Source of the DNA: an uncultured Pseudomonadota bacterium
Lineage (GTDB): Bacteria > Pseudomonadota > Gammaproteobacteria > Steroidobacterales > Steroidobacteraceae
DNA length: 64,000 nt
NCBI GenBank assembly: GCA_903927005.1
Contig: CAIYLH010000054.1
Span: forward strand, 44,677-108,676
Direction of reading: 5' to 3'
Shown here in pieces: positions 1-64,000 of this stretch; within the stretch, counting starts at the first letter, position 1; every line of letters starts with the position of its first letter. The notes beneath the pieces are model-generated. The model did no database searches, was not told where the DNA came from, and saw nothing but the letters and a program-made list of their open reading frames with translations. Made by a program: the position numbers and the translations under genes.

Positions 1-531
1 TCTCAGGCGCTGCGCGCCGGCGAGGTAATCCGTCGCCTGCGCGCCTTCGTCAAGAATCGCGCAGCGAAGACCGAGACGCTCGACCTGAACCGGCTAATCG
101 AGGACCTGCGGGTGCTCGCCGAACCAGATGCCCGGGTCAACGACGTTCGGTTAATACTGACACTGGCGCCGTCCGTACCGCCGGTCGCAGCGGACCCGGT
201 GCAGATTCAGCAGGTACTGCTCAACCTCGTCCGCAACGCGATCGACGCGCTGCTTGAAGCGCCCGGCGCACCGCGCCAGGTCGTGGTGACCACCCAACTG
301 GTCGGCCAGGACGTGGAAGTCTGCGTGATCGACCAAGCCGGTGGCATCCCACCGGAGGTCGCCGTGAACCTGTTTAACCCGTTCTTTACGACCAAGGCCA
401 CCGGCACCGGGCTGGGCCTTGCCATATCGCACTCGATTATTCGCGCGCATCGCGGCAAACTGGGCCATCGACCCACGCCGGGGGGCGGTACCACGTTTCA
501 TTTCACGCTGCCCCAGCTGCCAGGAGGCTGA
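1..531 (+). CDS. Sensor histidine kinase, FixL-like, C-terminal part (5' truncated by window edge)
   Basis: The reading frame is open from base 1, so only about the last 176 residues are present. They start with the end of a dimerisation helix (EVIRRLR) and continue into a HATPase_c domain: N box (NLVRNAIDAL), G1 box (DQAGGIP) and G2 box (GTGLGLAISHSI). This is the ATP-binding module that autophosphorylates a His in the missing upstream part. The stop codon overlaps the ATG of the FixJ-like regulator by one base, and the AGGAGG used by that gene lies inside this one, so the two form a translationally coupled two-component pair. The sensed signal cannot be read because the sensory part lies outside the window. 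Confidence 0.9.
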   Translation, partial: SQALRAGEVIRRLRAFVKNRAAKTETLDLNRLIEDLRVLAEPDARVNDVRLILTLAPSVPPVAADPVQIQQVLLNLVRNAIDALLEAPGAPRQVVVTTQLVGQDVEVCVIDQAGGIPPEVAVNLFNPFFTTKATGTGLGLAISHSIIRAHRGKLGHRPTPGGGTTFHFTLPQLPGG

Positions 532-1151
532 TGATGAAGGAAAAGCCCGCTACTGTTTTCGTCGTCGACGACGATGACGCCGTACGCACCTCACTACGAC
601 TGCTGTTGAAGTCCGTCGGCCTGCCGGTCGAGACGTTCGCCTCCGCACAGGAATTCGTCGACTCGTTCGACGCCGAACGGGCAGGCTGTCTGGTGCTCGA
701 TATCCGCATGCCCGGCATGAGCGGACTGGAGCTGCAGCAGCGCCTGAACGAGATCCACGCGATCGTGCCGATCGTGTTCATCACCGGCCACGGCGATGTG
801 CCCATGGCGGTCGAAGCGATGCAGCACGGCGCCGTTGACTTCATCCAGAAGCCATTCCGTGACCAGGACCTGATCGATCGCATCAACCAGGCGCTCGAGA
901 AGGACCGTGACAACCGCGCAGGCCTGAAGGAGCGCGACGCAATTCGCCGCCGAATGCAGCAGCTGACGCCGCGGGAGCGCGAGGTGCTGGATCTGGTCAC
1001 GCAAGGCAAGGCCAACAAGGTAATCGCCGGCGACCTGAACGTCAGCCAACGTACGGTGGAAATTCACCGTGCCCGCGTCATGGAAAAGATGGGGGCTTCA
1101 TCGCTCGCCCACCTAGTGCGGATGGTCATCGAAGCGGAACGCGCGACTTAG
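531..1151 (+). CDS. Two-component response regulator, FixJ/NarL type
   Basis: 206 residues. The N-terminal receiver has the acidic pocket at residues 13-16, the phospho-acceptor Asp57 (LVLDIRMP), Thr84 (VFITGHGD) and Lys107 (QKPF). It is followed by a LuxR-type helix-turn-helix from about residue 145 (LTPREREVLDLV, then VSQRTVEIHRARVMEKM). The architecture and wording match FixJ/StyR-type transcription activators. It is preceded by AGGAGG; the ORF begins ATGATG, so the start could be 3 bases later. It overlaps the kinase gene, its expected partner. The target genes cannot be read from the sequence. Confidence 0.93.
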   Translation: MMKEKPATVFVVDDDDAVRTSLRLLLKSVGLPVETFASAQEFVDSFDAERAGCLVLDIRMPGMSGLELQQRLNEIHAIVPIVFITGHGDVPMAVEAMQHGAVDFIQKPFRDQDLIDRINQALEKDRDNRAGLKERDAIRRRMQQLTPREREVLDLVTQGKANKVIAGDLNVSQRTVEIHRARVMEKMGASSLAHLVRMVIEAERAT

Positions 1152-1220
1152 ACCCCAGAATCTAGGTAATAGTCCCAATATGGGCTCAGCGGGCTCACCG
1201 GGATACTGGTACGAAGGAGC

Positions 1221-1245
1221 GCTGCCGACGTTCACCGTCGGCAGC
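1221..1245 (+). terminator. 10-bp GC-rich stem-loop between fixJ-like and receiver genes
   Basis: GCTGCCGACG and CGTCGGCAGC form a perfect 10-bp stem around a 5-base loop (TTCAC). It lies 70 bases after the regulator's stop and 40 bases before the next gene's ATG. There is no T-run after it, so it may be a processing or attenuating hairpin rather than a classical rho-independent terminator. Confidence 0.45.
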
Positions 1246-1284
1246 GTCGACTTCCCCATGTCCAGCCAAGCAGCAGACCTAGTG

Positions 1285-1671
1285 ATGAAGACGGCCACCG
1301 TGGTTAGCGTCGTTGATCCGGACGCGAACGTGCGCCGCAGCGTCGCCAAGCTGCTGCGCGCGCTCGGCGCACAGATCGAGGAGTTCGCCACCGCGCGCGA
1401 ATTTCTGGACCGTCTGCCGACCACCATTCCCGTCGTGCTGATCGCCGAGGCCCGCCTGCCCGACATGCCGGGACTGACGCTGCTGCAGGAACTACGCGCC
1501 CGCGGCCTGGAGATGCCGGTGATCCTGCTGTCGAGCGATGCCGATGTGACCAGCGCGGTCACGGCGATGCGCGCAGGCGCCCTGGACTTCATCGAGAAGC
1601 CCTTTATCGACCGTGCCCTCGTGGCCCAGCTGAGCCCACTGCTAGAGCTCGATGGCAAGCCAGCCCACTGA
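1285..1671 (+). CDS. Single-domain receiver protein with Glu at the phospho-acceptor position
   Basis: The ORF track opens at 1180, but homology to receivers begins at the ATG at 1285 (MKTATVVSVVD), giving 128 residues and no output domain. Aligned by eye to the neighbouring FixJ-like protein, the phosphorylated Asp is replaced by Glu55 (LIAEARLPDMPGL against LVLDIRMPGMSGL). The second acidic residue of the pocket is Pro (VVDPD) and the switch Thr is Ser. Lys105 (EKPF) is kept. Asp-to-Glu changes often mimic phosphorylation, so this may be a locked-on or phosphate-independent partner of the upstream pair; that role is inference. Its 3' end overlaps the next gene by 20 bases. Confidence 0.8.
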   Translation: MKTATVVSVVDPDANVRRSVAKLLRALGAQIEEFATAREFLDRLPTTIPVVLIAEARLPDMPGLTLLQELRARGLEMPVILLSSDADVTSAVTAMRAGALDFIEKPFIDRALVAQLSPLLELDGKPAH

Positions 1672-2716
1672 ATCGCCGCCGGAGAATCCGGCCGCCGCGC
1701 ACTCCAGTTGGTACCACGAGCTCGAATCGGCCTGGCTCTATCGCCGGCTCGCCGAGATCGAGCGTGACCCGCCGAAGCAGCAGCTGTTCCTGAAACTCGC
1801 CGCCGCCGCCGAGGATCAGGCGGGCACCTGGGCACGATACCTGCCCACACCAACGCCAACGTTCCAGCCCAGCACACGAGCACGACTTGTAGAAAGGCTG
1901 ACTCGCGTGCTCGGGCCCAAGCGCATGCGCACGGCGCTGATCGCACTGAAACTACGCGGACTGTCGGTCTACAACGCGGGGCCAGGACCGGGTCACGCGA
2001 TGCCGCAAACCATCGAGGACATCGGCCGGCGCCACCAGAACGTGGCTGGCGGCAACCTACGCGCGGCAGTGTTCGGCATCAACGACGGACTGCTGTCGAA
2101 CGCGAGCCTGATTCTCGGTGTAGCGGGCGCCGGCGTCGACGCACGCTTCGTTCTCACCAGCGGTGTTGCCGGGCTACTGGCCGGCGCACTGTCGATGGCC
2201 GCCGGCGAATACGTCTCGGTGCGCTCGCAGCGCGAGATGTACGAATACCAGATCGCCCTCGAGCGCGAGGAGCTGGCCGAATATCCCGACGAGGAGGCCG
2301 AGGAGCTGGTGCTGATCTACGCCGCCCGCGGCATGGACGTCGAGCAGGCACGCACCCTTGCACAGACGCTGATCAAGGATCCCGAGCAGGCGCTCGACGC
2401 GCTGGCGCGCGAAGAGCTCGGCATCAACCCGAACGATCTGGGCTCGCCGTGGGGCGCAGCGAGCGCCTCGTTCGTGGCGTTCGCCGCCGGCGCAACGCTG
2501 CCGCTGGTGCCATTCCTGCTGGGACTGCCACTGGCCCGCGGAACATTCACCGCCGCCGCACTGACGCTGTTCGCGCTATACGCGATCGGCATGGTGCTGA
2601 GCCTGTTTACCGGCCGCAATGCCTGGCTCGGCGGTCTGCGCATGATGGCGATCGGCGCTGCCGCCGGTGCCGCCACGTTCCTGATCGGACGCCTGCTGGG
2701 CGTCGCGGTCGGCTGA
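1652..2716 (+). CDS. VIT1/CCC1-family transporter with N-terminal ferritin-like region
   Basis: 354 residues. Residues about 20-65 (WYHELESAWLYRRLAEIE, then AAAAEDQAGTWARYL) look like the Glu-rich helix pair of the rubrerythrin/ferritin-like domains found fused to bacterial VIT1 proteins. The rest, from about residue 125 (GGNLRAAVFGINDGLLSNASL), is the VIT1/CCC1 membrane domain with about five transmembrane segments and the SMAAGEYVSVRSQ signature. Family members move Fe(II) or Mn(II) across membranes; the ferritin-like part is thought to bind or sense iron. The start codon lies inside the receiver gene, so expression is probably coupled to it. Substrate specificity cannot be told from sequence. 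Confidence 0.85.
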   Translation: MASQPTESPPENPAAAHSSWYHELESAWLYRRLAEIERDPPKQQLFLKLAAAAEDQAGTWARYLPTPTPTFQPSTRARLVERLTRVLGPKRMRTALIALKLRGLSVYNAGPGPGHAMPQTIEDIGRRHQNVAGGNLRAAVFGINDGLLSNASLILGVAGAGVDARFVLTSGVAGLLAGALSMAAGEYVSVRSQREMYEYQIALEREELAEYPDEEAEELVLIYAARGMDVEQARTLAQTLIKDPEQALDALAREELGINPNDLGSPWGAASASFVAFAAGATLPLVPFLLGLPLARGTFTAAALTLFALYAIGMVLSLFTGRNAWLGGLRMMAIGAAAGAATFLIGRLLGVAVG

Positions 2717-2724
2717 GTTCCTCG

Positions 2725-3663
2725 TCAGTCGCCGCCGAACTCGGCCCGCGGCTCGAACGGCAGCTCCGCCGCCAGCATCGCGTACAGCTCCTGCGCCCGC
2801 GGCGTATCTGCCGGCGGCAACACCACCTTCAGGACCACGAACTGATCACCCGGCGGATCCCCCGGCAGGCCCCGTCCGCGCAGGCGCATCTTCTGCCCGC
2901 TGCGCGCACCCGCCGGGATCCGCAGGTCGACCGCGCCCCCAAGCGTTGGGGTCGACACCGTCGCGCCCAGCGCGGCCTCCCACGGCGCCAGCGGCAAGTC
3001 CAGGGTCACATCCCGACCGTCCAGGCGAAACCAGGCATGGGGCAGGATCGCCACTTCCAGCAACAGGTCGCCGGCGCCAGCGGGCCCTGCGCCGCCCTGA
3101 CCCGCCAGCCGGATCACCTGGCCCGCCCCAACACCCGCCGGCACCGTCACGCGCAAGGTGCGCTCGCGCGATGCGCCGCGGCGATCCGGGTCCTCCGCCT
3201 GCTGCAGGCGCACGTCCCGACTGACACCGCCGAACGCTTCCTCGAGCGTCAGTTCCAGTCTGGCCCGCCGGTCATCACCGCGCGCGCGCGCGCCAGGACC
3301 GGGACCAGGACCGCCGAAACCACCAAACGCGGCATCGCCGAACAGGCTTGAGAAGAAGTCACTGAACCCCGGGTCACCGCCAGCTGCGCGCGGACGCGCC
3401 CCGCCCGCACCGAAACCCGGCGGCGGCCGGAACTGCTGCCCGCCGACATAGCCGGCGCCGAGCTGGTCATAGGACGCGCGCTTTGCGGTGTCACGCAGTA
3501 CCTCGTAGGCCTCGGCGACCTCCTTGAAGCGCGCCTCAGCATTCTTTTCCTTGCTGACGTCCGGGTGGTACTTGCGCGCCAGCTTGCGGTACGCCTTCTT
3601 GATCTCGGCCTCGGTCGCGGACCGAGGCACGCCAAGCGTCTTGTAGTAGTCGTGATATTCCAT
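2725..3663 (-). CDS. cbpA: CbpA-type J-domain co-chaperone
   Basis: Start chosen at the ATG at 3663 ([12 protein letters not shown]), where the J domain begins; the track's longer form adds 101 unrelated residues. 312 residues: J domain at 1-70 with the HPD motif at 33-35, a Gly/Phe-rich linker ([12 protein letters not shown]), then two C-terminal substrate-binding beta domains ([26 protein letters not shown]). It lacks the Cys-rich zinc domain of DnaJ, which marks it as CbpA/DjlA-like. It stimulates DnaK ATPase and, in E. coli, binds curved DNA. The usual neighbour cbpM (modulator) is not seen here. It is transcribed toward the VIT1 gene. Confidence 0.92.
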
Positions 3664-3730
3664 GGCGTCTAGGTGCCCGTCGTTGAAGCCGGCATGCTGC
3701 CGGTTCAGAGTGTGGACCGGGAAGGTATTT

Positions 3731-5134
3731 TCAAGCGGCCGGCTGGCCGAGCGTGGCGACTTCGCCCAAGCGGGCGACGGACACCTCGCGCCAACCCAGC
3801 TCAGCGCCGATCCTCGCCGCCAGCGCATTCGCTGCAGGGGGCTCGCCATGCACCAGCCAGGTACGCGGCGGACGATGGAAATTTCGCAGCCAGCCGAGGA
3901 TCGCGCTCTGATCCGCATGGGCAGAGAATCCGCCCAAAGTGACGACCTCCGCCCGCACCGGCACACGCACGCCGCTGATCATGACCGAGCGCTCCCGCTC
4001 GACCAGCCGCCGGCCGAGGGTGCCCGCCGCCTGGAATCCGACGATCAGGACCGTCGTTTTGGGATTGGGCAGGTGGTGCTTCAAATGATGGCGGATGCGG
4101 CCGCCGTCACACATGCCACTGCCGGCAACGATGACCGCGCCACCGGCAATGCGGTTGAGCGCCATCGACTCCTCGACGCTGTGCGTCTCGCGGATATGGC
4201 AGCGCATCTGACCTGCGAGCTGCACCTGCCGCATCCGGCGCGCCTCGGCGTCGAACAACTCGAAATGCCGCGCAGTAATCGCACTGACCTCATTGGCCAG
4301 CGGTGAGTCGACGAACACGTCCAACGGCGGCAGTCGGCCCTCCAGCACGAGCCGCTCGAACCAGTACAGCAGCTCTTGGGTGCGGCCAACCGCGAACGAC
4401 GGCACGATGACGTTGCCGTGGCGCTCCAGCAGCGTGCGGCTCATCGACTCGACCAGCTCGTCGAGTGTCGCAGCGAGTGGCCGGTGGTCGCGGTCGCCAT
4501 AGGTGGACTCGAGCACCAGCACGTCGGCGTCGGCGATCACGGTGGGGTCGCGCAGGATCGGCCTGCCCGGTTGACCGAGGTCGCCGCTCATGACCAGCTT
4601 GCAGCGGCTCGCGCCGCTCTCCAGCCAAAGTTCGACCAGCGCCGAACCCAGGATGTGGCCTGCGTCGGAGAGCCGCAGGCTCATGCCGGGCGCGATCAGA
4701 CGGCTCTCCCCGTAGGGCAGCGGCACCATCCGGCGCATCAGCGCCTCGACCTCCTCGAAGCCGTACAGGGGCGGCAGGCCGGCACGCGGACCGCCGCGCC
4801 GGGCGGCCCGGGCCGCGTCGGCCAGTTGCAGGTGAGCGCTGTCGCGCAGCATCACGCTGATCAGCTCGATCGTGGCCGGGGTCGCGTACACCGGGCCGGC
4901 AAAGCCGTCCGCGACCAGCCGCGGCAGCAAGCCGCTGTGGTCAATATGTGCGTGGGTCAGCACGACAGCGGACAGGCTGGCCGGCTCGAAGCTCCACGGC
5001 GCCCGGTTGCGGGCCGGGGCATCCCGCCCGCCCTGCACCATGCCGCAGTCGACCAGCACCCGGGAACCGCCCACCTCGACCAGATGGCGGGAGCCGGTAA
5101 CCTCGCCGGCGGCGCCTAGAAACGTCAATTGCAT
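3731..5134 (-). CDS. Beta-CASP metallo-beta-lactamase-fold RNase
   Basis: 467 residues starting at the first residues of the fold ([15 protein letters not shown]). The metal-binding HxHxDH lies at about 61-66 (HAHIDH), followed by later conserved His/Asp sites ([16 protein letters not shown]) and the beta-CASP segment with the RMMK-like C-terminal block ([15 protein letters not shown]). This is the MBL-fold exonuclease/YsH1 (CPSF-73-like) family, which cleaves RNA with two zinc ions. No membrane or export signal is seen. It lies 67 bases upstream of cbpA in the same direction. The physiological RNA substrate is unknown. Confidence 0.88.
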
Positions 5135-5281
5135 GACCGGTGGACCTCCAAACCCACTATAACCGCCACCGTCACCAGACGAAGCTGCATTAACCGCGCT
5201 TCATGAAGTGATCCGGCCGTGCTGGCCGGCCTAGGGCCGCTGCCGGTAAGATTGGAGTTTAGTTTGCTTGGCGACGCCCTC

Positions 5282-6937
5282 ATGAACCGCGATCTGGACG
5301 CCCGGCATCAGGCCCGTGCCTGGACGCTGCTGCTCATCGCGTGCGGCATCGCCTGGTTTGCGCTGCTTGGTGCCCGCCCGCTCTACAACCCCGACGAGGG
5401 GCGCTACGCCCAGATCCCGGCGGAAATGCTCGCGTCCGGCGACTACACCCTGCCGCGTCTGGACGGCATGGTCTACCTTGAGAAGCCCCCGCTGCAGTAC
5501 TGGGCCACCGCCCTGTCGCTGCGCGTGTTCGGCCACACCGAGTGGGCCGCCCGCTTCGTCACCGCCGGCTCCGCGGTCCTCGCCTTGGTGTTCGTCTATC
5601 TGCTTGGCCGGCGCCTGTGGAACGCGGAGCGCGGACTGATTGCCGCCGGCATGACCGGCAGCATGCTGCTGTACGTCACCATGGGCCAGCTGACCACGCT
5701 CGACATGAGCCTCAGCTGCTGGCTGACGATCGCGATCGCCGCGTTCTGTCTCGGCCAAGCCGAGCGCGAACGCGCGCCGGACACGACCCGCAGCTGGATG
5801 CTGGTCTGCTGGGCGGCAATGGCTGCCGCGACGCTGACCAAGGGCCTGATCGGCATCGTGCTGCCGGGCGCCGTGCTGCTGCTGTACAGCGCATTGCAGC
5901 GCGACACCGCCGCCTGGCGCCACCTGCATCTGGGCAAGGGCCTGGCGCTGTACGCGATCCTGGTCGCGCCGTGGTGCCTCGCCGTCGAGCGGGCCCACCC
6001 GGGCGCGCTCGACTTCCTGGTCATCCACGAGCACTTCCAGCGCTACCTGACCAAGGTTCACGACCGGTTCAAGCCGTGGTGGTACTTCCTGATGATCCTG
6101 GCGGCGGGCTCCCTGCCGTGGCTGCCGCAGGTCTGCCGCTCGCTACTGGGCGGCTGGCGGGCGACCGCGCCGCGCGGCCACTTCGACGGCCCGCGCGTAC
6201 TGTGGGTCAGCGCTGCATTCACGCTGCTCTTCTTCTCGCTGTCGGACTCCAAGCTCGCGCCCTACATCGTGCCGGTGCTGGCGCCACTGTCGCTGCTCGC
6301 GGCCGGCGGCGGACGGACCGCACTCAAGGACCTGCGGCTGGCGGCGCTGCTGCAGCTCGCATTGGGCGTCGCGATCGCCGTGGCGCTGCCGCTGTACGGA
6401 CAGCGGGCACTCGACGCCGACGCCACCTGGACGCGCGCGATGCTGACGCCCTACGCGTGGATGGTCGCCGCGCTGTTGATCGGCGGCGGTGTACTCGCGC
6501 TGTGGCACGGCCGCACCAGCCTCGGCCGTGCACGCCGCACGCTCACCGCGGTAGGCTTCGCCGCGCCGCTGCTGCTGCTGGCGCTAGGGGGCAGCGCGAT
6601 CGCCGCGCGCTACTCGGTGCAGCCGCTGCTCGCACGCGTAGGTCCGCTTGAAGACGGCGCGCCGCTGTACACGGTGGAAACGTTCGACTGGACACTGCCG
6701 TTCTACGCCGGCCGCCCGGTGGTGCCGGTGGTCTACCGGGGCGAGCTCGACTACGGGCTGACGTTCGAGCCGTCGCGCGGACTCGACAGTGTCGAGGCAT
6801 TCGAGGCGCGCTGGAAGGACTCGACCAGCGGCTACGCGCTGGTGCCTCACGCGACCGCCCTTCGTCTCGCCCGGGACGGCCTGCCGATGCGCGAACTCGG
6901 CCGGGATTTCGACAACGTGTTCGTCAGCAGACGGTGA
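5282..6937 (+). CDS. arnT: ArnT, lipid A 4-amino-4-deoxy-L-arabinose transferase (GT39/83 type)
   Basis: Start placed at the ATG at 5282 (MNRDLDAR), just ahead of the first membrane helix; the track's start at 5219 adds 21 residues. 551 residues with about a dozen hydrophobic segments and the periplasmic-loop motif NPDEGRYAQIPAEML near the N-terminus, which carries the catalytic Asp of the family. ArnT moves L-Ara4N from undecaprenyl phosphate to lipid A phosphates on the periplasmic face of the inner membrane, lowering surface charge and causing polymyxin resistance. It heads an operon with the L-Ara4N biosynthetic genes, which supports ArnT over a protein mannosyltransferase. Its stop is 5 bases before arnB. 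Confidence 0.88.
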   Translation: MNRDLDARHQARAWTLLLIACGIAWFALLGARPLYNPDEGRYAQIPAEMLASGDYTLPRLDGMVYLEKPPLQYWATALSLRVFGHTEWAARFVTAGSAVLALVFVYLLGRRLWNAERGLIAAGMTGSMLLYVTMGQLTTLDMSLSCWLTIAIAAFCLGQAERERAPDTTRSWMLVCWAAMAAATLTKGLIGIVLPGAVLLLYSALQRDTAAWRHLHLGKGLALYAILVAPWCLAVERAHPGALDFLVIHEHFQRYLTKVHDRFKPWWYFLMILAAGSLPWLPQVCRSLLGGWRATAPRGHFDGPRVLWVSAAFTLLFFSLSDSKLAPYIVPVLAPLSLLAAGGGRTALKDLRLAALLQLALGVAIAVALPLYGQRALDADATWTRAMLTPYAWMVAALLIGGGVLALWHGRTSLGRARRTLTAVGFAAPLLLLALGGSAIAARYSVQPLLARVGPLEDGAPLYTVETFDWTLPFYAGRPVVPVVYRGELDYGLTFEPSRGLDSVEAFEARWKDSTSGYALVPHATALRLARDGLPMRELGRDFDNVFVSRR

Positions 6938-6942
6938 TTGCG

Positions 6943-8064
6943 ATGACAGATTTCCTGCCCTTCACCCGCCCGACCATCGACGAGGACACGATTGCCGCCG
7001 TGGTTGCCGTGCTGCGCTCCGGCTGGATCACCTCCGGACCGCGCGTCGCCGAGTTCGAGCGCGGGCTGGCCGACTATCTAGGCGGCACCCGCCAGGTCCG
7101 CTCGATGACCTCCGCGACCGGCGGCCTGGAGATGGCGCTGAAGGCCTTCGGCGTCGGCGCCGGCGATGAGGTGATCGTGCCGGCGATGAGCTTCGCCGCA
7201 TCGGCCAACGTCGTTGAGCGACTCGGCGCGCGCGCCGTGTTCGCCGACGTCGAACTGCGCTCGCGCAACATCACCGCCGCGGCGATCGAGGCGGCGATCA
7301 CGCCACGCACCCGCGCCATCATGCCGGTGCACTACTCCGGGCTCGCAGTCGACATGGACGCCGTGCTGGAGCTCGCCGCGCGCCACGGCCTGCGGGTGCT
7401 CGAAGACGCAGCCCATGCGATCGGCACCCGCCACCGCGGCAGGCTGATCGGCAGCTTCGGCGACGTCGCCAGCTTCAGCTTCCACGCCAACAAGAACATG
7501 ACGACGATCGAGGGCGGCGCGCTCGCCTTCGCGGACCCCTCACTCGCGCTACCGCTCGACCGCGAGCGGTTCCACGGCATCAGCAAGGACGCGGCCGGCA
7601 ACGTCGACGTCTACAGCGCCGGTGGCAAGTACAACCTCACCGACGTCGCCGCGGCGGTCGGCATCGGTCAACTCAAGCGGCTGGACGAGTTCAACGCCAG
7701 ACGCCGCGAGCTCGCGGCACACTACTTCGCGCGCCTTGCGCCGCACCTGCCCGCGGACATGCTGCCCGCCGACGGCGAGGGGCACAGCTGGCACATGTTC
7801 GCGGTACTGATACCGTTCACGCGATTGCAGACGACGCGCGACGCCTTCATCGCGCAGATGCGCGAGCGTGGCATTGGGCTCGGCATCCACTATCCGTCGA
7901 TTCCGGGGCTCACCTACTATCGCCAGCAGGGCTGGGACCCGGCGGCGTTTCCTAACTCCCAGCGGATTGGTGCCGAAACCGTCACCCTGCCGCTGTTCCC
8001 GGCGATGACGCCTGCCGACGTCGAGCGCGTGTGCGACGCCGTACTCGACATGACAAAGCTCTAA
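6943..8064 (+). CDS. arnB: ArnB, UDP-L-Ara4O aminotransferase (DegT/DnrJ/EryC1/StrS)
   Basis: The track uses GTG at 6934 (overlapping arnT's stop); the ATG at 6943 (MTDFLPFTRPTI) fits the family better and gives 373 residues. It is a fold-type I PLP enzyme with the Schiff-base Lys in SFHANKNMTTIEGG and the sugar-aminotransferase block LEDAAHAIG. It transfers an amino group from glutamate to UDP-4-keto-pentose to make UDP-L-Ara4N in the cytoplasm. It is the second gene of the arn operon, 10 bases before arnC. The context separates it from the many other sugar aminotransferases of this family. Confidence 0.9.
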   Translation: MTDFLPFTRPTIDEDTIAAVVAVLRSGWITSGPRVAEFERGLADYLGGTRQVRSMTSATGGLEMALKAFGVGAGDEVIVPAMSFAASANVVERLGARAVFADVELRSRNITAAAIEAAITPRTRAIMPVHYSGLAVDMDAVLELAARHGLRVLEDAAHAIGTRHRGRLIGSFGDVASFSFHANKNMTTIEGGALAFADPSLALPLDRERFHGISKDAAGNVDVYSAGGKYNLTDVAAAVGIGQLKRLDEFNARRRELAAHYFARLAPHLPADMLPADGEGHSWHMFAVLIPFTRLQTTRDAFIAQMRERGIGLGIHYPSIPGLTYYRQQGWDPAAFPNSQRIGAETVTLPLFPAMTPADVERVCDAVLDMTKL

Positions 8065-8074
8065 AGGCCTTCCC

Positions 8075-9043
8075 GTGAACGACACCGCTCCTGTGCTCTC
8101 GGTGGTGATCCCCGTCTACAACGAGGAGGACGTATTGCCGACTCTGTTCGAGCGCCTGTATCCGGCGCTCGACGCCCTCAACCGCCCCTACGAGGTGCTG
8201 TTCGTCAACGACGGCAGCCGCGATCGCTCGGTGGCGATGCTGCGCGAGCAGTACCAGCGCCGACCCGCTGAGACACGCGTGATTCTGCTGCAGGTCAACT
8301 TCGGCCAGCATGCCGCTATCCTGGCCGGCTTCGAGCGCTCCCGCGGCGAGTACGTCGTCACCCTCGACGCGGACCTGCAGAACCCTCCCGAGGAGGTCGG
8401 CAAGCTGCTGGCCAAGCTCGAGGAAGGGCACGACTACGTCGGTACCTGGCGCACGAACCGCCAGGACCTGTGGTGGCGGCGCATGGCCTCGAAGGTCATC
8501 AACGCGATCCGCGAGCGAACCACGCCCATCAAGATGGCGGACCACGGCTGCATGCTGCGCGGCTACGGCCGCCAGATCGTCGACACGATCAACGCAACGC
8601 GCGAGAACATCACGTTCATTCCGGCACTGGCTTCGATCTACTCATCGAACCCGGTCGAGATCGAGGTTAAACACGACGAGCGCGTCGCCGGCACCTCGAA
8701 GTACTCGCTCTACCGCCTCATCCGGCTGACCTTCGACCTGATGACCGGCTTCTCGACCGTGCCACTGCAGATGTTCTCGCTAGTCGGACTGGTGCTGTCA
8801 GCGCTGTCGGGCGCGCTGGTGTTCTACATGCTGGCTCGCCGCGCCATTCTCGGACCTGAAGTCGACGGCGTGTTCACGCTGTTCGCGATCGTGTTTTTCC
8901 TGCTCGGCATGACGCTGTTCGGCATCGGCCTGCTGGGCGAGTACATCGGCTGCATCTACGTGCAGGTGCGCCAGCGGCCGCGCTACATCATCGGCGCCGT
9001 TCTCGAGCAGTCGCCGCACGCGCCGCCGGCCGGCCGCGAATGA
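8075..9043 (+). CDS. arnC: ArnC, undecaprenyl-phosphate L-Ara4FN transferase (GT2)
   Basis: 322 residues from a GTG start 10 bases after arnB. The N-terminal GT2 domain begins LSVVIPVYNEEDVLPTLFE and contains NDGSRDRS and DADLQNPPEE, the nucleotide-sugar and metal-binding motifs. Two C-terminal hydrophobic segments (about 230-295) anchor it to the inner membrane. It attaches formylated aminoarabinose to undecaprenyl phosphate. Its stop TGA overlaps the following ATG by four bases, so it is coupled to the formyltransferase that supplies its substrate. DPM1-like mannosyltransferases share the fold, but the operon makes ArnC the natural call. Confidence 0.92.
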   Translation: MNDTAPVLSVVIPVYNEEDVLPTLFERLYPALDALNRPYEVLFVNDGSRDRSVAMLREQYQRRPAETRVILLQVNFGQHAAILAGFERSRGEYVVTLDADLQNPPEEVGKLLAKLEEGHDYVGTWRTNRQDLWWRRMASKVINAIRERTTPIKMADHGCMLRGYGRQIVDTINATRENITFIPALASIYSSNPVEIEVKHDERVAGTSKYSLYRLIRLTFDLMTGFSTVPLQMFSLVGLVLSALSGALVFYMLARRAILGPEVDGVFTLFAIVFFLLGMTLFGIGLLGEYIGCIYVQVRQRPRYIIGAVLEQSPHAPPAGRE

Positions 9044-9996
9044 CCGACACGCACCCAACCGTCGTCTTCGCCTATTCCGAGGTCGGCGCTCGCTGCCTCG
9101 GCGCGCTGTTCGAGGCGGGCATTGGCGTGCGGCTGGTGGTGACGCACGAGGACGACCCGAACGAGACGCGCTGGTTCGCCTCGGTCGCTGAAGTTGCGCG
9201 TGGTGCGGGCTGCCGCGCCGTGACGCCGTCAGACCCCGCCGACCCCACGCTGCTGGCGGAGATCGCCGCGATCGACCCAGAGTTCATTTTCTCGTTCTAC
9301 TACCGGCGCATGCTGCCGCCGAGCGTACTGGGTCTCGCCCGGCGCGGCGCGTTGAACATGCATGGCTCGCTGCTGCCCAAGTACCGCGGTCGTGCGCCGA
9401 TCAACTGGGCCGTGCTGCACGGCGAGTCCGAGACCGGCGCCAGCCTGCATTACATGGTCGACAAGCCCGACGCCGGCGCACTGGTCGACCAGCAGGCCGT
9501 GCCTATCGGTCCGGACGACACCGCCATCGAGGTCGCCGACCGGGTCGCGGATGCCGCCGTCACCGTGCTGCGGCGCAGCCTGCCGGGGCTGCTGGCAGGC
9601 ACCGCCACCACGACGCCGCTGGATCTGTCGAAAGGCTCCTATTTCGGCGGTCGCAAGCCGGCCGACGGCGAATTGAGCCTGGAATGGCCCGCCAAGCGCG
9701 TCCACGACCTGGTGCGTGCCGTCGCCCCCCCATTCCCGGGCGCCTACCTACGGCTCGGGGATGCGATACTGCGGGTTCATCGGACACGTCGGCTGGCGGA
9801 CCCGGCCGCCGCCGAGACGGCCGACCCCTCGGTCGGCGTCGAGGACGGCGCCATCGTCGCGCTCTGCGGTGACGGCCGCCGGCTTGAGCTGGTCGATGCG
9901 CATCTGGAGGACGGGCGGCTCGATGCCGCGCGTTTTATCGAAACCTTCGGGCACGCCCGCGTGCCCACCCGCCCGCGCATCGCGGGCCCAACCTGA
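9040..9996 (+). CDS. arnA: UDP-L-Ara4N formyltransferase (stand-alone ArnA N-terminal domain)
   Basis: 318 residues. The formyl-THF transferase fold shows the catalytic Asn106, His108 (LNMHGSLLPKYRGRAPINW) and Asp144 (KPDAGALVDQ), each offset by four from N102/H104/D140 of E. coli ArnA. A C-terminal OB-like part follows. It N-formylates UDP-L-Ara4N with 10-formyl-THF so that ArnC can use it. In E. coli this activity is fused to the UDP-glucuronate decarboxylase; here the two halves are separate consecutive genes, a feature seen in some other bacteria. It overlaps arnC by 4 bases and lies 9 bases before the decarboxylase gene. Confidence 0.9.
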   Translation: MTDTHPTVVFAYSEVGARCLGALFEAGIGVRLVVTHEDDPNETRWFASVAEVARGAGCRAVTPSDPADPTLLAEIAAIDPEFIFSFYYRRMLPPSVLGLARRGALNMHGSLLPKYRGRAPINWAVLHGESETGASLHYMVDKPDAGALVDQQAVPIGPDDTAIEVADRVADAAVTVLRRSLPGLLAGTATTTPLDLSKGSYFGGRKPADGELSLEWPAKRVHDLVRAVAPPFPGAYLRLGDAILRVHRTRRLADPAAAETADPSVGVEDGAIVALCGDGRRLELVDAHLEDGRLDAARFIETFGHARVPTRPRIAGPT

Positions 9997-10005
9997 AGCG
10001 AAGCC

Positions 10006-11058
10006 ATGAAGAAAGTACTGATCCTCGGCGTCAACGGTTTCATCGGCCACCACCTGAGCCGCACGATTCTCGCCAACACCGACTGGCAGATCTGGGGCAT
10101 GGACATGCAGGACGACCGGATCAAGCCCCTCAAGGGCGATCCGCGCTTCCACTTCTTCGAGGGTGACATCACGATCAATCACGAGTGGGTGGAGTACCAC
10201 ATCCGCAAGTGCGACGTGATCCTGCCGCTGGTTGCGATAGCGACGCCGGTAACCTACGTACGCGATCCGCTGCGCGTGTTCGAGCTCGACTTCGAGGCGA
10301 ACCTGCCGCTGATCCGCCAGTGCGTGAAGTACAAGAAGCGCGTCGTGTTCCCGTCGACCTCCGAGGTCTACGGCATGAGCACTGAAGCGGAGTTCCATCC
10401 GCACACCTCACCGCTGGTCTGCGGCCCGATCGAGAAGCAGCGCTGGATCTACTCGTGCAGCAAGCAGCTGCTCGACCGCGTGATCTGGGCGCATGGCCAG
10501 CGCGACGGCCTCGACTTCACGTTGATCCGGCCGTTCAACTGGGTTGGCGGCGGGCTGGACTCGCTCGCCACGGCGAAGGAAGGCTCGAGCCGCGTCGCTA
10601 CGCAGTTCCTCGCCCACATCGCCCGCGGCGAGGACATCAGCCTGGTCGACGGCGGCGCACAGCGCCGCTGCTTCACCCACATCGATGACGGCATCGACGC
10701 GCTGGTGCGCGTGATCCGCAATGAGGGCGGCATTGCCAGCGGCAAGATTTACAACATCGGCAACCCGCGCAACGACCTGTCGATCCGCGACCTGGCCGAG
10801 CGCATGATCGCGATCGGCAAGCAGCACCCGGCTTATGCCAAGAACGCCCAGAAGGTAAAGATCAAGGAAGTCAGCTCCAACGACTTCTACGGCAAGGGCT
10901 ACCAGGACGTACAGACACGCGTGCCCTGGGTCGGCAACACCCAGGACGAGCTGGGCTGGAGCCCGAAGGGCGACATGGACTCGATCCTGAAGTCGGTGTT
11001 CGATGCCTATGCGGCCGAAGTCACCGCCGCGGCCGACCTGATCGATACGGTCGGCTGA
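10006..11058 (+). CDS. arnA: UDP-glucuronate oxidative decarboxylase (stand-alone ArnA C-terminal domain)
   Basis: 350 residues. It is an extended short-chain dehydrogenase with the NAD-binding GVNGFIGHHL at the N-terminus, the PSTSEVYG block carrying the Thr/Ser/Glu residues and the YxxxK pair (WIYSCSKQLLDR). It oxidises and decarboxylates UDP-glucuronate to UDP-4-keto-pentose, the first committed step of L-Ara4N synthesis. The sequence is close to ArnA C-terminal domains (FRPFNW-type motif RPFNWVGGGLD). It stands between the formyltransferase and arnD in the same operon. Confidence 0.92.
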   Translation: MKKVLILGVNGFIGHHLSRTILANTDWQIWGMDMQDDRIKPLKGDPRFHFFEGDITINHEWVEYHIRKCDVILPLVAIATPVTYVRDPLRVFELDFEANLPLIRQCVKYKKRVVFPSTSEVYGMSTEAEFHPHTSPLVCGPIEKQRWIYSCSKQLLDRVIWAHGQRDGLDFTLIRPFNWVGGGLDSLATAKEGSSRVATQFLAHIARGEDISLVDGGAQRRCFTHIDDGIDALVRVIRNEGGIASGKIYNIGNPRNDLSIRDLAERMIAIGKQHPAYAKNAQKVKIKEVSSNDFYGKGYQDVQTRVPWVGNTQDELGWSPKGDMDSILKSVFDAYAAEVTAAADLIDTVG

Positions 11059-11074
11059 AGCGGGCCGTCGGCTC

Positions 11075-11980
11075 GTGCAGATCGCCCTCAAGGTCGACGT
11101 CGACACGTATCGCGGCACGCTCGAGGGCGTGCCCGCGCTCGTGGCCGACCTCGGCCGCCGCGACATCACGGCAAGCTTCTACTTCAGTCTCGGCCCCGAC
11201 CACACCGGCTGGGCTTTGCGGCGCGTATTCCGTCCCGGCTTTCTCTCCAAGGTGGCGCGCACCTCGGTGGTCAGCCACTACGGCCTGCGCACACTGATGT
11301 ATGGCGTGCTGCTGCCGGGGCCACACATTGGCCGCCGCGCCGGGCATGTGCTGCGGGCGACCCGCGATGCCGGCCACGAGACCGGCATCCACTGCTATGA
11401 CCACGTCTACTGGCAGGACAACGTCGCCAGCCGCGACGCGGCGTGGACGCAGCGGCAGGTGATGCGCGCCGCTGAGGCCTATACCGAAGCGTTCGGCACC
11501 CCGGCCCGGGCGCACTGCGCGGCCGGCTGGCAGGTCAACAGCCACCTGTTCGCACTCGAAGACCGGCTCGGGCTCGACTACGCGAGCGACTCGCGCGGCA
11601 GCCATCCGTTCCTGCCGGTGATGGACGGCATCGCTGCCGCCTGCCCGCAGCTGCCGACGACGCTGCCGACGCTGGACGAACTGATCGGCGTAGACGGTAT
11701 GACCGTCGACGGTGCAATCGACCGCGTGCTCGACATGACCGCGACAGCGCCAGCGTCCGGTAGCCACGTCTTCACACTGCATGCCGAACTCGAGGGCCAG
11801 CAGTTCCGCGCGCCGTTCATGCGACTGATCGACACCTGGCGGGAGCGCGGCGTCGACGTCGGCACGATGGCGCGCCTGCGCCGCGGACTGGACGCGAGCC
11901 GACTGCCACGGCACGCCGTGGTGATGGGCGAACTGCCCGGCCGCAGCGGCCTGCTGGCGTTGCAGGGGGCCGCGGCCTGA
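11075..11980 (+). CDS. arnD: ArnD, 4-deoxy-4-formamido-L-arabinose-phosphoundecaprenol deformylase
   Basis: 301 residues from a GTG start 16 bases after the decarboxylase gene. It is a NodB-type polysaccharide-deacetylase fold beginning IALKVDVDTYRGTLEGVP, the ArnD signature with the metal/catalytic Asp pair, followed by HETGIHCYDHVYWQ with metal-binding His residues. It removes the formyl group from undecaprenyl-phosphate-L-Ara4FN at the membrane, making the last step irreversible. It is the last gene of the operon; no arnE/arnF flippase genes follow. Confidence 0.93.
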   Translation: MQIALKVDVDTYRGTLEGVPALVADLGRRDITASFYFSLGPDHTGWALRRVFRPGFLSKVARTSVVSHYGLRTLMYGVLLPGPHIGRRAGHVLRATRDAGHETGIHCYDHVYWQDNVASRDAAWTQRQVMRAAEAYTEAFGTPARAHCAAGWQVNSHLFALEDRLGLDYASDSRGSHPFLPVMDGIAAACPQLPTTLPTLDELIGVDGMTVDGAIDRVLDMTATAPASGSHVFTLHAELEGQQFRAPFMRLIDTWRERGVDVGTMARLRRGLDASRLPRHAVVMGELPGRSGLLALQGAAA

Positions 11981-12332
11981 CGTCACTGTCCGGTGCCCGG
12001 CGGCCGGGCAGCGAATGCTGCCGCGGCCACTGCGCAAGGTCGGTTCAATAACGGCCGCACCGTCCAGTACGGATCCGCGGCTTAGGCGGGCAAGCAGCAA
12101 GCGTGATGCACGGCGGCGTCCAGGACGGTCGCCCGATCGATCGACGGGCTCGCGGGTCTGCGCAAAGCGGGCGTTGGAATTCCAGTTATGATGGCCGCCA
12201 CAAGGCGCTCGTCGTCAACGCTGCCTCACGCCGCGCCTTGAATTGCCGACGCCCGCCCCCACCTCCGCCCGAACGGCCGTCCCGTTCCGGCATTCCGCCG
12301 CAACCGCTTCAGGCCGCTGGAGGATTTCGCCA
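11981..12332. other. Intergenic region between arnD and htpX
   Basis: 352 bases without a supported gene. Just after the arnD stop lies an inverted repeat TGCCCGGC-G-GCCGGGCA (11994-12010), a possible terminator hairpin without a T-run. A lone TATGAT at 12187-12192 resembles a -10 box, but I see no matching -35 at the right distance. A good Shine-Dalgarno (GGAGG) sits about 10 bases before the htpX ATG. The short ORFs here (for example 12103-12351) have no recognisable features. Confidence 0.5.
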
Positions 12333-13223
12333 ATGCGCGTACTGCTGCTGATCGTCACCAACCTCGCAGTCGTCATCCTGGCGTCGATCACGTTGAACCT
12401 GCTTGGCGTCGGCCCCTGGCTGAGCCACGCGGGACTCGACTACGGCTCGCTGGTCATCACCGGCCTCGTCTTCGGGTTCGGTGGCGCGTTCTTCTCGCTG
12501 GCGATCTCCAAGTGGAGCGCCAAGCACATGATGGGCGTGCAGCTAATCACGGCACCCCGCGACGAGCGCGAAGCCTGGCTGCTGTCGACCGTCACGCGAC
12601 TCGCCGCTGCCGCCAACATCGGCACGCCGGAAGTCGGCATCTTCGAGTCAGAGGCCCCCAACGCCTTTGCGACAGGCGCGACCCGCAACCACGCTCTGGT
12701 CGCGGTAAGCACGGGGCTGCTGGTGCAGATGGGCCGTGCCGAAGTAGAGGCAGTACTTGGTCACGAAATCACCCATGTCGCCAACGGTGACATGGTCACG
12801 CTGACGCTGGTGCAGGGAGTGGTGAACACGTTCGCGTTCGTGCTGTCGCGCATCATCGGCAGCATCATCATCGACAGCGCGCTGTCACGTGGCGAGAACA
12901 ACGAACGCCGCGGTCCCGGTATCGGCTTCTGGGTGGGCTCCATGGTCGCGCAGGTGATCCTGACGTTCCTCGGCTCGCTGGTCGTAATGTGGTTCTCACG
13001 ACGGCGCGAGTTCCGAGCAGACGCGGGCGGCGCGCACCTCGCGGGCCGCCAGTCAATGATCGCGGCGCTGCAGGCACTCAAACGCGGCGAGTCCGGCGCA
13101 CTGCCGCAGAAGCTCGAGGCGATGGGCATCGCCGGCGATGAACGCGTTGGCGGCCTGCGACGACTGATGATGAGCCACCCGCCGCTCAACGAGCGCATCG
13201 AAGCCCTGCGCAACGCCACCTGA
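12333..13223 (+). CDS. htpX: HtpX, membrane zinc metalloprotease (M48)
   Basis: Start set at the ATG at 12333 (MRVLLLIVTNLAVVILASI), preceded by GGAGG; the track version carries 30 extra residues. 296 residues: two N-terminal transmembrane helices, the HExxH zinc motif in LGHEITHVANGD, two further hydrophobic segments, then the distant Glu ligand region (SRRREFRADAGGAHLAG). HtpX is an inner-membrane endopeptidase that degrades misfolded membrane proteins together with FtsH. In enterobacteria it is under CpxR/heat-shock control; no such site was recognised here. The photolyase gene follows 52 bases later. Confidence 0.95.
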   Translation: MRVLLLIVTNLAVVILASITLNLLGVGPWLSHAGLDYGSLVITGLVFGFGGAFFSLAISKWSAKHMMGVQLITAPRDEREAWLLSTVTRLAAAANIGTPEVGIFESEAPNAFATGATRNHALVAVSTGLLVQMGRAEVEAVLGHEITHVANGDMVTLTLVQGVVNTFAFVLSRIIGSIIIDSALSRGENNERRGPGIGFWVGSMVAQVILTFLGSLVVMWFSRRREFRADAGGAHLAGRQSMIAALQALKRGESGALPQKLEAMGIAGDERVGGLRRLMMSHPPLNERIEALRNAT

Positions 13224-13275
13224 GACGAGCGGACCGCTCACGCCGTCCGCGCCGTCACCCGCCGGAGAGTTCCCG

Positions 13276-14757
13276 CTGCACACCTCGCTCGTCTGGTTCC
13301 GCCGCGATCTGCGCCTGCACGACCACCCCGCACTGACCGCCGCCCTGGAGGGCGGCGGTCGCGTGATCGCGCTGTACATCCACGCCCCGGAAGAGGAAGC
13401 ACCCTGGTCGCCGGGTGCCGCCAGCCACTGGTGGCTGCACCACAGCCTCGCTGCACTGGATGCGGAGCTGCGCCTGCGCGGGGCGCAGCTGGTCATCGCG
13501 CGCGGGCCCAGCCTTGCGACGCTGCAATCGATGGCGCAGGCGACGGGCGCGACGAGCGTGCACTGGAACCGCACCTACGAGCCTGCGCTGATTGCGCGGG
13601 ACGCCACGATCAAGTCAGCGCTGCGGGCGGCCGGACTGCAGGCCCACAGTCACGCCGGCAACCTGCTGTTCGAGCCCTGGACCGTGAAGAACGGCAGCGG
13701 CGATCCATTCCGCGTATTCACGCCCTTCTGGCGCGTCTGCCAGGGACGCCTGTCCGAAGTGGGTCCGCCACTGCCTGCGCCGGCGAAGATCCGGGCAGCG
13801 CGACCGCCCGCAGGCATCGCGCTTGCGGCGCTTGAGCTGCTGCCGCAACGGCGCTGGGACTCAGGCTTTGCCGCGCTGTGGTCGCCAGGTGAACAAGGAG
13901 CACACGCCCGCCTCAAAGAGTTCCTCGAGGACGACGCGGCGGACTATGCCGAAATGCGGGACCGCCCCGATATGGCGGGCACCTCGCGGCTCGCCGCGCA
14001 CCTGCACTTCGGCGAAATCTCGCCGCGACAGGTGCTGGCAATCTCAGCCGCCACGCTGGAGCGCGACGGGGCACGGCGCGGCACCGAGAGCTTCCTGCGC
14101 GAAGTGGGCTGGCGTGAGTTCGGCCATCACCTGCTGTACGCCTTTCCCCATACGACCGATCAGCCGATGGATGTGCGCTACACCCACTTCCAGTGGCGAC
14201 CGGACGCCGCCCTGCTGCGCGCCTGGCAGCGCGGCCAGACCGGCATCCCGCTCGTGGATGCCGGCATGCGCGAGCTGTGGCACACCGGCTGGATGCACAA
14301 CCGCGTGCGCATGGTTGCAGCCTCGTTCCTGATCAAGAACCTGCAGCAACCCTGGCTCGATGGAGCCCGCTGGTTCCACGACACGCTGGTCGACGCGGAC
14401 CTGGCGAGCAACACCGCCGGCTGGCAATGGACGGCCGGCTGCGGTGCGGATGCAGCGCCGTTCTACCGTATCTTCAACCCAGTGCTGCAGAGCGAGCGCT
14501 TCGACCCGGCGCGTGGCTACCTGCGCCGCTGGCTACCGGAACTCGCGCGACTTCCAGCCGAGTGGCTGCACCGGCCGTTCCTGGCGCCCGCAGCGGTGCT
14601 CGCCGCCGCCGGCGTCCGCCTTGGCCAGGACTACCCCGTACCGCTGGTCGACCTCGCTGGCAGCCGCGACCGTGCACTGGCGGCATGGCAGCAGATCCGC
14701 ACGCCCGCAGAGGCCCAGCCGGCGCCGGCCGCCCGGCGCCGTCCCACCCGCCGCTGA
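13276..14757 (+). CDS. phrB: Deoxyribodipyrimidine photolyase, probable CTG start
   Basis: 493 residues if translation begins at CTG 13276. The track's GTG at 13363 would delete the family's invariant N-terminal strand (LVWFRRDLRLHDHPAL), which is in frame and intact upstream. Between the last upstream in-frame stop (near 13165) and that strand there is no ATG, GTG or TTG; CTG 13276 sits 6 bases after GGAGAG. The protein then shows the antenna-binding alpha/beta domain and the FAD-binding helical domain (FLREVGWREFGHHLL, MRELWHTGWMHNRVRMV, DLASNTAGWQWTAGCG). It repairs UV cyclobutane dimers using blue light. Confidence 0.9.
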   Translation: MHTSLVWFRRDLRLHDHPALTAALEGGGRVIALYIHAPEEEAPWSPGAASHWWLHHSLAALDAELRLRGAQLVIARGPSLATLQSMAQATGATSVHWNRTYEPALIARDATIKSALRAAGLQAHSHAGNLLFEPWTVKNGSGDPFRVFTPFWRVCQGRLSEVGPPLPAPAKIRAARPPAGIALAALELLPQRRWDSGFAALWSPGEQGAHARLKEFLEDDAADYAEMRDRPDMAGTSRLAAHLHFGEISPRQVLAISAATLERDGARRGTESFLREVGWREFGHHLLYAFPHTTDQPMDVRYTHFQWRPDAALLRAWQRGQTGIPLVDAGMRELWHTGWMHNRVRMVAASFLIKNLQQPWLDGARWFHDTLVDADLASNTAGWQWTAGCGADAAPFYRIFNPVLQSERFDPARGYLRRWLPELARLPAEWLHRPFLAPAAVLAAAGVRLGQDYPVPLVDLAGSRDRALAAWQQIRTPAEAQPAPAARRRPTRR

Positions 14758-14893
14758 GCGAAGCCGGGGCAGGCCCGAGCGGCGACATCCGTCGCCGGGT
14801 GATACCCTCCGGCCGCGCAAGATCTCCATCTGCCAGAGGCCCCAGGATGCCGAGCATCGCCCCCGTTTTGACCCAGGCTCGCAGGTCGCACCC

Positions 14894-16333
14894 ATGAGGG
14901 GCGCGCCCTCCGCCGCAGCGCTGACCGCACTACGCGCCCTGCTGGGAGCGGAGGGTTGCCGCACGGACAGCGCAGACGTTGCGCGTTACCTGCAGGACCA
15001 CCGTCACCTGTACCAGGGCCTCACGCCACTGGTCGCGCGGCCGGCAGACGTCGCGGCCGTGTCGGCTGTGCTGCGATTGTGCGCAGAGCACCGCCTGGCA
15101 GTCGTCCCGCACGGCGGCAACACGAGCTACTGCGGCGGCGCGACGCCGGACGAGTCCGGCACCCAGATCGTATTGAGCCTGGAGCGACTGAACCGCGTGC
15201 GCGCCGTCGACCCGACCGGCGGCACGCTGATCGCCGAAGCCGGCTGCACGCTCGCCAGTGTTCAATCGGCCGCACAAGCCGTACGCCGGCGCTTTCCGCT
15301 CTCGCTCGGCTCTGAGGGTACCTGCCAGATCGGCGGCAACCTCTCGACCAACGCCGGCGGCACCTCGGTGCTGCGCTTCGGCATGATGCGCGACCTGGTG
15401 CTGGGCCTCGAGGTCGTACTGCCGGATGGACAGGTACTCGATCAACTGCGCGTGCTGCGCAAGGACAATACCGGCTACGACCTCAAGCAGTTGTTCCTCG
15501 GCGCCGAGGGCACGCTCGGCGTGATCACCGCGGCCGCATTGAAGATCTATTCGCAACCGGCCGATTACGCCACCGCGATGGTGGTCGTGGACGACATCGG
15601 CGCTGCGGTCGCGCTGCTCGGGCGAATTCGCGATGCATTCGGCGACCTCGTCGAGGGGTTCGAATACCTGCCGGGCGCCGCCTACCAGCTCGCCCTTGAG
15701 CACGTTCCCGGCGTCGCGGCACCCTTCGACGCCACCGTGCCCGCGCTCGTGCTGGTGGAGCTGGCGATACCACCGGCGCTGCCGGAGCTGGCCATTCGCT
15801 TCGAGGAGTTCCTGCAGGCGGAGGTCGAGGCCGGTACGCTGCGGGACGCGGCGCTTGCTCACTCCGGGCGGCAGCGCGAGGCGTTCTGGTTCCTGCGCGA
15901 GCACGTGCCACAGGCCCAGACGCGTGCCGGCGCGTCGATCAAGCACGACGTCTCGCTGCCCATCGCAAGACTGGCGGAGTTCGTGGCGCGCAGCACCGAA
16001 GCGCTCGCCCGACTGGCCCCCGGGGCCCGCATCATCGGCTACGGACACCTCGGCGATGGCAACCTCCATTACAACCTCAGTCCACCGCCGGGCGTCGCCG
16101 CCGGCTCAGCTGAGGAGAGCGCATTCCTCGCGCTGAAGCCCGCCGTGACCCGCGCAGTGCACGACCTGGTGGCTGAACTGGGCGGCAGCTTCAGTGCCGA
16201 GCATGGCGTCGGCCGGCTGAAAGTCGACGAACTGGAGCGCTACGAGGATCCGGTAGCGCTGCAACTGATGCGCCGCGTCAAGCACGCGCTGGACCCCGAG
16301 GGCCGGATGAACCCCGGCAAGGTACTGCGCTGA
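14894..16333 (+). CDS. FAD-linked D-2-hydroxyacid dehydrogenase (D-2-hydroxyglutarate / D-lactate type)
   Basis: Start at the ATG at 14894 (MRGAPSAAALTALRALLG); the track's longer ORF runs back into the photolyase. 479 residues: a PCMH-type FAD-binding domain (VVPHGGNTSYCGGATPD, NLSTNAGGTSVLRFG), then the FAD-oxidase C-terminal domain with the metal/substrate motifs GYGHLGDGNLHYN and SAEHGVGRLK. It oxidises a D-2-hydroxy acid, passing electrons to a flavoprotein or quinone acceptor. D-2-hydroxyglutarate made by SerA side activity is the common bacterial substrate, but D-lactate cannot be excluded. A GNAT gene follows after 2 bases. Confidence 0.87.
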   Translation: MRGAPSAAALTALRALLGAEGCRTDSADVARYLQDHRHLYQGLTPLVARPADVAAVSAVLRLCAEHRLAVVPHGGNTSYCGGATPDESGTQIVLSLERLNRVRAVDPTGGTLIAEAGCTLASVQSAAQAVRRRFPLSLGSEGTCQIGGNLSTNAGGTSVLRFGMMRDLVLGLEVVLPDGQVLDQLRVLRKDNTGYDLKQLFLGAEGTLGVITAAALKIYSQPADYATAMVVVDDIGAAVALLGRIRDAFGDLVEGFEYLPGAAYQLALEHVPGVAAPFDATVPALVLVELAIPPALPELAIRFEEFLQAEVEAGTLRDAALAHSGRQREAFWFLREHVPQAQTRAGASIKHDVSLPIARLAEFVARSTEALARLAPGARIIGYGHLGDGNLHYNLSPPPGVAAGSAEESAFLALKPAVTRAVHDLVAELGGSFSAEHGVGRLKVDELERYEDPVALQLMRRVKHALDPEGRMNPGKVLR

Positions 16334-16335
16334 AC

Positions 16336-16932
16336 ATGGCCAAACGACGACCTGTCACCATCGCCCTGCCGCTGACCACGCCGCGGCTGAGCGTGCGGGA
16401 GTTCGCGCGCAGCGATCTGCCCTTGCTGCGCGCGTTCAGTGATGATCCGCGGGTCCGCGAGTTCGCGCCGATCGAGAGCCGTGCGATTGCAGCGGCCGAG
16501 CGTGCCGACCAGCCGCAACGTGGGGCGCGCCGCTCGTGGGAACTGGCGGTGATCGTGCGGCGCACGGGCAAGCTGGTGGGTGCCTGCGATCTCGCCCTGG
16601 GCGCACCCGGTGAGGCAGACATCGGCTACATGCTCGCGCCCCGTCACTGGGGCCACGGCTACGCAACGGAGCTGGCGACAGCACTGGTCGCATTCGGTCT
16701 CGGCCAGCTCGCCCTCAAGCGTGTTTCGGCGATCGTCGCCATCGAGAACGATCGCTCGCGCCGCGTGCTGGAGAAGGCGGGCCTGCAGTGGGAGGGCCTG
16801 CTGCGCCGTCACGTTCGAGCCGGCGGGCGCAGCTGGGACTGCCACCGGTACGCCATAGACCGCGCCGGCTGGGCACGCGTCTTGCGCCCGGCCGCGCCGT
16901 CGCCGATCATCAGGGGAGTGAAGGAGCGCTGA
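16336..16932 (+). CDS. GNAT N-acetyltransferase, RimJ/RimL-like
   Basis: 198 residues. The RimJ-type GNAT signature begins LTTPRLSVREFARSDLPLLRAF. It is followed by the acetyl-CoA-binding stretch (IGYMLAPRHWGHGYATEL), in which the usual Q/RxxGxG/A is HWGHGYA, and by the ENDRSRRVLEKAGLQWEG block typical of protein N-terminal acetyltransferases. It starts 2 bases after the FAD dehydrogenase stop, so it is in the same transcript. The acceptor substrate is unknown. Confidence 0.85.
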   Translation: MAKRRPVTIALPLTTPRLSVREFARSDLPLLRAFSDDPRVREFAPIESRAIAAAERADQPQRGARRSWELAVIVRRTGKLVGACDLALGAPGEADIGYMLAPRHWGHGYATELATALVAFGLGQLALKRVSAIVAIENDRSRRVLEKAGLQWEGLLRRHVRAGGRSWDCHRYAIDRAGWARVLRPAAPSPIIRGVKER

Positions 16933-16937
16933 TACCC

Positions 16938-19787
16938 ATGCTACGCCTGACCCCGTCCCGCAAGCTGCTTGTCAGCGCTCTACTCATAGTCGCGCTGTAT
17001 GCACTGGCGGGCTACTGGCTGGTACCGGCCGTGGTCAAGGGCGGACTGCGCGAGTACTTGCAGGTCAAGCACCAGCGCACTTACCAGCTCGACGCCGTTC
17101 ACTTCAATCCGTTCACGCTCAGGCTAGACGTTGAGCGTTTCGCCGTGGCGGATGCCGACGGCCAGCCGATGCTGGCCTTCGATCACCTCGCTGCAGACGT
17201 ACGCCTGATCTCGATCTTCAAGGGTGGCGTGGACGTGGGCTTCGTCACGCTGGACGGGCCGCACGTACGACTGATCGAGCGACGCGACGGCAGCATCAAC
17301 CTGATGGATCTGGTGCCACCGAGCGACCCGAACTCGCCGATGCCGAAAGTGTGGATACACACGCTGTCGATCAGTCACGGCCGGGCCGAGTACTCCGACA
17401 AGGCCCGCGCGACGCCATTCGACGTGGAAGTCGCCGCGTTCGATCTGACACTGACCGAGTTCTATACGCGCAGCTCCGCAAACGCGTACCGGCTGGTCGC
17501 GCGTTCGAAGCTGGACGCGACCTTCTCGTGGTCCGGCACCTTCGGCCTTGACCCGGTGGTCTCGACGGGCGAGATGCACATCGGCAACTTCCGCGCCCAG
17601 GCCATCGCCGACGCGGGACCAAATCTACTGCCGTTCAACGTCGCGCACGGCACGATGGACCTGAACGGCCGCTACGACTACTCCCCACATGAAGATGGCC
17701 TGGGGCTGCGCCTCGACATCTCCGACCTGACTTGCCACGACCTCGGGCTGCGCGCACCGGAGCAGTCCGACAGCTGGCTGGAGATTCCGCAACTGCAGGT
17801 GCTCGACACCAAGGTCGACTTCGCCGCAGCAAGCGCGAGCGTGCGCCAACTGCGCGTGAATGGAGCAAAGATCCTCGCCTGGCGTGAGCGCAACGGCAGC
17901 CTCAACCTGGCACGACTGTACGTGGCGCTGCCGGCAGACCCAGCCGACGCCAAAGCGCCACCCCCGAAGCCGTGGACGGTGGACCTGCCCGACATCGGCA
18001 TCGTCGATGCCGACGTGAGCTTTCGCGACCTGACCCTGCATGCGCCAGCGACATTCCATATCGCGCCGCTGCAGCTTGCGCTCACTGGCTACTCCACCGC
18101 CGGCCAGAAGCCGCTCGCCGTCGAGCTGCACGCAACCCTCAACGAGACCGGCACCATTGCGGCCATTGGCTCGCTGAGCGTCAGCCCGCTCGCGGGCCAG
18201 CTGAACCTCGAGCTGCAATCACTGCCGCTGAAGCCGCTGCAGCCGTATCTCGAAGGCCACGCCGCAATGCAGCTGCGCAGTGGAGCGGTGACGTTTCATG
18301 GCACAACCGCGCTCGCGGCCAGTGGCGGCGTTGCGATCGAGGGCGATGGTTCGGTAGACAACCTGCGCACGACCGACAATGCGCTGGGGGAGGACTTTGT
18401 CAAATGGCAGAGCCTGCGCTTCCGCGGCCTGCGTGCCGGGACGCAGCCAGCCTCGCTGAAGATCCGCGAAGTGGTGGCGCAGCAGCCGTACGCGCGCGTG
18501 ATCGTCGGCTCCAACGGCCACACCAACCTCCACGCCGTGCTCGCAATGGAACACGCAGGCACAGCACCGAAGGAGGAGACAACCACGCCGATAGACATCG
18601 GCGTCGTGCGCGTCGAGGGTGGCTCGATGAATTTCGCTGACTTCTCCGTCCAACCGAATTTCGCCACCGGCATCCACGACCTTAGCGGCACCATCACCAA
18701 CCTGTCGTCGGCCGACGAGAGTCGCGCTGTACTGCAGCTGGCCGGCAAGGTCGATCGCTATGCTCCTGTGACGATCGCCGGCGAGGCAAGCTTCCTCGGC
18801 GCAACGACTTTCGCCGACGTACGGATGAGCTTCAAGAACCTCGAACTGACCGGCCTGTCGCCGTACTCAGGCAAGTTCGCCAGCTACTGGATCGACAAGG
18901 GCAAGATGTCGGCCGATCTGTCCTATCGGATCGAAGACCGAAAACTGAACGCAAACCACCACATCGTCGTCAACCAGCTGCAGCTGGGCAAGCATGTCGA
19001 CAGCGGCGAGGCGACGAGCCTGCCGATCCGGCTGGGCATCGCCCTGCTGAAGGATGCCGATGGCGTGATCGATATCGAGTTGCCGGTCACCGGCAGCCTG
19101 GACGATCCGCAGTTCCGCGTCGGCAAGATCGTATGGAAGGTGTTCGTCAATCTGCTCACCAAGGCGGTCACCTCGCCATTCCGGCTGCTAGGCGCGCTGT
19201 TTGGTGGTGGCGATGAACTGGAATTCCTTGAGTTCGGTGCCGGCGAGGCCACTCTCGACGAGGCGGCACATGCGCGCGCGGCAGCGCTGGTCAAGGCACT
19301 ATCCGCACGACCGGGGCTTAACGTCGATGTGCCCATGGCGTATTCGACTGAACTCGACAGTCCGGTGCTGGCAGAACGCAAATGGCAGGCAGAGCTCGAG
19401 GCGCGCGCGGCGCACAAGCTAGGCGTCGAGACCGCCGAGCCCGGCCAGTTGGCCCGCGTGCAGGCTATGCCTGGCGCGTATCACACACTGCTGGAAGACG
19501 CCTACAGCGCGTCCTTCGGCCAGAAGTCGGCGCCTCCCGCCGTCGCCAAGGGCATGCCAGCGGCGCAGGCACAGGCGGCCGCCGTCGCGTGGCTGGAGGC
19601 CGCTCTGCGCGCACACGTCAGCGTCAGCTCGCGCGATCTGGAGGCGCTGGCTGCGGCGCGTGCCGCCGCGGTGCAAGCAGCGTTGCTGGACGGCACGAGC
19701 ATCGACCCTGCTCGCGTGTTCATGGTGAAGGCCGCGCCGCAGGCACCCGCAGCCGAGCGCGTGCGGCTGCAGCTGACACTGCACTAA
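16938..19787 (+). CDS. DUF748 (AsmA-like) envelope protein
   Basis: Start at ATG 16938 (MLRLTPSRKLLVSALLIV), with AAGGAG 11 bases ahead; the track adds 50 upstream residues. 949 residues: one N-terminal transmembrane anchor (about 9-30), then a very long periplasmic region of repeated beta-rich segments such as FNPFTLRLDVERFAVADADGQ and LNANHHIVVNQLQLGKHV, characteristic of DUF748. Related AsmA/YhdP-type proteins form periplasmic bridges for phospholipid transport to the outer membrane; the same role for DUF748 is inference from fold similarity. The C-terminal 180 residues are Ala-rich and helical. Confidence 0.85.
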   Translation: MLRLTPSRKLLVSALLIVALYALAGYWLVPAVVKGGLREYLQVKHQRTYQLDAVHFNPFTLRLDVERFAVADADGQPMLAFDHLAADVRLISIFKGGVDVGFVTLDGPHVRLIERRDGSINLMDLVPPSDPNSPMPKVWIHTLSISHGRAEYSDKARATPFDVEVAAFDLTLTEFYTRSSANAYRLVARSKLDATFSWSGTFGLDPVVSTGEMHIGNFRAQAIADAGPNLLPFNVAHGTMDLNGRYDYSPHEDGLGLRLDISDLTCHDLGLRAPEQSDSWLEIPQLQVLDTKVDFAAASASVRQLRVNGAKILAWRERNGSLNLARLYVALPADPADAKAPPPKPWTVDLPDIGIVDADVSFRDLTLHAPATFHIAPLQLALTGYSTAGQKPLAVELHATLNETGTIAAIGSLSVSPLAGQLNLELQSLPLKPLQPYLEGHAAMQLRSGAVTFHGTTALAASGGVAIEGDGSVDNLRTTDNALGEDFVKWQSLRFRGLRAGTQPASLKIREVVAQQPYARVIVGSNGHTNLHAVLAMEHAGTAPKEETTTPIDIGVVRVEGGSMNFADFSVQPNFATGIHDLSGTITNLSSADESRAVLQLAGKVDRYAPVTIAGEASFLGATTFADVRMSFKNLELTGLSPYSGKFASYWIDKGKMSADLSYRIEDRKLNANHHIVVNQLQLGKHVDSGEATSLPIRLGIALLKDADGVIDIELPVTGSLDDPQFRVGKIVWKVFVNLLTKAVTSPFRLLGALFGGGDELEFLEFGAGEATLDEAAHARAAALVKALSARPGLNVDVPMAYSTELDSPVLAERKWQAELEARAAHKLGVETAEPGQLARVQAMPGAYHTLLEDAYSASFGQKSAPPAVAKGMPAAQAQAAAVAWLEAALRAHVSVSSRDLEALAAARAAAVQAALLDGTSIDPARVFMVKAAPQAPAAERVRLQLTLH

Positions 19788-19803
19788 GCGACGCACGCCT
19801 GGA

Positions 19804-20703
19804 TCAGGAGGCCGCCGGCGGCAACGGCGCAACTGCAGGGCCAGGTCCCCGCGGACGGATCAAGCCTTCCTGCGCGACACTCGCAACCAGCCGGCCGTCG
19901 CGCGAGTAGATGCTGCCACGCGCAAAGCCGAGCGCGCCCGAGGCCGACGGGCTATCGACTGCATACAGCAGCCAATCATCGACCCTGAACGGCCGATGGA
20001 ACCACATCGCGTGATCGATGCTGGCCATCTGCAGGTGCAGCAATGAACGCGCGTGCGGCAGCGTCGCCGTCTCGAGCAGGTTGTAGTCCGAGACGTAGGC
20101 GAGCAGACAGCGGTGCAACCACTCATCGTCGCTCGGCACCTTGTCGACCGCGCGAAACCAGACCTGCCGAAGCGGCGCCTCTGGCTGGGGATTAATGTAA
20201 TTGCGCTGCTTTACCGGCCTAAGCTCGAATGGCCGACGATGCTCGAAGAACGGGCGAATCTTCTCCGGCAGTTCCATCAGGATCTCGCCGGCATACGCAT
20301 CGAAGTCCGACAACGCCTCCGGTGGCGGCACGTCCGGCATCGGCGCCTCGTGCTCCATGCCAGATTCAGGCACCTGAAAAGAACAGGACATGTGGAAGAT
20401 CTGCTCGCCGTGCTGAATCGCGACCACGCGGCGACTGCTGAAACCGTGACCGTCGCGACTGCGGTCCACCTGGTAGACGATCGGTGCGTTGAAGTCGCCG
20501 CGGCGCAGGAAATAGGCATGCAGCGAATGACACGCGCGTCCCTCGACCGTGCGGTAGGCCGCAACGAGCGCCTGCCCCAGCACCTGCCCGCCGAATACCT
20601 GCGGACTGCCGATGTCGCGACTTTCGCCGCGAAACAAATTCACTTCGAGCGTCTCCAGCTCAAGCACCGAAAGCACATCTGCCATTCGCTGGTCCATGCT
20701 CAA
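19804..20703 (-). CDS. tesB: Acyl-CoA thioesterase II
   Basis: 299 residues, a double hot-dog fold. The N-terminal half contains FRGESRDIGSPQVFGGQVLGQAL; the C-terminal half holds the catalytic Asp region (LLAYVSDYNLLETA), the SIDHAMWFHRPF segment and the final VAQEGLIR with the conserved Gln. TesB hydrolyses medium to long acyl-CoAs in the cytoplasm. Length and motifs match the E. coli enzyme closely. It faces the DUF748 gene tail to tail, with 16 bases between the stops, and lies 37 bases after the ferredoxin reductase gene in the same direction. Confidence 0.95.
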   Translation of the reverse strand: MSMDQRMADVLSVLELETLEVNLFRGESRDIGSPQVFGGQVLGQALVAAYRTVEGRACHSLHAYFLRRGDFNAPIVYQVDRSRDGHGFSSRRVVAIQHGEQIFHMSCSFQVPESGMEHEAPMPDVPPPEALSDFDAYAGEILMELPEKIRPFFEHRRPFELRPVKQRNYINPQPEAPLRQVWFRAVDKVPSDDEWLHRCLLAYVSDYNLLETATLPHARSLLHLQMASIDHAMWFHRPFRVDDWLLYAVDSPSASGALGFARGSIYSRDGRLVASVAQEGLIRPRGPGPAVAPLPPAAS

Positions 20704-20740
20704 TCCTGGCCCGCGCGAGAATGGCGGGCGTTGAAGAAAC

Positions 20741-21793
20741 TCAAGAGACGCCTAGCCGCTTCTGCATGACCGGGCTGGTCGTCGTGTACTGCAGGAACTG
20801 CTTCTTCTCCGGGTACAGCCAGCCCTGTACGCCGAAGGCGGCAAGCGCTGCCTCGTGGAAACCAGACAGAATCAGTTTCTTCTTGCCTGGGTAGGTGTTG
20901 ATGTCGCCGACCGCGAAGATGCCCGGCTCGCTGGTCTGGAACTTCTCGGTGTCGACCTTGAGCGCCTTGCGTTCAAGCTCGAGCCCCCACTCGGCGATCG
21001 GGCCAAGCTTCGGGTGCAGGCCATAGAAGGCCAGGATCTGGTCGCAGTGGACCTCGAGCAGGCTGCCATCGGCGTGCTTGAGTTCGACGCCGCCGAGCGT
21101 GGTGCCGTCGCCGAGCACGCGCTGCACGAGCGCCTCATGAAATACGAGTGTGCCTGCAGCAACCAGCTCGCGCATACGCGCGACCGACGCAGGCGCCGCA
21201 CGGAAGTCCGCCCGGCGATGAACCAGGGTGACATGGGCGCGTTCTGCAAGGTTCAACGCCCAGTCCAGAGCCGAGTCACCGCCACCGAGCACGAGCAGGC
21301 GCCGGCCGTGGAAGTCCTCGGCGCGGCGCACGCGGTAATGAATCGCACGACCCTCATAGGCCTCAGCGCCGTCCGCAATAAGCCGGCGCGGCTGGAACGA
21401 GCCGACGCCGCCAGCGATGATCACGGCGCCAGCGTCAAAAGTAGTGCCAGCCGACGTGCGCACCGTGAAACGGCGGCCGCCGGCGTCGCGGGCCAGCTCC
21501 AGCACTTCCTCGCCCAGATGCATGACTGCCCCAAACGGCTTGATCTGCTCCTGCAGGCGGTCGACCAGCTCCTGCGCACCGCAAACCGGCAGCGCCGGGA
21601 TGTCGTAGATCGGCTTGTCGGGGTACAGCTCGGTGCACTGCCCGCCGGTCGTGTTCAGCGAATCGACCAGATGGGCCTTGATCCCCAGCAGGCCCAGCTC
21701 GAAGACCTGGAACAACCCGCAGGGGCCGGCACCGATGATGACGGCCTCGGTAACGATCGGCGATTCAGGGGCAGCGGGCTCTGACACAGGCAA
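20741..21793 (-). CDS. Ferredoxin/flavodoxin-NADP reductase, thioredoxin-reductase-like (YumC type)
   Basis: 350 residues with an N-terminal FAD motif (VIIGAGPCGLFQVFELG), a second dinucleotide motif for NAD(P)H (LLVLGGGDSALDWALNLAE) and the C-terminal FAD-contact block GIFAVGDINTYPGKKKLILSGFHEAAL. There is no CxxC redox pair between the two domains, which excludes thioredoxin reductase and fits the TrxR-like ferredoxin-NADP reductases. It supplies or withdraws electrons from ferredoxin. It is oriented away from xdhC, with about 100 bases between them. Confidence 0.9.
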   Translation of the reverse strand: MPVSEPAAPESPIVTEAVIIGAGPCGLFQVFELGLLGIKAHLVDSLNTTGGQCTELYPDKPIYDIPALPVCGAQELVDRLQEQIKPFGAVMHLGEEVLELARDAGGRRFTVRTSAGTTFDAGAVIIAGGVGSFQPRRLIADGAEAYEGRAIHYRVRRAEDFHGRRLLVLGGGDSALDWALNLAERAHVTLVHRRADFRAAPASVARMRELVAAGTLVFHEALVQRVLGDGTTLGGVELKHADGSLLEVHCDQILAFYGLHPKLGPIAEWGLELERKALKVDTEKFQTSEPGIFAVGDINTYPGKKKLILSGFHEAALAAFGVQGWLYPEKKQFLQYTTTSPVMQKRLGVS

Positions 21794-21895
21794 TCTCCGT
21801 GAGCGGTGGCCGGGCTGGGACGCTCAACAGGCTGATTTTACACTCACTGGGTGGCTCCAGCCCGCCTGTGCCCCGCGAATGATACGATTTCACCC

Positions 21896-22942
21896 ATGTT
21901 CCTTCCGCGTCTGGATACCAGCCTCGAAGCCCTACTCGAGCGGCTGTCGGCTCTGCACGAGCCTGCCATTCTCGCGACTCTGGTCGCGACGGCCGGCTCC
22001 ACCTACCGCAAGGCCGGTGCCCGCATGCTGATCGAGGCGGATGGCCGGCTGACCGGGCTGCTCAGCGGTGGCTGCCTCGAACACGACCTGCGTGAATACG
22101 CCCGCGCAGCGCTCGCTGCCGGCTGCGCCCGGGTCGTCGAATACGATCTGCGTAACGCCGATGACCTGCTGTATGGCATCGGCGCCGGCTGCGAGGGAGC
22201 GATGTGCATCCTGCTGGAGCCGATCGACCCGAGCGGGACCCTCGCGACGCAATTGCGCGCGGCAGCCAGCGGGCTCGCCGCCGGCACGCCGGCAGCGCTG
22301 GCAATGACCTTCCGCGGAGATGCGGACGCGCTCGGCACCCGCGTCTTGCCGGCGGCGGAGTTGCCCGCCGGCACACTCGCCCGTAGCGGCTCGTTCACAC
22401 GGTTCACTGAAACCTTGCCTGTCGGCGACGAGCAGGAAACCTGGATCCAGGTACTCGCACCACTGCCACGGATGCTGGTCTGCGGCGCCGGCCCCGACGC
22501 CGAGCCGCTGGTCACGCTACTGCGCTCGCTGCGCCTGCCGGTGACGGTCAGCGACCACCGCCCTGCCTATGTTGATCCGAGCCGCTTCCCGGGCGCCACG
22601 CTGTCCCTGGGCAGCGCCGACTCGCTTGGTGAACGCCTGCCGCTGGCGACGTTTTTTGCCGCCGTGGTGATGAGCCATCACCTCGGCTCGGATGAAAGCT
22701 ACCTGCGCGTGCTCGCCGCAAGCGCGGTGGCACACGTCGGTCTGCTCGGTCCCCGTCCGCGCCGCGAGCGGCTGCTGGCAGCGCTCGGCGCCGATGCCCA
22801 GCGGCTGCGAGGGCGACTGCGCGGACCGGTAGGCCTGGACATCGGCGCGGTGACACCCGAGGGCATCGCGCTTGCGATCGCCGCCGAGCTGCACGCGCTC
22901 GCTGCCGGACGCAGCGGCGTGCCAGCCGGGCCCCGCGGATGA
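21896..22942 (+). CDS. XdhC/CoxI-family molybdenum-hydroxylase maturation protein
   Basis: Start at ATG 21896 (MFLPRLDTSLEALLERL); the track version adds 15 residues. 348 residues: an N-terminal XdhC/CoxI domain (LATLVATAGSTYRKAGARMLI, then LLSGGCLEHDL) and a C-terminal Rossmann domain (MLVCGAGPDAEPLVTLL). XdhC proteins bind and sulfurate the molybdenum cofactor and hand it to xanthine-dehydrogenase-type enzymes. No xdhAB-type structural gene is in the window, though molybdate transport genes lie near its right end. The last four bases overlap the next GNAT gene. Confidence 0.9.
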   Translation: MFLPRLDTSLEALLERLSALHEPAILATLVATAGSTYRKAGARMLIEADGRLTGLLSGGCLEHDLREYARAALAAGCARVVEYDLRNADDLLYGIGAGCEGAMCILLEPIDPSGTLATQLRAAASGLAAGTPAALAMTFRGDADALGTRVLPAAELPAGTLARSGSFTRFTETLPVGDEQETWIQVLAPLPRMLVCGAGPDAEPLVTLLRSLRLPVTVSDHRPAYVDPSRFPGATLSLGSADSLGERLPLATFFAAVVMSHHLGSDESYLRVLAASAVAHVGLLGPRPRRERLLAALGADAQRLRGRLRGPVGLDIGAVTPEGIALAIAAELHALAAGRSGVPAGPRG

Positions 22943-23481
22943 ACCTGCGGCAGCGAATTGCCGATCGGGCCCGCTCGGCCCGTCTGCGCGACGGCACGCG
23001 AGTGTTCCTGCGGCCGCTGCGCGAAACAGACCTCAGCCACGCGCAGGAGTACTTCGCGTCACTGTCGGAGCAGAGCCGTTACCTGCGTTTCATGATACCG
23101 ACACCGACACTGACCGCCGAGACGCTGGCGCAGGCGGCAAAGACGCTGCATGAGGTAGGCGCTGCGATCACCGTCGCCGTCGTCGATCACGGCGACCGCG
23201 AGGAACTGATCGGCGGGGCCCGTGTCGTGCCGACCGACCGCCGTGGCATCGCTGAATTCGCAGTCTCGCTGGCCGACGCCTGGCAGGGTCGCGGTATCGG
23301 CGCGGTGCTGCTGCGCGAGGTCGTGCGCCTCGGTCGGGCACTCGGCTATCACCATGTCGAGGGGCTCGTGCTGACGCAGAACACCCGCATGCTGACTGTG
23401 GCGCGACGCGCCCGCTTCCGCGTGCAGCCGGACCATCGCGATCTGTCGGTCACGATCGTCTCGCGCGCGCTGCACCCTTGA
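22939..23481 (+). CDS. GNAT N-acetyltransferase
   Basis: 180 residues starting at an ATG that overlaps the xdhC stop (ATGA). It begins RLRDGTRVFLRPLRETDLSHAQEYFASLSEQSRYLRFM, the pattern of the GNAT domain that is also fused to acyl-CoA synthetases in Pat-type protein acetyltransferases. The acetyl-CoA loop is VSLADAWQGRGIGAVLLREVV. It may acetylate proteins or a small molecule; substrate unknown. Translational coupling to xdhC and the MATE gene suggests one transcript. Confidence 0.87.
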   Translation: MNLRQRIADRARSARLRDGTRVFLRPLRETDLSHAQEYFASLSEQSRYLRFMIPTPTLTAETLAQAAKTLHEVGAAITVAVVDHGDREELIGGARVVPTDRRGIAEFAVSLADAWQGRGIGAVLLREVVRLGRALGYHHVEGLVLTQNTRMLTVARRARFRVQPDHRDLSVTIVSRALHP

Positions 23482-24887
23482 CCTTGCAGCCACTGCGCCC
23501 CGCCGAACGACGCGACGCTGCCGGCGGATCTCACGTCGACTTCCGCGCGATCCTTGGGCTTGCGGCCCCGCTCATGGCCAACAGCGCGATCCAGGCGCTG
23601 CTGAACCTGACCGACACTTGGTTCGTCGGCAGGCTGTCGACCACGGCCACCGATGCCATGTCATCGATCTACTGGGTGATCCTTTGCGCGATCATCCTGC
23701 TCGGCGGGGTAGGCATGGCGGTGCAGACGTTCGCCGCGCAGGCCTTCGGGGCGCGGCGGCAGGCGCGCGCCTCCCAGGCAGCCTGGTCGGGTGTCTACGC
23801 CTCGCTGCTGACCATCCCGGTCTTCATCGCCATCGGTTTTCTGGGAGCCCCGCTGCTCGCGGCCTTGCACGTTGACGCCGAAGTGACCCGGCTGGCGCTC
23901 GCCTACTGGTGGCCGCGACTGGTCGTGGGCGGGCCGCTGGGCTTGCTGGTCTGGTCGCTCACCGGTTTCTTCAACGGCGTCGGCCGCACCCGCCTGACGC
24001 TCATCGTGACGCTGGTGATGGCGGTCACCAACGTGCCCCTCAACCAGCTGTGCATTTTCACCCTCGATATGGGCATCGCCGGCTCTGCGTGGGGTACTGT
24101 CGTGGCGGAGCTCGCAGGCCTGCTTGTGGCAACCGCGTTCTTCCTCGGGCCCACGATCCGTACCCATCACCACTCGCACCTGACCTGGCGACGCACCGCG
24201 GTGCGTCGCCAGTTCCAGCTCGGGCTGCCGATGGGACTGGGCATCACCGCAGACCTCGCCGGATTGGCGGTATTCCAGCTGATGCTGGTCACCACCAGCC
24301 TGGTCGCAGGCGCCACCACGCAGATCGTGATGATGCTGACCTCGCTGGCCTACATGCCCGGCATCGGCATCGCGCTCGCCGGCACGACGCTGGTCGGCCA
24401 GTCGGTAGGCGCAGGCGAGCGCGACTGGGCGCGCCGTGTCGGCAACGCCATCATCGGCCTGAGCACCGGCTTCATGGGCTGCGTCGGCCTGCTACTCGGC
24501 CTCGCCAGTCCCTGGCTGCTACCTAGCTTCGTCAACGCGGCCGACCCGCACGCCGCGGCAGTCGTCGAACTCGGCAGCCGCCTGATCTGGCTGGCCGCCG
24601 CCTACCAGGCCTTCGACGGACTCAATCTGGGCTCCTCGTTCTGCCTGCGCGGCGCCGGCGATGTACGGGTGCCGGCGATTATCATCGCCGTGCTGTCCTG
24701 GGGCCTGCTGCTGCCGATCACCCACGCCATGGTGTTCGCCCCGGGCCGCGGTTGGGTCGACTTCCTGCCGCAGTTCGACCGCGGTGCGGTCGGCGGCTGG
24801 ACCGTATCGGTGGGCTACGTCGTCGCACTCGGTGTGTCGATGTGGGTACGATGGCGGTCCGGTGTCTGGCGCCGCATCCGGCTCTGA
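23478..24887 (+). CDS. MATE-family multidrug/cation antiporter
   Basis: 469 residues from a TTG start overlapping the GNAT stop by four bases. It has twelve predicted hydrophobic segments in two homologous halves, each opening with a MATE-type block (LGLAAPLMANSAIQALLNLTDTWFVGRLS; LGLPMGLGITADLAGLAVFQ). MATE proteins expel organic cations in exchange for Na+ or H+. The Gly/Ala-rich TM1 and the length are typical of the NorM group. Substrate is unknown. It ends the xdhC-GNAT-MATE operon. Confidence 0.92.
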   Translation: MTLQPLRPAERRDAAGGSHVDFRAILGLAAPLMANSAIQALLNLTDTWFVGRLSTTATDAMSSIYWVILCAIILLGGVGMAVQTFAAQAFGARRQARASQAAWSGVYASLLTIPVFIAIGFLGAPLLAALHVDAEVTRLALAYWWPRLVVGGPLGLLVWSLTGFFNGVGRTRLTLIVTLVMAVTNVPLNQLCIFTLDMGIAGSAWGTVVAELAGLLVATAFFLGPTIRTHHHSHLTWRRTAVRRQFQLGLPMGLGITADLAGLAVFQLMLVTTSLVAGATTQIVMMLTSLAYMPGIGIALAGTTLVGQSVGAGERDWARRVGNAIIGLSTGFMGCVGLLLGLASPWLLPSFVNAADPHAAAVVELGSRLIWLAAAYQAFDGLNLGSSFCLRGAGDVRVPAIIIAVLSWGLLLPITHAMVFAPGRGWVDFLPQFDRGAVGGWTVSVGYVVALGVSMWVRWRSGVWRRIRL

Positions 24888-24985
24888 CTACTTCGGCCGG
24901 GCACGATTGCGATCTTAATCAAGGCTGTGTTTCCATTTCGGGATGCCAGCCGGCTATAGGCATAGCTGCAAATAAAGGGATTTTC

Positions 24986-27424
24986 ATGAGCACGTACACC
25001 CCCCGTTCCCGCCCGCAGGCCCTGACGCTGCGGCCGTTGTTTGCGCTGACCTCGGCAATTCTTGCCGCGGCCGCAAGTGCAGCGGGCACGGATGCCGGCG
25101 CGGCCAGCGGCGGACTCGACGAGGTGATCGTGACGGCGCAGAAGCGCTCCGAGAACCTGCAGTCGGTGCCAATCAGCATCCAGGCCTTCGATACCAAGAA
25201 ACTGACCGAACTGCAGGTCACGAGCTTCGACGACTACGCCAAGTACCTGCCGAGCCTGTCGGTGCAGAGCTACGGCCCCGGCCAGGCGCAGTTATACGTG
25301 CGCGGCGTCACCAACGGCGGCGACGGACTCAAGGTTGGCTCGCAGCCGCTGGTCGGCGTCTACGTCGACGAGATGCCGGTCACCACCATCGGCAACAACC
25401 TCGACATCCACGTCTACGACATCGCGCGGGTGGAGGCGCTGTCCGGCCCGCAAGGCACGCTGTTCGGCTCAAGCTCGATGGCCGGCACGATGCGCATCAT
25501 CACCAACAAGCCGGACCCGTCGAAGTTCGAGGGCGGCTTCGATGTCACCGTGAACACCTTCACCAAGGGCGACCCGGGCGGCATCGTCGAGGGCTTCGTC
25601 AACCTGCCCCTGAGCGAGCGCGCAGCGGTGCGCCTGGTCGGCTGGAGCGAACACGATGGCGGCTACATCAACAACGTCATGGCGCCGCCGCAGGTCTACC
25701 CGACGTCAGGCATCCCGCGCACCAATTCGCAGCTGGTCGAGAAGAACTACAACTGGGTCGACACGACCGGTGGACGCGCCGCGCTGAAGGTTGACCTCAA
25801 CGACAGCTGGTCGGTGATGCCGACCGTGCAGACCCAGAAGCAGGTCGCAAATGGCCAGTTCGGCTTCACGCCGTTCGGCGCGGTCACCAACTACCTCACG
25901 CTGCCGCCGTCCGGCGACCTCAACGTCTCGCGCTTCAACCCGGAGCGCAACGAAGACAGCTGGACGCAGGCGACGCTGACCGTGCAAGGCAAGATCGCCG
26001 ACTTCGACCTGATCTACGCCGGCGGCTACCTGCGCCGCACGATCAATTCGGTCTACGATTACTCCGACTATTCGATGTTCTATGACGCCTCGTACGTTGG
26101 CGGCAGCTACCCCACCTACTTCGGCGACAACTTCCGCGACGCGAACGGCAACCTGATCAACCCGGCACAGACCACCGTCAGCCGCAACCAGTTCAGCAAG
26201 CTGTCGCAAGAGCTGCGGATCTCCTCGCCGCAGAACCAACGGCTGCGCTACGTGCTGGGCCTGTTCGTACAACGCCAGACCAACGACGCACGCGACGAGT
26301 ACCGGGTGCAGAACCTTGCACCGGAATACTCGGTCACCGGCCAGCCCGGCGTCCTTTATGCAAATGCCCAGTCGCGCGTGGACCGCGACACGGCGGTATT
26401 CACGGACTTGTCCTTCGATGTGACGAACAAGCTGATGCTGATCGGCGGCGTCCGCGCGTTCCACTACGACAACTCGGTGTACGGATTCTTCGGCTACAGC
26501 GGCAACCCGACCTACGACGGCTACACCCACGCCAGCGGCGAAGCGCAGTGTGTAGGTGCACCGGACCCGTCCAACCCGGTCCGGCCCTGCATCAACGTCG
26601 ACTCCGACACCAAGCGCAGCGGCACCACCTATCGCCTCAACGCAACCTACAAGTTCGACGATGACCGGATGGTGTACGCCACCTGGTCGACCGGTTTCCG
26701 CCCCGGTGGCGTCAATCGCGTCACGACGCGGCCGCCGTATACGCCCGACTATCTGGCCAATATCGAGGCGGGCTGGAAGACGACCTGGCTGGATCACCGC
26801 CTGCGCATCAACGGCGCGATATTCCTCGAGCGCTGGAAGGACGCGCAGTACGGCATTGCCGGCATGAACGGTATCACCGAGATCATCAACGCCGGCCGGG
26901 CGGAGATTCGTGGCATCGAGTCGGAGGTGCACTGGAAGGCATCCGACGGCCTGACGCTGTCGGGTTCGTTCACGTTCCTGGACACGAAGCTGAAGACTTT
27001 TGCGTGCAATCACGCCAGCGATCAGGCCGCTTGCGGCGACGTCTCCAACGTCCTGGCCCCGCCGGAAACACGCCTGCCGGTCTCCGCCAAATTCAAGGGC
27101 AACGCCATCGCCCGCTACGAGTGGAGTCAGGGCGAGTTCGACGCACACGTGCAGGCTGCACTGGTCTTCCAGACCAACGTCGTCTCGGCGCTGACGCTGG
27201 CAGACGCCAATACGATCGGCAAGCAACCCGGTTACGGCACCCTCGACCTGACGGCCGGCATCAAGAAGGGACAGTGGAATGCCGAGTTCTTCATCGAGAA
27301 CGTCGGCGACCGTCGCGGCGAAATCACACGTTATGCGTCGTGCGCGCCGAGCACGTGCAATGTGATCAACGTAATTCCGATCAAGCCGCGACTCGTCGGC
27401 ATAACGATCGGCCGACGCTTCTGA
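24986..27424 (+). CDS. TonB-dependent outer-membrane receptor
   Basis: Start at ATG 24986 (MSTYTPRSRPQALTL), giving 812 residues; the 78 extra residues in the track lie in the MATE/intergenic sequence. Signal peptide to about residue 33, a TonB box (DEVIVTAQKRSENLQSVP), plug domain (VEALSGPQGTLFGSSSMAGTMRIITNKP) and a 22-strand barrel ending in the terminal Phe (ITIGRRF) used for BAM assembly. The type is common in sphingomonad and Steroidobacter-like genomes that take up large aromatic or terpenoid compounds. The serine hydrolase downstream may act on the same substrate; this is inference. Confidence 0.93.
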   Translation: MSTYTPRSRPQALTLRPLFALTSAILAAAASAAGTDAGAASGGLDEVIVTAQKRSENLQSVPISIQAFDTKKLTELQVTSFDDYAKYLPSLSVQSYGPGQAQLYVRGVTNGGDGLKVGSQPLVGVYVDEMPVTTIGNNLDIHVYDIARVEALSGPQGTLFGSSSMAGTMRIITNKPDPSKFEGGFDVTVNTFTKGDPGGIVEGFVNLPLSERAAVRLVGWSEHDGGYINNVMAPPQVYPTSGIPRTNSQLVEKNYNWVDTTGGRAALKVDLNDSWSVMPTVQTQKQVANGQFGFTPFGAVTNYLTLPPSGDLNVSRFNPERNEDSWTQATLTVQGKIADFDLIYAGGYLRRTINSVYDYSDYSMFYDASYVGGSYPTYFGDNFRDANGNLINPAQTTVSRNQFSKLSQELRISSPQNQRLRYVLGLFVQRQTNDARDEYRVQNLAPEYSVTGQPGVLYANAQSRVDRDTAVFTDLSFDVTNKLMLIGGVRAFHYDNSVYGFFGYSGNPTYDGYTHASGEAQCVGAPDPSNPVRPCINVDSDTKRSGTTYRLNATYKFDDDRMVYATWSTGFRPGGVNRVTTRPPYTPDYLANIEAGWKTTWLDHRLRINGAIFLERWKDAQYGIAGMNGITEIINAGRAEIRGIESEVHWKASDGLTLSGSFTFLDTKLKTFACNHASDQAACGDVSNVLAPPETRLPVSAKFKGNAIARYEWSQGEFDAHVQAALVFQTNVVSALTLADANTIGKQPGYGTLDLTAGIKKGQWNAEFFIENVGDRRGEITRYASCAPSTCNVINVIPIKPRLVGITIGRRF

Positions 27425-27468
27425 GACGCATGGCCCGCCGCTCGATAAACCTTCAAGGAACCCCACGC

Positions 27469-28713
27469 ATGCCGCAGCCACACCGCCTCGTCACGCTGGC
27501 CCTGCTGTGCCTGCTGCCGCTGGCGGCCAAGAGCGGCGAGCACCTGCCACCGGGCGCGCTGGTATCTGCGCCCACCTACGACAGCGGCAGCGGCGTGCCC
27601 GCGCCAGACGGGTTCTTCCGCACCAAGAACACGGCGATCGCCTTTCGCAATACCGAGGAGATCATGCCGACCCGGCGGATCCCGACGAGCGCGAAGCCCT
27701 CGCCGCTGAAGCCCCCTACCGCCCCCTACAACGTGCACTACACGTTCGACGGCAGCAGTCGCTCGGTGCAGGACTTCGTTCGCCGCAACGACACCACGGC
27801 GCTGGTTATCCTCAAGGACGACCACATCGTCTTCGAGGGCTACTATCACGGGGCGGAGCCGACCGACCTGTTCACCTCGTTCTCCTCGGGCAAGTCGTTT
27901 GTCTCGACCCTGGTGGGACTTGCGGTCGCGGACGGCCACATCAAGAGCATCCACGATCCGATTCGCCAGTACCTGCCCGAACTGACCGGCTCTGCCTATG
28001 AGAGCGCGACCATTAAGCAGGTGCTGCAGATGGCCTCGGGAACGAGCTACAGCGAAGACTACGAAGATCCGGCCTCTGACATCGATGCGTTCGCGTCACT
28101 GGTCGGCCGCAACCAGGGGGGTCTGTACGACTTCGCGCGCTCGTTCAAAGCCAAGCGCAAGCCCGGCACGGAGTTCTACTACGCGACGACCGACACCGAG
28201 ATCCTCGGCGCACTCATCGCGCGCGCGACCGGCAAGTCGTTGTCGGCCTATATGTCGGAACGACTGTGGAAACCGCTAGGCGCCGAGAGCGCGGGGCGCT
28301 GGACTCTGGATCAGCCGGGCAGCGCCGGTCGCGAGGTCGCAGGTGGCGCCCTGCAACTGCGCGCGCGCGACTACGCCCGCTTCGGCGCCTTGTTCGCGCA
28401 CGGCGGCGCGTGGAACGGCACACAGATCGTGCCCTCGGCCTGGGTCACGGAGGCCACGCGCCCGCAGGATCCCTACGTGGACTTCGGCCGGGTCGAACCA
28501 GGCACGCAGATCGGCTACGGCTACCAGTGGTGGTGCATGCCTGGCGCCGAGCACCGTTATTCAGCCGAGGGCATCCACGGCCAGTTCGTGTTCGTCGACC
28601 CAGGCACGAAAGTCGTCGTGGTGGCGATGTCAGCCTGGCCCGAGGCCTGGGACGAAGCGAAGGCCGCGGAGGCCTTCACCTTCTTCGCAGCGGTCGCAAA
28701 CTCGCTGCGCTAA
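27469..28713 (+). CDS. Exported serine hydrolase, class C beta-lactamase fold
   Basis: Start chosen at ATG 27469 (MPQPHRLVTLALLCLLPL), which gives a clean signal peptide and follows AAGGAA; an ATG at 27430 is an alternative. 414 residues. The catalytic SxxK is SSGK in TSFSSGKSFVSTLVGLA, and the Tyr motif is YAT (YYATTDTEILGALI). The C-terminal triad block is probably HGQF (AEGIHGQFVFVDP). Such proteins include esterases, D-aminopeptidases and 6-aminohexanoate-dimer hydrolases (NylB-like) rather than true lactamases. It starts 44 bases after the TonB receptor stop and is probably co-transcribed with it. Confidence 0.88.
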   Translation: MPQPHRLVTLALLCLLPLAAKSGEHLPPGALVSAPTYDSGSGVPAPDGFFRTKNTAIAFRNTEEIMPTRRIPTSAKPSPLKPPTAPYNVHYTFDGSSRSVQDFVRRNDTTALVILKDDHIVFEGYYHGAEPTDLFTSFSSGKSFVSTLVGLAVADGHIKSIHDPIRQYLPELTGSAYESATIKQVLQMASGTSYSEDYEDPASDIDAFASLVGRNQGGLYDFARSFKAKRKPGTEFYYATTDTEILGALIARATGKSLSAYMSERLWKPLGAESAGRWTLDQPGSAGREVAGGALQLRARDYARFGALFAHGGAWNGTQIVPSAWVTEATRPQDPYVDFGRVEPGTQIGYGYQWWCMPGAEHRYSAEGIHGQFVFVDPGTKVVVVAMSAWPEAWDEAKAAEAFTFFAAVANSLR

Positions 28714-28739
28714 CCGCGCCGGGACGCAGCGGCGGGGAG

Positions 28740-28759
28740 GCGCGAGCTACAGCTCGCGC
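28740..28759. terminator. 9-bp perfect hairpin between convergent genes
   Basis: GCGCGAGCT-AC-AGCTCGCGC forms a 9-bp stem with a 2-base loop, spanning the stop codon of the minus-strand SUMF1-like gene and lying 27 bases after the serine hydrolase stop. The position between convergent genes suits a bidirectional terminator, but there is no T-run. Confidence 0.4.
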
Positions 28760-29745
28760 GCGACCCTGAAGCCCAGATCGGATTGGCGCAGTCCCTGCAA
28801 TTCGGCACCACGCGCCGCGGCGCGGCTCGCCGCGGGCCGCGATGCCCAGCCGCCGCCGCGGACGGCACGCAGCTCGCAACCCCCCGCCCACTCCCAGGCA
28901 CGACCATCCATCGGACGGCCGACGTAGCTGGTCGTATAGCAGTCCTGCACCCACTCACGGGCGTTGCCGATCATGTCGTACAGGTCGAAGGCGTTGGGCT
29001 TGAACGAACCGACCGGCGCGGCATAAGTGTGAGCATCACTGCAACGCGCATTCGGCTGCAGGAACGCAAGCTCGGTCACCGCCGAGGCGTCGTAGAGGTT
29101 CGCGTACTCACAGGCCACCGTCAGCAGCGACGCCTCGTCCGAATCCCGGTCGCCGAAGTAGCGTGGTGTGGTGGTGCCGCCACGTGCGGCGTACTCCCAC
29201 TCGGCCTCCGATGGCAGCCTGTAGGCGTTACCCGTGGTCTTCGCGAGCCAGTCCGTATAGGCCTTCGCGTCGTCCCAACTGACGCAGACCACCGGCTCGC
29301 TGTCGGCGGCGGGAGCGGCGAAGCCGGGATCCTGCCAACCGCGGTCAGGCAGCCGCAGCCACGCGCCGCCGCTCGCCACGCGACAGTCCCCTGCCGGCGA
29401 GTACTGCATCGCCTCGCTGAAGGCCCGGAACTCGGCGACAGTGACCTCGTAGCGGCCGATCGCGAACGCACGGGCAATCGTCATGGGCAGCGGCGGCGCT
29501 TCGCCACGCTCAACCTCCACCTCGAGCGCGGAGGCACTCGTACCGAGCAGGAAGTTGCCTGCCGGCACGACGATCATCTCCGGGCAGGAGGGGCAGTCAC
29601 GCAACACGCCAGGCGTAGCTGACGCGGCAGGCAGCGCAGCAGGCAGAGCCGCGGCCGACGCCGCCTTGGCGGAACTGACGGGTGGCTGCGCGACAGCGGC
29701 GAAACTGAACGACAGCGCAAGCAGGGTGCACAGGATCTTCATCAA
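28747..29745 (-). CDS. Exported SUMF1/FGE-sulfatase-fold protein (copy 2), catalytic Cys absent
   Basis: 332 residues with a signal peptide (MMKILCTLLALSFSFAAVA). It carries the full FGE-sulfatase fold: MIVVPAGNFLLGTS, the WDDAKAYTDWLAKTTGNAYRLPSEAEWEYAARGG core and GNAREWVQDCY. At the C-terminus, where formylglycine-generating enzymes carry the paired active-site cysteines (RGGSxxCxxxxC), this protein reads RGGGWASRPAASR, so conversion of Cys to formylglycine is unlikely. It may be a structural or binding module. It overlaps the stop of its paralogue by four bases, third in an operon headed by the Do-like protease. Confidence 0.85.
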   Translation of the reverse strand: MMKILCTLLALSFSFAAVAQPPVSSAKAASAAALPAALPAASATPGVLRDCPSCPEMIVVPAGNFLLGTSASALEVEVERGEAPPLPMTIARAFAIGRYEVTVAEFRAFSEAMQYSPAGDCRVASGGAWLRLPDRGWQDPGFAAPAADSEPVVCVSWDDAKAYTDWLAKTTGNAYRLPSEAEWEYAARGGTTTPRYFGDRDSDEASLLTVACEYANLYDASAVTELAFLQPNARCSDAHTYAAPVGSFKPNAFDLYDMIGNAREWVQDCYTTSYVGRPMDGRAWEWAGGCELRAVRGGGWASRPAASRAAARGAELQGLRQSDLGFRVAREL

Positions 29746-30710
29746 CGGCTCTCCGCCTTGCCATCCAGATCAAGCGCCACGCGAAAGCCCAGCGAGTCCG
29801 CTCGACTGCTGATCTCGGCCGCCTCGCGCGACGCGCTGCGCGCGCGCTCCGGCGGCATCGCCCAACTGCCGCCGCGCTGCACGCGCTTGCTGCAACCACC
29901 CGCCCAGACCCAGGCGCGCGTGTCGCGCGGCCGGCCAACGTAGCTGTCCGTGTAGCAGTCCTCGACCCACTCGGCAACGTTGCCGATCATGTCGTACAGA
30001 CCGAAAGCATTGGCGCGCAGCGCGGCAGCGGGAGCCACGTCGGGGTAGCTGTCGCGGCAGTGCACGGGATCCCATCCGAACGCATAGCTCTCGCGCGCCG
30101 ACAGGTCGTAGAGATTGGCGAAATCGCAGGCATCGGTGGACGAGTCACCCCACGGCCAGCGCGCAGCGCTGCCGGCGCGCGCCGCGTACTCCCACTCCGC
30201 CTCCGACGGCAGTCGGTACGCCTTGCCGGTGCGATGCGCGAGCCACTGCACATAGGCCTTCGCGTCGCTCCAACTGACGCACGAGACTGGCTGGTCGTCC
30301 TTCACCTCGCGCGGTCGACCCGGGTTATCCGGGCCGCGAGTGCGGTCGGAATTGAAGCGACCCAGAGCGTCATCCCAGCTCACGCAGGGCCCGTGCACCT
30401 CATAGCCGGCGTCGTTGACGAACGCCCGGTACTCGCGCCGCGTAATCTCAAGCCGGCCCATCGCAAAAGCCTTCGGGACGCGCACGATCAACGCCTGCGC
30501 CTCGGCACGGGTGTCGGCGGCACGCGGATCGGCGGCCGGGGTGCCCATCACGAAGGTGCCCGCTGGAAGACGTTGCATCTCCGGGCAGTCGGGGCAATCG
30601 CGAAAGGGCGCATTCGGATCGGCGGCATGGCCCGCGGGCACCCAACCAGCCAACAATGCCGCAACAGCGGTGCTCGCCAGGAACCGGACGACGAACGCCG
30701 CTCGCATCAT
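29742..30710 (-). CDS. Exported SUMF1/FGE-sulfatase-fold protein (copy 1), catalytic Cys absent
   Basis: 322 residues with a signal peptide (MMRAAFVVRFLASTAVAALLAG). The domain order matches copy 2: DCPDCPEMQRLPAGTFVMGT, WSDAKAYVQWLAHRTGKAYRLPSEAEWEYAARAG and GNVAEWVEDCYTDSYVGRP. The catalytic-Cys region is RGGSWAMPPERAR, again without cysteines. The two proteins share long near-identical stretches and arose by tandem duplication. The start overlaps the Do-like protease stop by four bases. Both contain paired Cys (DCPDCPEM here, DCPSCPEM in copy 2) near the N-terminus that could form a disulphide. Confidence 0.85.
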   Translation of the reverse strand: MMRAAFVVRFLASTAVAALLAGWVPAGHAADPNAPFRDCPDCPEMQRLPAGTFVMGTPAADPRAADTRAEAQALIVRVPKAFAMGRLEITRREYRAFVNDAGYEVHGPCVSWDDALGRFNSDRTRGPDNPGRPREVKDDQPVSCVSWSDAKAYVQWLAHRTGKAYRLPSEAEWEYAARAGSAARWPWGDSSTDACDFANLYDLSARESYAFGWDPVHCRDSYPDVAPAAALRANAFGLYDMIGNVAEWVEDCYTDSYVGRPRDTRAWVWAGGCSKRVQRGGSWAMPPERARSASREAAEISSRADSLGFRVALDLDGKAESR

Positions 30711-32182
30711 GGGCCTCCCCCGATCTTGACCGGGATGAAGATAGTCGTGCCCGAGCGATTGACGAGCAGCGCGATCGAGCGCTTCGACTTCTCCAGCTGC
30801 GCTTCCAGATCCTCTACGGTCATTACCTTCTGACCATTGGCGCCGATGACGATATCACCGCTCTTCACGTCGGCCGCCAGAGCCGGGCCTTCGACGTCCT
30901 CGACCAGCAGACCACCGTCCAGACCCGCTGCGCGTTTCTCGGCAGGCGACAGCAGCCGCAGCGACAGGCCAAGCCTGGCGCCGCCGCGCTTGCCTTCCTC
31001 ACCGCCAGCGCGCGCCACGCGCCCTTCCTTGAGTTCGACGATATCGACCGTGACCTTGCGGCTGGCGCGATCACGCCAGACTTCAAGCTCAGCACGCGCA
31101 CCAGGGTGCAGCTGCGAAATCGCGGCCGATAGCTGCCCGGAGCGCTCGACCGGCTGCGCGTTGACACTCAGGATCACGTCGCCCGGCCGCAGCCCCGCCT
31201 TGGCCGCAGGTCCGGCCGTCTCGACCTGACTGACCAGTGCGCCACGCGGGCGGTCGAGCCCAAACGAGTCGGCGAGCTGCTGGCCGACGTCCTGGATCAG
31301 CACGCCGATGCGGCCGCGCTGGACGTGGCCGGTCTTGACGAGCTGGTCGCGGACATTGATCGCGATGTCGATCGGGATCGCGAACGAGATGCCCATGAAG
31401 CCGCCGGTACGCGAGTAGATCTGCGAGTTGATGCCGACCACCTCACCGGCCATGTTGAACAGCGGCCCGCCAGAGTTGCCTGGGTTCACCGCAGCGTCGG
31501 TCTGGATGAACGGCGTGTACTGCCCATCCGGCAGGGAGCGCGAGGTGGCACTGACTATGCCGGCGGTCACGCTGTTCTCGAAGCCAAATGGCGAACCAAT
31601 GGCGACTACCCACTCGCCTGGCCGCAGCTTGGTCGGATCGCCGACGCGAACCGTAGGCAGGTTCTTGCCGTCGATCTTGATCACCGCGACGTCAGTGCGC
31701 TGGTCGACGCCGATCACCTTGGCGGTGAATTCCCGTCGGTCGGTCAGGCGCACCGTGACCTCGCTCGCATCCGCGACCACATGCGCATTGGTCAGGATCG
31801 TTCCATCGGGCGCGACAATGAAGCCAGAGCCCTCGCCACGCGCAGGTGGCTGATCGCCACGTGGCTGGGCGCCGAAGCGGCGCAGGAACTCATGCAGCGG
31901 GTCATCTGGCGTATCACTGTCGGCGCTCACCGGGCGCGTGCGCTCGACGACCGTGACGTTGACCACGGCAGGCCCGTAGGCCGAGACCAGCTCCGTGAAA
32001 TCCGGCAACCCGCGGGCAGCGGCAGCGGTCGTCCCGGGGCTTACCGGCAGCGACTGCTGTACCGGGGCGGTGGCAAGCGGGCCGGCGACCCGCTCGGGGC
32101 CGCGGCCGCAAGCGCCAAGCGCCAGCGCGGCAACGACAGCAACAGCTGCAAGGCGGGCCGGAAGCGTCATTCCACTGATCAT
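30707..32182 (-). CDS. Do-type periplasmic serine protease, probable lipoprotein (DegP/DegQ family)
   Basis: 491 residues. The N-terminus is a signal peptide ending in a lipobox-like LGAC (ALALGACGRGPERV), so it is probably anchored as a lipoprotein, unlike soluble DegP. The protease domain has the complete triad: His in ILTNAHVV, Asp in RTDVAVIKID and Ser in NPGNSGGPL. Two PDZ domains follow (DSFGLDRPRGALVSQV; GLDGGLLVEDVEGPA). Do proteases degrade or chaperone misfolded envelope proteins. It is the first gene of a coupled operon with two SUMF1-like exported proteins and is divergent from dacB. Confidence 0.92.
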   Translation of the reverse strand: MISGMTLPARLAAVAVVAALALGACGRGPERVAGPLATAPVQQSLPVSPGTTAAAARGLPDFTELVSAYGPAVVNVTVVERTRPVSADSDTPDDPLHEFLRRFGAQPRGDQPPARGEGSGFIVAPDGTILTNAHVVADASEVTVRLTDRREFTAKVIGVDQRTDVAVIKIDGKNLPTVRVGDPTKLRPGEWVVAIGSPFGFENSVTAGIVSATSRSLPDGQYTPFIQTDAAVNPGNSGGPLFNMAGEVVGINSQIYSRTGGFMGISFAIPIDIAINVRDQLVKTGHVQRGRIGVLIQDVGQQLADSFGLDRPRGALVSQVETAGPAAKAGLRPGDVILSVNAQPVERSGQLSAAISQLHPGARAELEVWRDRASRKVTVDIVELKEGRVARAGGEEGKRGGARLGLSLRLLSPAEKRAAGLDGGLLVEDVEGPALAADVKSGDIVIGANGQKVMTVEDLEAQLEKSKRSIALLVNRSGTTIFIPVKIGGGP

Positions 32183-32314
32183 CTAGGTCTCACTCCTGGT
32201 TCGGGACAACCGCGTCCCGCCATAGACAGCGCCCGCCCCCCGAAAGTTGCGCCCGGCGGATCCCGGACAAAGGCCGTAGCGGGGGGCGCCAGTGCGCCGC
32301 TACACTGAGCGCGA

Positions 32315-33733
32315 ATGATACCGCCCTCCGCCCGGCCTCTCGCACTGATCGCAGCCCTGAGCCTGCCCGGGCTCGCCCTCGCCGCAGCCCCGATCCCAGC
32401 GCGGATCTCGCAGGCGATCCACAGCCAGGGGTTCCCGGCCGGGGCTGTCAGTATCGTCGTCCAGGATCCGCGCAGTGGCGAAACGCTGCTATCGCTGAAC
32501 CCCAGCGAGCCGCGCAGCCCCGCCTCGACAATCAAGGTGCTGACCACCTTCGCAGCACTGTCCCAGCTGGGCCCCACCTACCACTGGACGACACGGGCCT
32601 GGACCACGGCACCGGTAGTCGATGGCCGACTGGCGGGCGACCTGGTCATCGAAGGCGGCGGTGACCCCTTCATGAGTGCCGAGCGCTGGTGGCGCTTCGC
32701 GCAGGAACTGCGCGACCGCGGCCTCAGGCGGATCGAGGGCGATCTCATCCTCGATCGAACCTTGTACGCGACCCAGGACCTCGATCCGGACCAGTTCGAC
32801 GGACACGGCTATCGCACCTACAACGTGCTACCCGACCCGCTGCTGGTGAACCTGCAGGCGGCCGAGTTCCGCGTGCGGGTCAGCGGCGGCCTCGCCGAGG
32901 TGGTGGTCGAGCCGGCACCGGCCAATCTGCAGTTGGACAATGCCCTGCGCGTCACCCAGGGCCGCTGTACAGGCAGCACAGGCGCGCTGTCGTTCGCCAA
33001 CGTCGGCGACGATCCTGCACACATCGCCATCAGCGGCCACGTCTCCGCCAACTGCCCAAGCTATGAGCGACGGGCCATCATGCGCGCGCCGGAGTTCGCA
33101 TTCGGCACGTTCCTGACCTACTGGCGACAGCTCGGCGGTGAGTTCAGTGGCCGGCTGAAGCTTGCGCCGCGGCCAGGCGGGGCCACGCTGCTGGCTGAGT
33201 ACCAGTCGCTGACGCTCGCCGAGATCATCCCCCTCGTGAACAAGCACAGCAGCAACGCCATGGCGCGGATGCTACTGCTGACGATGGCCGCAGAACGCTA
33301 TGGGCCGCCGGCGACAGTGGCCAACGGCGAGCGCGCACTGCAGGCCTGGCTCGAGACGCAGGGACTGCACTTCCCGGAGCTGGTACTCGACAACGGCTCG
33401 GGGCTATCGCGCAGCACTCGCATCTCGGCACAGAGCATGGCTCGGCTGCTGGATGTCGCCTGGCAGAGCCGCTACTGGCCAGAGATCGCCGCTTCCGTGC
33501 CGCTAGGAGGCCAGGACGGCACGCTGCGCCACCGTTTCGTCGACCTCGGAGCAGAAGCCCGCATCCGCATGAAGACCGGCCACCTCGAGGGCGTGGGCGC
33601 GATCGCCGGCTGGGTGACCGCCCGCTCCGGCCGGCCACTGAGCGTCGTGGTACTGATCAACCACCCCGGCGCCCAGTACGGCGGCGGCGAGGCCGTGATC
33701 GATACGGTCGTCCGCTGGGCAGTCGACCGCTAG
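32315..33733 (+). CDS. dacB: D-alanyl-D-alanine carboxypeptidase/endopeptidase (PBP4, DacB)
   Basis: 472 residues with an N-terminal signal peptide (LIAALSLPGLALAAAP). Penicillin-binding motifs are all present: SxxK in PASTIKVLTTFA, SxN in KHSSNAMARML and KTG in RMKTGHLEGVGAIAG. Family S13 enzymes trim pentapeptides and cut peptide cross-links in periplasmic peptidoglycan. The large insert between SxxK and SxN is typical of PBP4. It is divergent from the Do-like protease with 132 bases between, so the two envelope genes may share regulation. It runs tail to tail with actP. Confidence 0.95.
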   Translation: MIPPSARPLALIAALSLPGLALAAAPIPARISQAIHSQGFPAGAVSIVVQDPRSGETLLSLNPSEPRSPASTIKVLTTFAALSQLGPTYHWTTRAWTTAPVVDGRLAGDLVIEGGGDPFMSAERWWRFAQELRDRGLRRIEGDLILDRTLYATQDLDPDQFDGHGYRTYNVLPDPLLVNLQAAEFRVRVSGGLAEVVVEPAPANLQLDNALRVTQGRCTGSTGALSFANVGDDPAHIAISGHVSANCPSYERRAIMRAPEFAFGTFLTYWRQLGGEFSGRLKLAPRPGGATLLAEYQSLTLAEIIPLVNKHSSNAMARMLLLTMAAERYGPPATVANGERALQAWLETQGLHFPELVLDNGSGLSRSTRISAQSMARLLDVAWQSRYWPEIAASVPLGGQDGTLRHRFVDLGAEARIRMKTGHLEGVGAIAGWVTARSGRPLSVVVLINHPGAQYGGGEAVIDTVVRWAVDR

Positions 33734-33751
33734 CCCCCGCTGCGGCGAGCG

Positions 33752-35650
33752 CTAGTGCGAGGCCGAGCGGGACACCCGCATGCCGGTGTTCTGGCGCGCA
33801 TAGACCTCATCCCACATCCGCTCAGCACGCTTGTCACGACCGAGCAGCGAACCGAGGATGACCGCGAGGAAGCCAAGCGGAATGGAGAACAGGCCCGGGT
33901 TCTTCAGCTCCAGCAGCGGCTTCTCCAGCCCCATGAACGAGGTCTCGCGACCCTCGACGTTGTGCAGATCGTCACGGGCCTTCTTGACGGCCTTGTCCAG
34001 TGCCACGGTGCCCTTCGCCGCCTGCGCGATGCGCAACGGCTCGCCTGAGCCGAGCGCCTCGACCAGGGTCGCGCGCTTGGCTGGCTCCGCGTCCAGCACC
34101 TTGTGCGCCGCGACCCGCACCGTCTTGGGGTAGGTCAGGTTCGGCGACACCAGCGTCAGTCCCACTGCCACCGTCGTGCCAACGATCATGCCCGCCACGA
34201 TGCCGGTCGTATTGCAGCGCTTCCAGTAAAGCGTGAGCAGCACGCAGGGAAAGTTCGCGCTGGCGGCTACAGCAAAGGCGAGCGCCACCAGGACCGCGAC
34301 GTTCTGGCCCTTGGCGGCGATACCGATCGCGATCGCCACCGCGCCAACCAGCACTGTCGCCAGACGCGCCGCGAGTACCTGCTCCTGCGCAGGCACATCC
34401 TCGCCCGCGCGCCAGACGCCCACCCACAGGTCGTGCGCTATCGCCGAGGCAGCGGCAAGCACAAGGCCCGCGACAACCGCGACGATGGTTGCGAAAGCGA
34501 CTGCCGACACGAACGCCAGCATGAAGTTGCCTAGCAGCGATTCGGCGCCGCCGCCGATGAACTGCGCGAGCAAGGGACCTGCCATGTTGCCGCCGGGATC
34601 GACGGCTGCGATTTCGGCCGGGCCCACCAGCTTCGCAGCGCCGAAGCCGAGGAACAGCGTCAGCAGGTAGAAACCGCCGATGATCGCCATCGCCCAGACC
34701 ACCGACTTGCGTGCCGCCTGAGCGGTCGGAACGGTGAAGAATCGCATCAGGATGTGCGGCAACCCCGCGGTACCGAACACCAGCGCCATACCAAGCGAGA
34801 TCTGGTCGATCGGTGCCTTGAAGTACAGGCCCGGCTCAAGGAAGCGCTGGCCGAGCTCCGCAGCCGACATCGCCTTGGCCGGATCGCCGAGCAGCTTGGC
34901 GACTTGCGCCTGCACCTTGGGATCACCGACGACGTCCGCCATGAACGCTGGCAGCGAAAAGCCGTAAGGCATCCACACGAGAATCACGATCACGATCGAG
35001 GCGACCACCAGCAATACCGCCTTGATGATCTGCACCCAGGTCGTGGCGACCATGCCGCCGAACAGCACGTATCCGAGCATCAGAACGCCGACCGCGACGA
35101 CCGACACCTCGTAGTCAATGCCGATCAGCGCCTTCACCAGCACACCGGCGCCGACCATCTGTGCGGTCAGGTAGAAGGTCGAGACCGTGATCACCGACAG
35201 TGCGCCGACCAGACGAGTCTTCTTCGGGTCATTGCGATAGGCGAGGATGTCGCCGAGCGTGTACTTGCCAATGTTGCGGCAAGGCTCGGCAATCAGCAGC
35301 AACACCGTCACGTAGGCGACCAGCCAGCCCACCGAGTACATGAAGCCGTCGTAGCCATACAGCGAGATCAACCCGGCGATGCCGAGGAACGATGCGGCAG
35401 AAAGGTAATCGCCCGCGATAGCCCAGCCGTTCTGCAGGCCCGAGATACCGCCGCCGGCGGTATAGAAGTCAGCGGGTGAACGAACCCGCTTGGCGGCAAA
35501 GTAGGTGACCACCACAGTCGCCACGATGACGGCCGCGAATACCGCGAGCGTCAACCAGCGGTAGCCGTCACCGGCAACGCCATGATGAGCCGCAGGCGCG
35601 GCCGCCAGGGTCGTGGCGAGCATCGCAAGCTGGGGGGTGCCGGCGCTCAT
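33752..35650 (-). CDS. actP: Acetate/cation symporter ActP (SSS family)
   Basis: 632 residues with about 13 membrane helices and the sodium:solute symporter block YFAAKRVRSPADFYTAGGGISGLQNGWAIAGDYLSAASFLG at the N-terminus. A central insert of about 60 charged residues (KVLDAEPAKRATLVEALGSG...) between late helices is longer than in E. coli ActP. It imports acetate and other short carboxylates. The start overlaps the stop of the DUF485 gene by four bases, the usual yjcH-actP arrangement, and acs is divergent upstream. Confidence 0.93.
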   Translation of the reverse strand: MSAGTPQLAMLATTLAAAPAAHHGVAGDGYRWLTLAVFAAVIVATVVVTYFAAKRVRSPADFYTAGGGISGLQNGWAIAGDYLSAASFLGIAGLISLYGYDGFMYSVGWLVAYVTVLLLIAEPCRNIGKYTLGDILAYRNDPKKTRLVGALSVITVSTFYLTAQMVGAGVLVKALIGIDYEVSVVAVGVLMLGYVLFGGMVATTWVQIIKAVLLVVASIVIVILVWMPYGFSLPAFMADVVGDPKVQAQVAKLLGDPAKAMSAAELGQRFLEPGLYFKAPIDQISLGMALVFGTAGLPHILMRFFTVPTAQAARKSVVWAMAIIGGFYLLTLFLGFGAAKLVGPAEIAAVDPGGNMAGPLLAQFIGGGAESLLGNFMLAFVSAVAFATIVAVVAGLVLAAASAIAHDLWVGVWRAGEDVPAQEQVLAARLATVLVGAVAIAIGIAAKGQNVAVLVALAFAVAASANFPCVLLTLYWKRCNTTGIVAGMIVGTTVAVGLTLVSPNLTYPKTVRVAAHKVLDAEPAKRATLVEALGSGEPLRIAQAAKGTVALDKAVKKARDDLHNVEGRETSFMGLEKPLLELKNPGLFSIPLGFLAVILGSLLGRDKRAERMWDEVYARQNTGMRVSRSASH

Positions 35651-35979
35651 GAGCGGGGCCGGGCATGACGGGTGACGTCAGCGGCGATTTCCGCGGCGAG
35701 CGCGTCAAACTCGCGATTCGCAACGCGCGAATAATAAAGCGCGATTCCCCAGGCCACCACGAACTCGCTCAGGGCAAACAGCAGTCCGACGTTAATCACG
35801 CCGACCACCCGCGTCCGAAACAGATCCTGAAAATAGGCCGCGCCTATAGGCAGCGCGAAGTAGTACGCAACCGAGAATGCCATCAGCCCCCACAGGAACG
35901 CCCTCTTGCGCCGATGCAGGCGCTGGAAGCGCGGATCGGCGATGACGGCTGTCCAGTCGATCGAGTCGGCAATTGGCAT
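35647..35979 (-). CDS. yjcH: DUF485 small membrane protein (YjcH)
   Basis: Start at ATG 35979 (MPIADSIDWTAVIADPRFQRL); the track's 197-residue form adds 87 upstream codons without family similarity. 110 residues with two transmembrane segments (about 33-50 and 65-85) and the DUF485 phrase DPRFQRLHRRKRAFLWGLMAF. It is always found in front of acetate permeases and is thought to be an ancillary subunit or assembly factor of ActP. It overlaps actP by four bases. Confidence 0.92.
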   Translation of the reverse strand: MPIADSIDWTAVIADPRFQRLHRRKRAFLWGLMAFSVAYYFALPIGAAYFQDLFRTRVVGVINVGLLFALSEFVVAWGIALYYSRVANREFDALAAEIAADVTRHARPRS

Positions 35980-36201
35980 GAAAACCCCTCGCAGTGCACC
36001 GGCATCGTCGTGCCTGATGATTTTTGGCCGGGCAGGGCCCGGAGCGCAGTCGCCCGAGGGCGCTGCGCAGGCGCAGTTAAGCAGATTCGGTGCCCGCGGG
36101 GTACCTGCTGCCTGGGGCATGGCGACAGCCGGGCCCGCAGCGATCGCGCAGGGCGCGCGTTGTTTTCCTGAACCATTCCCATGAAAATGCGCAGAATGGG
36201 C

Positions 36202-36249
36202 GCACCGGCGCCGCCGGTGCATGAAGCCGTCGGGCTGCACGCCGACGGC
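36202..36249 (+). promoter_or_regulatory. Two consecutive perfect hairpins in the acs leader
   Basis: GCACCGGC-GCC-GCCGGTGC (36202-36220) and GCCGTCGG-N8-CCGACGGC (36226-36249) form two 8-bp stems, ending 19 bases before the acs ATG. Neither has a T-run. They could be mRNA structure controlling acs translation or stability, or operator DNA; the sequence does not tell which. Confidence 0.45.
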
Positions 36250-36268
36250 GCCCTAATGGAGAACGCGG

Positions 36269-38212
<1,944 letters not shown>

Positions 38213-38228
38213 GCCCAGGGGATTTGCC

Positions 38229-38252
38229 GACGGTACGCCACGGGGTACCGTC
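38229..38252. terminator. Hairpin between convergent acs and RIO kinase genes
   Basis: GACGGTAC and GTACCGTC form an 8-bp perfect stem around an 8-base loop, 17 bases after the acs stop and 15 bases before the end of the minus-strand kinase gene. The place suits a bidirectional terminator; there is no long T-run. Confidence 0.5.
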
Positions 38253-38266
38253 GAGGGAACTTCGGC

Positions 38267-39118
38267 CTAGCCGCCAGCTTCCTCGCGGTAGCGGGCGCGG
38301 GCTTCAGCCTCAAATCGCTCGTCCTCGATCTGGGCGAGCACGGCGGCGACATCGGCCGGCCCCGCATCGTCAACGAAGCATCCGGTCAACGGACGCTCGG
38401 GCGTCAGCTCGTTGGCCTCGTACAGCGCCCAGATCTCGCGGGCGTACTGGGTCTCCGCCAATTCCGGTACGGCGCGCGCAAAGGTCGCGCGCATGTTGTT
38501 GACGTCGCGCTCGAACATGGCGAAGGCGTTGTTGTTACCAGCCGCGCTGACCGCCTGCGGCAGGTCGATGATGACTGGCCCGTTCGCATCCACCAGCACG
38601 TTGTATTCGGACAGGTCGCCATGGATCAGTCCAACGCACAGCGCACGGACGATCTGCAGGATCATGAACGCGTGCCAGGCAGTCGCCTGCTCCGCGGTCA
38701 TTTCCACCTCGTTGATCCGCGGTGCTGGCCGTCCCTCGGCATCGCAGACCAGCTCCATCAGCAACACGCCCTCGTGGACGCCATGGGGAACCGGCACGCG
38801 CACACCCGCGTTGGCGAGGCGATAAAGCGCGTCCACCTCGGCGTTCTTCCACTCGGCCTCCTCGACCTCGCGGCCATGCCGGCCGCGCCGGTGCTTGGCG
38901 CGCGCATCCCGGCTGCCACGCGACTTGCGGCCCTCCTGGTACTGGGCCAGCTTGTGGAAACCGCGATGCTCGGCGTCCTTGTAGACCTTCGCGCAGCGCA
39001 GCTGGTCGCCGCAGGCCACGACGTAGACGGAGGCTTCCTTACCACTCTTGAGCTGGCGGACGACGCGGTCGACGATGCCTTCATCGATCAGCGGCTGCAG
39101 TGCCTTGGGCGTCTTCAT
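38267..39118 (-). CDS. RIO-type serine/threonine protein kinase (bacterial RIO1-like)
   Basis: 283 residues. The nucleotide-binding loop is SGKEASVYVVACG, the Lys is in RCAKVYKD, the catalytic loop IHGDLSEYNVLVD and the metal-binding VIIDLPQAV. These are the RIO kinase versions of the usual kinase motifs, and the flexible loop RGSRDARAKHRRGRHGREVEE is very basic. Bacterial members have been shown to autophosphorylate, but their targets are unclear; archaeal and eukaryotic homologues act in ribosome maturation. It is preceded by rraA, with a gap of about 110 bases, in the same direction of transcription. Confidence 0.9.
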   Translation of the reverse strand: MKTPKALQPLIDEGIVDRVVRQLKSGKEASVYVVACGDQLRCAKVYKDAEHRGFHKLAQYQEGRKSRGSRDARAKHRRGRHGREVEEAEWKNAEVDALYRLANAGVRVPVPHGVHEGVLLMELVCDAEGRPAPRINEVEMTAEQATAWHAFMILQIVRALCVGLIHGDLSEYNVLVDANGPVIIDLPQAVSAAGNNNAFAMFERDVNNMRATFARAVPELAETQYAREIWALYEANELTPERPLTGCFVDDAGPADVAAVLAQIEDERFEAEARARYREEAGG

Positions 39119-39232
39119 GGCCTATTGTGACTGACGGCGAGGTCTAACAAGCAACAGTCCGATGGCACGGACGTCCTGTCCGGCCGGCGACGGCCCCCCG
39201 TCGCACTCCTGGCTCGCTCAAACCCCCTCGCG

Positions 39233-39712
39233 CTAGCCCGTGATCGGCTCCTTGGCGAACACCACCCCATCCTCGTCGGCGTAGACCCAGTCGCCGGGGG
39301 CGACACGGGCACCCAGGATCTCGACCGGCACATCGCGCACCCCCTGCGCGTGCTTTTCACTACGACGCGGCTGTATCCCAAGGGCCATGACGCCGAGCTG
39401 CATGGTGGCGATCGCCACCGAGTCGCGAATGCAGCCATCGAGCACGACACCCGCCCAGCCGTTGCTCTGGGCGGCCCCGGCCAGCAGATCCCCCAGCATC
39501 GCGCAGCGCCGCGAGCCACCGCCGTCTATGACCAGCACGCGACCCTCGCCGGCAGTGCGTACCAATTCGCGGACCAGGCTGTTGTCCTCGAAGGCCCGCA
39601 GCGTGACGGCCTGGCCTGCGAACCGGCAGAGCCCGCCGAAGTGCAGCAGCCCGGCCTCGCAGGCCTCCAGCGAGGGGTGGGAATCGAGCAGATCGGCGGT
39701 GCGGTAGTTCAC
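39233..39712 (-). CDS. rraA: Ribonuclease E activity regulator RraA
   Basis: A GTG start at 39712 with AGGAGG six bases ahead gives 159 residues (M/V-NYRTADLLDSHPSL); the track's 268-residue form runs into the slyD region. Motifs RVLVIDGGGSRRCAMLGDLLAG and GAVIRDSVAI-like GCIRDSVAIATMQLGVMALG are RraA signatures. RraA trimers bind RNase E and mask its RNA cleavage; some family members are 4-hydroxy-4-methyl-2-oxoglutarate aldolases, which share the Arg/Asp site seen here. The divergent slyD gene starts 114 bases away. Confidence 0.92.
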   Translation of the reverse strand: MNYRTADLLDSHPSLEACEAGLLHFGGLCRFAGQAVTLRAFEDNSLVRELVRTAGEGRVLVIDGGGSRRCAMLGDLLAGAAQSNGWAGVVLDGCIRDSVAIATMQLGVMALGIQPRRSEKHAQGVRDVPVEILGARVAPGDWVYADEDGVVFAKEPITG

Positions 39713-39792
39713 GGAGGTCCTCCTAGGGGGTGGATTCTGCCCGGCCCAGCGTCCGTTGCCCATCGGGACGCGCCACCCCAGCCGCGACGCGC

Positions 39793-39798
39793 TACAAT
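39793..39798 (+). promoter_or_regulatory. Possible -10 box for slyD
   Basis: TACAAT lies about 30 bases before the slyD ATG, in the divergent gap with rraA. It differs from TATAAT at one base. No convincing -35 hexamer sits 16-18 bases upstream, so this is only a candidate. Confidence 0.35.
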
Positions 39799-39826
39799 TT
39801 CGGCCCCGTTTTCCAGAGGCCCTGCC

Positions 39827-40312
39827 ATGCAAGTCGCCCGCGACGCCGTTGTCGTCATCCATTACACGCTCAAGAACGATGCAGGCGAGGTGCTCGACAG
39901 CTCCGCCGGCGCCGACCCGCTCGCCTACATCCAGGGTGGCGGCAACATCATCCCTGGCCTCGAGGAAGCCCTCGAGGGCAAGCAGGCTGGCGACAAGTTC
40001 GACGTGTCGATTCCGGCCGAGAAGGCCTACGGAGTCCACGATAAGTCGCTGATCCAGCAGGTCCCGCGCCGCTCATTCCAGACCGGCACCGACGTCAAGG
40101 CAGGCATGCGCTTCACGGCCCAGACCGAACACGGTCCGCGCCAGGTCGTAGTCACGCGCGTCACCGGCGACATGGTCTCGGTTGACGGCAACCACCCGCT
40201 CGCGGGCCAGGCCCTGCATTTCGCCGTCGAGCTGATCGAGGTGCGCGCCGCCAGCGCCGAGGAAATGTCGCACGGACATGTCCACGGTCCGGGTGGTCAT
40301 CACCACGACTGA
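39827..40312 (+). CDS. slyD: SlyD, FKBP-type peptidyl-prolyl isomerase and nickel chaperone
   Basis: Start at ATG 39827 (MQVARDAVVVIHYTLKNDAGEV); 161 residues. It has an FKBP domain with the SlyD-type insert-in-flap (EKAYGVHDKSLIQQVPRR) and a short C-terminal tail rich in His (SHGHVHGPGGHHHD), weaker than the Cys/His tail of E. coli SlyD but able to bind nickel. SlyD cooperates with HypB in nickel insertion into [NiFe]-hydrogenase. The gene lies tail to tail with hypX, the end of the hydrogenase operon, so its position fits this role. Confidence 0.93.
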   Translation: MQVARDAVVVIHYTLKNDAGEVLDSSAGADPLAYIQGGGNIIPGLEEALEGKQAGDKFDVSIPAEKAYGVHDKSLIQQVPRRSFQTGTDVKAGMRFTAQTEHGPRQVVVTRVTGDMVSVDGNHPLAGQALHFAVELIEVRAASAEEMSHGHVHGPGGHHHD

Positions 40313-40328
40313 AGGCTCCCGGCCGGCC

Positions 40329-42026
40329 TCAACGGCCGGCCGCGGTTCCGCGGTGCCTGGCCAGGTGCCGCGGGGTCCACGAGTGCGGCGCCTTGTGCAC
40401 GAAGCGGTGCCGGGCGACGTGGTAGCTCGTGTCAAAGCCGTAGAAGCTGCGCCGCATCTCGGCCAGCTCAGCCTGCCGGTACGAGGCGAGCGGCCGTAGC
40501 GCCTCGTCTTGATCGCGGCTGGCGGCCTTGGCCCGCAGCCGCTGCAGGTAGTTGTCCGCAGTGGCGAGCCGGGCTGCGCGATCGGCCACCTCGCACGTGA
40601 AATCGTCGACCGTCGCGCCGAACACGGCATCGGCAAGCCCCAGTCGAACTGCCTGGCTGCCCAGCAGCGGCTGACGCGCGCCGATGATCCCGTCGGCAGC
40701 AGCCCCTACCCTTCTGGGTAAGGTGTACGTCCACAGCTCCGAGCCATACAAGTTGCCCATGTTGCGGTAGTGCAGGTTGAGCACGGCAGCGGGCCGGATC
40801 CAGACCTGATCAGCGGCCAGCGCGAGGAACGCGCCGCCCGCACCCGCGTTGCCGCCGACGGCCGCAACCGTCAACTTTGACGTCATCCGCACCAGACACT
40901 CGGCGACGTCGTCGATCGCCTCGATGTTCAGCCACGACTCGTCGGCAGGGCTGTCGGCGGCCTCGATCAGATTGAGGTGGATGCCGTTCGACCAGAAGTC
41001 ACGGCCACCCTCCAGTACCAGCACGCGGGTTGGGCGTGCAGCGGCGGATTCGAGCGCTGCCAGCAGCTGGCGGCAATCGGCGCTGCCCATCGCGCCATTG
41101 TAGAAATCAAAGCGCAGAAACCCCACCGCCCCGGACTCGCGATACGTAATCGGCCGCGGGGCACTGTTGCGCAGCTCATCAGCCTCCGCAGGCAGCTGTG
41201 GCAACGCCCGCGCCGCCGGGCAGGCCATCAGCGCCGGCAGCTTGAACTGCTCGGGTGTCGCGCCACGGGCGTGACCGATCCACACGCTGCCATCAACGGT
41301 CGCGCGCAACAGCGCATGAGCCTCGCGATAGAGCCATTGGCCGGGCTGCGCGGTCGCCACCGGCGGACCTGGATGCGCGTCGTACAGGTAGGCAGGTACA
41401 CCTGCGATCGCATCGAGCAGACCCGGGGCCGAGTCGGCAGCCCGCAATCGCCGCAGCACCTCGGCCGTCCTGCAGGTCGTCCAGTCGATGGCTCGAGCGG
41501 CCTGTGTGAGCGGGGGATGCCAGCGGCCTCGCGGCAGCAAGGCCAGGGCGTCTGCCGCGAGCGGCCCCACCCCGGCCTCATACCGCTCCAGCGCGGCAAG
41601 CACGGCGTCTACCGCGCCGTCCGCGACTTCACCGCGATACAGGCTCGCCTTGCTCGCTGGACGCATCGCGAATGAAGCACTGGCCCAGATGGGCCCCGCG
41701 TCCCACTCCGCGTCGGCCTGCAGCACCGTCACGCCCCACTCTTGCTGCTGCTCGAGGATCGCCCAGTCCAGAGCGGCCGGCCCGCGGTCGCCCGGCACGC
41801 CAGGATGCACAATCAGACACGGCAGCCGGCGCCAGATGTCCTCTGGGATCGCGCGCTTGAGGAAAGACGCTATGACGAGCGCCGGCGCGTGCAGCGCCAC
41901 CGCTTCGCGCGTGACCTCGTCGCTGATGTCCAGCTCAAAGCTCAGCTCATGACCGCGCTCGCCAAGCGCGCACCACAGCTGCTGAGTCAGGCTATTGAAT
42001 GCGTGTGCGAGCAGCAGTATGCGCAT
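40329..42026 (-). CDS. hypX: HypX/HoxX, CO-ligand synthesis protein for [NiFe]-hydrogenase
   Basis: 565 residues in two domains. The N-terminal half is a formyl-THF-binding hydrolase/transferase fold (LIVHPGVPGDRGPAALDWAI). The C-terminal half is an enoyl-CoA hydratase-like crotonase fold with the HypX-specific stretch LYGSELWTYTLPRRVG. HypX takes the formyl group from 10-formyl-THF and converts it to the CO ligand of the NiFe(CN)2CO site; it is restricted to organisms that mature hydrogenase in air. It is the last gene of the hup/hyp operon, 7 bases after hypE. Confidence 0.93.
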   Translation of the reverse strand: MRILLLAHAFNSLTQQLWCALGERGHELSFELDISDEVTREAVALHAPALVIASFLKRAIPEDIWRRLPCLIVHPGVPGDRGPAALDWAILEQQQEWGVTVLQADAEWDAGPIWASASFAMRPASKASLYRGEVADGAVDAVLAALERYEAGVGPLAADALALLPRGRWHPPLTQAARAIDWTTCRTAEVLRRLRAADSAPGLLDAIAGVPAYLYDAHPGPPVATAQPGQWLYREAHALLRATVDGSVWIGHARGATPEQFKLPALMACPAARALPQLPAEADELRNSAPRPITYRESGAVGFLRFDFYNGAMGSADCRQLLAALESAAARPTRVLVLEGGRDFWSNGIHLNLIEAADSPADESWLNIEAIDDVAECLVRMTSKLTVAAVGGNAGAGGAFLALAADQVWIRPAAVLNLHYRNMGNLYGSELWTYTLPRRVGAAADGIIGARQPLLGSQAVRLGLADAVFGATVDDFTCEVADRAARLATADNYLQRLRAKAASRDQDEALRPLASYRQAELAEMRRSFYGFDTSYHVARHRFVHKAPHSWTPRHLARHRGTAAGR

Positions 42027-42033
42027 GCGCCGT

Positions 42034-43086
42034 TCAACAGATCCGTGGCAGCTGGTCGCCCGTGAGCCAGTCGACGACCCTGCGGCCGCCGAGCGTGGTC
42101 GTCATCTGCACGAAGTGATCTGGATCGCGTGTCACCCGGCCTATCAGGGCGGCATCCCGCCCCTGCGGATGAGCCAATAGCGTCGCGTGCAGCAGCGCCG
42201 CATCCTCCGCGGGCACGATAGCAATCAGCTTGCCCTCATTGGCGACATACAGCGGATCCAGCCCGAGCAGCTCGCACGCCGCCGCCACTGCCGGCTTTAA
42301 CGGGATGGCGCTCTCCTCAAGCATCATGCCCACGCCTGACTGGCGCGCGATCTCGTTCAGCGTCGTTGCGAGGCCGCCGCGCGTGGGATCGCGCAGCACC
42401 CTGATCCGCGGACAGGCCGACAGCAGCGTCTCGACGAGCCCGTGCAGAGCGGCGCTGTCAGAGAGGATCTCGGTGTCGAACTCGAGGTTCTCGCGCTTGG
42501 ACATGATCGCGACGCCATGGTCGCCTATGCTGCCGGAAACGAAGATCGCGTCGCCCTCGCGCGCCGCCGAACCATCGAGCACGATGCCGTCGGGCACGAC
42601 GCCGACACCCGTGGTCGTGATGTAGACCCCGTCCCCCTTGCCCTGCTCGACGACCTTGGTGTCGCCGGTGACAATCGGCACTCCCGCCGCCTTGGCCGCC
42701 GCCGCCATCGACAGGACGATGCGGCGCAGCTCCGCCAGAGGGAAGCCCTCTTCCAGTATGAATCCCGCCGCAAGATACAGCGGCCGCCCACCGGCCATGG
42801 CGACGTCATTGATGGTGCCGTGCACTGACAGCGAGCCAATGTCGCCGCCCGGAAAGAAAAGCGGCGAGACGACGTGGCTGTCGGTCGCCATCACCAGCCG
42901 CCCGGCCGGCCGCGGCATCGCCGCGGCATCGTTCTGGGTACGCAGCCACGGGTTGTCGAACGCCGCCAGAAACAGCTCCTCCACCAACTGCGCCGTTGCG
43001 CGGCCACCCGCGCCGTGCGCCAGCTCCACGCGTCCGCGCTTGAAATCTAGCGGCCGCTGATACAACGGCCGGGGCTCGCCGCTCAT
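42034..43086 (-). CDS. hypE: HypE, carbamoyl dehydratase (cyanide ligand synthesis)
   Basis: Start at ATG 43086 (MSGEPRPLYQRPLDFKRGRV), overlapping the hypD stop; 350 residues against 381 in the track. It is a PurM-like ATP-binding fold with the N-terminal ELAHGAGGRATAQLVEELF and the catalytic tail ending PRIC. The C-terminal Cys receives carbamoyl from HypF and is dehydrated with ATP to thiocyanate, the source of the CN- ligands. The tail is intact. It is translationally coupled to hypD and precedes hypX by 7 bases. Confidence 0.96.
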   Translation of the reverse strand: MSGEPRPLYQRPLDFKRGRVELAHGAGGRATAQLVEELFLAAFDNPWLRTQNDAAAMPRPAGRLVMATDSHVVSPLFFPGGDIGSLSVHGTINDVAMAGGRPLYLAAGFILEEGFPLAELRRIVLSMAAAAKAAGVPIVTGDTKVVEQGKGDGVYITTTGVGVVPDGIVLDGSAAREGDAIFVSGSIGDHGVAIMSKRENLEFDTEILSDSAALHGLVETLLSACPRIRVLRDPTRGGLATTLNEIARQSGVGMMLEESAIPLKPAVAAACELLGLDPLYVANEGKLIAIVPAEDAALLHATLLAHPQGRDAALIGRVTRDPDHFVQMTTTLGGRRVVDWLTGDQLPRIC

Positions 43087-44237
43087 GCCATCTCCGCGGC
43101 AAGCGGCGCCTGCGGACGGTCGCGGAAGCGGCCGTAGGAATAATGCGCAGCGCACGCTCCCTCGGACGAAACCATGCACGAACCCATGGGCGTCTCCGGC
43201 GTGCAGGCACCACCGAACAGCCGGCAGTCGGTCGGACGCTTCAGGCCGCGCAGGATCGCGCCGCAGTCACAGGCCTTGTTATCCGGAACCGGCTGGTACT
43301 GCAGCTCAAATCGGCGCTCGGCGTCGTGGGCAGCGAAGGTAGCGCGAATGGCAAGCGCGCTGTACGGCACGGTTCCTAATCCGCGCCATTCGAACTCACG
43401 GCGTAACTCAAAGACCTCTGCCACCAGCGCCTGCGCCTTCTGGTTGCCGGCGCGATCAACAACCCGATGAAACTGGTTCTCGACCTCAGCGCGACCCTCG
43501 TTGACCTGCCGTACCAGCATCAGTATCGCCTGCATGACATCCAGCGGCTCGAATCCCGCGATCACCACGGGCTTGCGGAATTCCTCCGCAAAGAACTCGT
43601 ACGGCCGTGTGCCAATGATGCTGCTGACGTGCGCAGGCCCGACAAAGCCGTCCAACGGCACGGTGCCCAACGTGCGCACCTCGGGTGACTGCAGGATATT
43701 GACGATCGCCGCTGGCGTCAGCACATGATTGCTCAGCACGCTGAAGTTGCCGACGCCCGTGGCTTGCGCCTCACGGATCACCAGCGCCGTAGGCGGCGTT
43801 GTTGTTTCAAAGCCGATCGCGAGGAAAACCACCTCGCGGGCTGGGTTCTCACGTGCGATCCGTAGCGCATCTGCAGCTGAGTACACCATGCGGATATCAC
43901 CGCCCTCGGCCTTGGCGCGCAGCAGCGAACGGCCGTTGGAGGCAGGCACACGCATTGTGTCGCCATAACTGCACAAGATCACGTTCCGCTCTAGCGCCAG
44001 CCCGATCGCAAGATCAATTCTCCCGATCGGCAGCACGCACACCGGACAACCCGGCCCGTGGATCATGCGCACGTTCGCAGGCAGCAGGTCCGCAACCCCG
44101 TAACGGGAGATGGCGTGGGTGTGGCCGCCGCAGAACTCCATGAACTGGTAGCGACGGCCGGGAACCGCCTCGCGCGCGATCGCGGCGGCAAGTCCGCGTC
44201 CGAGCTCACGATCACGGAACTCGTCGACGTACTTCAT
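43083..44237 (-). CDS. hypD: HypD, iron-sulfur scaffold for Fe(CN)2CO assembly
   Basis: 384 residues. Signature stretches CGGHTHAISRYG, GPGCPVCVLPIGRID and GFETTTPPTAL carry the cysteines and residues that hold the Fe(CN)2CO unit and pass it through HypC. The C-terminal cysteine-rich part (ACDCGAILRGLKRPTDCRLFGGACTPETPMGSCMV) provides the [4Fe-4S] cluster ligands. The start overlaps the hypC stop by four bases and the end overlaps the hypE start by four bases. Confidence 0.96.
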   Translation of the reverse strand: MKYVDEFRDRELGRGLAAAIAREAVPGRRYQFMEFCGGHTHAISRYGVADLLPANVRMIHGPGCPVCVLPIGRIDLAIGLALERNVILCSYGDTMRVPASNGRSLLRAKAEGGDIRMVYSAADALRIARENPAREVVFLAIGFETTTPPTALVIREAQATGVGNFSVLSNHVLTPAAIVNILQSPEVRTLGTVPLDGFVGPAHVSSIIGTRPYEFFAEEFRKPVVIAGFEPLDVMQAILMLVRQVNEGRAEVENQFHRVVDRAGNQKAQALVAEVFELRREFEWRGLGTVPYSALAIRATFAAHDAERRFELQYQPVPDNKACDCGAILRGLKRPTDCRLFGGACTPETPMGSCMVSSEGACAAHYSYGRFRDRPQAPLAAEMA

Positions 44238-44467
44238 ACCAGCTCTCCTGGCTCGAGGCCGGCAGCGGCCATCGCGGCCAGCGTCTCGGCCGCGGCGTCA
44301 GGATCGAGCCGTGCCAGCGCGTAGCCAACGTGTACGATCACATAGTCGCCAGGAACCACGCCCTCGACCAGAGCAATGGAAACCCGCTTGCGGATGCCGC
44401 CGGCATCGATCACCGCCTGATCATCGGCCTCAAGACTGACGATGCGGGCTGGAACTGCAAGACACAT
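44234..44467 (-). CDS. hypC: HypC, small chaperone for Fe(CN)2CO delivery
   Basis: 77 residues starting MCLAVPARIVSLEADD; the N-terminal Cys2 (after Met removal) binds the iron unit and the large-subunit precursor. The track merges it into a 181-residue ORF. A second member of the same family, hupF, lies earlier in the operon; having both is normal for uptake-hydrogenase loci. It lies 1 base after hypF's stop and overlaps hypD by four bases. Confidence 0.95.
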   Translation of the reverse strand: MCLAVPARIVSLEADDQAVIDAGGIRKRVSIALVEGVVPGDYVIVHVGYALARLDPDAAAETLAAMAAAGLEPGELV

Positions 44468-44468
44468 C

Positions 44469-46793
44469 TCATTCCCCCTGCGCGCGTTGCGCGATCCAGC
44501 ACTGACCGAGGCTGATGGCCCCGTCGTTCGGCGGCGCCGCCGCAGACTCCAACATCCAGATCCCACGCGCGGCGAGTTCACGGCGCAACGCGCAGGCAAG
44601 CACGTCGTTCTGCAGGCAACCACCACCGCAGGCGACCCGATCCAGACCGCTTTGGATCGCAGCCACGGACACCCACTCGGCAAGCCCACGCGCGACACCG
44701 GCATGAAACTCCGCCGCCAGGCGCCCACGATCGGCAGACCGCAGCAGCGGCTCCAGCAGCGGCAGCAAATCGAGCACACCGTCGGCGCCGAGCCGCGCCG
44801 CAGCCGCGGGCTCTGCTACGCCGGCCGCCGCGGCGGCACCCTCAAGCAACATCGCCGCCTGACCCTCGAAGCTGGTGACCTCGCGCAGGCCGACCAGCGC
44901 TGCGGCGGCGTCGAACCAGCGACCCAGACTGGAGGTCGACGGCGCTCGGCCGTGGGCGAGTAGCCTTGCGACCGCCGTCGCGGCAGGTTGGGACGCGAAT
45001 CGGGTTGAGATTTCATCGGCCCGCCCGAGCGCGACAAGCACCGCCGCAGCGACCCGCCACGGCTCGCGCGCGGCGCGATCCCCGCCAACCAGCGGCAGCG
45101 TCCGCAGGTGCCCTAGGCGCTGCATGCGGGCGCCATCGACACGCAGCAGCTCCCCGCCCCAAGCGCCGCGGTCCGTTCCGTAGCCAACGCCATCCAATGC
45201 GAGGCCTAGAACCGGCCCCTCTACGCCGTGCTCGGCCAGCACTGCAGCGACGTGGGCATGATGGTGCTGCACGGGGATGAGCGGCACGGACCACTCCGCT
45301 GCGAGGCGAGCAGCAAGGCGTGTGCTGTGAAAATCCGGGTGCAGGTCGTGCGCGACGGCCACTGGCCGTACGCCGGTTAGGGACAGCAGGTGTGCGACGG
45401 CAGCATCGAAGGCGCGCCGCGTCGGCGCCAGATCCAGGTCGCCAACGTGCGGACTGAGGAACGCCTGATCGCCGCGGGTGACGCACGCAGTCGCCTTGTA
45501 GTGACCGCCGAGGCCAAGCACCTGCGGACCGCGCGACGCCAGTCCGATCGCCCGCGGCGCTGCGCCGCGCGCACGACGCACGAACCGCGGCTGACCCTCG
45601 CGCACGCGCATCACCGAGTCATCGCAACGGGTAACGATCCGACGGTCGTGCAGCAGCCACGCGTCTGCGATACCGGTCAGGGCCTGCAACGCCTCATCGT
45701 CGTCGATAACCAGCGGCTCGTCGTGCAGATTCGCGCTGGTCATCACCAACAGTAACGGCTGCGCCTCGGCAAGCCAGCCAGTGCCGGCCGGTCGGCCGAG
45801 CGCTTCATGAAAAAGCAGGTGGTGGATGGGCGTGTACGGCAGCATCACACCGAGTCTGCCGACGCCGTCCGCGATACCCGCCAGAGCGGCGCCTGCGCTC
45901 GGGGCGCGAGGCACCAGCACAATCGGCCGCTCTACTGATTCCAGCAGCGCGCGTTCCGCATCGCACAGACGTACCAAGTCCGCCAGCGAGGCGACGTTCG
46001 CTGCCATCACCGCAAAGGGTTGCTCCTCGCGGTGCTTGCGGGATCGCAGGCGCGCGACCGCCGCCGCGTCAGTCGCGACGCAAGCGAGGTGCCAACCACC
46101 TAGTCCCTTGATCGCGACAATGCCGCCCGACTGCAGGCAGCGCAGCGCTCCGGCGATCGGATCCTCGGCCGGATCGCCACCCACTAACCGCAGCGATGGC
46201 CCGCAAACCGCACAGGCGGTCGCCTCCGCGTGGAAGCGCCGTTCACCAGGCGCTCGATACTCAGCGTCACAGCGAGCACACAACGGGAATGGCGCAAGGC
46301 TGGTCCGCGCCCGATCGTAGGGCAGCGCCTCAGTGACCGTGTAGCGCGGCCCGCAGTCGGTGCAGTTGATCAACGCGTAACGATAGCGCCTATCACCCGC
46401 ATCGAACATCTCCGCAAGGCAAGCAGGACACACGCCGGTATCGTGTCCAATCGCGGTGTCGGTGCCGGTTGCGAGACTTTCGATGACGGAAAAGCCGTCC
46501 CTGCCCGGATCCGGCGCGCAATCCTCCACATCGATCGCATCGACGCGGGCGCGTGGCGGAGGCGCGGTACGAAGTCGCGCGCGCAGCGCTGCGAGCGCCG
46601 CTGGCGCACCCTGCACGTCAATCCAGACGCCGGCGCCGTCGTTGCAGACAGTGCCGGCGAGTTGCAGCTCGGTTGCGGCTCTATAGACAAAGGGCCGGAA
46701 GCCGACGCCCTGAACAACGCCACGCACGCGGATGCGTTGCCGCTCGAGGCTCCGCGCGGACAGCTTGGAGCAACGCGCCGCGGCGTCGATCAC
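44469..46793 (-). CDS. hypF: HypF, carbamoyltransferase for cyanide ligand synthesis
   Basis: 774 residues. Domains in order: acylphosphatase-like (RVRGVVQGVGFRPFVYRAA), two Cys4 zinc fingers (CPACLAEMFDAGDRRY, INCTDCGPRYT; CARCDAEYRAPGE, ACAVCGP), YrdC-like (GIVAIKGLGGWHLAC) and Kae1-like (VQHHHAHVAAVLAEHG, LALDGVGYGTDRGAWGGEL). It makes carbamoyl-AMP from carbamoyl phosphate and transfers the carbamoyl group to the HypE C-terminal Cys. All domains are intact. It overlaps hypB by four bases. Confidence 0.97.
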   Translation of the reverse strand: MIDAAARCSKLSARSLERQRIRVRGVVQGVGFRPFVYRAATELQLAGTVCNDGAGVWIDVQGAPAALAALRARLRTAPPPRARVDAIDVEDCAPDPGRDGFSVIESLATGTDTAIGHDTGVCPACLAEMFDAGDRRYRYALINCTDCGPRYTVTEALPYDRARTSLAPFPLCARCDAEYRAPGERRFHAEATACAVCGPSLRLVGGDPAEDPIAGALRCLQSGGIVAIKGLGGWHLACVATDAAAVARLRSRKHREEQPFAVMAANVASLADLVRLCDAERALLESVERPIVLVPRAPSAGAALAGIADGVGRLGVMLPYTPIHHLLFHEALGRPAGTGWLAEAQPLLLVMTSANLHDEPLVIDDDEALQALTGIADAWLLHDRRIVTRCDDSVMRVREGQPRFVRRARGAAPRAIGLASRGPQVLGLGGHYKATACVTRGDQAFLSPHVGDLDLAPTRRAFDAAVAHLLSLTGVRPVAVAHDLHPDFHSTRLAARLAAEWSVPLIPVQHHHAHVAAVLAEHGVEGPVLGLALDGVGYGTDRGAWGGELLRVDGARMQRLGHLRTLPLVGGDRAAREPWRVAAAVLVALGRADEISTRFASQPAATAVARLLAHGRAPSTSSLGRWFDAAAALVGLREVTSFEGQAAMLLEGAAAAAGVAEPAAAARLGADGVLDLLPLLEPLLRSADRGRLAAEFHAGVARGLAEWVSVAAIQSGLDRVACGGGCLQNDVLACALRRELAARGIWMLESAAAPPNDGAISLGQCWIAQRAQGE

Positions 46794-47629
46794 GCACGCG
46801 CTCCGGCATCAGTCACAGCCAGCGGACCCGACATCCGGGCGCGCACGGCGACTTCCCGCCGTAGCCACGCAAGCCACGCATCGAAACCTGCGCCAGACAT
46901 CACCGATAGCGTCAGACACTCCAGCGCTGGGTTTATGCGCATCGCGTTCGCCGTTGCACGAGCAACATCGAATGGCACGTACGGCAGCAAGTCGGACTTG
47001 GTGATCAGACACAGGTCGGCCGCGCGGAACATGTCTGGATACTTGAGCGGCTTGTCGTCCCCCTCCGTGACAGACAGCACGACGACCTTGTGCGCCTCGC
47101 CCAGATCGAAGGCGGCAGGGCAGACAAGGTTGCCGACGTTTTCGATAAACAGAATCCCGCCACGCTGTAGCGGCAACGACTCCGCCGCATGACCGACCTG
47201 GTGCGCATCGAGGTGACAGCCCTTGCCGGTATTGAGCTGCACTACCGGCGCGCCAGTGGCCGCGATGCGATCAGCGTCGAGACTCGTCTGCTGATCGCCT
47301 TCCACGACCGCCGCCGGACAGAGGCCGGCGAGTGCCTTGAGCGTCTCGACCAGCAGCGTCGTCTTGCCCGAGCCGGGGCTCGAGACCAGATTCAGCGCAA
47401 GTACACCGGCGGCCTCGAAGCGATGGCGGTTGGTCGCGGCATAACGATCGTTCTTTGCGAGCAGATCCTGCTCGACGCTAACGGTGCGGGTCGTCGTGGG
47501 GCGCAGCACACCAAAGCCACGCGCGCCAGGCAGGACCGCATCCGCGGCGTGCGAATGATCATGCGCGTCGTGATCATGGCCAGGGCCATGGGCATCAGAG
47601 GTCGCCGAGCAGCCGCAGGTCACGCACAT
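46790..47629 (-). CDS. hypB: HypB, GTPase and nickel-binding maturation protein
   Basis: 279 residues. The N-terminal CVTCGC is the high-affinity CxxCGC nickel site, followed by a His-rich stretch (HGPGHDHDAHDHSHA) for nickel storage. The GTPase domain has P-loop SSPGSGKTTLL and the metal-site NTGKGCHLDAHQV. It powers nickel insertion into the large-subunit precursor together with HypA and SlyD. The His-rich stretch is of moderate length. Its start overlaps the hypA end by 10 bases. Confidence 0.96.
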   Translation of the reverse strand: MCVTCGCSATSDAHGPGHDHDAHDHSHAADAVLPGARGFGVLRPTTTRTVSVEQDLLAKNDRYAATNRHRFEAAGVLALNLVSSPGSGKTTLLVETLKALAGLCPAAVVEGDQQTSLDADRIAATGAPVVQLNTGKGCHLDAHQVGHAAESLPLQRGGILFIENVGNLVCPAAFDLGEAHKVVVLSVTEGDDKPLKYPDMFRAADLCLITKSDLLPYVPFDVARATANAMRINPALECLTLSVMSGAGFDAWLAWLRREVAVRARMSGPLAVTDAGARA

Positions 47630-47988
47630 GTCGAACTCTCCTGTTCCGGTCCTAGGTCGATGTCTTTGACTCGCATGTCGCCACCGCCGGTCACCTCCAG
47701 CCGATAGCCCCCGCAGCCTGGGCAGCCAGCACCACCTTCAGCGATGGCGACTGCCTCACCGCAGTCCCAGCACCAGCCGCTGCCCGGAACGGTCTCTATT
47801 TCCAGGCGCGCGCCAGCGGCGACACCATCCTGCATCACAACGTCGAAGCAGAATCGCAGCGCCTCAGGCTCGACGGTGGCCAGCGCACCAATCTGCAAGC
47901 GCACCGCAGTGACGCGGCGGGCGCCATGCTGGCTCGCGGTCTGCTCCACGATCTCGCGGACGCTCTCCATCAGCGACATCTCATGCAT
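47620..47988 (-). CDS. hypA: HypA, nickel metallochaperone
   Basis: 122 residues, beginning MHEMSLMESVREIVEQ; His2 and Glu3 are the conserved nickel ligands. The zinc site is formed by CWDCGEAV and CPGCGGYRLEV. HypA delivers nickel to the large subunit with HypB. Its start overlaps the hupK end by 8 bases, and hypB's start lies inside its 3' end. Confidence 0.95.
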   Translation of the reverse strand: MHEMSLMESVREIVEQTASQHGARRVTAVRLQIGALATVEPEALRFCFDVVMQDGVAAGARLEIETVPGSGWCWDCGEAVAIAEGGAGCPGCGGYRLEVTGGGDMRVKDIDLGPEQESSTCA

Positions 47989-48991
47989 CAGGCCCGCCTA
48001 CGACTGCCACCGCATGCGAGACACACGGATCGAACGCCAGCGCCCAGAGCGAGGCGGCGCGGGCCGCCTCGCGGGCGCCCTCCACCGGCAGGCCGCGCAG
48101 GTAGGCGACAAACGGGCCGTCGGCGGCGAAGTGGCGCTCCGTCGGGGTGTGAATCAGGTAGGCGCTGACTACTCCGTCAGCCAGGGTCGCATCGTGTTCG
48201 AGCCAGCCGCGGGCAGTGGCAACGGAACCCAGGCCGCGGCCCGGTGCAGGGCTAGCAGCTGCCATGTCGATCATGTTCAGAGAATCGCTGCACAACCCGA
48301 GTAACAGTTCCAGCAGCGACACCACGCGCGCGGCCAGCAGCGCCTCGAGCGCGCGCCCCGCGTCCTGCAGTGAAGCTATCCAGCGATGCTCGCTGGCAGT
48401 CTCGAGCGGCGAGTCGAGTGTTCCGGCTGGCCGCGCCTGCAACCCGACCCGTGGAGTGGCGGCCCGTTCCGCTCGCAGCAGTCCGAACAAACGGGCCACT
48501 GGCGTGGCCGCCGAGGCGTGCCAACGATCAAACGCGGCCAGCTCATCGAACTGCGCGAGCGCCGCCGCCGGCATACCCAGCCAGTCTGCCTCGAGCGTCG
48601 TCAACAACTGCGACGGCCAGTCGGGCGCACCTGACTGGATCCCGCCGTACCAGCGCGTGAACGCATCGCGCGCAGGCATGGCACCGAGCAGGGCCGGCCA
48701 GTCGAGCCACAGACGCCACAGGTGCTCCTGCACTGCCTCCGCGGCAACCGCAGCGGCGAGCCGTCCGTGCCGGTCGTGTGCAAGCGAAACGCCGCCAGCA
48801 GCGGCGAGGGTGAGCTCCGCGCAGGCACGCTGCGCGGCACCGCAGACCGCATAGAGGCGGCCGAGCACGCCAGCGACGGCCGCCGGACTCAGGCCAACCA
48901 GCACTCGGGCGGGGTTCGGCGTTCGCGCATCGATGCGCACCGTCTCGATGCAGCCGCGCGAACATTCGACGACGATATCGATGCTCGCCAT
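47981..48991 (-). CDS. hupK: HupK, large-subunit-like hydrogenase maturation protein (HoxV type)
   Basis: Start at ATG 48991 (MASIDIVVECSRGCIETV), 336 residues; the track adds 53. It resembles a shortened hydrogenase large subunit. The C-terminus has FDPCVSHAVAVVGG in place of the mature DPCxxCxxH cluster, so one Cys remains and no NiFe site is likely. HupK/HoxV is proposed to act as a scaffold for passing the Fe(CN)2CO unit to the real large subunit. It ends 8 bases inside hypA and starts 2 bases after hupJ. Confidence 0.88.
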   Translation of the reverse strand: MASIDIVVECSRGCIETVRIDARTPNPARVLVGLSPAAVAGVLGRLYAVCGAAQRACAELTLAAAGGVSLAHDRHGRLAAAVAAEAVQEHLWRLWLDWPALLGAMPARDAFTRWYGGIQSGAPDWPSQLLTTLEADWLGMPAAALAQFDELAAFDRWHASAATPVARLFGLLRAERAATPRVGLQARPAGTLDSPLETASEHRWIASLQDAGRALEALLAARVVSLLELLLGLCSDSLNMIDMAAASPAPGRGLGSVATARGWLEHDATLADGVVSAYLIHTPTERHFAADGPFVAYLRGLPVEGAREAARAASLWALAFDPCVSHAVAVVGGPDA

Positions 48992-48993
48992 CG

Positions 48994-49485
48994 CTACCCC
49001 CCCGTCAGCAGTCCGCGCCGCGACAGCCGCGCGGGGCCTGCAACCGGTGCGGGCTGCGGGGCCTGCAGCAAGGCTTCCAGCGCTGCGTGAGCTGCCTGCT
49101 CCGCATCTTCCTGCGACGCGAATTCGGTGACGGGCGAAAACAGCGAGCACTGGTGATAGGTACCGACATCAGCCTCGGTGTGCGCCATGAATCCATATAC
49201 GCCGGACGGGAACGCCCAGGGATGGGCATCTCCCTGACGCACCGGCGGCAGTGCCTCAGCAGCGCCATCCATCAGCATCAGGTTGATGCACCACGGCGTC
49301 ACGAGCGCACCCAGGCGCAGGCCGCGCCAGTCCCGAAATCCCAACGCTGCAACCCGTAGTCGGGGATTGAGAAACTCGAGCCCCGCCATGCGGGTAGCCA
49401 AAATCCCCTCAAAGGTGCGTTCCAGCCGTAACTCGTCGGCCGACCGCGGCGCAGCGCTCGCGCCCACGCTGGGCTGTGCGCTCAC
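48994..49485 (-). CDS. hupJ: HupJ / HybE-family hydrogenase assembly chaperone (HoxT type)
   Basis: The GTG at 49485 (GTGA overlap with the rubredoxin stop) gives 163 residues; the ATG at 49533 used by the track is an alternative inside the rubredoxin gene. The sequence contains ERTFEGILATRMAGLEFLNPRLRVAALGFRDW and LGALVTPWCINLMLMDG, the HybE/HoxT family core. In E. coli HybE is a private chaperone for hydrogenase subunits; in O2-tolerant loci its relatives protect the small-subunit cluster during assembly. Confidence 0.88.
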   Translation of the reverse strand: MSAQPSVGASAAPRSADELRLERTFEGILATRMAGLEFLNPRLRVAALGFRDWRGLRLGALVTPWCINLMLMDGAAEALPPVRQGDAHPWAFPSGVYGFMAHTEADVGTYHQCSLFSPVTEFASQEDAEQAAHAALEALLQAPQPAPVAGPARLSRRGLLTGG

Positions 49486-49688
49486 GCAGGCACCCGCAGG
49501 AACCGCGTCTTGGGCGCATCGCAATGAGGACACGTCCAGTTGGACGGCAATTGCTCGAACGCAGTCCCATAGGAGACCTGAGCGAAATCGTCACCCTTGC
49601 TGGGATCGTAGACCGTCCAGCAAACACCGCATTCGTAGCAGACCCCTGAGGTCGACGGCTCGCCGGTAGTGAGGTCCACGGAACTCAT
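49482..49688 (-). CDS. hupI: Rubredoxin of the hydrogenase operon (HupI/HoxR)
   Basis: 68 residues with the rubredoxin iron ligands in CYECGVCW (Cys17, Cys20) and CPHCDAPK (Cys53, Cys56), plus the aromatic core YDPSKGDDFAQVSYGTAFEQLP. In Cupriavidus, HoxR is needed for synthesis of the membrane-bound hydrogenase at high oxygen, probably by supplying electrons for building the [4Fe-3S] cluster. It lies 4 bases after hupH and overlaps hupJ. Confidence 0.95.
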   Translation of the reverse strand: MSSVDLTTGEPSTSGVCYECGVCWTVYDPSKGDDFAQVSYGTAFEQLPSNWTCPHCDAPKTRFLRVPA

Positions 49689-49692
49689 CGCG

Positions 49693-50535
49693 CTACTCGA
49701 GCGTTTCCAGCCACTCGCCCAGACGCGAGAGCGAGTCGGCGAAATCCTCCGGTGCCGCCAGCGCGACCTCCGGCACCGCAGTGACCTCGATGGTGTTCAG
49801 GATCAGGCTATTCATGCTGTTGAAATACTGCACCCACCAGGTATCTCGCAAGCGCGTGCTGGTGATGCGACAGTTGCCGTAGCCACGCGACAGCAGCGTC
49901 ACCGGACCGATCTCCAACGCTCCTACCAGCCAGGCAATGTCTTCACTGGTGACCGGCAACAAGGTCAGGTTCACGACGTGGGTCGGCGCCCCGTCACCCC
50001 GCGCGCTGGCGGCAACGAGCTCGGTCAGTAGCGCCGGCGCGTTCATGACGCCGGCGGGAGGAACCCGCTTCGGCATCCTGCAACGGGAACCCAGCAGCGC
50101 CGCCTCGCGGATCACGGCCGGGACGGGCGCGACCTCAACCACGTCCCCCACCATCTCACCGGATTCGTCGAAATTGCGAATGCGCCAGAAGCCAGGAAAC
50201 GCGGTTTCCTGTAGGCGCACCGCTGGCTCATCGATGATCGCACCGACCTCGCCCTCGCCGAGGGTCTCGTTGACCAGTGCGATCGCGGCGGGGCTGAGCG
50301 TGAGCACGTCGCGGGTCAACTGCACGCTGCCGCCGAATTCGTGTGCGGCCGCTGTGGAATGCAAGTCCTCCAAAAACGCCCGGGCCTCGGCAAGTGCCGC
50401 CGGACTGACATCCACGGGGCGTGCCGGCATATGAAACGTCGCGAGCATCTCGGGCATGCGCACGAAGTCGAGTTCGTCGTCCAGAGGCTGTGACCCGGGG
50501 CCAATATTGACGACCGGAATGGGGAACGCTTTCAT
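49693..50535 (-). CDS. hupH: HupH, small-subunit maturation protein (HyaF/HoxQ)
   Basis: 280 residues beginning MKAFPIPVVNIGPGSQPLDDELDFV, with the HupH-type centre TLGEGEVGAI and SNLVLLPVTSEDIAWLVGAL-like (VNLTLLPVTSEDI) segments and a C-terminal IRITSTRLRDTWWVQYFNSMN stretch. HyaF/HoxQ proteins interact with the small subunit and its proximal cluster in oxygen-tolerant hydrogenases. Its start overlaps the hupG stop by four bases and its end is 4 bases before the rubredoxin gene. Confidence 0.93.
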   Translation of the reverse strand: MKAFPIPVVNIGPGSQPLDDELDFVRMPEMLATFHMPARPVDVSPAALAEARAFLEDLHSTAAAHEFGGSVQLTRDVLTLSPAAIALVNETLGEGEVGAIIDEPAVRLQETAFPGFWRIRNFDESGEMVGDVVEVAPVPAVIREAALLGSRCRMPKRVPPAGVMNAPALLTELVAASARGDGAPTHVVNLTLLPVTSEDIAWLVGALEIGPVTLLSRGYGNCRITSTRLRDTWWVQYFNSMNSLILNTIEVTAVPEVALAAPEDFADSLSRLGEWLETLE

Positions 50536-50984
50536 GCAGACCTCGCGGCAGGACTGTGGGCGGGATAGCGACCGGCAACTGGCGGTGTCTGGCTGGGAGC
50601 GTCACAAAGCAGGCGCATCGCGACCACGTACACGTCCCAATCCCGCATTCCTTCGATGACACCGATGTACTCACCGTCGCGCAGCACTACCAGCGCCGGC
50701 AACTTGTCGATGCCATAGCGCGTGGCGGCGGCAGCGCTCTGGGTCGGATCCAGGATCGCGGCGCGCATTGCAGGGAAGATCGTCAGCAGCTCTGGCAGCA
50801 CGACGCAGACGTCCCAGCTTTCAGGAGACCGTCCCGGCTCGCCGGTATAAAGCAGCGCCAGCACACCCGGCGCGGCCGCGATGACATCAAGCTGGTCCGC
50901 CGTCACCGTTGGAACGCCGGCGTCGCGCGCCAGGCGCAATAGCAGTTCAGCGAACGCAGCGGCCCGTTGTTCAGCGTATGTCAT
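50532..50984 (-). CDS. hupG: HupG, thioredoxin-fold hydrogenase chaperone (HyaE/HoxO)
   Basis: 150 residues. The thioredoxin-like fold lacks a CxxC: the middle reads VLALLYTGEPGRSPESWDVCVVLPELL and KLPALVVLRDGEYIGVIEG. HyaE/HoxO is a Tat-linked chaperone binding the small-subunit signal peptide and stopping premature export. The start overlaps the hupF stop by four bases; hupH follows with a four-base overlap. Confidence 0.92.
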   Translation of the reverse strand: MTYAEQRAAAFAELLLRLARDAGVPTVTADQLDVIAAAPGVLALLYTGEPGRSPESWDVCVVLPELLTIFPAMRAAILDPTQSAAAATRYGIDKLPALVVLRDGEYIGVIEGMRDWDVYVVAMRLLCDAPSQTPPVAGRYPAHSPAARSA

Positions 50985-51286
50985 GACTTACCTCGGAGAA
51001 ATTCAGGAAGCTGGGGCTCACGATCGACCAGATCGGGAAAGAACGTGGCCACATCAAACGGCTCTCCACGCTCGATCGCAGCTAGCGCGCCGAGCGCCTG
51101 CGAAATGCGACCTGCGTCGTCAGCGTCCAGATGACCCCGTGCCGCTCCCAGAAAGGTCAGCAGCCAGTCGCCCGGCAGTACTGGAGTCACCAACAGAATG
51201 TCTATGAGGGTCTCGCCGTCCGGACCACGGCACAGCGCCATCGTTTCGGACACCGAGATCACCTGCATAGGAATACCAAGGCACAT
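50981..51286 (-). CDS. hupF: HupF, HypC-family chaperone of the uptake hydrogenase (HoxL)
   Basis: Start at ATG 51286 (MCLGIPMQVISVSETM), 101 residues. The N-terminal Cys2 and fold match HypC, with a C-terminal extension (FFPDLVDREPQLPEFL) typical of HupF/HoxL. It binds the large-subunit precursor and protects it from oxygen during cofactor insertion. It is 4 bases after hupD and overlaps hupG. Confidence 0.94.
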   Translation of the reverse strand: MCLGIPMQVISVSETMALCRGPDGETLIDILLVTPVLPGDWLLTFLGAARGHLDADDAGRISQALGALAAIERGEPFDVATFFPDLVDREPQLPEFLRGKS

Positions 51287-51290
51287 GCGG

Positions 51291-51890
51291 TCACTCGGCT
51301 CGCGGCAGGAAGCGGGCGTCACCAATGCGACAGGCGCTATCGGCCGACGGACGCTCCGTCTCGTAACGAGCAAGACTTAGCGGCGAATCCTCGCCCAGCG
51401 GCACGGCCCGCTGCTGCGGCGCGAGGCCCCACTCCCGCAGCAAGCCGACAGCGATCTCGATGGCCTCGGGAATACGGGCACGCATACCCGGCCGAAGGCT
51501 GCCGCCGTAATCCTCCAATTCGTAAGGCTGCACGCCGATCAGCACGATCGGATCGGGCAAGGTGCCGGTCAGCGCGGCGAGGGCAAGCACCTCTTGGAAG
51601 CCCGTCTGGTGCAGGCTCGTCTTGCGCACCCCGAGATAGCGCGGCACTGCATCGCCGTGCATTACCTTGAGCGTACCGGGCAGGAGCGCGAAATCAATCG
51701 CGTCGAAGATGATCAAGCGGCGAGCGGCCTGCAGGTAGGGCAGCAGGTACAGGCCCTGCGTGCCGCCGTCGAGCGAAGTGCTCCCCACCGGCAGTTCCCA
51801 CTGTGCATGAAAGGCTTCGACACAGCGAACCCCGAAGCCCTCATCGGCCCAAAGCACGTTGCCGATTCCAAGCACCAGCGCCTCGTCCAT
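51291..51890 (-). CDS. hupD: HupD, hydrogenase maturation endopeptidase (HyaD/HoxM)
   Basis: 199 residues. The N-terminal MDEALVLGIGNVLWADEGFGVRCVEAF and the later IFDAIDFALLPGTL and GFQEVLALAAL blocks match family M52 proteases; Glu17 and Asp in FDAID and a His region (LHQTGFQ) provide the nickel-sensing ligands. It cuts the large-subunit C-terminal extension after nickel insertion, releasing the 15-residue tail seen in hupL. It is the first gene of the continuous hupD-hypX transcription unit, and the palindrome GTAACGG-N3-CCGTTAC lies 29 bases upstream of its ATG. Confidence 0.95.
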   Translation of the reverse strand: MDEALVLGIGNVLWADEGFGVRCVEAFHAQWELPVGSTSLDGGTQGLYLLPYLQAARRLIIFDAIDFALLPGTLKVMHGDAVPRYLGVRKTSLHQTGFQEVLALAALTGTLPDPIVLIGVQPYELEDYGGSLRPGMRARIPEAIEIAVGLLREWGLAPQQRAVPLGEDSPLSLARYETERPSADSACRIGDARFLPRAE

Positions 51891-51918
51891 GGCACACCCT
51901 CCGTCTCAGGGAGGAACT

Positions 51919-51935
51919 GTAACGGCCGCCGTTAC
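51919..51935. promoter_or_regulatory. 17-bp palindrome GTAACGG-N3-CCGTTAC upstream of hupD
   Basis: GTAACGGCCGCCGTTAC: perfect 7-bp arms (8 bp if the outer spacer bases are counted) and a short spacer, centred 37 bases upstream of the hupD ATG. The same arms and spacing occur upstream of hupS at 56077-56093. I did not notice a third full copy elsewhere in the window. The form suggests an operator for a dimeric regulator. Confidence 0.65.
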
Positions 51936-52015
51936 GCCTCACCTATACGGAGGTACCGCAGAATACTTGGGAAGTCGCGCAGCGTCGCTGCAGCGAGCCG
52001 CAACGGCCGCAAGAG

Positions 52016-52357
52016 TCAGGATCTGGCGTCGTATTCGAGCCGGGCCCGGTGCAGATCCCATGCCGCCTGCAGGTGCAGCCACAACTCCGGTCCTGTACCG
52101 AAGTACCTGGCAAGTCGCAGTGCGGTGTCCGGCGTCAGCCCGCGACGCCCATTCACGATTTCGTTCACCCGTCGCCTGGAAACGCCGAGTGCCTTGGCGA
52201 GGCCTTCCTGCGACAGGCTGAGTGGCTGCAGGAAGCGGGAATCCAGGAACTGACCCGGATGCTGGGGTCGCCGCCCGCGCAGCGCAGGACGCGGCCCCGA
52301 GACCTCGCTTCTTGCAACCGCTACCACGCTATTAATCCTTAAACGTCCTATAGCCAC
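52016..52357 (-). CDS. Orphan HigA-family XRE helix-turn-helix protein
   Basis: 113 residues as tracked; a GTG at 52327 would give 103 residues and remove the overlap with hupC's end. The C-terminal two thirds hold an XRE helix-turn-helix (LSQEGLAKALGVSRRRVNEIVNGRRGLTPDTALRLARYF) and the HigA-type ending LWLHLQAAWDLHRARL. HigA antitoxins usually follow a higB toxin; the gene before it is hupC, and no toxin-like ORF is seen on either side. The N-terminal 40 residues are Arg/Pro-rich and unlike HigA. It sits in the hydrogenase operon, one gene away from a shared palindrome, so a role as a local transcription factor is plausible. Confidence 0.8.
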   Translation of the reverse strand: MAIGRLRINSVVAVARSEVSGPRPALRGRRPQHPGQFLDSRFLQPLSLSQEGLAKALGVSRRRVNEIVNGRRGLTPDTALRLARYFGTGPELWLHLQAAWDLHRARLEYDARS

Positions 52358-53033
52358 TCACCATCGTGCTGACGATACTCTCACGAGTCGTCACGTCCTG
52401 ACGCAGGACCATGTACAGATGGACGATGAAAAACGTGACCATCAGCCACATGCCAAGGTGATGCCAGGTGTGCACATTCTGGCTCTGCCCGAACAGCGGA
52501 ATCACCCAACCGAACAGCATATCCGACCACGTGCCCTTGCCCGCACCTTCCGAATACAGCGCAAAGCCCGTTATCATCATGAAGAAGGATACCGGCACGA
52601 GCATGAACGCCATGGCCGCCTGCGCCATCGGGTTGTGGCCGCTGTACTTGATCTCCCGCACGTGCATGAACGCGTACGATTTTACGTCGTACATGAACTC
52701 CTGCCACCAGATCTTGTTGAAGATCGGCACCAGGAACAGCTGACGGGCGTAGTCGTTTCCAACAAACGCCCAGTAGATCCGCAGCAGCCAGGAAACTGCG
52801 AGCGTGTAACCTGAGGCAAAGTGCGCGAAGCGGATATAGCCGAACAGAAAGTGCTCGGAAGCCTCGCCACTAACGGACGGCGGAGGGTATGAAATCAGCA
52901 GTCCCGTAACGATCAGAACGGTGACCGCTATTACCATCACCCAGTGCCAGAGCCGCACCGGTGCCTCGTAGATGTAGATCGACTTCAGGTCCTTGTTGCG
53001 AGGATCCGTGTCGACTGAGTTGTGGAGCAACAT
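52332..53033 (-). CDS. hupC: HupC, membrane cytochrome b of the uptake hydrogenase (HyaC/HoxZ)
   Basis: 233 residues with four transmembrane segments (about 30-50, 70-95, 140-165, 195-215). Haem-ligand histidines are visible in PVRLWHWVMVIAV, IRFAHFASGYTLAV and NVHTWHHLGMWLM/VHLYMVL, the family's bis-His b-haem pattern. It anchors HupSL at the periplasmic side and passes electrons from H2 oxidation to the quinone pool. It follows hupL after 23 bases. Confidence 0.94.
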   Translation of the reverse strand: MLLHNSVDTDPRNKDLKSIYIYEAPVRLWHWVMVIAVTVLIVTGLLISYPPPSVSGEASEHFLFGYIRFAHFASGYTLAVSWLLRIYWAFVGNDYARQLFLVPIFNKIWWQEFMYDVKSYAFMHVREIKYSGHNPMAQAAMAFMLVPVSFFMMITGFALYSEGAGKGTWSDMLFGWVIPLFGQSQNVHTWHHLGMWLMVTFFIVHLYMVLRQDVTTRESIVSTMVSGYRTFKD

Positions 53034-53056
53034 GAGCGTCTCCTTTCAGTCGCGGC

Positions 53057-54847
<1,791 letters not shown>

Positions 54848-54859
54848 GACCGTGCTCCC

Positions 54860-55951
54860 TCACTCGCCCGAGCCGTCTTTGCCGAAACCTTTGCCGTGGT
54901 CGAGCTTGGCGCGCTTGAGCGCCGTAATGCCCGCATGCACTGCAACACCGGCGGCGGTAACCGCCGCGAGCGTCCCGCCGACCTTGTCAGCGTTGGCTTC
55001 GATTCCGAACTGCTTGATGCCCGTGACCCGATCGTAGAACGAGCCCTTGTCCCAGAAACCGTCTTCGGAGCAGCCAATGCAGCCGTGACCCGATCCGATC
55101 GGGAATGACACGCCCTCGTTCCAGCGCGTGGTCGAGCAAGCGTTGTAGGTCGTCGGCCCCTTGCAGCCCATCTTGTAGAGGCAGTGGCCCTTGCGCGCGC
55201 CCTCGTCGTCCCAGCTCTCGACGAACTGGCCAGCGTCAAAATGCGGGCGGCGGTAGCACTTGTCGTGAATTCTCTGGCCGTAGAACATCTTTGGCCGCCC
55301 CTGGCGGTCGAGTTCCGGCAACCGATCAAAGGTCAGCATGTAGGTGACGACCGCGGTCATCACCTCGGCGATCGGCGGGCAGCCAGGCACCTTGATGATC
55401 GGCTTGTCAAAGATGACCTTGTCGATCGGCACCGCGTTGGTCGGGTTGGGCTTTGCCGCCTGCACACAACCCCAGGAAGCGCACGCGCCCCAGGCGATGA
55501 CGGCCTTGGCGTCCTTGGCGACTCGCTTGAGCTCCTCGACGAACGGCTTGCCGCCCGTGATGCAGTACATCCCGTCCTCGTTGAGCGGCGGGTTGCCCTC
55601 GACGGCGAGGATGTAGTTGCCCTTGTACTTGGCGATGACCTCATCGAGGCACGCCTGAGCCTGCAGGCCCGCGGACGCCATCAATGTGTCGTCGTAGTCG
55701 AGCGACAGCATCGACAGCACGACATCCTTGGCGAGGGGATGTGCCGAACGGATGAAGGACTCCGAACAGCAGGTGCACTCCAGGCCGTGCAGCCACAGGA
55801 CGGGCGTGCGCGGCTTGGTCTCCAGCGCATGCGCTATCTGCGGCGCAAAGTAGGATCCGAGCCCCAGCGAGGTCGCTGTCAGGCTGCAGAACTTAAGGAA
55901 GCTGCGCCGGCTAATGCCCTGGCGGCGCAGTACGTCGTAGAACGTCTCCAT
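54860..55951 (-). CDS. hupS: HupS, oxygen-tolerant [NiFe]-hydrogenase small subunit
   Basis: 363 residues. Twin-arginine signal SRRSFLKF (residues 14-21), cleaved near AHA at 40-42. Counted from the mature N-terminus, proximal-cluster cysteines fall at 17, 19, 20 (ECTCCSES), 115, 120 (WGACASWGC) and 149. Cys19 and Cys120 are the two extra cysteines that bind the [4Fe-3S] cluster of oxygen-tolerant group 1d enzymes. His187 (RIHDKC) and later cysteines bind the distal and medial clusters. A C-terminal hydrophobic segment ([15 protein letters not shown]) anchors it to HupC. It is exported as a complex with HupL by Tat. Confidence 0.97.
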
Positions 55952-56076
55952 TCCGACCCCCCGCCGGGCGCGTGGTGAGGGTACGTGCGCCCGTGCTTAC
56001 GGGACCGATGAGGCGCGCAGCCGCTGGCGAGGCCTATCCGTAAACACCGAAATTGGCGTTGAGTCTGTGGATCACC

Positions 56077-56093
56077 GTAACGGACCCCGTTAC
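56077..56093. promoter_or_regulatory. 17-bp palindrome GTAACGG-N3-CCGTTAC upstream of hupS
   Basis: GTAACGGACCCCGTTAC: perfect 7-bp arms around ACC, centred 134 bases upstream of the hupS ATG. Both arms and spacing match the copy at 51919-51935 upstream of hupD; only the spacer differs (ACC against CCG). I looked for a sigma-54 promoter and an FNR/FixK box in the same region and found neither. Confidence 0.65.
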
Positions 56094-56094
56094 A

Positions 56095-56116
56095 GGGGCC
56101 GCCCTGCGGCGGCCCC
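56095..56116. terminator. 9-bp GC hairpin, likely terminator of ald
   Basis: GGGGCCGCC-CTGC-GGCGGCCCC forms a perfect 9-bp stem with a 4-base loop, 12 bases past the ald stop (minus strand) and next to the hupS-side palindrome. No T-run follows, so its action as an intrinsic terminator is uncertain; it separates ald from the hup promoter region. Confidence 0.55.
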
Positions 56117-56128
56117 CTTACGGGTCGA

Positions 56129-57244
56129 TCAGCCGCGGCTGAAAGTGTGGGCGCTGTACGGCAGGCCCAGGTCGCGAGCGACCGCTTCGAAGGTCAGCTT
56201 GCCGGCGTGGATGTTCAGGCCCTTGGCAAAGCCCGGATCACGCGCAAGCGCCTTTTCCCAGCCCAGGTCCGCGATCGCCCGCACGTACGGCAACGTCGCG
56301 TTGGTCAGGGCAAAGGTCGAGGTGCGCGGCACGGCGCCCGGCATGTTGGTGACGCAGTAGTGCACGACACCATCGAGCGTGTACGTCGGCGTCGAGTGAG
56401 TCGTCGGACGACTGGTCTCGAAGCAGCCACCCTGGTCGATCGCGATGTCGACCATCACGGCACCGGGCTTCATGCGCTTGACCATGTCGTGGGTCACCAG
56501 CTTCGGAGCCGCGGCACCCGCCACCAGCACGGCACCAATCACGAGGTCAGCATCAAGCACGAGCTTCTCGATCGCATCAGCCGTCGAGTAGACCGTCTTC
56601 AGCGAACCGCCGAACTGGGTCGACAGCTCCCGCAGACGCTTGGTCGAACGGTCGACGACGGTAACGTCGGCACGCATGCCAGTCGCCATCTCCGCCGCGT
56701 GCGTACCGGACACGCCACCGCCAAGGATCACGACCTTGGCCGGCGCCACGCCCGGCACGCCGCCGAGCAGCACGCCGAGGCCGCCGTTGGCCTTCTGCAG
56801 TGCGGTCGCACCGACCTGCACTGACATGCGGCCCGCCACTTCGCTCATTGGCGTCAGCAGCGGCAGGCTGCCATCGGGCCAGGTGACGGTTTCATAAGCA
56901 ATCGCGGTGGCACCGGAGGCGAGCAGCGCCTCTGTCTGCGCCTTGTCGGCCGCCAGGTGCAGGTAGGTGAACAAGACCTGACCGGCGTGCAGCATCTGGC
57001 ACTCAACGGTCTGCGGCTCCTTCACCTTCACGATCAGCTCGGCCGAATCGAAGACTTCCTTGGCGGTCGCGAGAATTCGCGCGCCAGCGGCCTGGTACTC
57101 CGCATCGTCCACGCCGATACCGGCGCCGGCGTTCGTCTCAACCGATACCTGGTGGCCGGCCGCCACCAGCTCACGGACACCCGCCGGCGTCAGCCCAACG
57201 CGGTATTCATGAATCTTGATCTCTTTGGGAACGCCGATACGCAT
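56129..57244 (-). CDS. ald: Alanine dehydrogenase
   Basis: Start at ATG 57244 ([20 protein letters not shown]), with a CAGGAG just ahead; 371 residues, the family's usual length. Conserved features: the catalytic His of the [12 protein letters not shown] block, [22 protein letters not shown] and the NAD-binding [19 protein letters not shown]. It interconverts L-alanine and pyruvate plus ammonia with NAD+. The divergent Lrp/AsnC gene starts 137 bases away and probably controls it, as AldR-type regulators do. Confidence 0.95.
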
Positions 57245-57380
57245 CACAACTCTCCTGCGGTGAAAACTGTGATCACTGTAACCATCGCGATCTGGCAGGC
57301 TCTTGCAAACGCAGCGCAGCATTTAGGTTAAATGCGCAAGGTTTCTTTACAAAATTCAATATTCACGCAAGAATCTGCCA

Positions 57381-57842
57381 ATGACCCTCGATCGCTACGA
57401 CCGCACGATCCTGCAGGCCCTGCAGCGCGAAGGACGGATCACCAACAGCGAGCTGGCCGCCCGGGCCAGCCTGTCGGAGTCCGCCTGCCTGCGGCGGGTA
57501 CGCGCACTGGAGGCTTCGGGCCTGATCGAAGGCTACGCAGCCGTGCTCAGCGAGCAAAAGGCCGGGCTCGGCGTTAACGTGTTCGTGTCGATCACGCTCG
57601 AGCGGCAGGAGCGAGCGGACCTTGCTGCCTTCGAGCAGGCCGTGCGCAAGGTGCCCGAAATCATGGAGTGCTACCTGATGTCGGGCGACTACGACTACCT
57701 GCTGCGGGTGGTCGTCGCCGACACGGCGGACTTCGAGCGCGTACACAGCCGCCACCTGACCAGCCTGCCGCATGTCTCCCGCGTGCACTCCAGCTTCGCG
57801 CTGCGAACGGTACAGAAGTCGCGGGAACTGCCGGTGCGCTAA
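57381..57842 (+). CDS. Lrp/AsnC-family transcriptional regulator (probable ald regulator)
   Basis: 153 residues: an N-terminal winged helix-turn-helix (LDRYDRTILQALQREGRITNSELAARASLSESACLRRVRALEASGLI) and a C-terminal RAM domain (VFVSITLERQERADLAAFEQAV, MSGDYDYLLRVVVAD) that binds an amino acid and forms the octamer. It is divergent from ald, the arrangement seen for alanine-responsive AldR/BkdR proteins. The shared 136-base gap is AT-richer than its surroundings and probably holds its binding sites. Confidence 0.92.
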   Translation: MTLDRYDRTILQALQREGRITNSELAARASLSESACLRRVRALEASGLIEGYAAVLSEQKAGLGVNVFVSITLERQERADLAAFEQAVRKVPEIMECYLMSGDYDYLLRVVVADTADFERVHSRHLTSLPHVSRVHSSFALRTVQKSRELPVR

Positions 57843-58081
57843 ACGGCGCGCAGCGTCCTTGATGCGGCGAACTATTCCAACCCGGTGACAACGCCGATTG
57901 ATTCGGCGCCAGTGGCTGCGGCAACGCGAGCATGGCAAGACGCGCATGGGCTGCGAGGGGTGAATCCATAGCCCCAGTTCCAGGACGCTCCAAACTGAGT
58001 CGGCGAGTTCGGCCTCTGACGGCCTTTTCGCGCCCTGCCGTGGCAGCACTTTGGCACGGGTCAGGATCACGTGTATCCTCC
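57843..58081. other. Intergenic region between Lrp/AsnC gene and TPP riboswitch
   Basis: About 240 bases with no supported gene. The sequence around 57940-58080 should contain the promoter of the riboswitch-controlled receptor, but I could not recognise clear -35/-10 boxes. The short ORFs here (for example 57932-58144) show no features. Confidence 0.4.
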
Positions 58082-58086
58082 GCCTC

Positions 58087-58178
58087 CTTGCTGGGGTGGC
58101 CCTCTGTGGGCCTGAGATGCGGGATGGTCCCGCAAACCCGTTGAACCTGATCCGGTTAGTACCGGCGTAGGGAGCGCA
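58087..58178 (+). promoter_or_regulatory. TPP (THI-box) riboswitch
   Basis: The THI-box signatures are all present in order: GCTGGGGTGGCC, CTGAGATG, then ACCCGTTGAACCTGATCCGG, TTAGTACCGGCGTAGGGAGC. The outer helix P1 pairs TTGC (58088-58091) with GCAA (58176-58179), whose last A is the first base of the downstream ATG. The only plausible ribosome site (GGGAG, 58170-58174) is inside the aptamer. Thiamin pyrophosphate binding should therefore directly block translation start. Confidence 0.95.
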
Positions 58179-60362
58179 ATGTCCGCCCTCTTTTGCATGC
58201 GGAACCTCTGGTTCCGCCCCGTGCCACTCATTCTGGCCACGCTCGCAACCGTTGCGACGGGCAGCGACTGCATCGCCGCCACAGCCGCCGGCGAACTCGC
58301 TGAGGTCGTCGTGACCGCCACACTCCGGCCCATGCCGGAGCAGCACGTCGCAGGCAGCGTGACTGTGCTCGACCGCGGCACGCTGCACGATGCCGGACAG
58401 CAGCACCTGGAAGAGACGCTCGCACTGATCCCAAACCTCAACTGGTCCGGCGACAGCAACCGACCGCGCTACTTCCAGCTGCGCGGCATAGGCGAACTCG
58501 AGCAGTACGAGGGCGCGCCCAACCCCTCGGTCGGATTGCTGATCGACGACATCGACTTCAGCGGTCTGGGCGGCGCGGCCACGCTATTCGACGTCGCGCA
58601 AGTGGAGGTGCTGCGCGGCCCACAGGGGACGCGCTACGGCGCCAACGCGCTGGCGGGCCTGATCTACGTCACCAGCGCAGCGCCGCAAGAGCAGTTCGGC
58701 GGACACCTCGAGGCCAGTACCGGCACTTACGGCACACACAGCCTCGGCGGCGTCGTGACCGGCCCCATTGCCGCACTGGATTCAACGTTCCGGCTCGCGG
58801 CCCAACGCGAGAGCAGCGACGGCTACTACTACAACGACTACCTGCACCGGCACGACACCAACGGCCGCGATGAACTCACCCTGCGCGGCCGGTGGCACTA
58901 CCAGCCCTCCGACGTGCTCGCACTTGAGGTCAGCGCCCTACACGTGCAGCTCGACAACGGCTACGACGCCTTCGCCGTCGACAACAGCCGCACAACGCAC
59001 TCGGACCATCCGGGCAGCGATGCGCAGCACTCCACGGGCGCCTCTGCCCGACTGACCTACAGCGGTCTTGCCGCCAAGACACTCACCGCGATCGCGACCT
59101 ACGCGGACACCCGCGTAAGGTATGGATATGACGGCGACTGGGGTAACAACGCGTACTGGTCGCCCTACATCTACGACTTTACCGAGCTGCAACAGCGCCA
59201 TCGGCTTACCGCGACGACCGAGCTGCGCCTGGCGAGCGCGCCAGCACCGGGCGCCTCCTGGCTGGTTGGTGCCTACGCAATGTCCCTGCGCGAGCGTTTC
59301 AGCGACACCAGCGCGGGACTTTCGGTCGATCCGCTCTACGGCACGTATCAGCAGGACACGCTGACCGACAGCAGCTACCAGTCGCGCACCCTCGCCGTGT
59401 TCGGGGTACTGGAGAGCGACCCGGCCCGCAAACTGCACGGCTCGGTGGGACTGCGCGGTGAGCGTCACAGCGCGAATTACTCAGACCTCGTTCAAGACCG
59501 GATCTACGACCAATCCTCCGCGCATGCGTTCCATCCCAATGAAATGCTGTGGGGTGGCCACGCCTCACTCAGTTATGAACTGTCGCAGCGCTCCAGTGCC
59601 TATCTGCAGGCAGCACGCGGCTTCAAGGCGGGCGGCTTCAACCTGAGCCAGGGACTGCTAACAACCGAGATCGCGTTCCGGCCAGAGTCCGACTGGAACC
59701 TCGAGACCGGCTACAAGCTGCGATCCATCGACAGACGCTGGAGCCTGAATGTCGCCGTATTCGCGCTTTTTCGGCGCGACGCGCAGATCAAGACCAGCGT
59801 GCAGACCGACCCGACCAACCCGAACACGTTCATCCTGTACACGGGCAACGCGGCAAGCGGCACCAACTACGGCGCTGAACTCGCCGGCCGCTGGCAGTGG
59901 AGCCGCAGGCTCACGCTGGGCGCGACACTTGGCCTGCTGCACACCTCGTTCCAGGACTTCGTGCGTGTCGCAGACAGCGGCACGCAGAGCGTGTCGCGGG
60001 AACTCGCCGACGCCCCACGCTGGCAAGCGGCGGTGGATGCGACCTACCGCAACCCCAATGGCCTGTTCGCCCGTCTGGACGTGAGCGGTCGCGGCAGCTT
60101 CTACTTCGACCTGCCGCCGAACCCGACCCGCTCCTCGCCATATGCCCTGGCCAACACAAAGATCGGCTGGGAGTCAGCACAGTGGTCGGTCTACGCCTGG
60201 TGCCGCAACCTGACCGACCGGAACTATCCGGTGCGCGGGTTCTACTTCGGACTGGAGCCACCGGACTATCCGAACAAGCTCTATGTGCAGTGGGGCGAGC
60301 CGCGCACGTTCGGCGCAAGCGCAAGTTATCGCTTCGGCGGCGCGGTAGCCCGCGATCAGTAG
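58179..60362 (+). CDS. TonB-dependent receptor under TPP riboswitch control (probable thiamin-compound uptake)
   Basis: 727 residues from ATG 58179, which follows the riboswitch with no separate leader. N-terminal signal region (VPLILATLATVATGSDCIAATA), TonB box-like EVVVTATLR, plug (VEVLRGPQGTRYGANALAGLIYVTSA) and a C-terminal barrel ending in SYRFGGAVARDQ, so the last residue is not Phe, which is unusual. The riboswitch implies repression by thiamin pyrophosphate and thus uptake of thiamin, a precursor or a phosphate ester across the outer membrane. No other thi gene is in the window. An ATG at 58197 is a less likely start as it has no ribosome site. Confidence 0.92.
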   Translation: MSALFCMRNLWFRPVPLILATLATVATGSDCIAATAAGELAEVVVTATLRPMPEQHVAGSVTVLDRGTLHDAGQQHLEETLALIPNLNWSGDSNRPRYFQLRGIGELEQYEGAPNPSVGLLIDDIDFSGLGGAATLFDVAQVEVLRGPQGTRYGANALAGLIYVTSAAPQEQFGGHLEASTGTYGTHSLGGVVTGPIAALDSTFRLAAQRESSDGYYYNDYLHRHDTNGRDELTLRGRWHYQPSDVLALEVSALHVQLDNGYDAFAVDNSRTTHSDHPGSDAQHSTGASARLTYSGLAAKTLTAIATYADTRVRYGYDGDWGNNAYWSPYIYDFTELQQRHRLTATTELRLASAPAPGASWLVGAYAMSLRERFSDTSAGLSVDPLYGTYQQDTLTDSSYQSRTLAVFGVLESDPARKLHGSVGLRGERHSANYSDLVQDRIYDQSSAHAFHPNEMLWGGHASLSYELSQRSSAYLQAARGFKAGGFNLSQGLLTTEIAFRPESDWNLETGYKLRSIDRRWSLNVAVFALFRRDAQIKTSVQTDPTNPNTFILYTGNAASGTNYGAELAGRWQWSRRLTLGATLGLLHTSFQDFVRVADSGTQSVSRELADAPRWQAAVDATYRNPNGLFARLDVSGRGSFYFDLPPNPTRSSPYALANTKIGWESAQWSVYAWCRNLTDRNYPVRGFYFGLEPPDYPNKLYVQWGEPRTFGASASYRFGGAVARDQ

Positions 60363-60396
60363 CCAGTGAACGACGCGGCGGACTCCGCCTGCAGCA

Positions 60397-61473
60397 TCAG
60401 CGGTGGTAGCAGCGCGCCAGCCGAGTCGACAGGCGGGTCAACAGCTCATAGTTGACGGTACCGGCAAGATCAGCCGCTTCCTCCAGCGACACGCCACCCC
60501 CGAGCAGGTCGGCCGTATCGCCAACGCGCACCGCGTCAGCCGACAACGACGAGACATCGAGGGTCGTCAGATCCATCGAGACACGGCCGATCACGGGCAC
60601 CCGCGCTCCTGCGATCCAGGCGTAGCCGCGATTACCCAGCGCGCGGGGATAGCCATCGGCATAGCCCGCACCGACGGTCGCGATGCGTGCCGGCGGGCGA
60701 ACGCGCGCACTGGCGCCGTAACCGACCGTCGCCTCGTCGTGCAGTTCGCGCACCTGCAGCACGCGCGCCTCGAGACGGACGACCGGCTGCATCGGGTTCG
60801 CGCCGCTGGCCAGCGGTCGCCCGCCGAAGAGCGCAAGCCCGGGTCGCACAAGGTCACCACGGAAGTCCGCGCCGAGCAACGTACCGGCCGAGTTGCCAAT
60901 GCTGGTAGGCGCGGCCGGGAGCTGCGCACGCAGTGCCGCGAAACGCTCCACCTGCAGCCTGTTGAGCGGATGCCCTGGCTCATCGGCGCAAGCAAGGTGG
61001 GTCATGACCAGCATCAGGTTCAGCGCCGCGAGCGGTGACGGCAGGGCGGTGAGCGCCGCAACATCTGCAGCGTCGAGGCCGGCCCGCATCATGCCGGTAT
61101 CGAGCTGCAGCACCGCCGGGGCGCTGCCGCCGCGCACTGCCCATTCATGGACCTCCGCGGGGGTATTCAGGACAGGCACCAGCCGCGCCGCGAGGCAGCT
61201 GGCGACGTCGCCGCCGGCTCCCTCGAGGACCAGCACTCGAATCGACGGCTGCAACAGCCGCAGCTCGAGACCTTCCGCCAGCGAGGAGACGAAGAAAGTC
61301 TCGCAGCCCGCGGCCACCAGCGCCTCGGCGACGGGCCCGACGCCCAATCCATAGGCATTGGCCTTGACCACGGCAGAGACGCGCGCGGGCGCCGCGATGC
61401 GGCACAACGCACGGTAGTTGGCCACCAGCGCGGCAAGATCGATGTGCAGTTGGGCGGGCGGCAGGGCCGACAT
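60397..61473 (-). CDS. alr: Alanine racemase
   Basis: Start set at ATG 61473 (MSALPPAQLHIDLAALVANYRAL), 358 residues; a GTG at 61494 would add seven, and the track adds 45. PLP-binding Lys37 is in AVVKANAYGLG, and the second active-site Tyr is in ATVGYGASARV of the C-terminal beta domain. It makes D-alanine for peptidoglycan. It faces the TonB receptor tail to tail and is divergent from the unknown gene at 61629. Together with ald and dacB it adds to an alanine theme, but there is no operon link. Confidence 0.94.
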   Translation of the reverse strand: MSALPPAQLHIDLAALVANYRALCRIAAPARVSAVVKANAYGLGVGPVAEALVAAGCETFFVSSLAEGLELRLLQPSIRVLVLEGAGGDVASCLAARLVPVLNTPAEVHEWAVRGGSAPAVLQLDTGMMRAGLDAADVAALTALPSPLAALNLMLVMTHLACADEPGHPLNRLQVERFAALRAQLPAAPTSIGNSAGTLLGADFRGDLVRPGLALFGGRPLASGANPMQPVVRLEARVLQVRELHDEATVGYGASARVRPPARIATVGAGYADGYPRALGNRGYAWIAGARVPVIGRVSMDLTTLDVSSLSADAVRVGDTADLLGGGVSLEEAADLAGTVNYELLTRLSTRLARCYHR

Positions 61474-61628
61474 CACCCGAGAGGTGTCATTCACTCGGCG
61501 TCTCACAGCCCGGCGTGGAAGGCCCAGTCTACGACCTGGCGAGGCGGCGTGGGGAGCCGGTGCTTCTGCGCCGCCTCGCCGTCTGCTAGGTTGGGCGCCT
61601 GCCCACAAGGATCCGCCGGAGACCTGCG

Positions 61629-62003
61629 ATGAACGCCCAGCCTGAAGCCCGTTTTGACGTCGACAACCTGTACCGCGAGGAGTCCTACACCGATCGTCGG
61701 GTTGGAACGCTACGAGTCCTCGTGCCCGTCAAGTCCGACGGCGGCGCCGATCCCAGCCGACCGACGCTCTATGTCGGCCAGATCCAGGTGATGACGCCGA
61801 TGGGCGCTCTACCCATCACCTTCGAACTCGACCAGGCCAAGACACTCGCCGAGGCGATCGCCGGCTTTGGCGATGGTGCAAAAATCGGCATCGAGGAAAC
61901 GATGCGCGAACTCGAACAGATGCGGCGCGAGCAGGCATCCTCACTCGTGATCCCGGAGCCGGGCGGCGGCCGGCCGGCCGGCGGTCGCATCCGGATGCCC
62001 TGA
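61629..62003 (+). CDS. Conserved-looking small protein of unknown function upstream of modB
   Basis: 124 residues, not recognised as a named family. No membrane segment or signal. The middle (TLYVGQIQVMTPMGALPITFELDQAKTLAEAIAGFGDGAKIGIEETMRELEQMR) is compact and ends in an amphipathic, probably coiled helix; the C-terminus is a flexible Gly/Pro/Arg tail. A GGAG lies ahead of the ATG. It starts 155 bases from alr (opposite strand) and ends 16 bases before modB, so it is probably in the same transcript as the molybdate transporter. Confidence 0.75.
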   Translation: MNAQPEARFDVDNLYREESYTDRRVGTLRVLVPVKSDGGADPSRPTLYVGQIQVMTPMGALPITFELDQAKTLAEAIAGFGDGAKIGIEETMRELEQMRREQASSLVIPEPGGGRPAGGRIRMP

Positions 62004-62019
62004 TCGCCCACTCCGGACA

Positions 62020-62712
62020 TTGCCTGTGCTGACTGCCGCGGAAACCGAGGCGCTGCGGATCAGCGTGATCGTCGCCAGCGAGAGCGTCGCAGCGAGCCTG
62101 CCGCTGGCGATCCTCGTCGCGTGGCTGCTCGTGCGCGGAAAATTCGCGGGCAGGATGCTCCTCGACGCGCTGGTACACCTGCCGCTGGTGCTGCCGCCGG
62201 TTGTCGTCGGCTACCTGCTGCTGCTGCTGTTCGGCGTACGCGGCCCGCTCGGCAGCTGGCTGTATGCGCACTTCGACCTGCGACTGGCGTTCACAACCGG
62301 TGGCGCAGCGCTTGCCACCGCAGTCATGAGCTTCCCGCTGATGGTCCGCGCGATACGTCTGTCGCTCGAGGGCGTACATCCGGGGCTCGAAGAAGCGGCA
62401 CGAACCCTGGGCGCAGGCCCGTTCGACCGGTTCATGTCGGTGACGCTGCCGTTGATGGCACCCGGCATTCTGGCGGGCGCTGTCACCGCATTCGCAGCGG
62501 GGCTCGGCGAGTTTGGTGCCGTCATCACCTTCGCCAGCAACATACCTGGCGAGACCCGGACACTGCCGCTCGCGCTCTACACCGCCATCCAGTCCGCCAA
62601 CGGCGATCTCGCCGCGGCGCGTTTCGCGACGCTGTCGATTGGACTTGGCATCACCGGCCTGATCGCAGCGGAGTTCCTTGCGCGACGTCTGCGCAAGCGT
62701 TACGGCCCATGA
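62020..62712 (+). CDS. modB: ModB, molybdate ABC transporter permease
   Basis: 230 residues from a TTG start (a GTG at 62026 is equally possible). It has about five transmembrane helices and the permease EAA-type loop EGVHPGLEEAARTLGAGPFDRFMSVTLPL. The AGLGEFGAVITFASNIPGETRTLPLALYTAIQ segment is specific to the ModB/CysT group. It forms the inner-membrane channel for molybdate. Its stop overlaps the modC ATG by four bases. No modA (periplasmic binding protein) gene is seen in the window. Confidence 0.93.
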   Translation: MPVLTAAETEALRISVIVASESVAASLPLAILVAWLLVRGKFAGRMLLDALVHLPLVLPPVVVGYLLLLLFGVRGPLGSWLYAHFDLRLAFTTGGAALATAVMSFPLMVRAIRLSLEGVHPGLEEAARTLGAGPFDRFMSVTLPLMAPGILAGAVTAFAAGLGEFGAVITFASNIPGETRTLPLALYTAIQSANGDLAAARFATLSIGLGITGLIAAEFLARRLRKRYGP

Positions 62713-63845
62713 GCATGCTGGAAGTCGACATCTCGGTGAGCCGCGGATCATTCCATCTGCAGGCAAACTTCGCTGCACCGCTGCCCGGCGTAGTATCGCT
62801 ATACGGCCCTTCCGGCGCCGGCAAGAGCACGCTGATCAACGCGATTGCCGGGCTGGTGGCTGCAACCGGAACGATCCGCCTGGACAAGGTAGCCTGGCTC
62901 GACAGCGCGCGTGGCGTCGATCTGCCGACCGAGCGGCGGCGCATCGGCTACGTGTTCCAGGACGCCCGCCTATTTCCGCACCTCGACGTGCGCGGCAACC
63001 TTGCATACGGCGAGCATCGGGCGCGTGAGGCTACGCAAGTCGTCAAGCGCGACGAGATCATCGCTCTGCTCGGCCTGCAGCCACTACTTGCGCGCCGCGT
63101 TCACCAGCTGTCAGGCGGAGAACGCCAGCGCGTTGCACTCGGGCGAGCGCTGCTCGCCCAGCCACGTCTGCTGCTGCTCGATGAACCGCTTGCCTCGATC
63201 GATGCGGCACGCCGCGAAGAAGTGCTCCCCTACCTGGAGAGACTGCGCGACGGATTTGCGATTCCGATGCTGCACGTCAGCCATCAGTACGAGGAAGTGC
63301 TGCGCCTGGCGACACATGTCGTCTTGTTGCGCGACGGCCGCACGCTGGCAGCAGACACGCCGGCGCGACTAAGCCGCGAGCCCACGCTGCGTACGCTGGT
63401 GGGGCAAGAGGGCGTAGGCGCAGTATTCGACGTCGAAGTCGGTCGCGTCGATCCGTCGGGGCTGGCGACAGTGCGACTAGGCACGGCAGAACTGCGCTTG
63501 TCGCAGCCAAGCGCTCGTCCTGGCGACCGGCTGCGACTGCACGTGCTGGCCCGCGACGTGATTATCGCCACCGAACCACCGCGCGGACTGTCGGTCAGGA
63601 ACGTCGTCGCAGGAACACTTATCGGACTCGTCGAGGAGAGCGCGGAGGATGTACTGGCGCTCGTCGCGATCGGCGAGGAACAGTTGTCGGCGCGCATCAC
63701 ACGCGCTGCGGTCGTGGAGCTCGGACTGGCCGTGGGGATGCCCGTCTGGGCGCTGGTAAAGGCCGCCTCCCTGCGCGGGCACGTCTACACGCGCCCCAGC
63801 GGGCAACCTTCGGCCGGGGACCGCGCCGAATCCATCGGCCCCTAA
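62709..63845 (+). CDS. modC: ModC, molybdate ABC transporter ATP-binding subunit
   Basis: 378 residues from ATG 62709; the track's 574-residue ORF runs back into modB out of frame. Walker A GPSGAGKST, Q-loop VFQDARLFPH, ABC signature LSGGERQRVALGRAL, Walker B LLLLDEPLASID and H-loop LHVSHQ are intact. The C-terminal 100 residues form a TOBE/Mop domain (PARPGDRLRLHVLARDVIIA) that can bind molybdate. It powers import through ModB. Molybdenum supply would serve XdhC-type molybdoenzymes. Confidence 0.95.
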   Translation: MSMLEVDISVSRGSFHLQANFAAPLPGVVSLYGPSGAGKSTLINAIAGLVAATGTIRLDKVAWLDSARGVDLPTERRRIGYVFQDARLFPHLDVRGNLAYGEHRAREATQVVKRDEIIALLGLQPLLARRVHQLSGGERQRVALGRALLAQPRLLLLDEPLASIDAARREEVLPYLERLRDGFAIPMLHVSHQYEEVLRLATHVVLLRDGRTLAADTPARLSREPTLRTLVGQEGVGAVFDVEVGRVDPSGLATVRLGTAELRLSQPSARPGDRLRLHVLARDVIIATEPPRGLSVRNVVAGTLIGLVEESAEDVLALVAIGEEQLSARITRAAVVELGLAVGMPVWALVKAASLRGHVYTRPSGQPSAGDRAESIGP

Positions 63846-63857
63846 ACAAAAGAAAAA

Positions 63858-63876
63858 GGGCCGCATCAGGCGGCCC
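63858..63876. terminator. Terminator hairpin, copy 1 (active mainly on the minus strand)
   Basis: GGGCCGC-ATCAG-GCGGCCC, a 7-bp stem with a 5-base loop. On the plus strand it is preceded by an A-run; read on the minus strand this becomes a T-run after the stem, giving a classical rho-independent terminator for leftward transcription. Confidence 0.8.
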
Positions 63877-63893
63877 TACTCGATAAAAGAAAA

Positions 63894-63916
63894 GGGCCGC
63901 ACTAGGCGGCCCTTTT
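63894..63916. terminator. Terminator hairpin, copy 2 (bidirectional)
   Basis: GGGCCGC-ACTAG-GCGGCCC followed by TTTT and preceded by AAAA, a 7-bp stem with the same stem sequence as copy 1 and a changed loop. It can terminate the mod operon rightward and the next minus-strand gene leftward. Confidence 0.88.
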
Positions 63917-63964
63917 CAGTTGCGTCGAATCACAGTTTAGAAGCTGTGAACGTCGCCAGGTCGC

Positions 63965-64000
63965 TTACCAGCGACGCGGGCCGCCGCCGCCGCCGCCGCC
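63965..64000 (-). CDS. C-terminal end of a Gly-rich protein (partial)
   Basis: Only the last 11 codons and the stop are in the window: seven Gly followed by PRRW and TAA on the minus strand. Gly-rich tails ending in RRW-like residues are common in bacterial single-RRM RNA-binding proteins, which fits, but eleven residues cannot prove it. The terminator hairpins between it and modC suit its 3' end. Confidence 0.5.
   Translation of the reverse strand, partial: GGGGGGGPRRW

Follow-up and report, generated by a model that had tools for sequence, protein, structure and literature searches.

Our analysis suggests that a gene in the uptake hydrogenase operon of an uncultured Steroidobacteraceae bacterium encodes a HigA-type antitoxin homologue that has lost its toxin and become a dedicated transcriptional regulator of the hydrogenase; we give this reading a probability of roughly 0.8. 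A preliminary description had raised the recruitment of an antitoxin as a hydrogenase regulator, and the idea is now supported by comparative evidence: synteny in 31 loci, a near-perfect association of the gene with an operator-like site when compared with control loci, the GraA-like geometry of that site, and the exclusion of HupR in the clade of the window. Orphan antitoxins are frequent, and there is dispute over what they do. Here the gene has an evolutionary record, its target gene and operator are both defined and the control set is clean, so that antitoxin recruitment as a metabolic regulator becomes directly testable. No earlier report of this protein (hup-HigA) as a hydrogenase regulator was found in the open-access literature. 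It may represent an apparently undescribed layer in how marine Oceanospirillaceae, several of them cultured type strains, regulate their respiratory [NiFe] hydrogenases, and is a candidate for the regulator in lineages without the known H2-sensing system.

The hydrogenase locus and its higA gene

The window (the whole stretch of 64,000 nucleotides that was analysed) contains a hydrogenase locus with the order hupS-hupL-hupC-higA-hupD-hupF-hupG-hupH-rubredoxin-hupJ-hupK-hypA-hypB-hypF and onwards, all on the minus strand (Table 1). The hupL product is the one clear [NiFe] hydrogenase large subunit found in the genome, which argues that a HupUV sensor is absent. The locus also encodes a HypX/HoxX-like protein after hypE (40329-42026), which fits hydrogenase maturation under oxygen. 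Alanine dehydrogenase (ald) and Lrp-type regulator genes adjoin hupS (56129-57842) in all loci of the window clade (the window and its five close relatives) that hold the region; the lrp gene is 84-95% identical within the clade, which may reflect a nitrogen or amino-acid link or mere synteny.

Table 1. Features of the hydrogenase locus, in window coordinates
Feature	Position	Strand	Evidence and remarks
hupFGHIJK and hypABFD, maturation genes downstream of hupD	43083..51373	-	ORF list, profiles, comparison with relatives
hupD, hydrogenase maturation protease; first maturation gene, presumed target	51291..51890	-	TIGR00140, 184.5 bits
Operator-like palindrome GTAACGGCCGCCGTTAC	51919..51935		28 bp upstream of hupD start codon (site start -45); present in 6/6 window-clade loci
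hup-higA, HigA-family XRE/HTH protein, 103 aa	52016..52327	-	TIGR02607, 104.8 bits; start and Shine-Dalgarno kept in relatives
hupC, cytochrome b subunit; 3' end holds higA ribosome-binding site	52332..53033	-	TIGR02125, 228.7 bits
hupL, [NiFe] hydrogenase large subunit	53057..54847	-	PF00374, 779.8 bits
hupS, small subunit, Tat-type leader; first gene of the operon	54860..55951	-	Orthologues 85-97% identical in relatives
Operator-like palindrome GTAACGGACCCCGTTAC	56077..56093		About 125 bp upstream of hupS; present in 5/5 window-clade loci with the region

The open reading frame at 52016-52357 (minus strand) clears the 47.7-bit cut-off of the TIGR02607 HigA antitoxin profile (Table 1) and matches Pfam HTH_3 at 47.9 bits, in agreement with its initial description as a HigA/XRE gene between hupC and hupD. 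Its first 10 codons overlap hupC in a different frame, and the true start is probably the GTG at 52327, 4 nt past the hupC stop, rather than position 52357. A likely start immediately follows the hupC stop in all six window-clade loci, where an AAGGA that codes for the hupC C terminus also serves as the higA ribosome-binding site; the overlap and the conserved start position together set the length given in Table 1. With this start, the Arg/Pro-rich N-terminal extension that had been singled out earlier shrinks to about 20 residues. The stretch does exist, and in every window-clade relative, but its sequence is barely conserved and the emphasis placed on it is unsupported. From GRRPQHPG onward the protein is well conserved, and the whole proteins of the window-clade relatives are 72-79% identical to that of the window. 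Four congeners and one further member of the family have orthologues at 81-84% identity, and the next matches fall to 55%. Against the most distant clade member, HigA is conserved at 82%, compared with 61% for hupC and 64% for hupD. The recognition helix SRRRVNEIVNG is nearly invariant in the clade, although this invariance is partly an artefact and no independent evidence, since the helix (as RRVNEIVN) was among the search patterns.

The claim that no HigB-like toxin lies on either side of the gene holds. Every long open reading frame of the locus is a hup or hyp gene, and no higB occurs there or beside higA in 30 related hup loci (see below), so hup-higA was not filed as a toxin-antitoxin module. 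The genome contains four HigB-like genes, all on other contigs, and three have their own adjacent HigA. The fourth (L004, 170-373) lies at a contig end, contains an in-frame TAG and has no visible HigA. In GraA, a HigA-type antitoxin, residues E13, E18 and N72 are among those that bond to the toxin (PMC6393540). All 31 hup-HigAs have C or R in place of E18 and E, H or R in place of N72, and in most of them E13 is replaced as well; at the toxin-contact positions E/D, N and E are retained by most non-hup HigAs. These three columns lay outside the search patterns used to collect the HigAs.

An antitoxin from a decayed higBA pair, left behind or mobile and kept by chance or to neutralise stray HigBs encoded elsewhere, would also show the clear HigA family membership of the protein, and other HigB genes are indeed present in the genome. 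We consider such an origin of the present gene highly improbable, given that hup-HigA is retained in 31 hup loci as one clade, is conserved above the neighbouring genes, is linked to a locus-specific operator-like site and has the GraA-type toxin-contact residues replaced, and that three of the four HigBs have a HigA of their own.

Palindromic sites and their association with hup-higA

The two shared palindromes reported earlier are real, and are the sole matches in the window when as many as 3 mismatches are allowed, against an expectation of 0.39; two matches arise in 5 of 100 shuffled sequences. The exact pattern GTAAC-N7-GTTAC occurs at two places in the whole 3.99 Mb assembly, both in the hup operon, compared with six for the reversed control pattern. 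GTAACGGCCGCCGTTAC lies between higA and hupD, 80 bp from the higA stop, as had been estimated. In every window-clade locus GTWAC-N7-GTTAC precedes the hupD start by 44-47 bp, and a palindrome before hupS in each of the five that include the region places a site at the promoter of the operon that contains higA itself. The ends of the palindrome are kept and the N7 core varies between species. A short GC-rich hairpin is also possible in the hupD leader (51891-51918) of the six window-clade loci and would include the ribosome-binding site; since the predicted folds are strong in only two of the six (z -2.3 and -1.9) and weak elsewhere, we make no claim for an RNA element.

When 85,462 species genomes were searched with the HigA alignment, 80 loci were obtained, thirty of which are hupSLC-higA loci; many of the others are higBA pairs, and a plasmid match in Cupriavidus sp. 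EM10, which aligned over the N-terminal part too, also proved to be an ordinary higBA pair. The preliminary description had proposed a search of related hup operons for the same gene, and these 30 further loci place it in two or three deeply separated gammaproteobacterial lineages: five are window-clade relatives (Steroidobacteraceae), one is a Nevskiales genome, and 24 are mostly Oceanospirillaceae genomes, with the genera Amphritea, Marinobacterium, Neptuniibacter, Oceanospirillum, Oceanobacter, Pontibacterium, Neptunomonas and Parathalassolituus represented. In a maximum-likelihood tree, built from a short alignment and with many inner forks unresolved, the 31 hup-HigAs form one side of a 98/99 branch that separates them from 36 non-hup HigAs. 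Sensor-hydrogenase-like genes, 26-36% identical to hupS/hupL, lie upstream of hupS in three loci from Oceanobacter and an Alteromonadales MAG (L036, L051 and L053, first 2.6 kb).

The site and the gene occur together. An exact GTWAC-N7-GTWAC is present upstream of hupD in 29 of the 30 hup-higA genomes, and in the thirtieth (M. jannaschii) with one mismatch; it is absent, even with one mismatch, from all 29 hupD loci of the class that lack an adjacent higA (Fisher p 5e-16 for exact sites, with genomes that are not independent and relatedness uncorrected). This co-occurrence is confounded by shared descent, as it involves two main clades and Nevskiales. The pattern has about 10-20 matches per strand in Oceanospirillaceae genomes of 4-5 Mb, so that none would be expected by chance within the 200 bp upstream of hupD. 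In several Oceanospirillaceae, hupD lies kilobases from higA, and about 860 kb away in Neptuniibacter sp. PT1; where the two genes are distant, the site is found 39-203 bp upstream of hupD. Among non-core genes, higA alone was found in every site-bearing hup locus. The palindrome upstream of hupS is absent from Oceanospirillaceae at up to one mismatch, and autocontrol is therefore not general.

The same type of site is associated with ordinary toxin-antitoxin genes. In one gammaproteobacterial control genome, GTWAC-N7-GTTAC lies directly upstream of higB in two ordinary higBA pairs (L185, 692-708; L186, reverse strand, 825-841), and these are among the few matches genome-wide there. In one of them the site is flanked by TTGACA and TACACT, which are 17 bp apart, and so sits where a repressor would bind. 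Both are predicted HigA operators.

These observations also bear on whether it is instead HupR/HoxA, an NtrC-type activator, that binds the palindromes at hup promoters, with HigA a passenger. The presence of hupR in the hup locus and of a sigma-54-like hupD promoter in Oceanospirillaceae and Nevskiales would fit this, and the helical phasing described below is usual for NtrC-type activators as well. However, six window-clade genomes have the sites and no HupR orthologue. There is no hupR between hypB and hypF in the window, the TGGCA element expected before hupD in a HupR/HoxA-controlled locus is absent from the clade, and the four enhancer-binding proteins of the window's own genome are 26-37% identical to HupR. 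HupR is present in 16 of the 29 control genomes, in which the HigA homologues lie away from the hup locus, and the eight HupR-positive controls that were searched genome-wide, which lack hup-higA, have no site at the hup cluster, the nearest being 33 kb off. In addition, the site in the Nevskiales locus L028 lies downstream of the -24 element, and sites before ordinary higBA pairs are not accounted for by HupR. Judged by gene content, HupR is excluded as the binder in the window clade, and we regard it as an unlikely explanation of the sites overall.

Site position and the sign of control

In the window clade, a conserved TACGGAT-type box (TACGTAT in one locus) follows the hupS-upstream site at exactly 34 bp in all five loci with the region, and the hupD site lies 11-12 bp after a TAT-type box; with promoter elements guessed from conservation, the latter would sit at the transcription start. 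The hupD genes of Oceanospirillaceae and Nevskiales have what looks like a sigma-54 promoter of the type TGGCAC-N5-TTG. Among 22 Oceanospirillaceae-type promoters, the distance from the site centre to the -24 GG is either 35-37 bp (n=9) or 46-48 bp (n=13), and each class is represented in Marinobacterium as well as in Neptuniibacter. The best-fitting period of this spacing is 10.4-10.5 bp, and none of 100,000 uniform random sets equalled the phasing. The classes are thus one helical turn apart, as expected of a bound regulator that needs to face a partner. In four of the Oceanospirillaceae-type promoters, a second site follows the -24 GG by 20 bp. Unlike the upstream Oceanospirillaceae position, the site in the Nevskiales promoter (L028, L120) comes immediately after the -24/-12 element, 22 bp downstream of the GG and over the -12/start region.

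Sites over a transcription start suggest repression, and sites near -61 or -72 may fit activation and repression alike. On balance, these positions lead us to favour hup-HigA as a repressor with feedback. A variant, in which hup-HigA is an activator or co-activator bound at about -61 or -72 on one face of the DNA and aids RNA polymerase or HupR, draws on the two distance classes one turn apart and on the fixed 34 bp between the window hupS site and its promoter-like box; we hold it to be possible but doubtful, as known HigA/GraA proteins repress (PMC6987408, PMC6393540), and the promoter or start would be covered both by the hupD sites of the window clade and by the second sites in Oceanospirillaceae. 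The window clade lacks HupR, and there hup-HigA is probably the sole regulator specific to the locus; since its hupD site overlaps what is probably the promoter or transcription start, it is most likely a repressor.

As a dedicated regulator made from the structural operon, hup-HigA would be translated together with hupSLC, form a HigA-type dimer and bind the TAACG-N5-CGTTA palindromes; we infer this binding from the co-occurrence of site and higA and from the geometry of the GraA operator. Bound upstream of hupS, it would place hupSLC-higA under autocontrol, and at the hupD promoter or 5' end it would tie maturation-gene expression to structural-gene expression. In Oceanospirillaceae it may act with HupR, from phase-locked positions, at the sigma-54 hupD promoter. 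A broader picture, to which we give even odds, is that a former antitoxin serves as a phase-locked accessory factor at a sigma-54/HupR maturation-gene promoter, being made from the structural operon and acting in trans on the maturation operon even from 860 kb away, and is the sole hydrogenase-specific regulator in a lineage without HupR/HupUV.

Comparison with known regulators

The closest characterised operator is that of GraA from the graTA system of Pseudomonas putida, to which hup-HigA is related as a homologue of the solved structure 6f8s (E 2e-16). The GraA operator reads TTAACG-N5-CGTTAA and the hup site GTAACG-N5-CGTTAC, with TAACG-N5-CGTTA shared exactly. The operator used in GraA crystallography contains TTAACGAATAACGTTAA, and helix 3 of GraA sits on TAAC (PMC6393540). 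The central TAACGTTA palindrome, where two GraA dimers meet, is missing from the hup sites. Moreover, GraA has the toxin GraT, whereas hup-HigA is without a toxin and its contact positions are replaced, that of E13 mostly. HigAs with the helix NRISQIVRGKR, from Nitrospirota, Nitrosomonadaceae and Gammaproteobacteria, have a conserved TTGACG-N5-CGTCAA upstream of higB (L064-L094). The closest non-hup HigA loci were considered as carriers of the hup operator and rejected, as the sites of these NRISQIV-helix HigAs have the same geometry and other outer bases.

HigA of Pseudomonas aeruginosa (higBA) has the same fold as hup-HigA, by sequence homology to 6jpi (E 2.8e-17), and binds the pel promoter. 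It uses TTAAC/GTTAA and also controls mvfR, a precedent for targets other than toxin genes (PMC6987408). Unlike hup-HigA, it pairs with HigB and regulates higB, and its gene lies outside the operon to which HigA was recruited. YbaQ of Escherichia coli (2eby) is a further HigA-like HTH protein that has been named a putative regulator rather than an antitoxin; its gene is not known to belong to a hydrogenase operon. The HupR/HoxA system, in which HupUV/HupT sense hydrogen, resembles hup-HigA in being dedicated to the regulation of an uptake hydrogenase operon, but HupR is an unrelated NtrC-type protein that coexists with hup-HigA in Oceanospirillaceae and is absent from the window clade.
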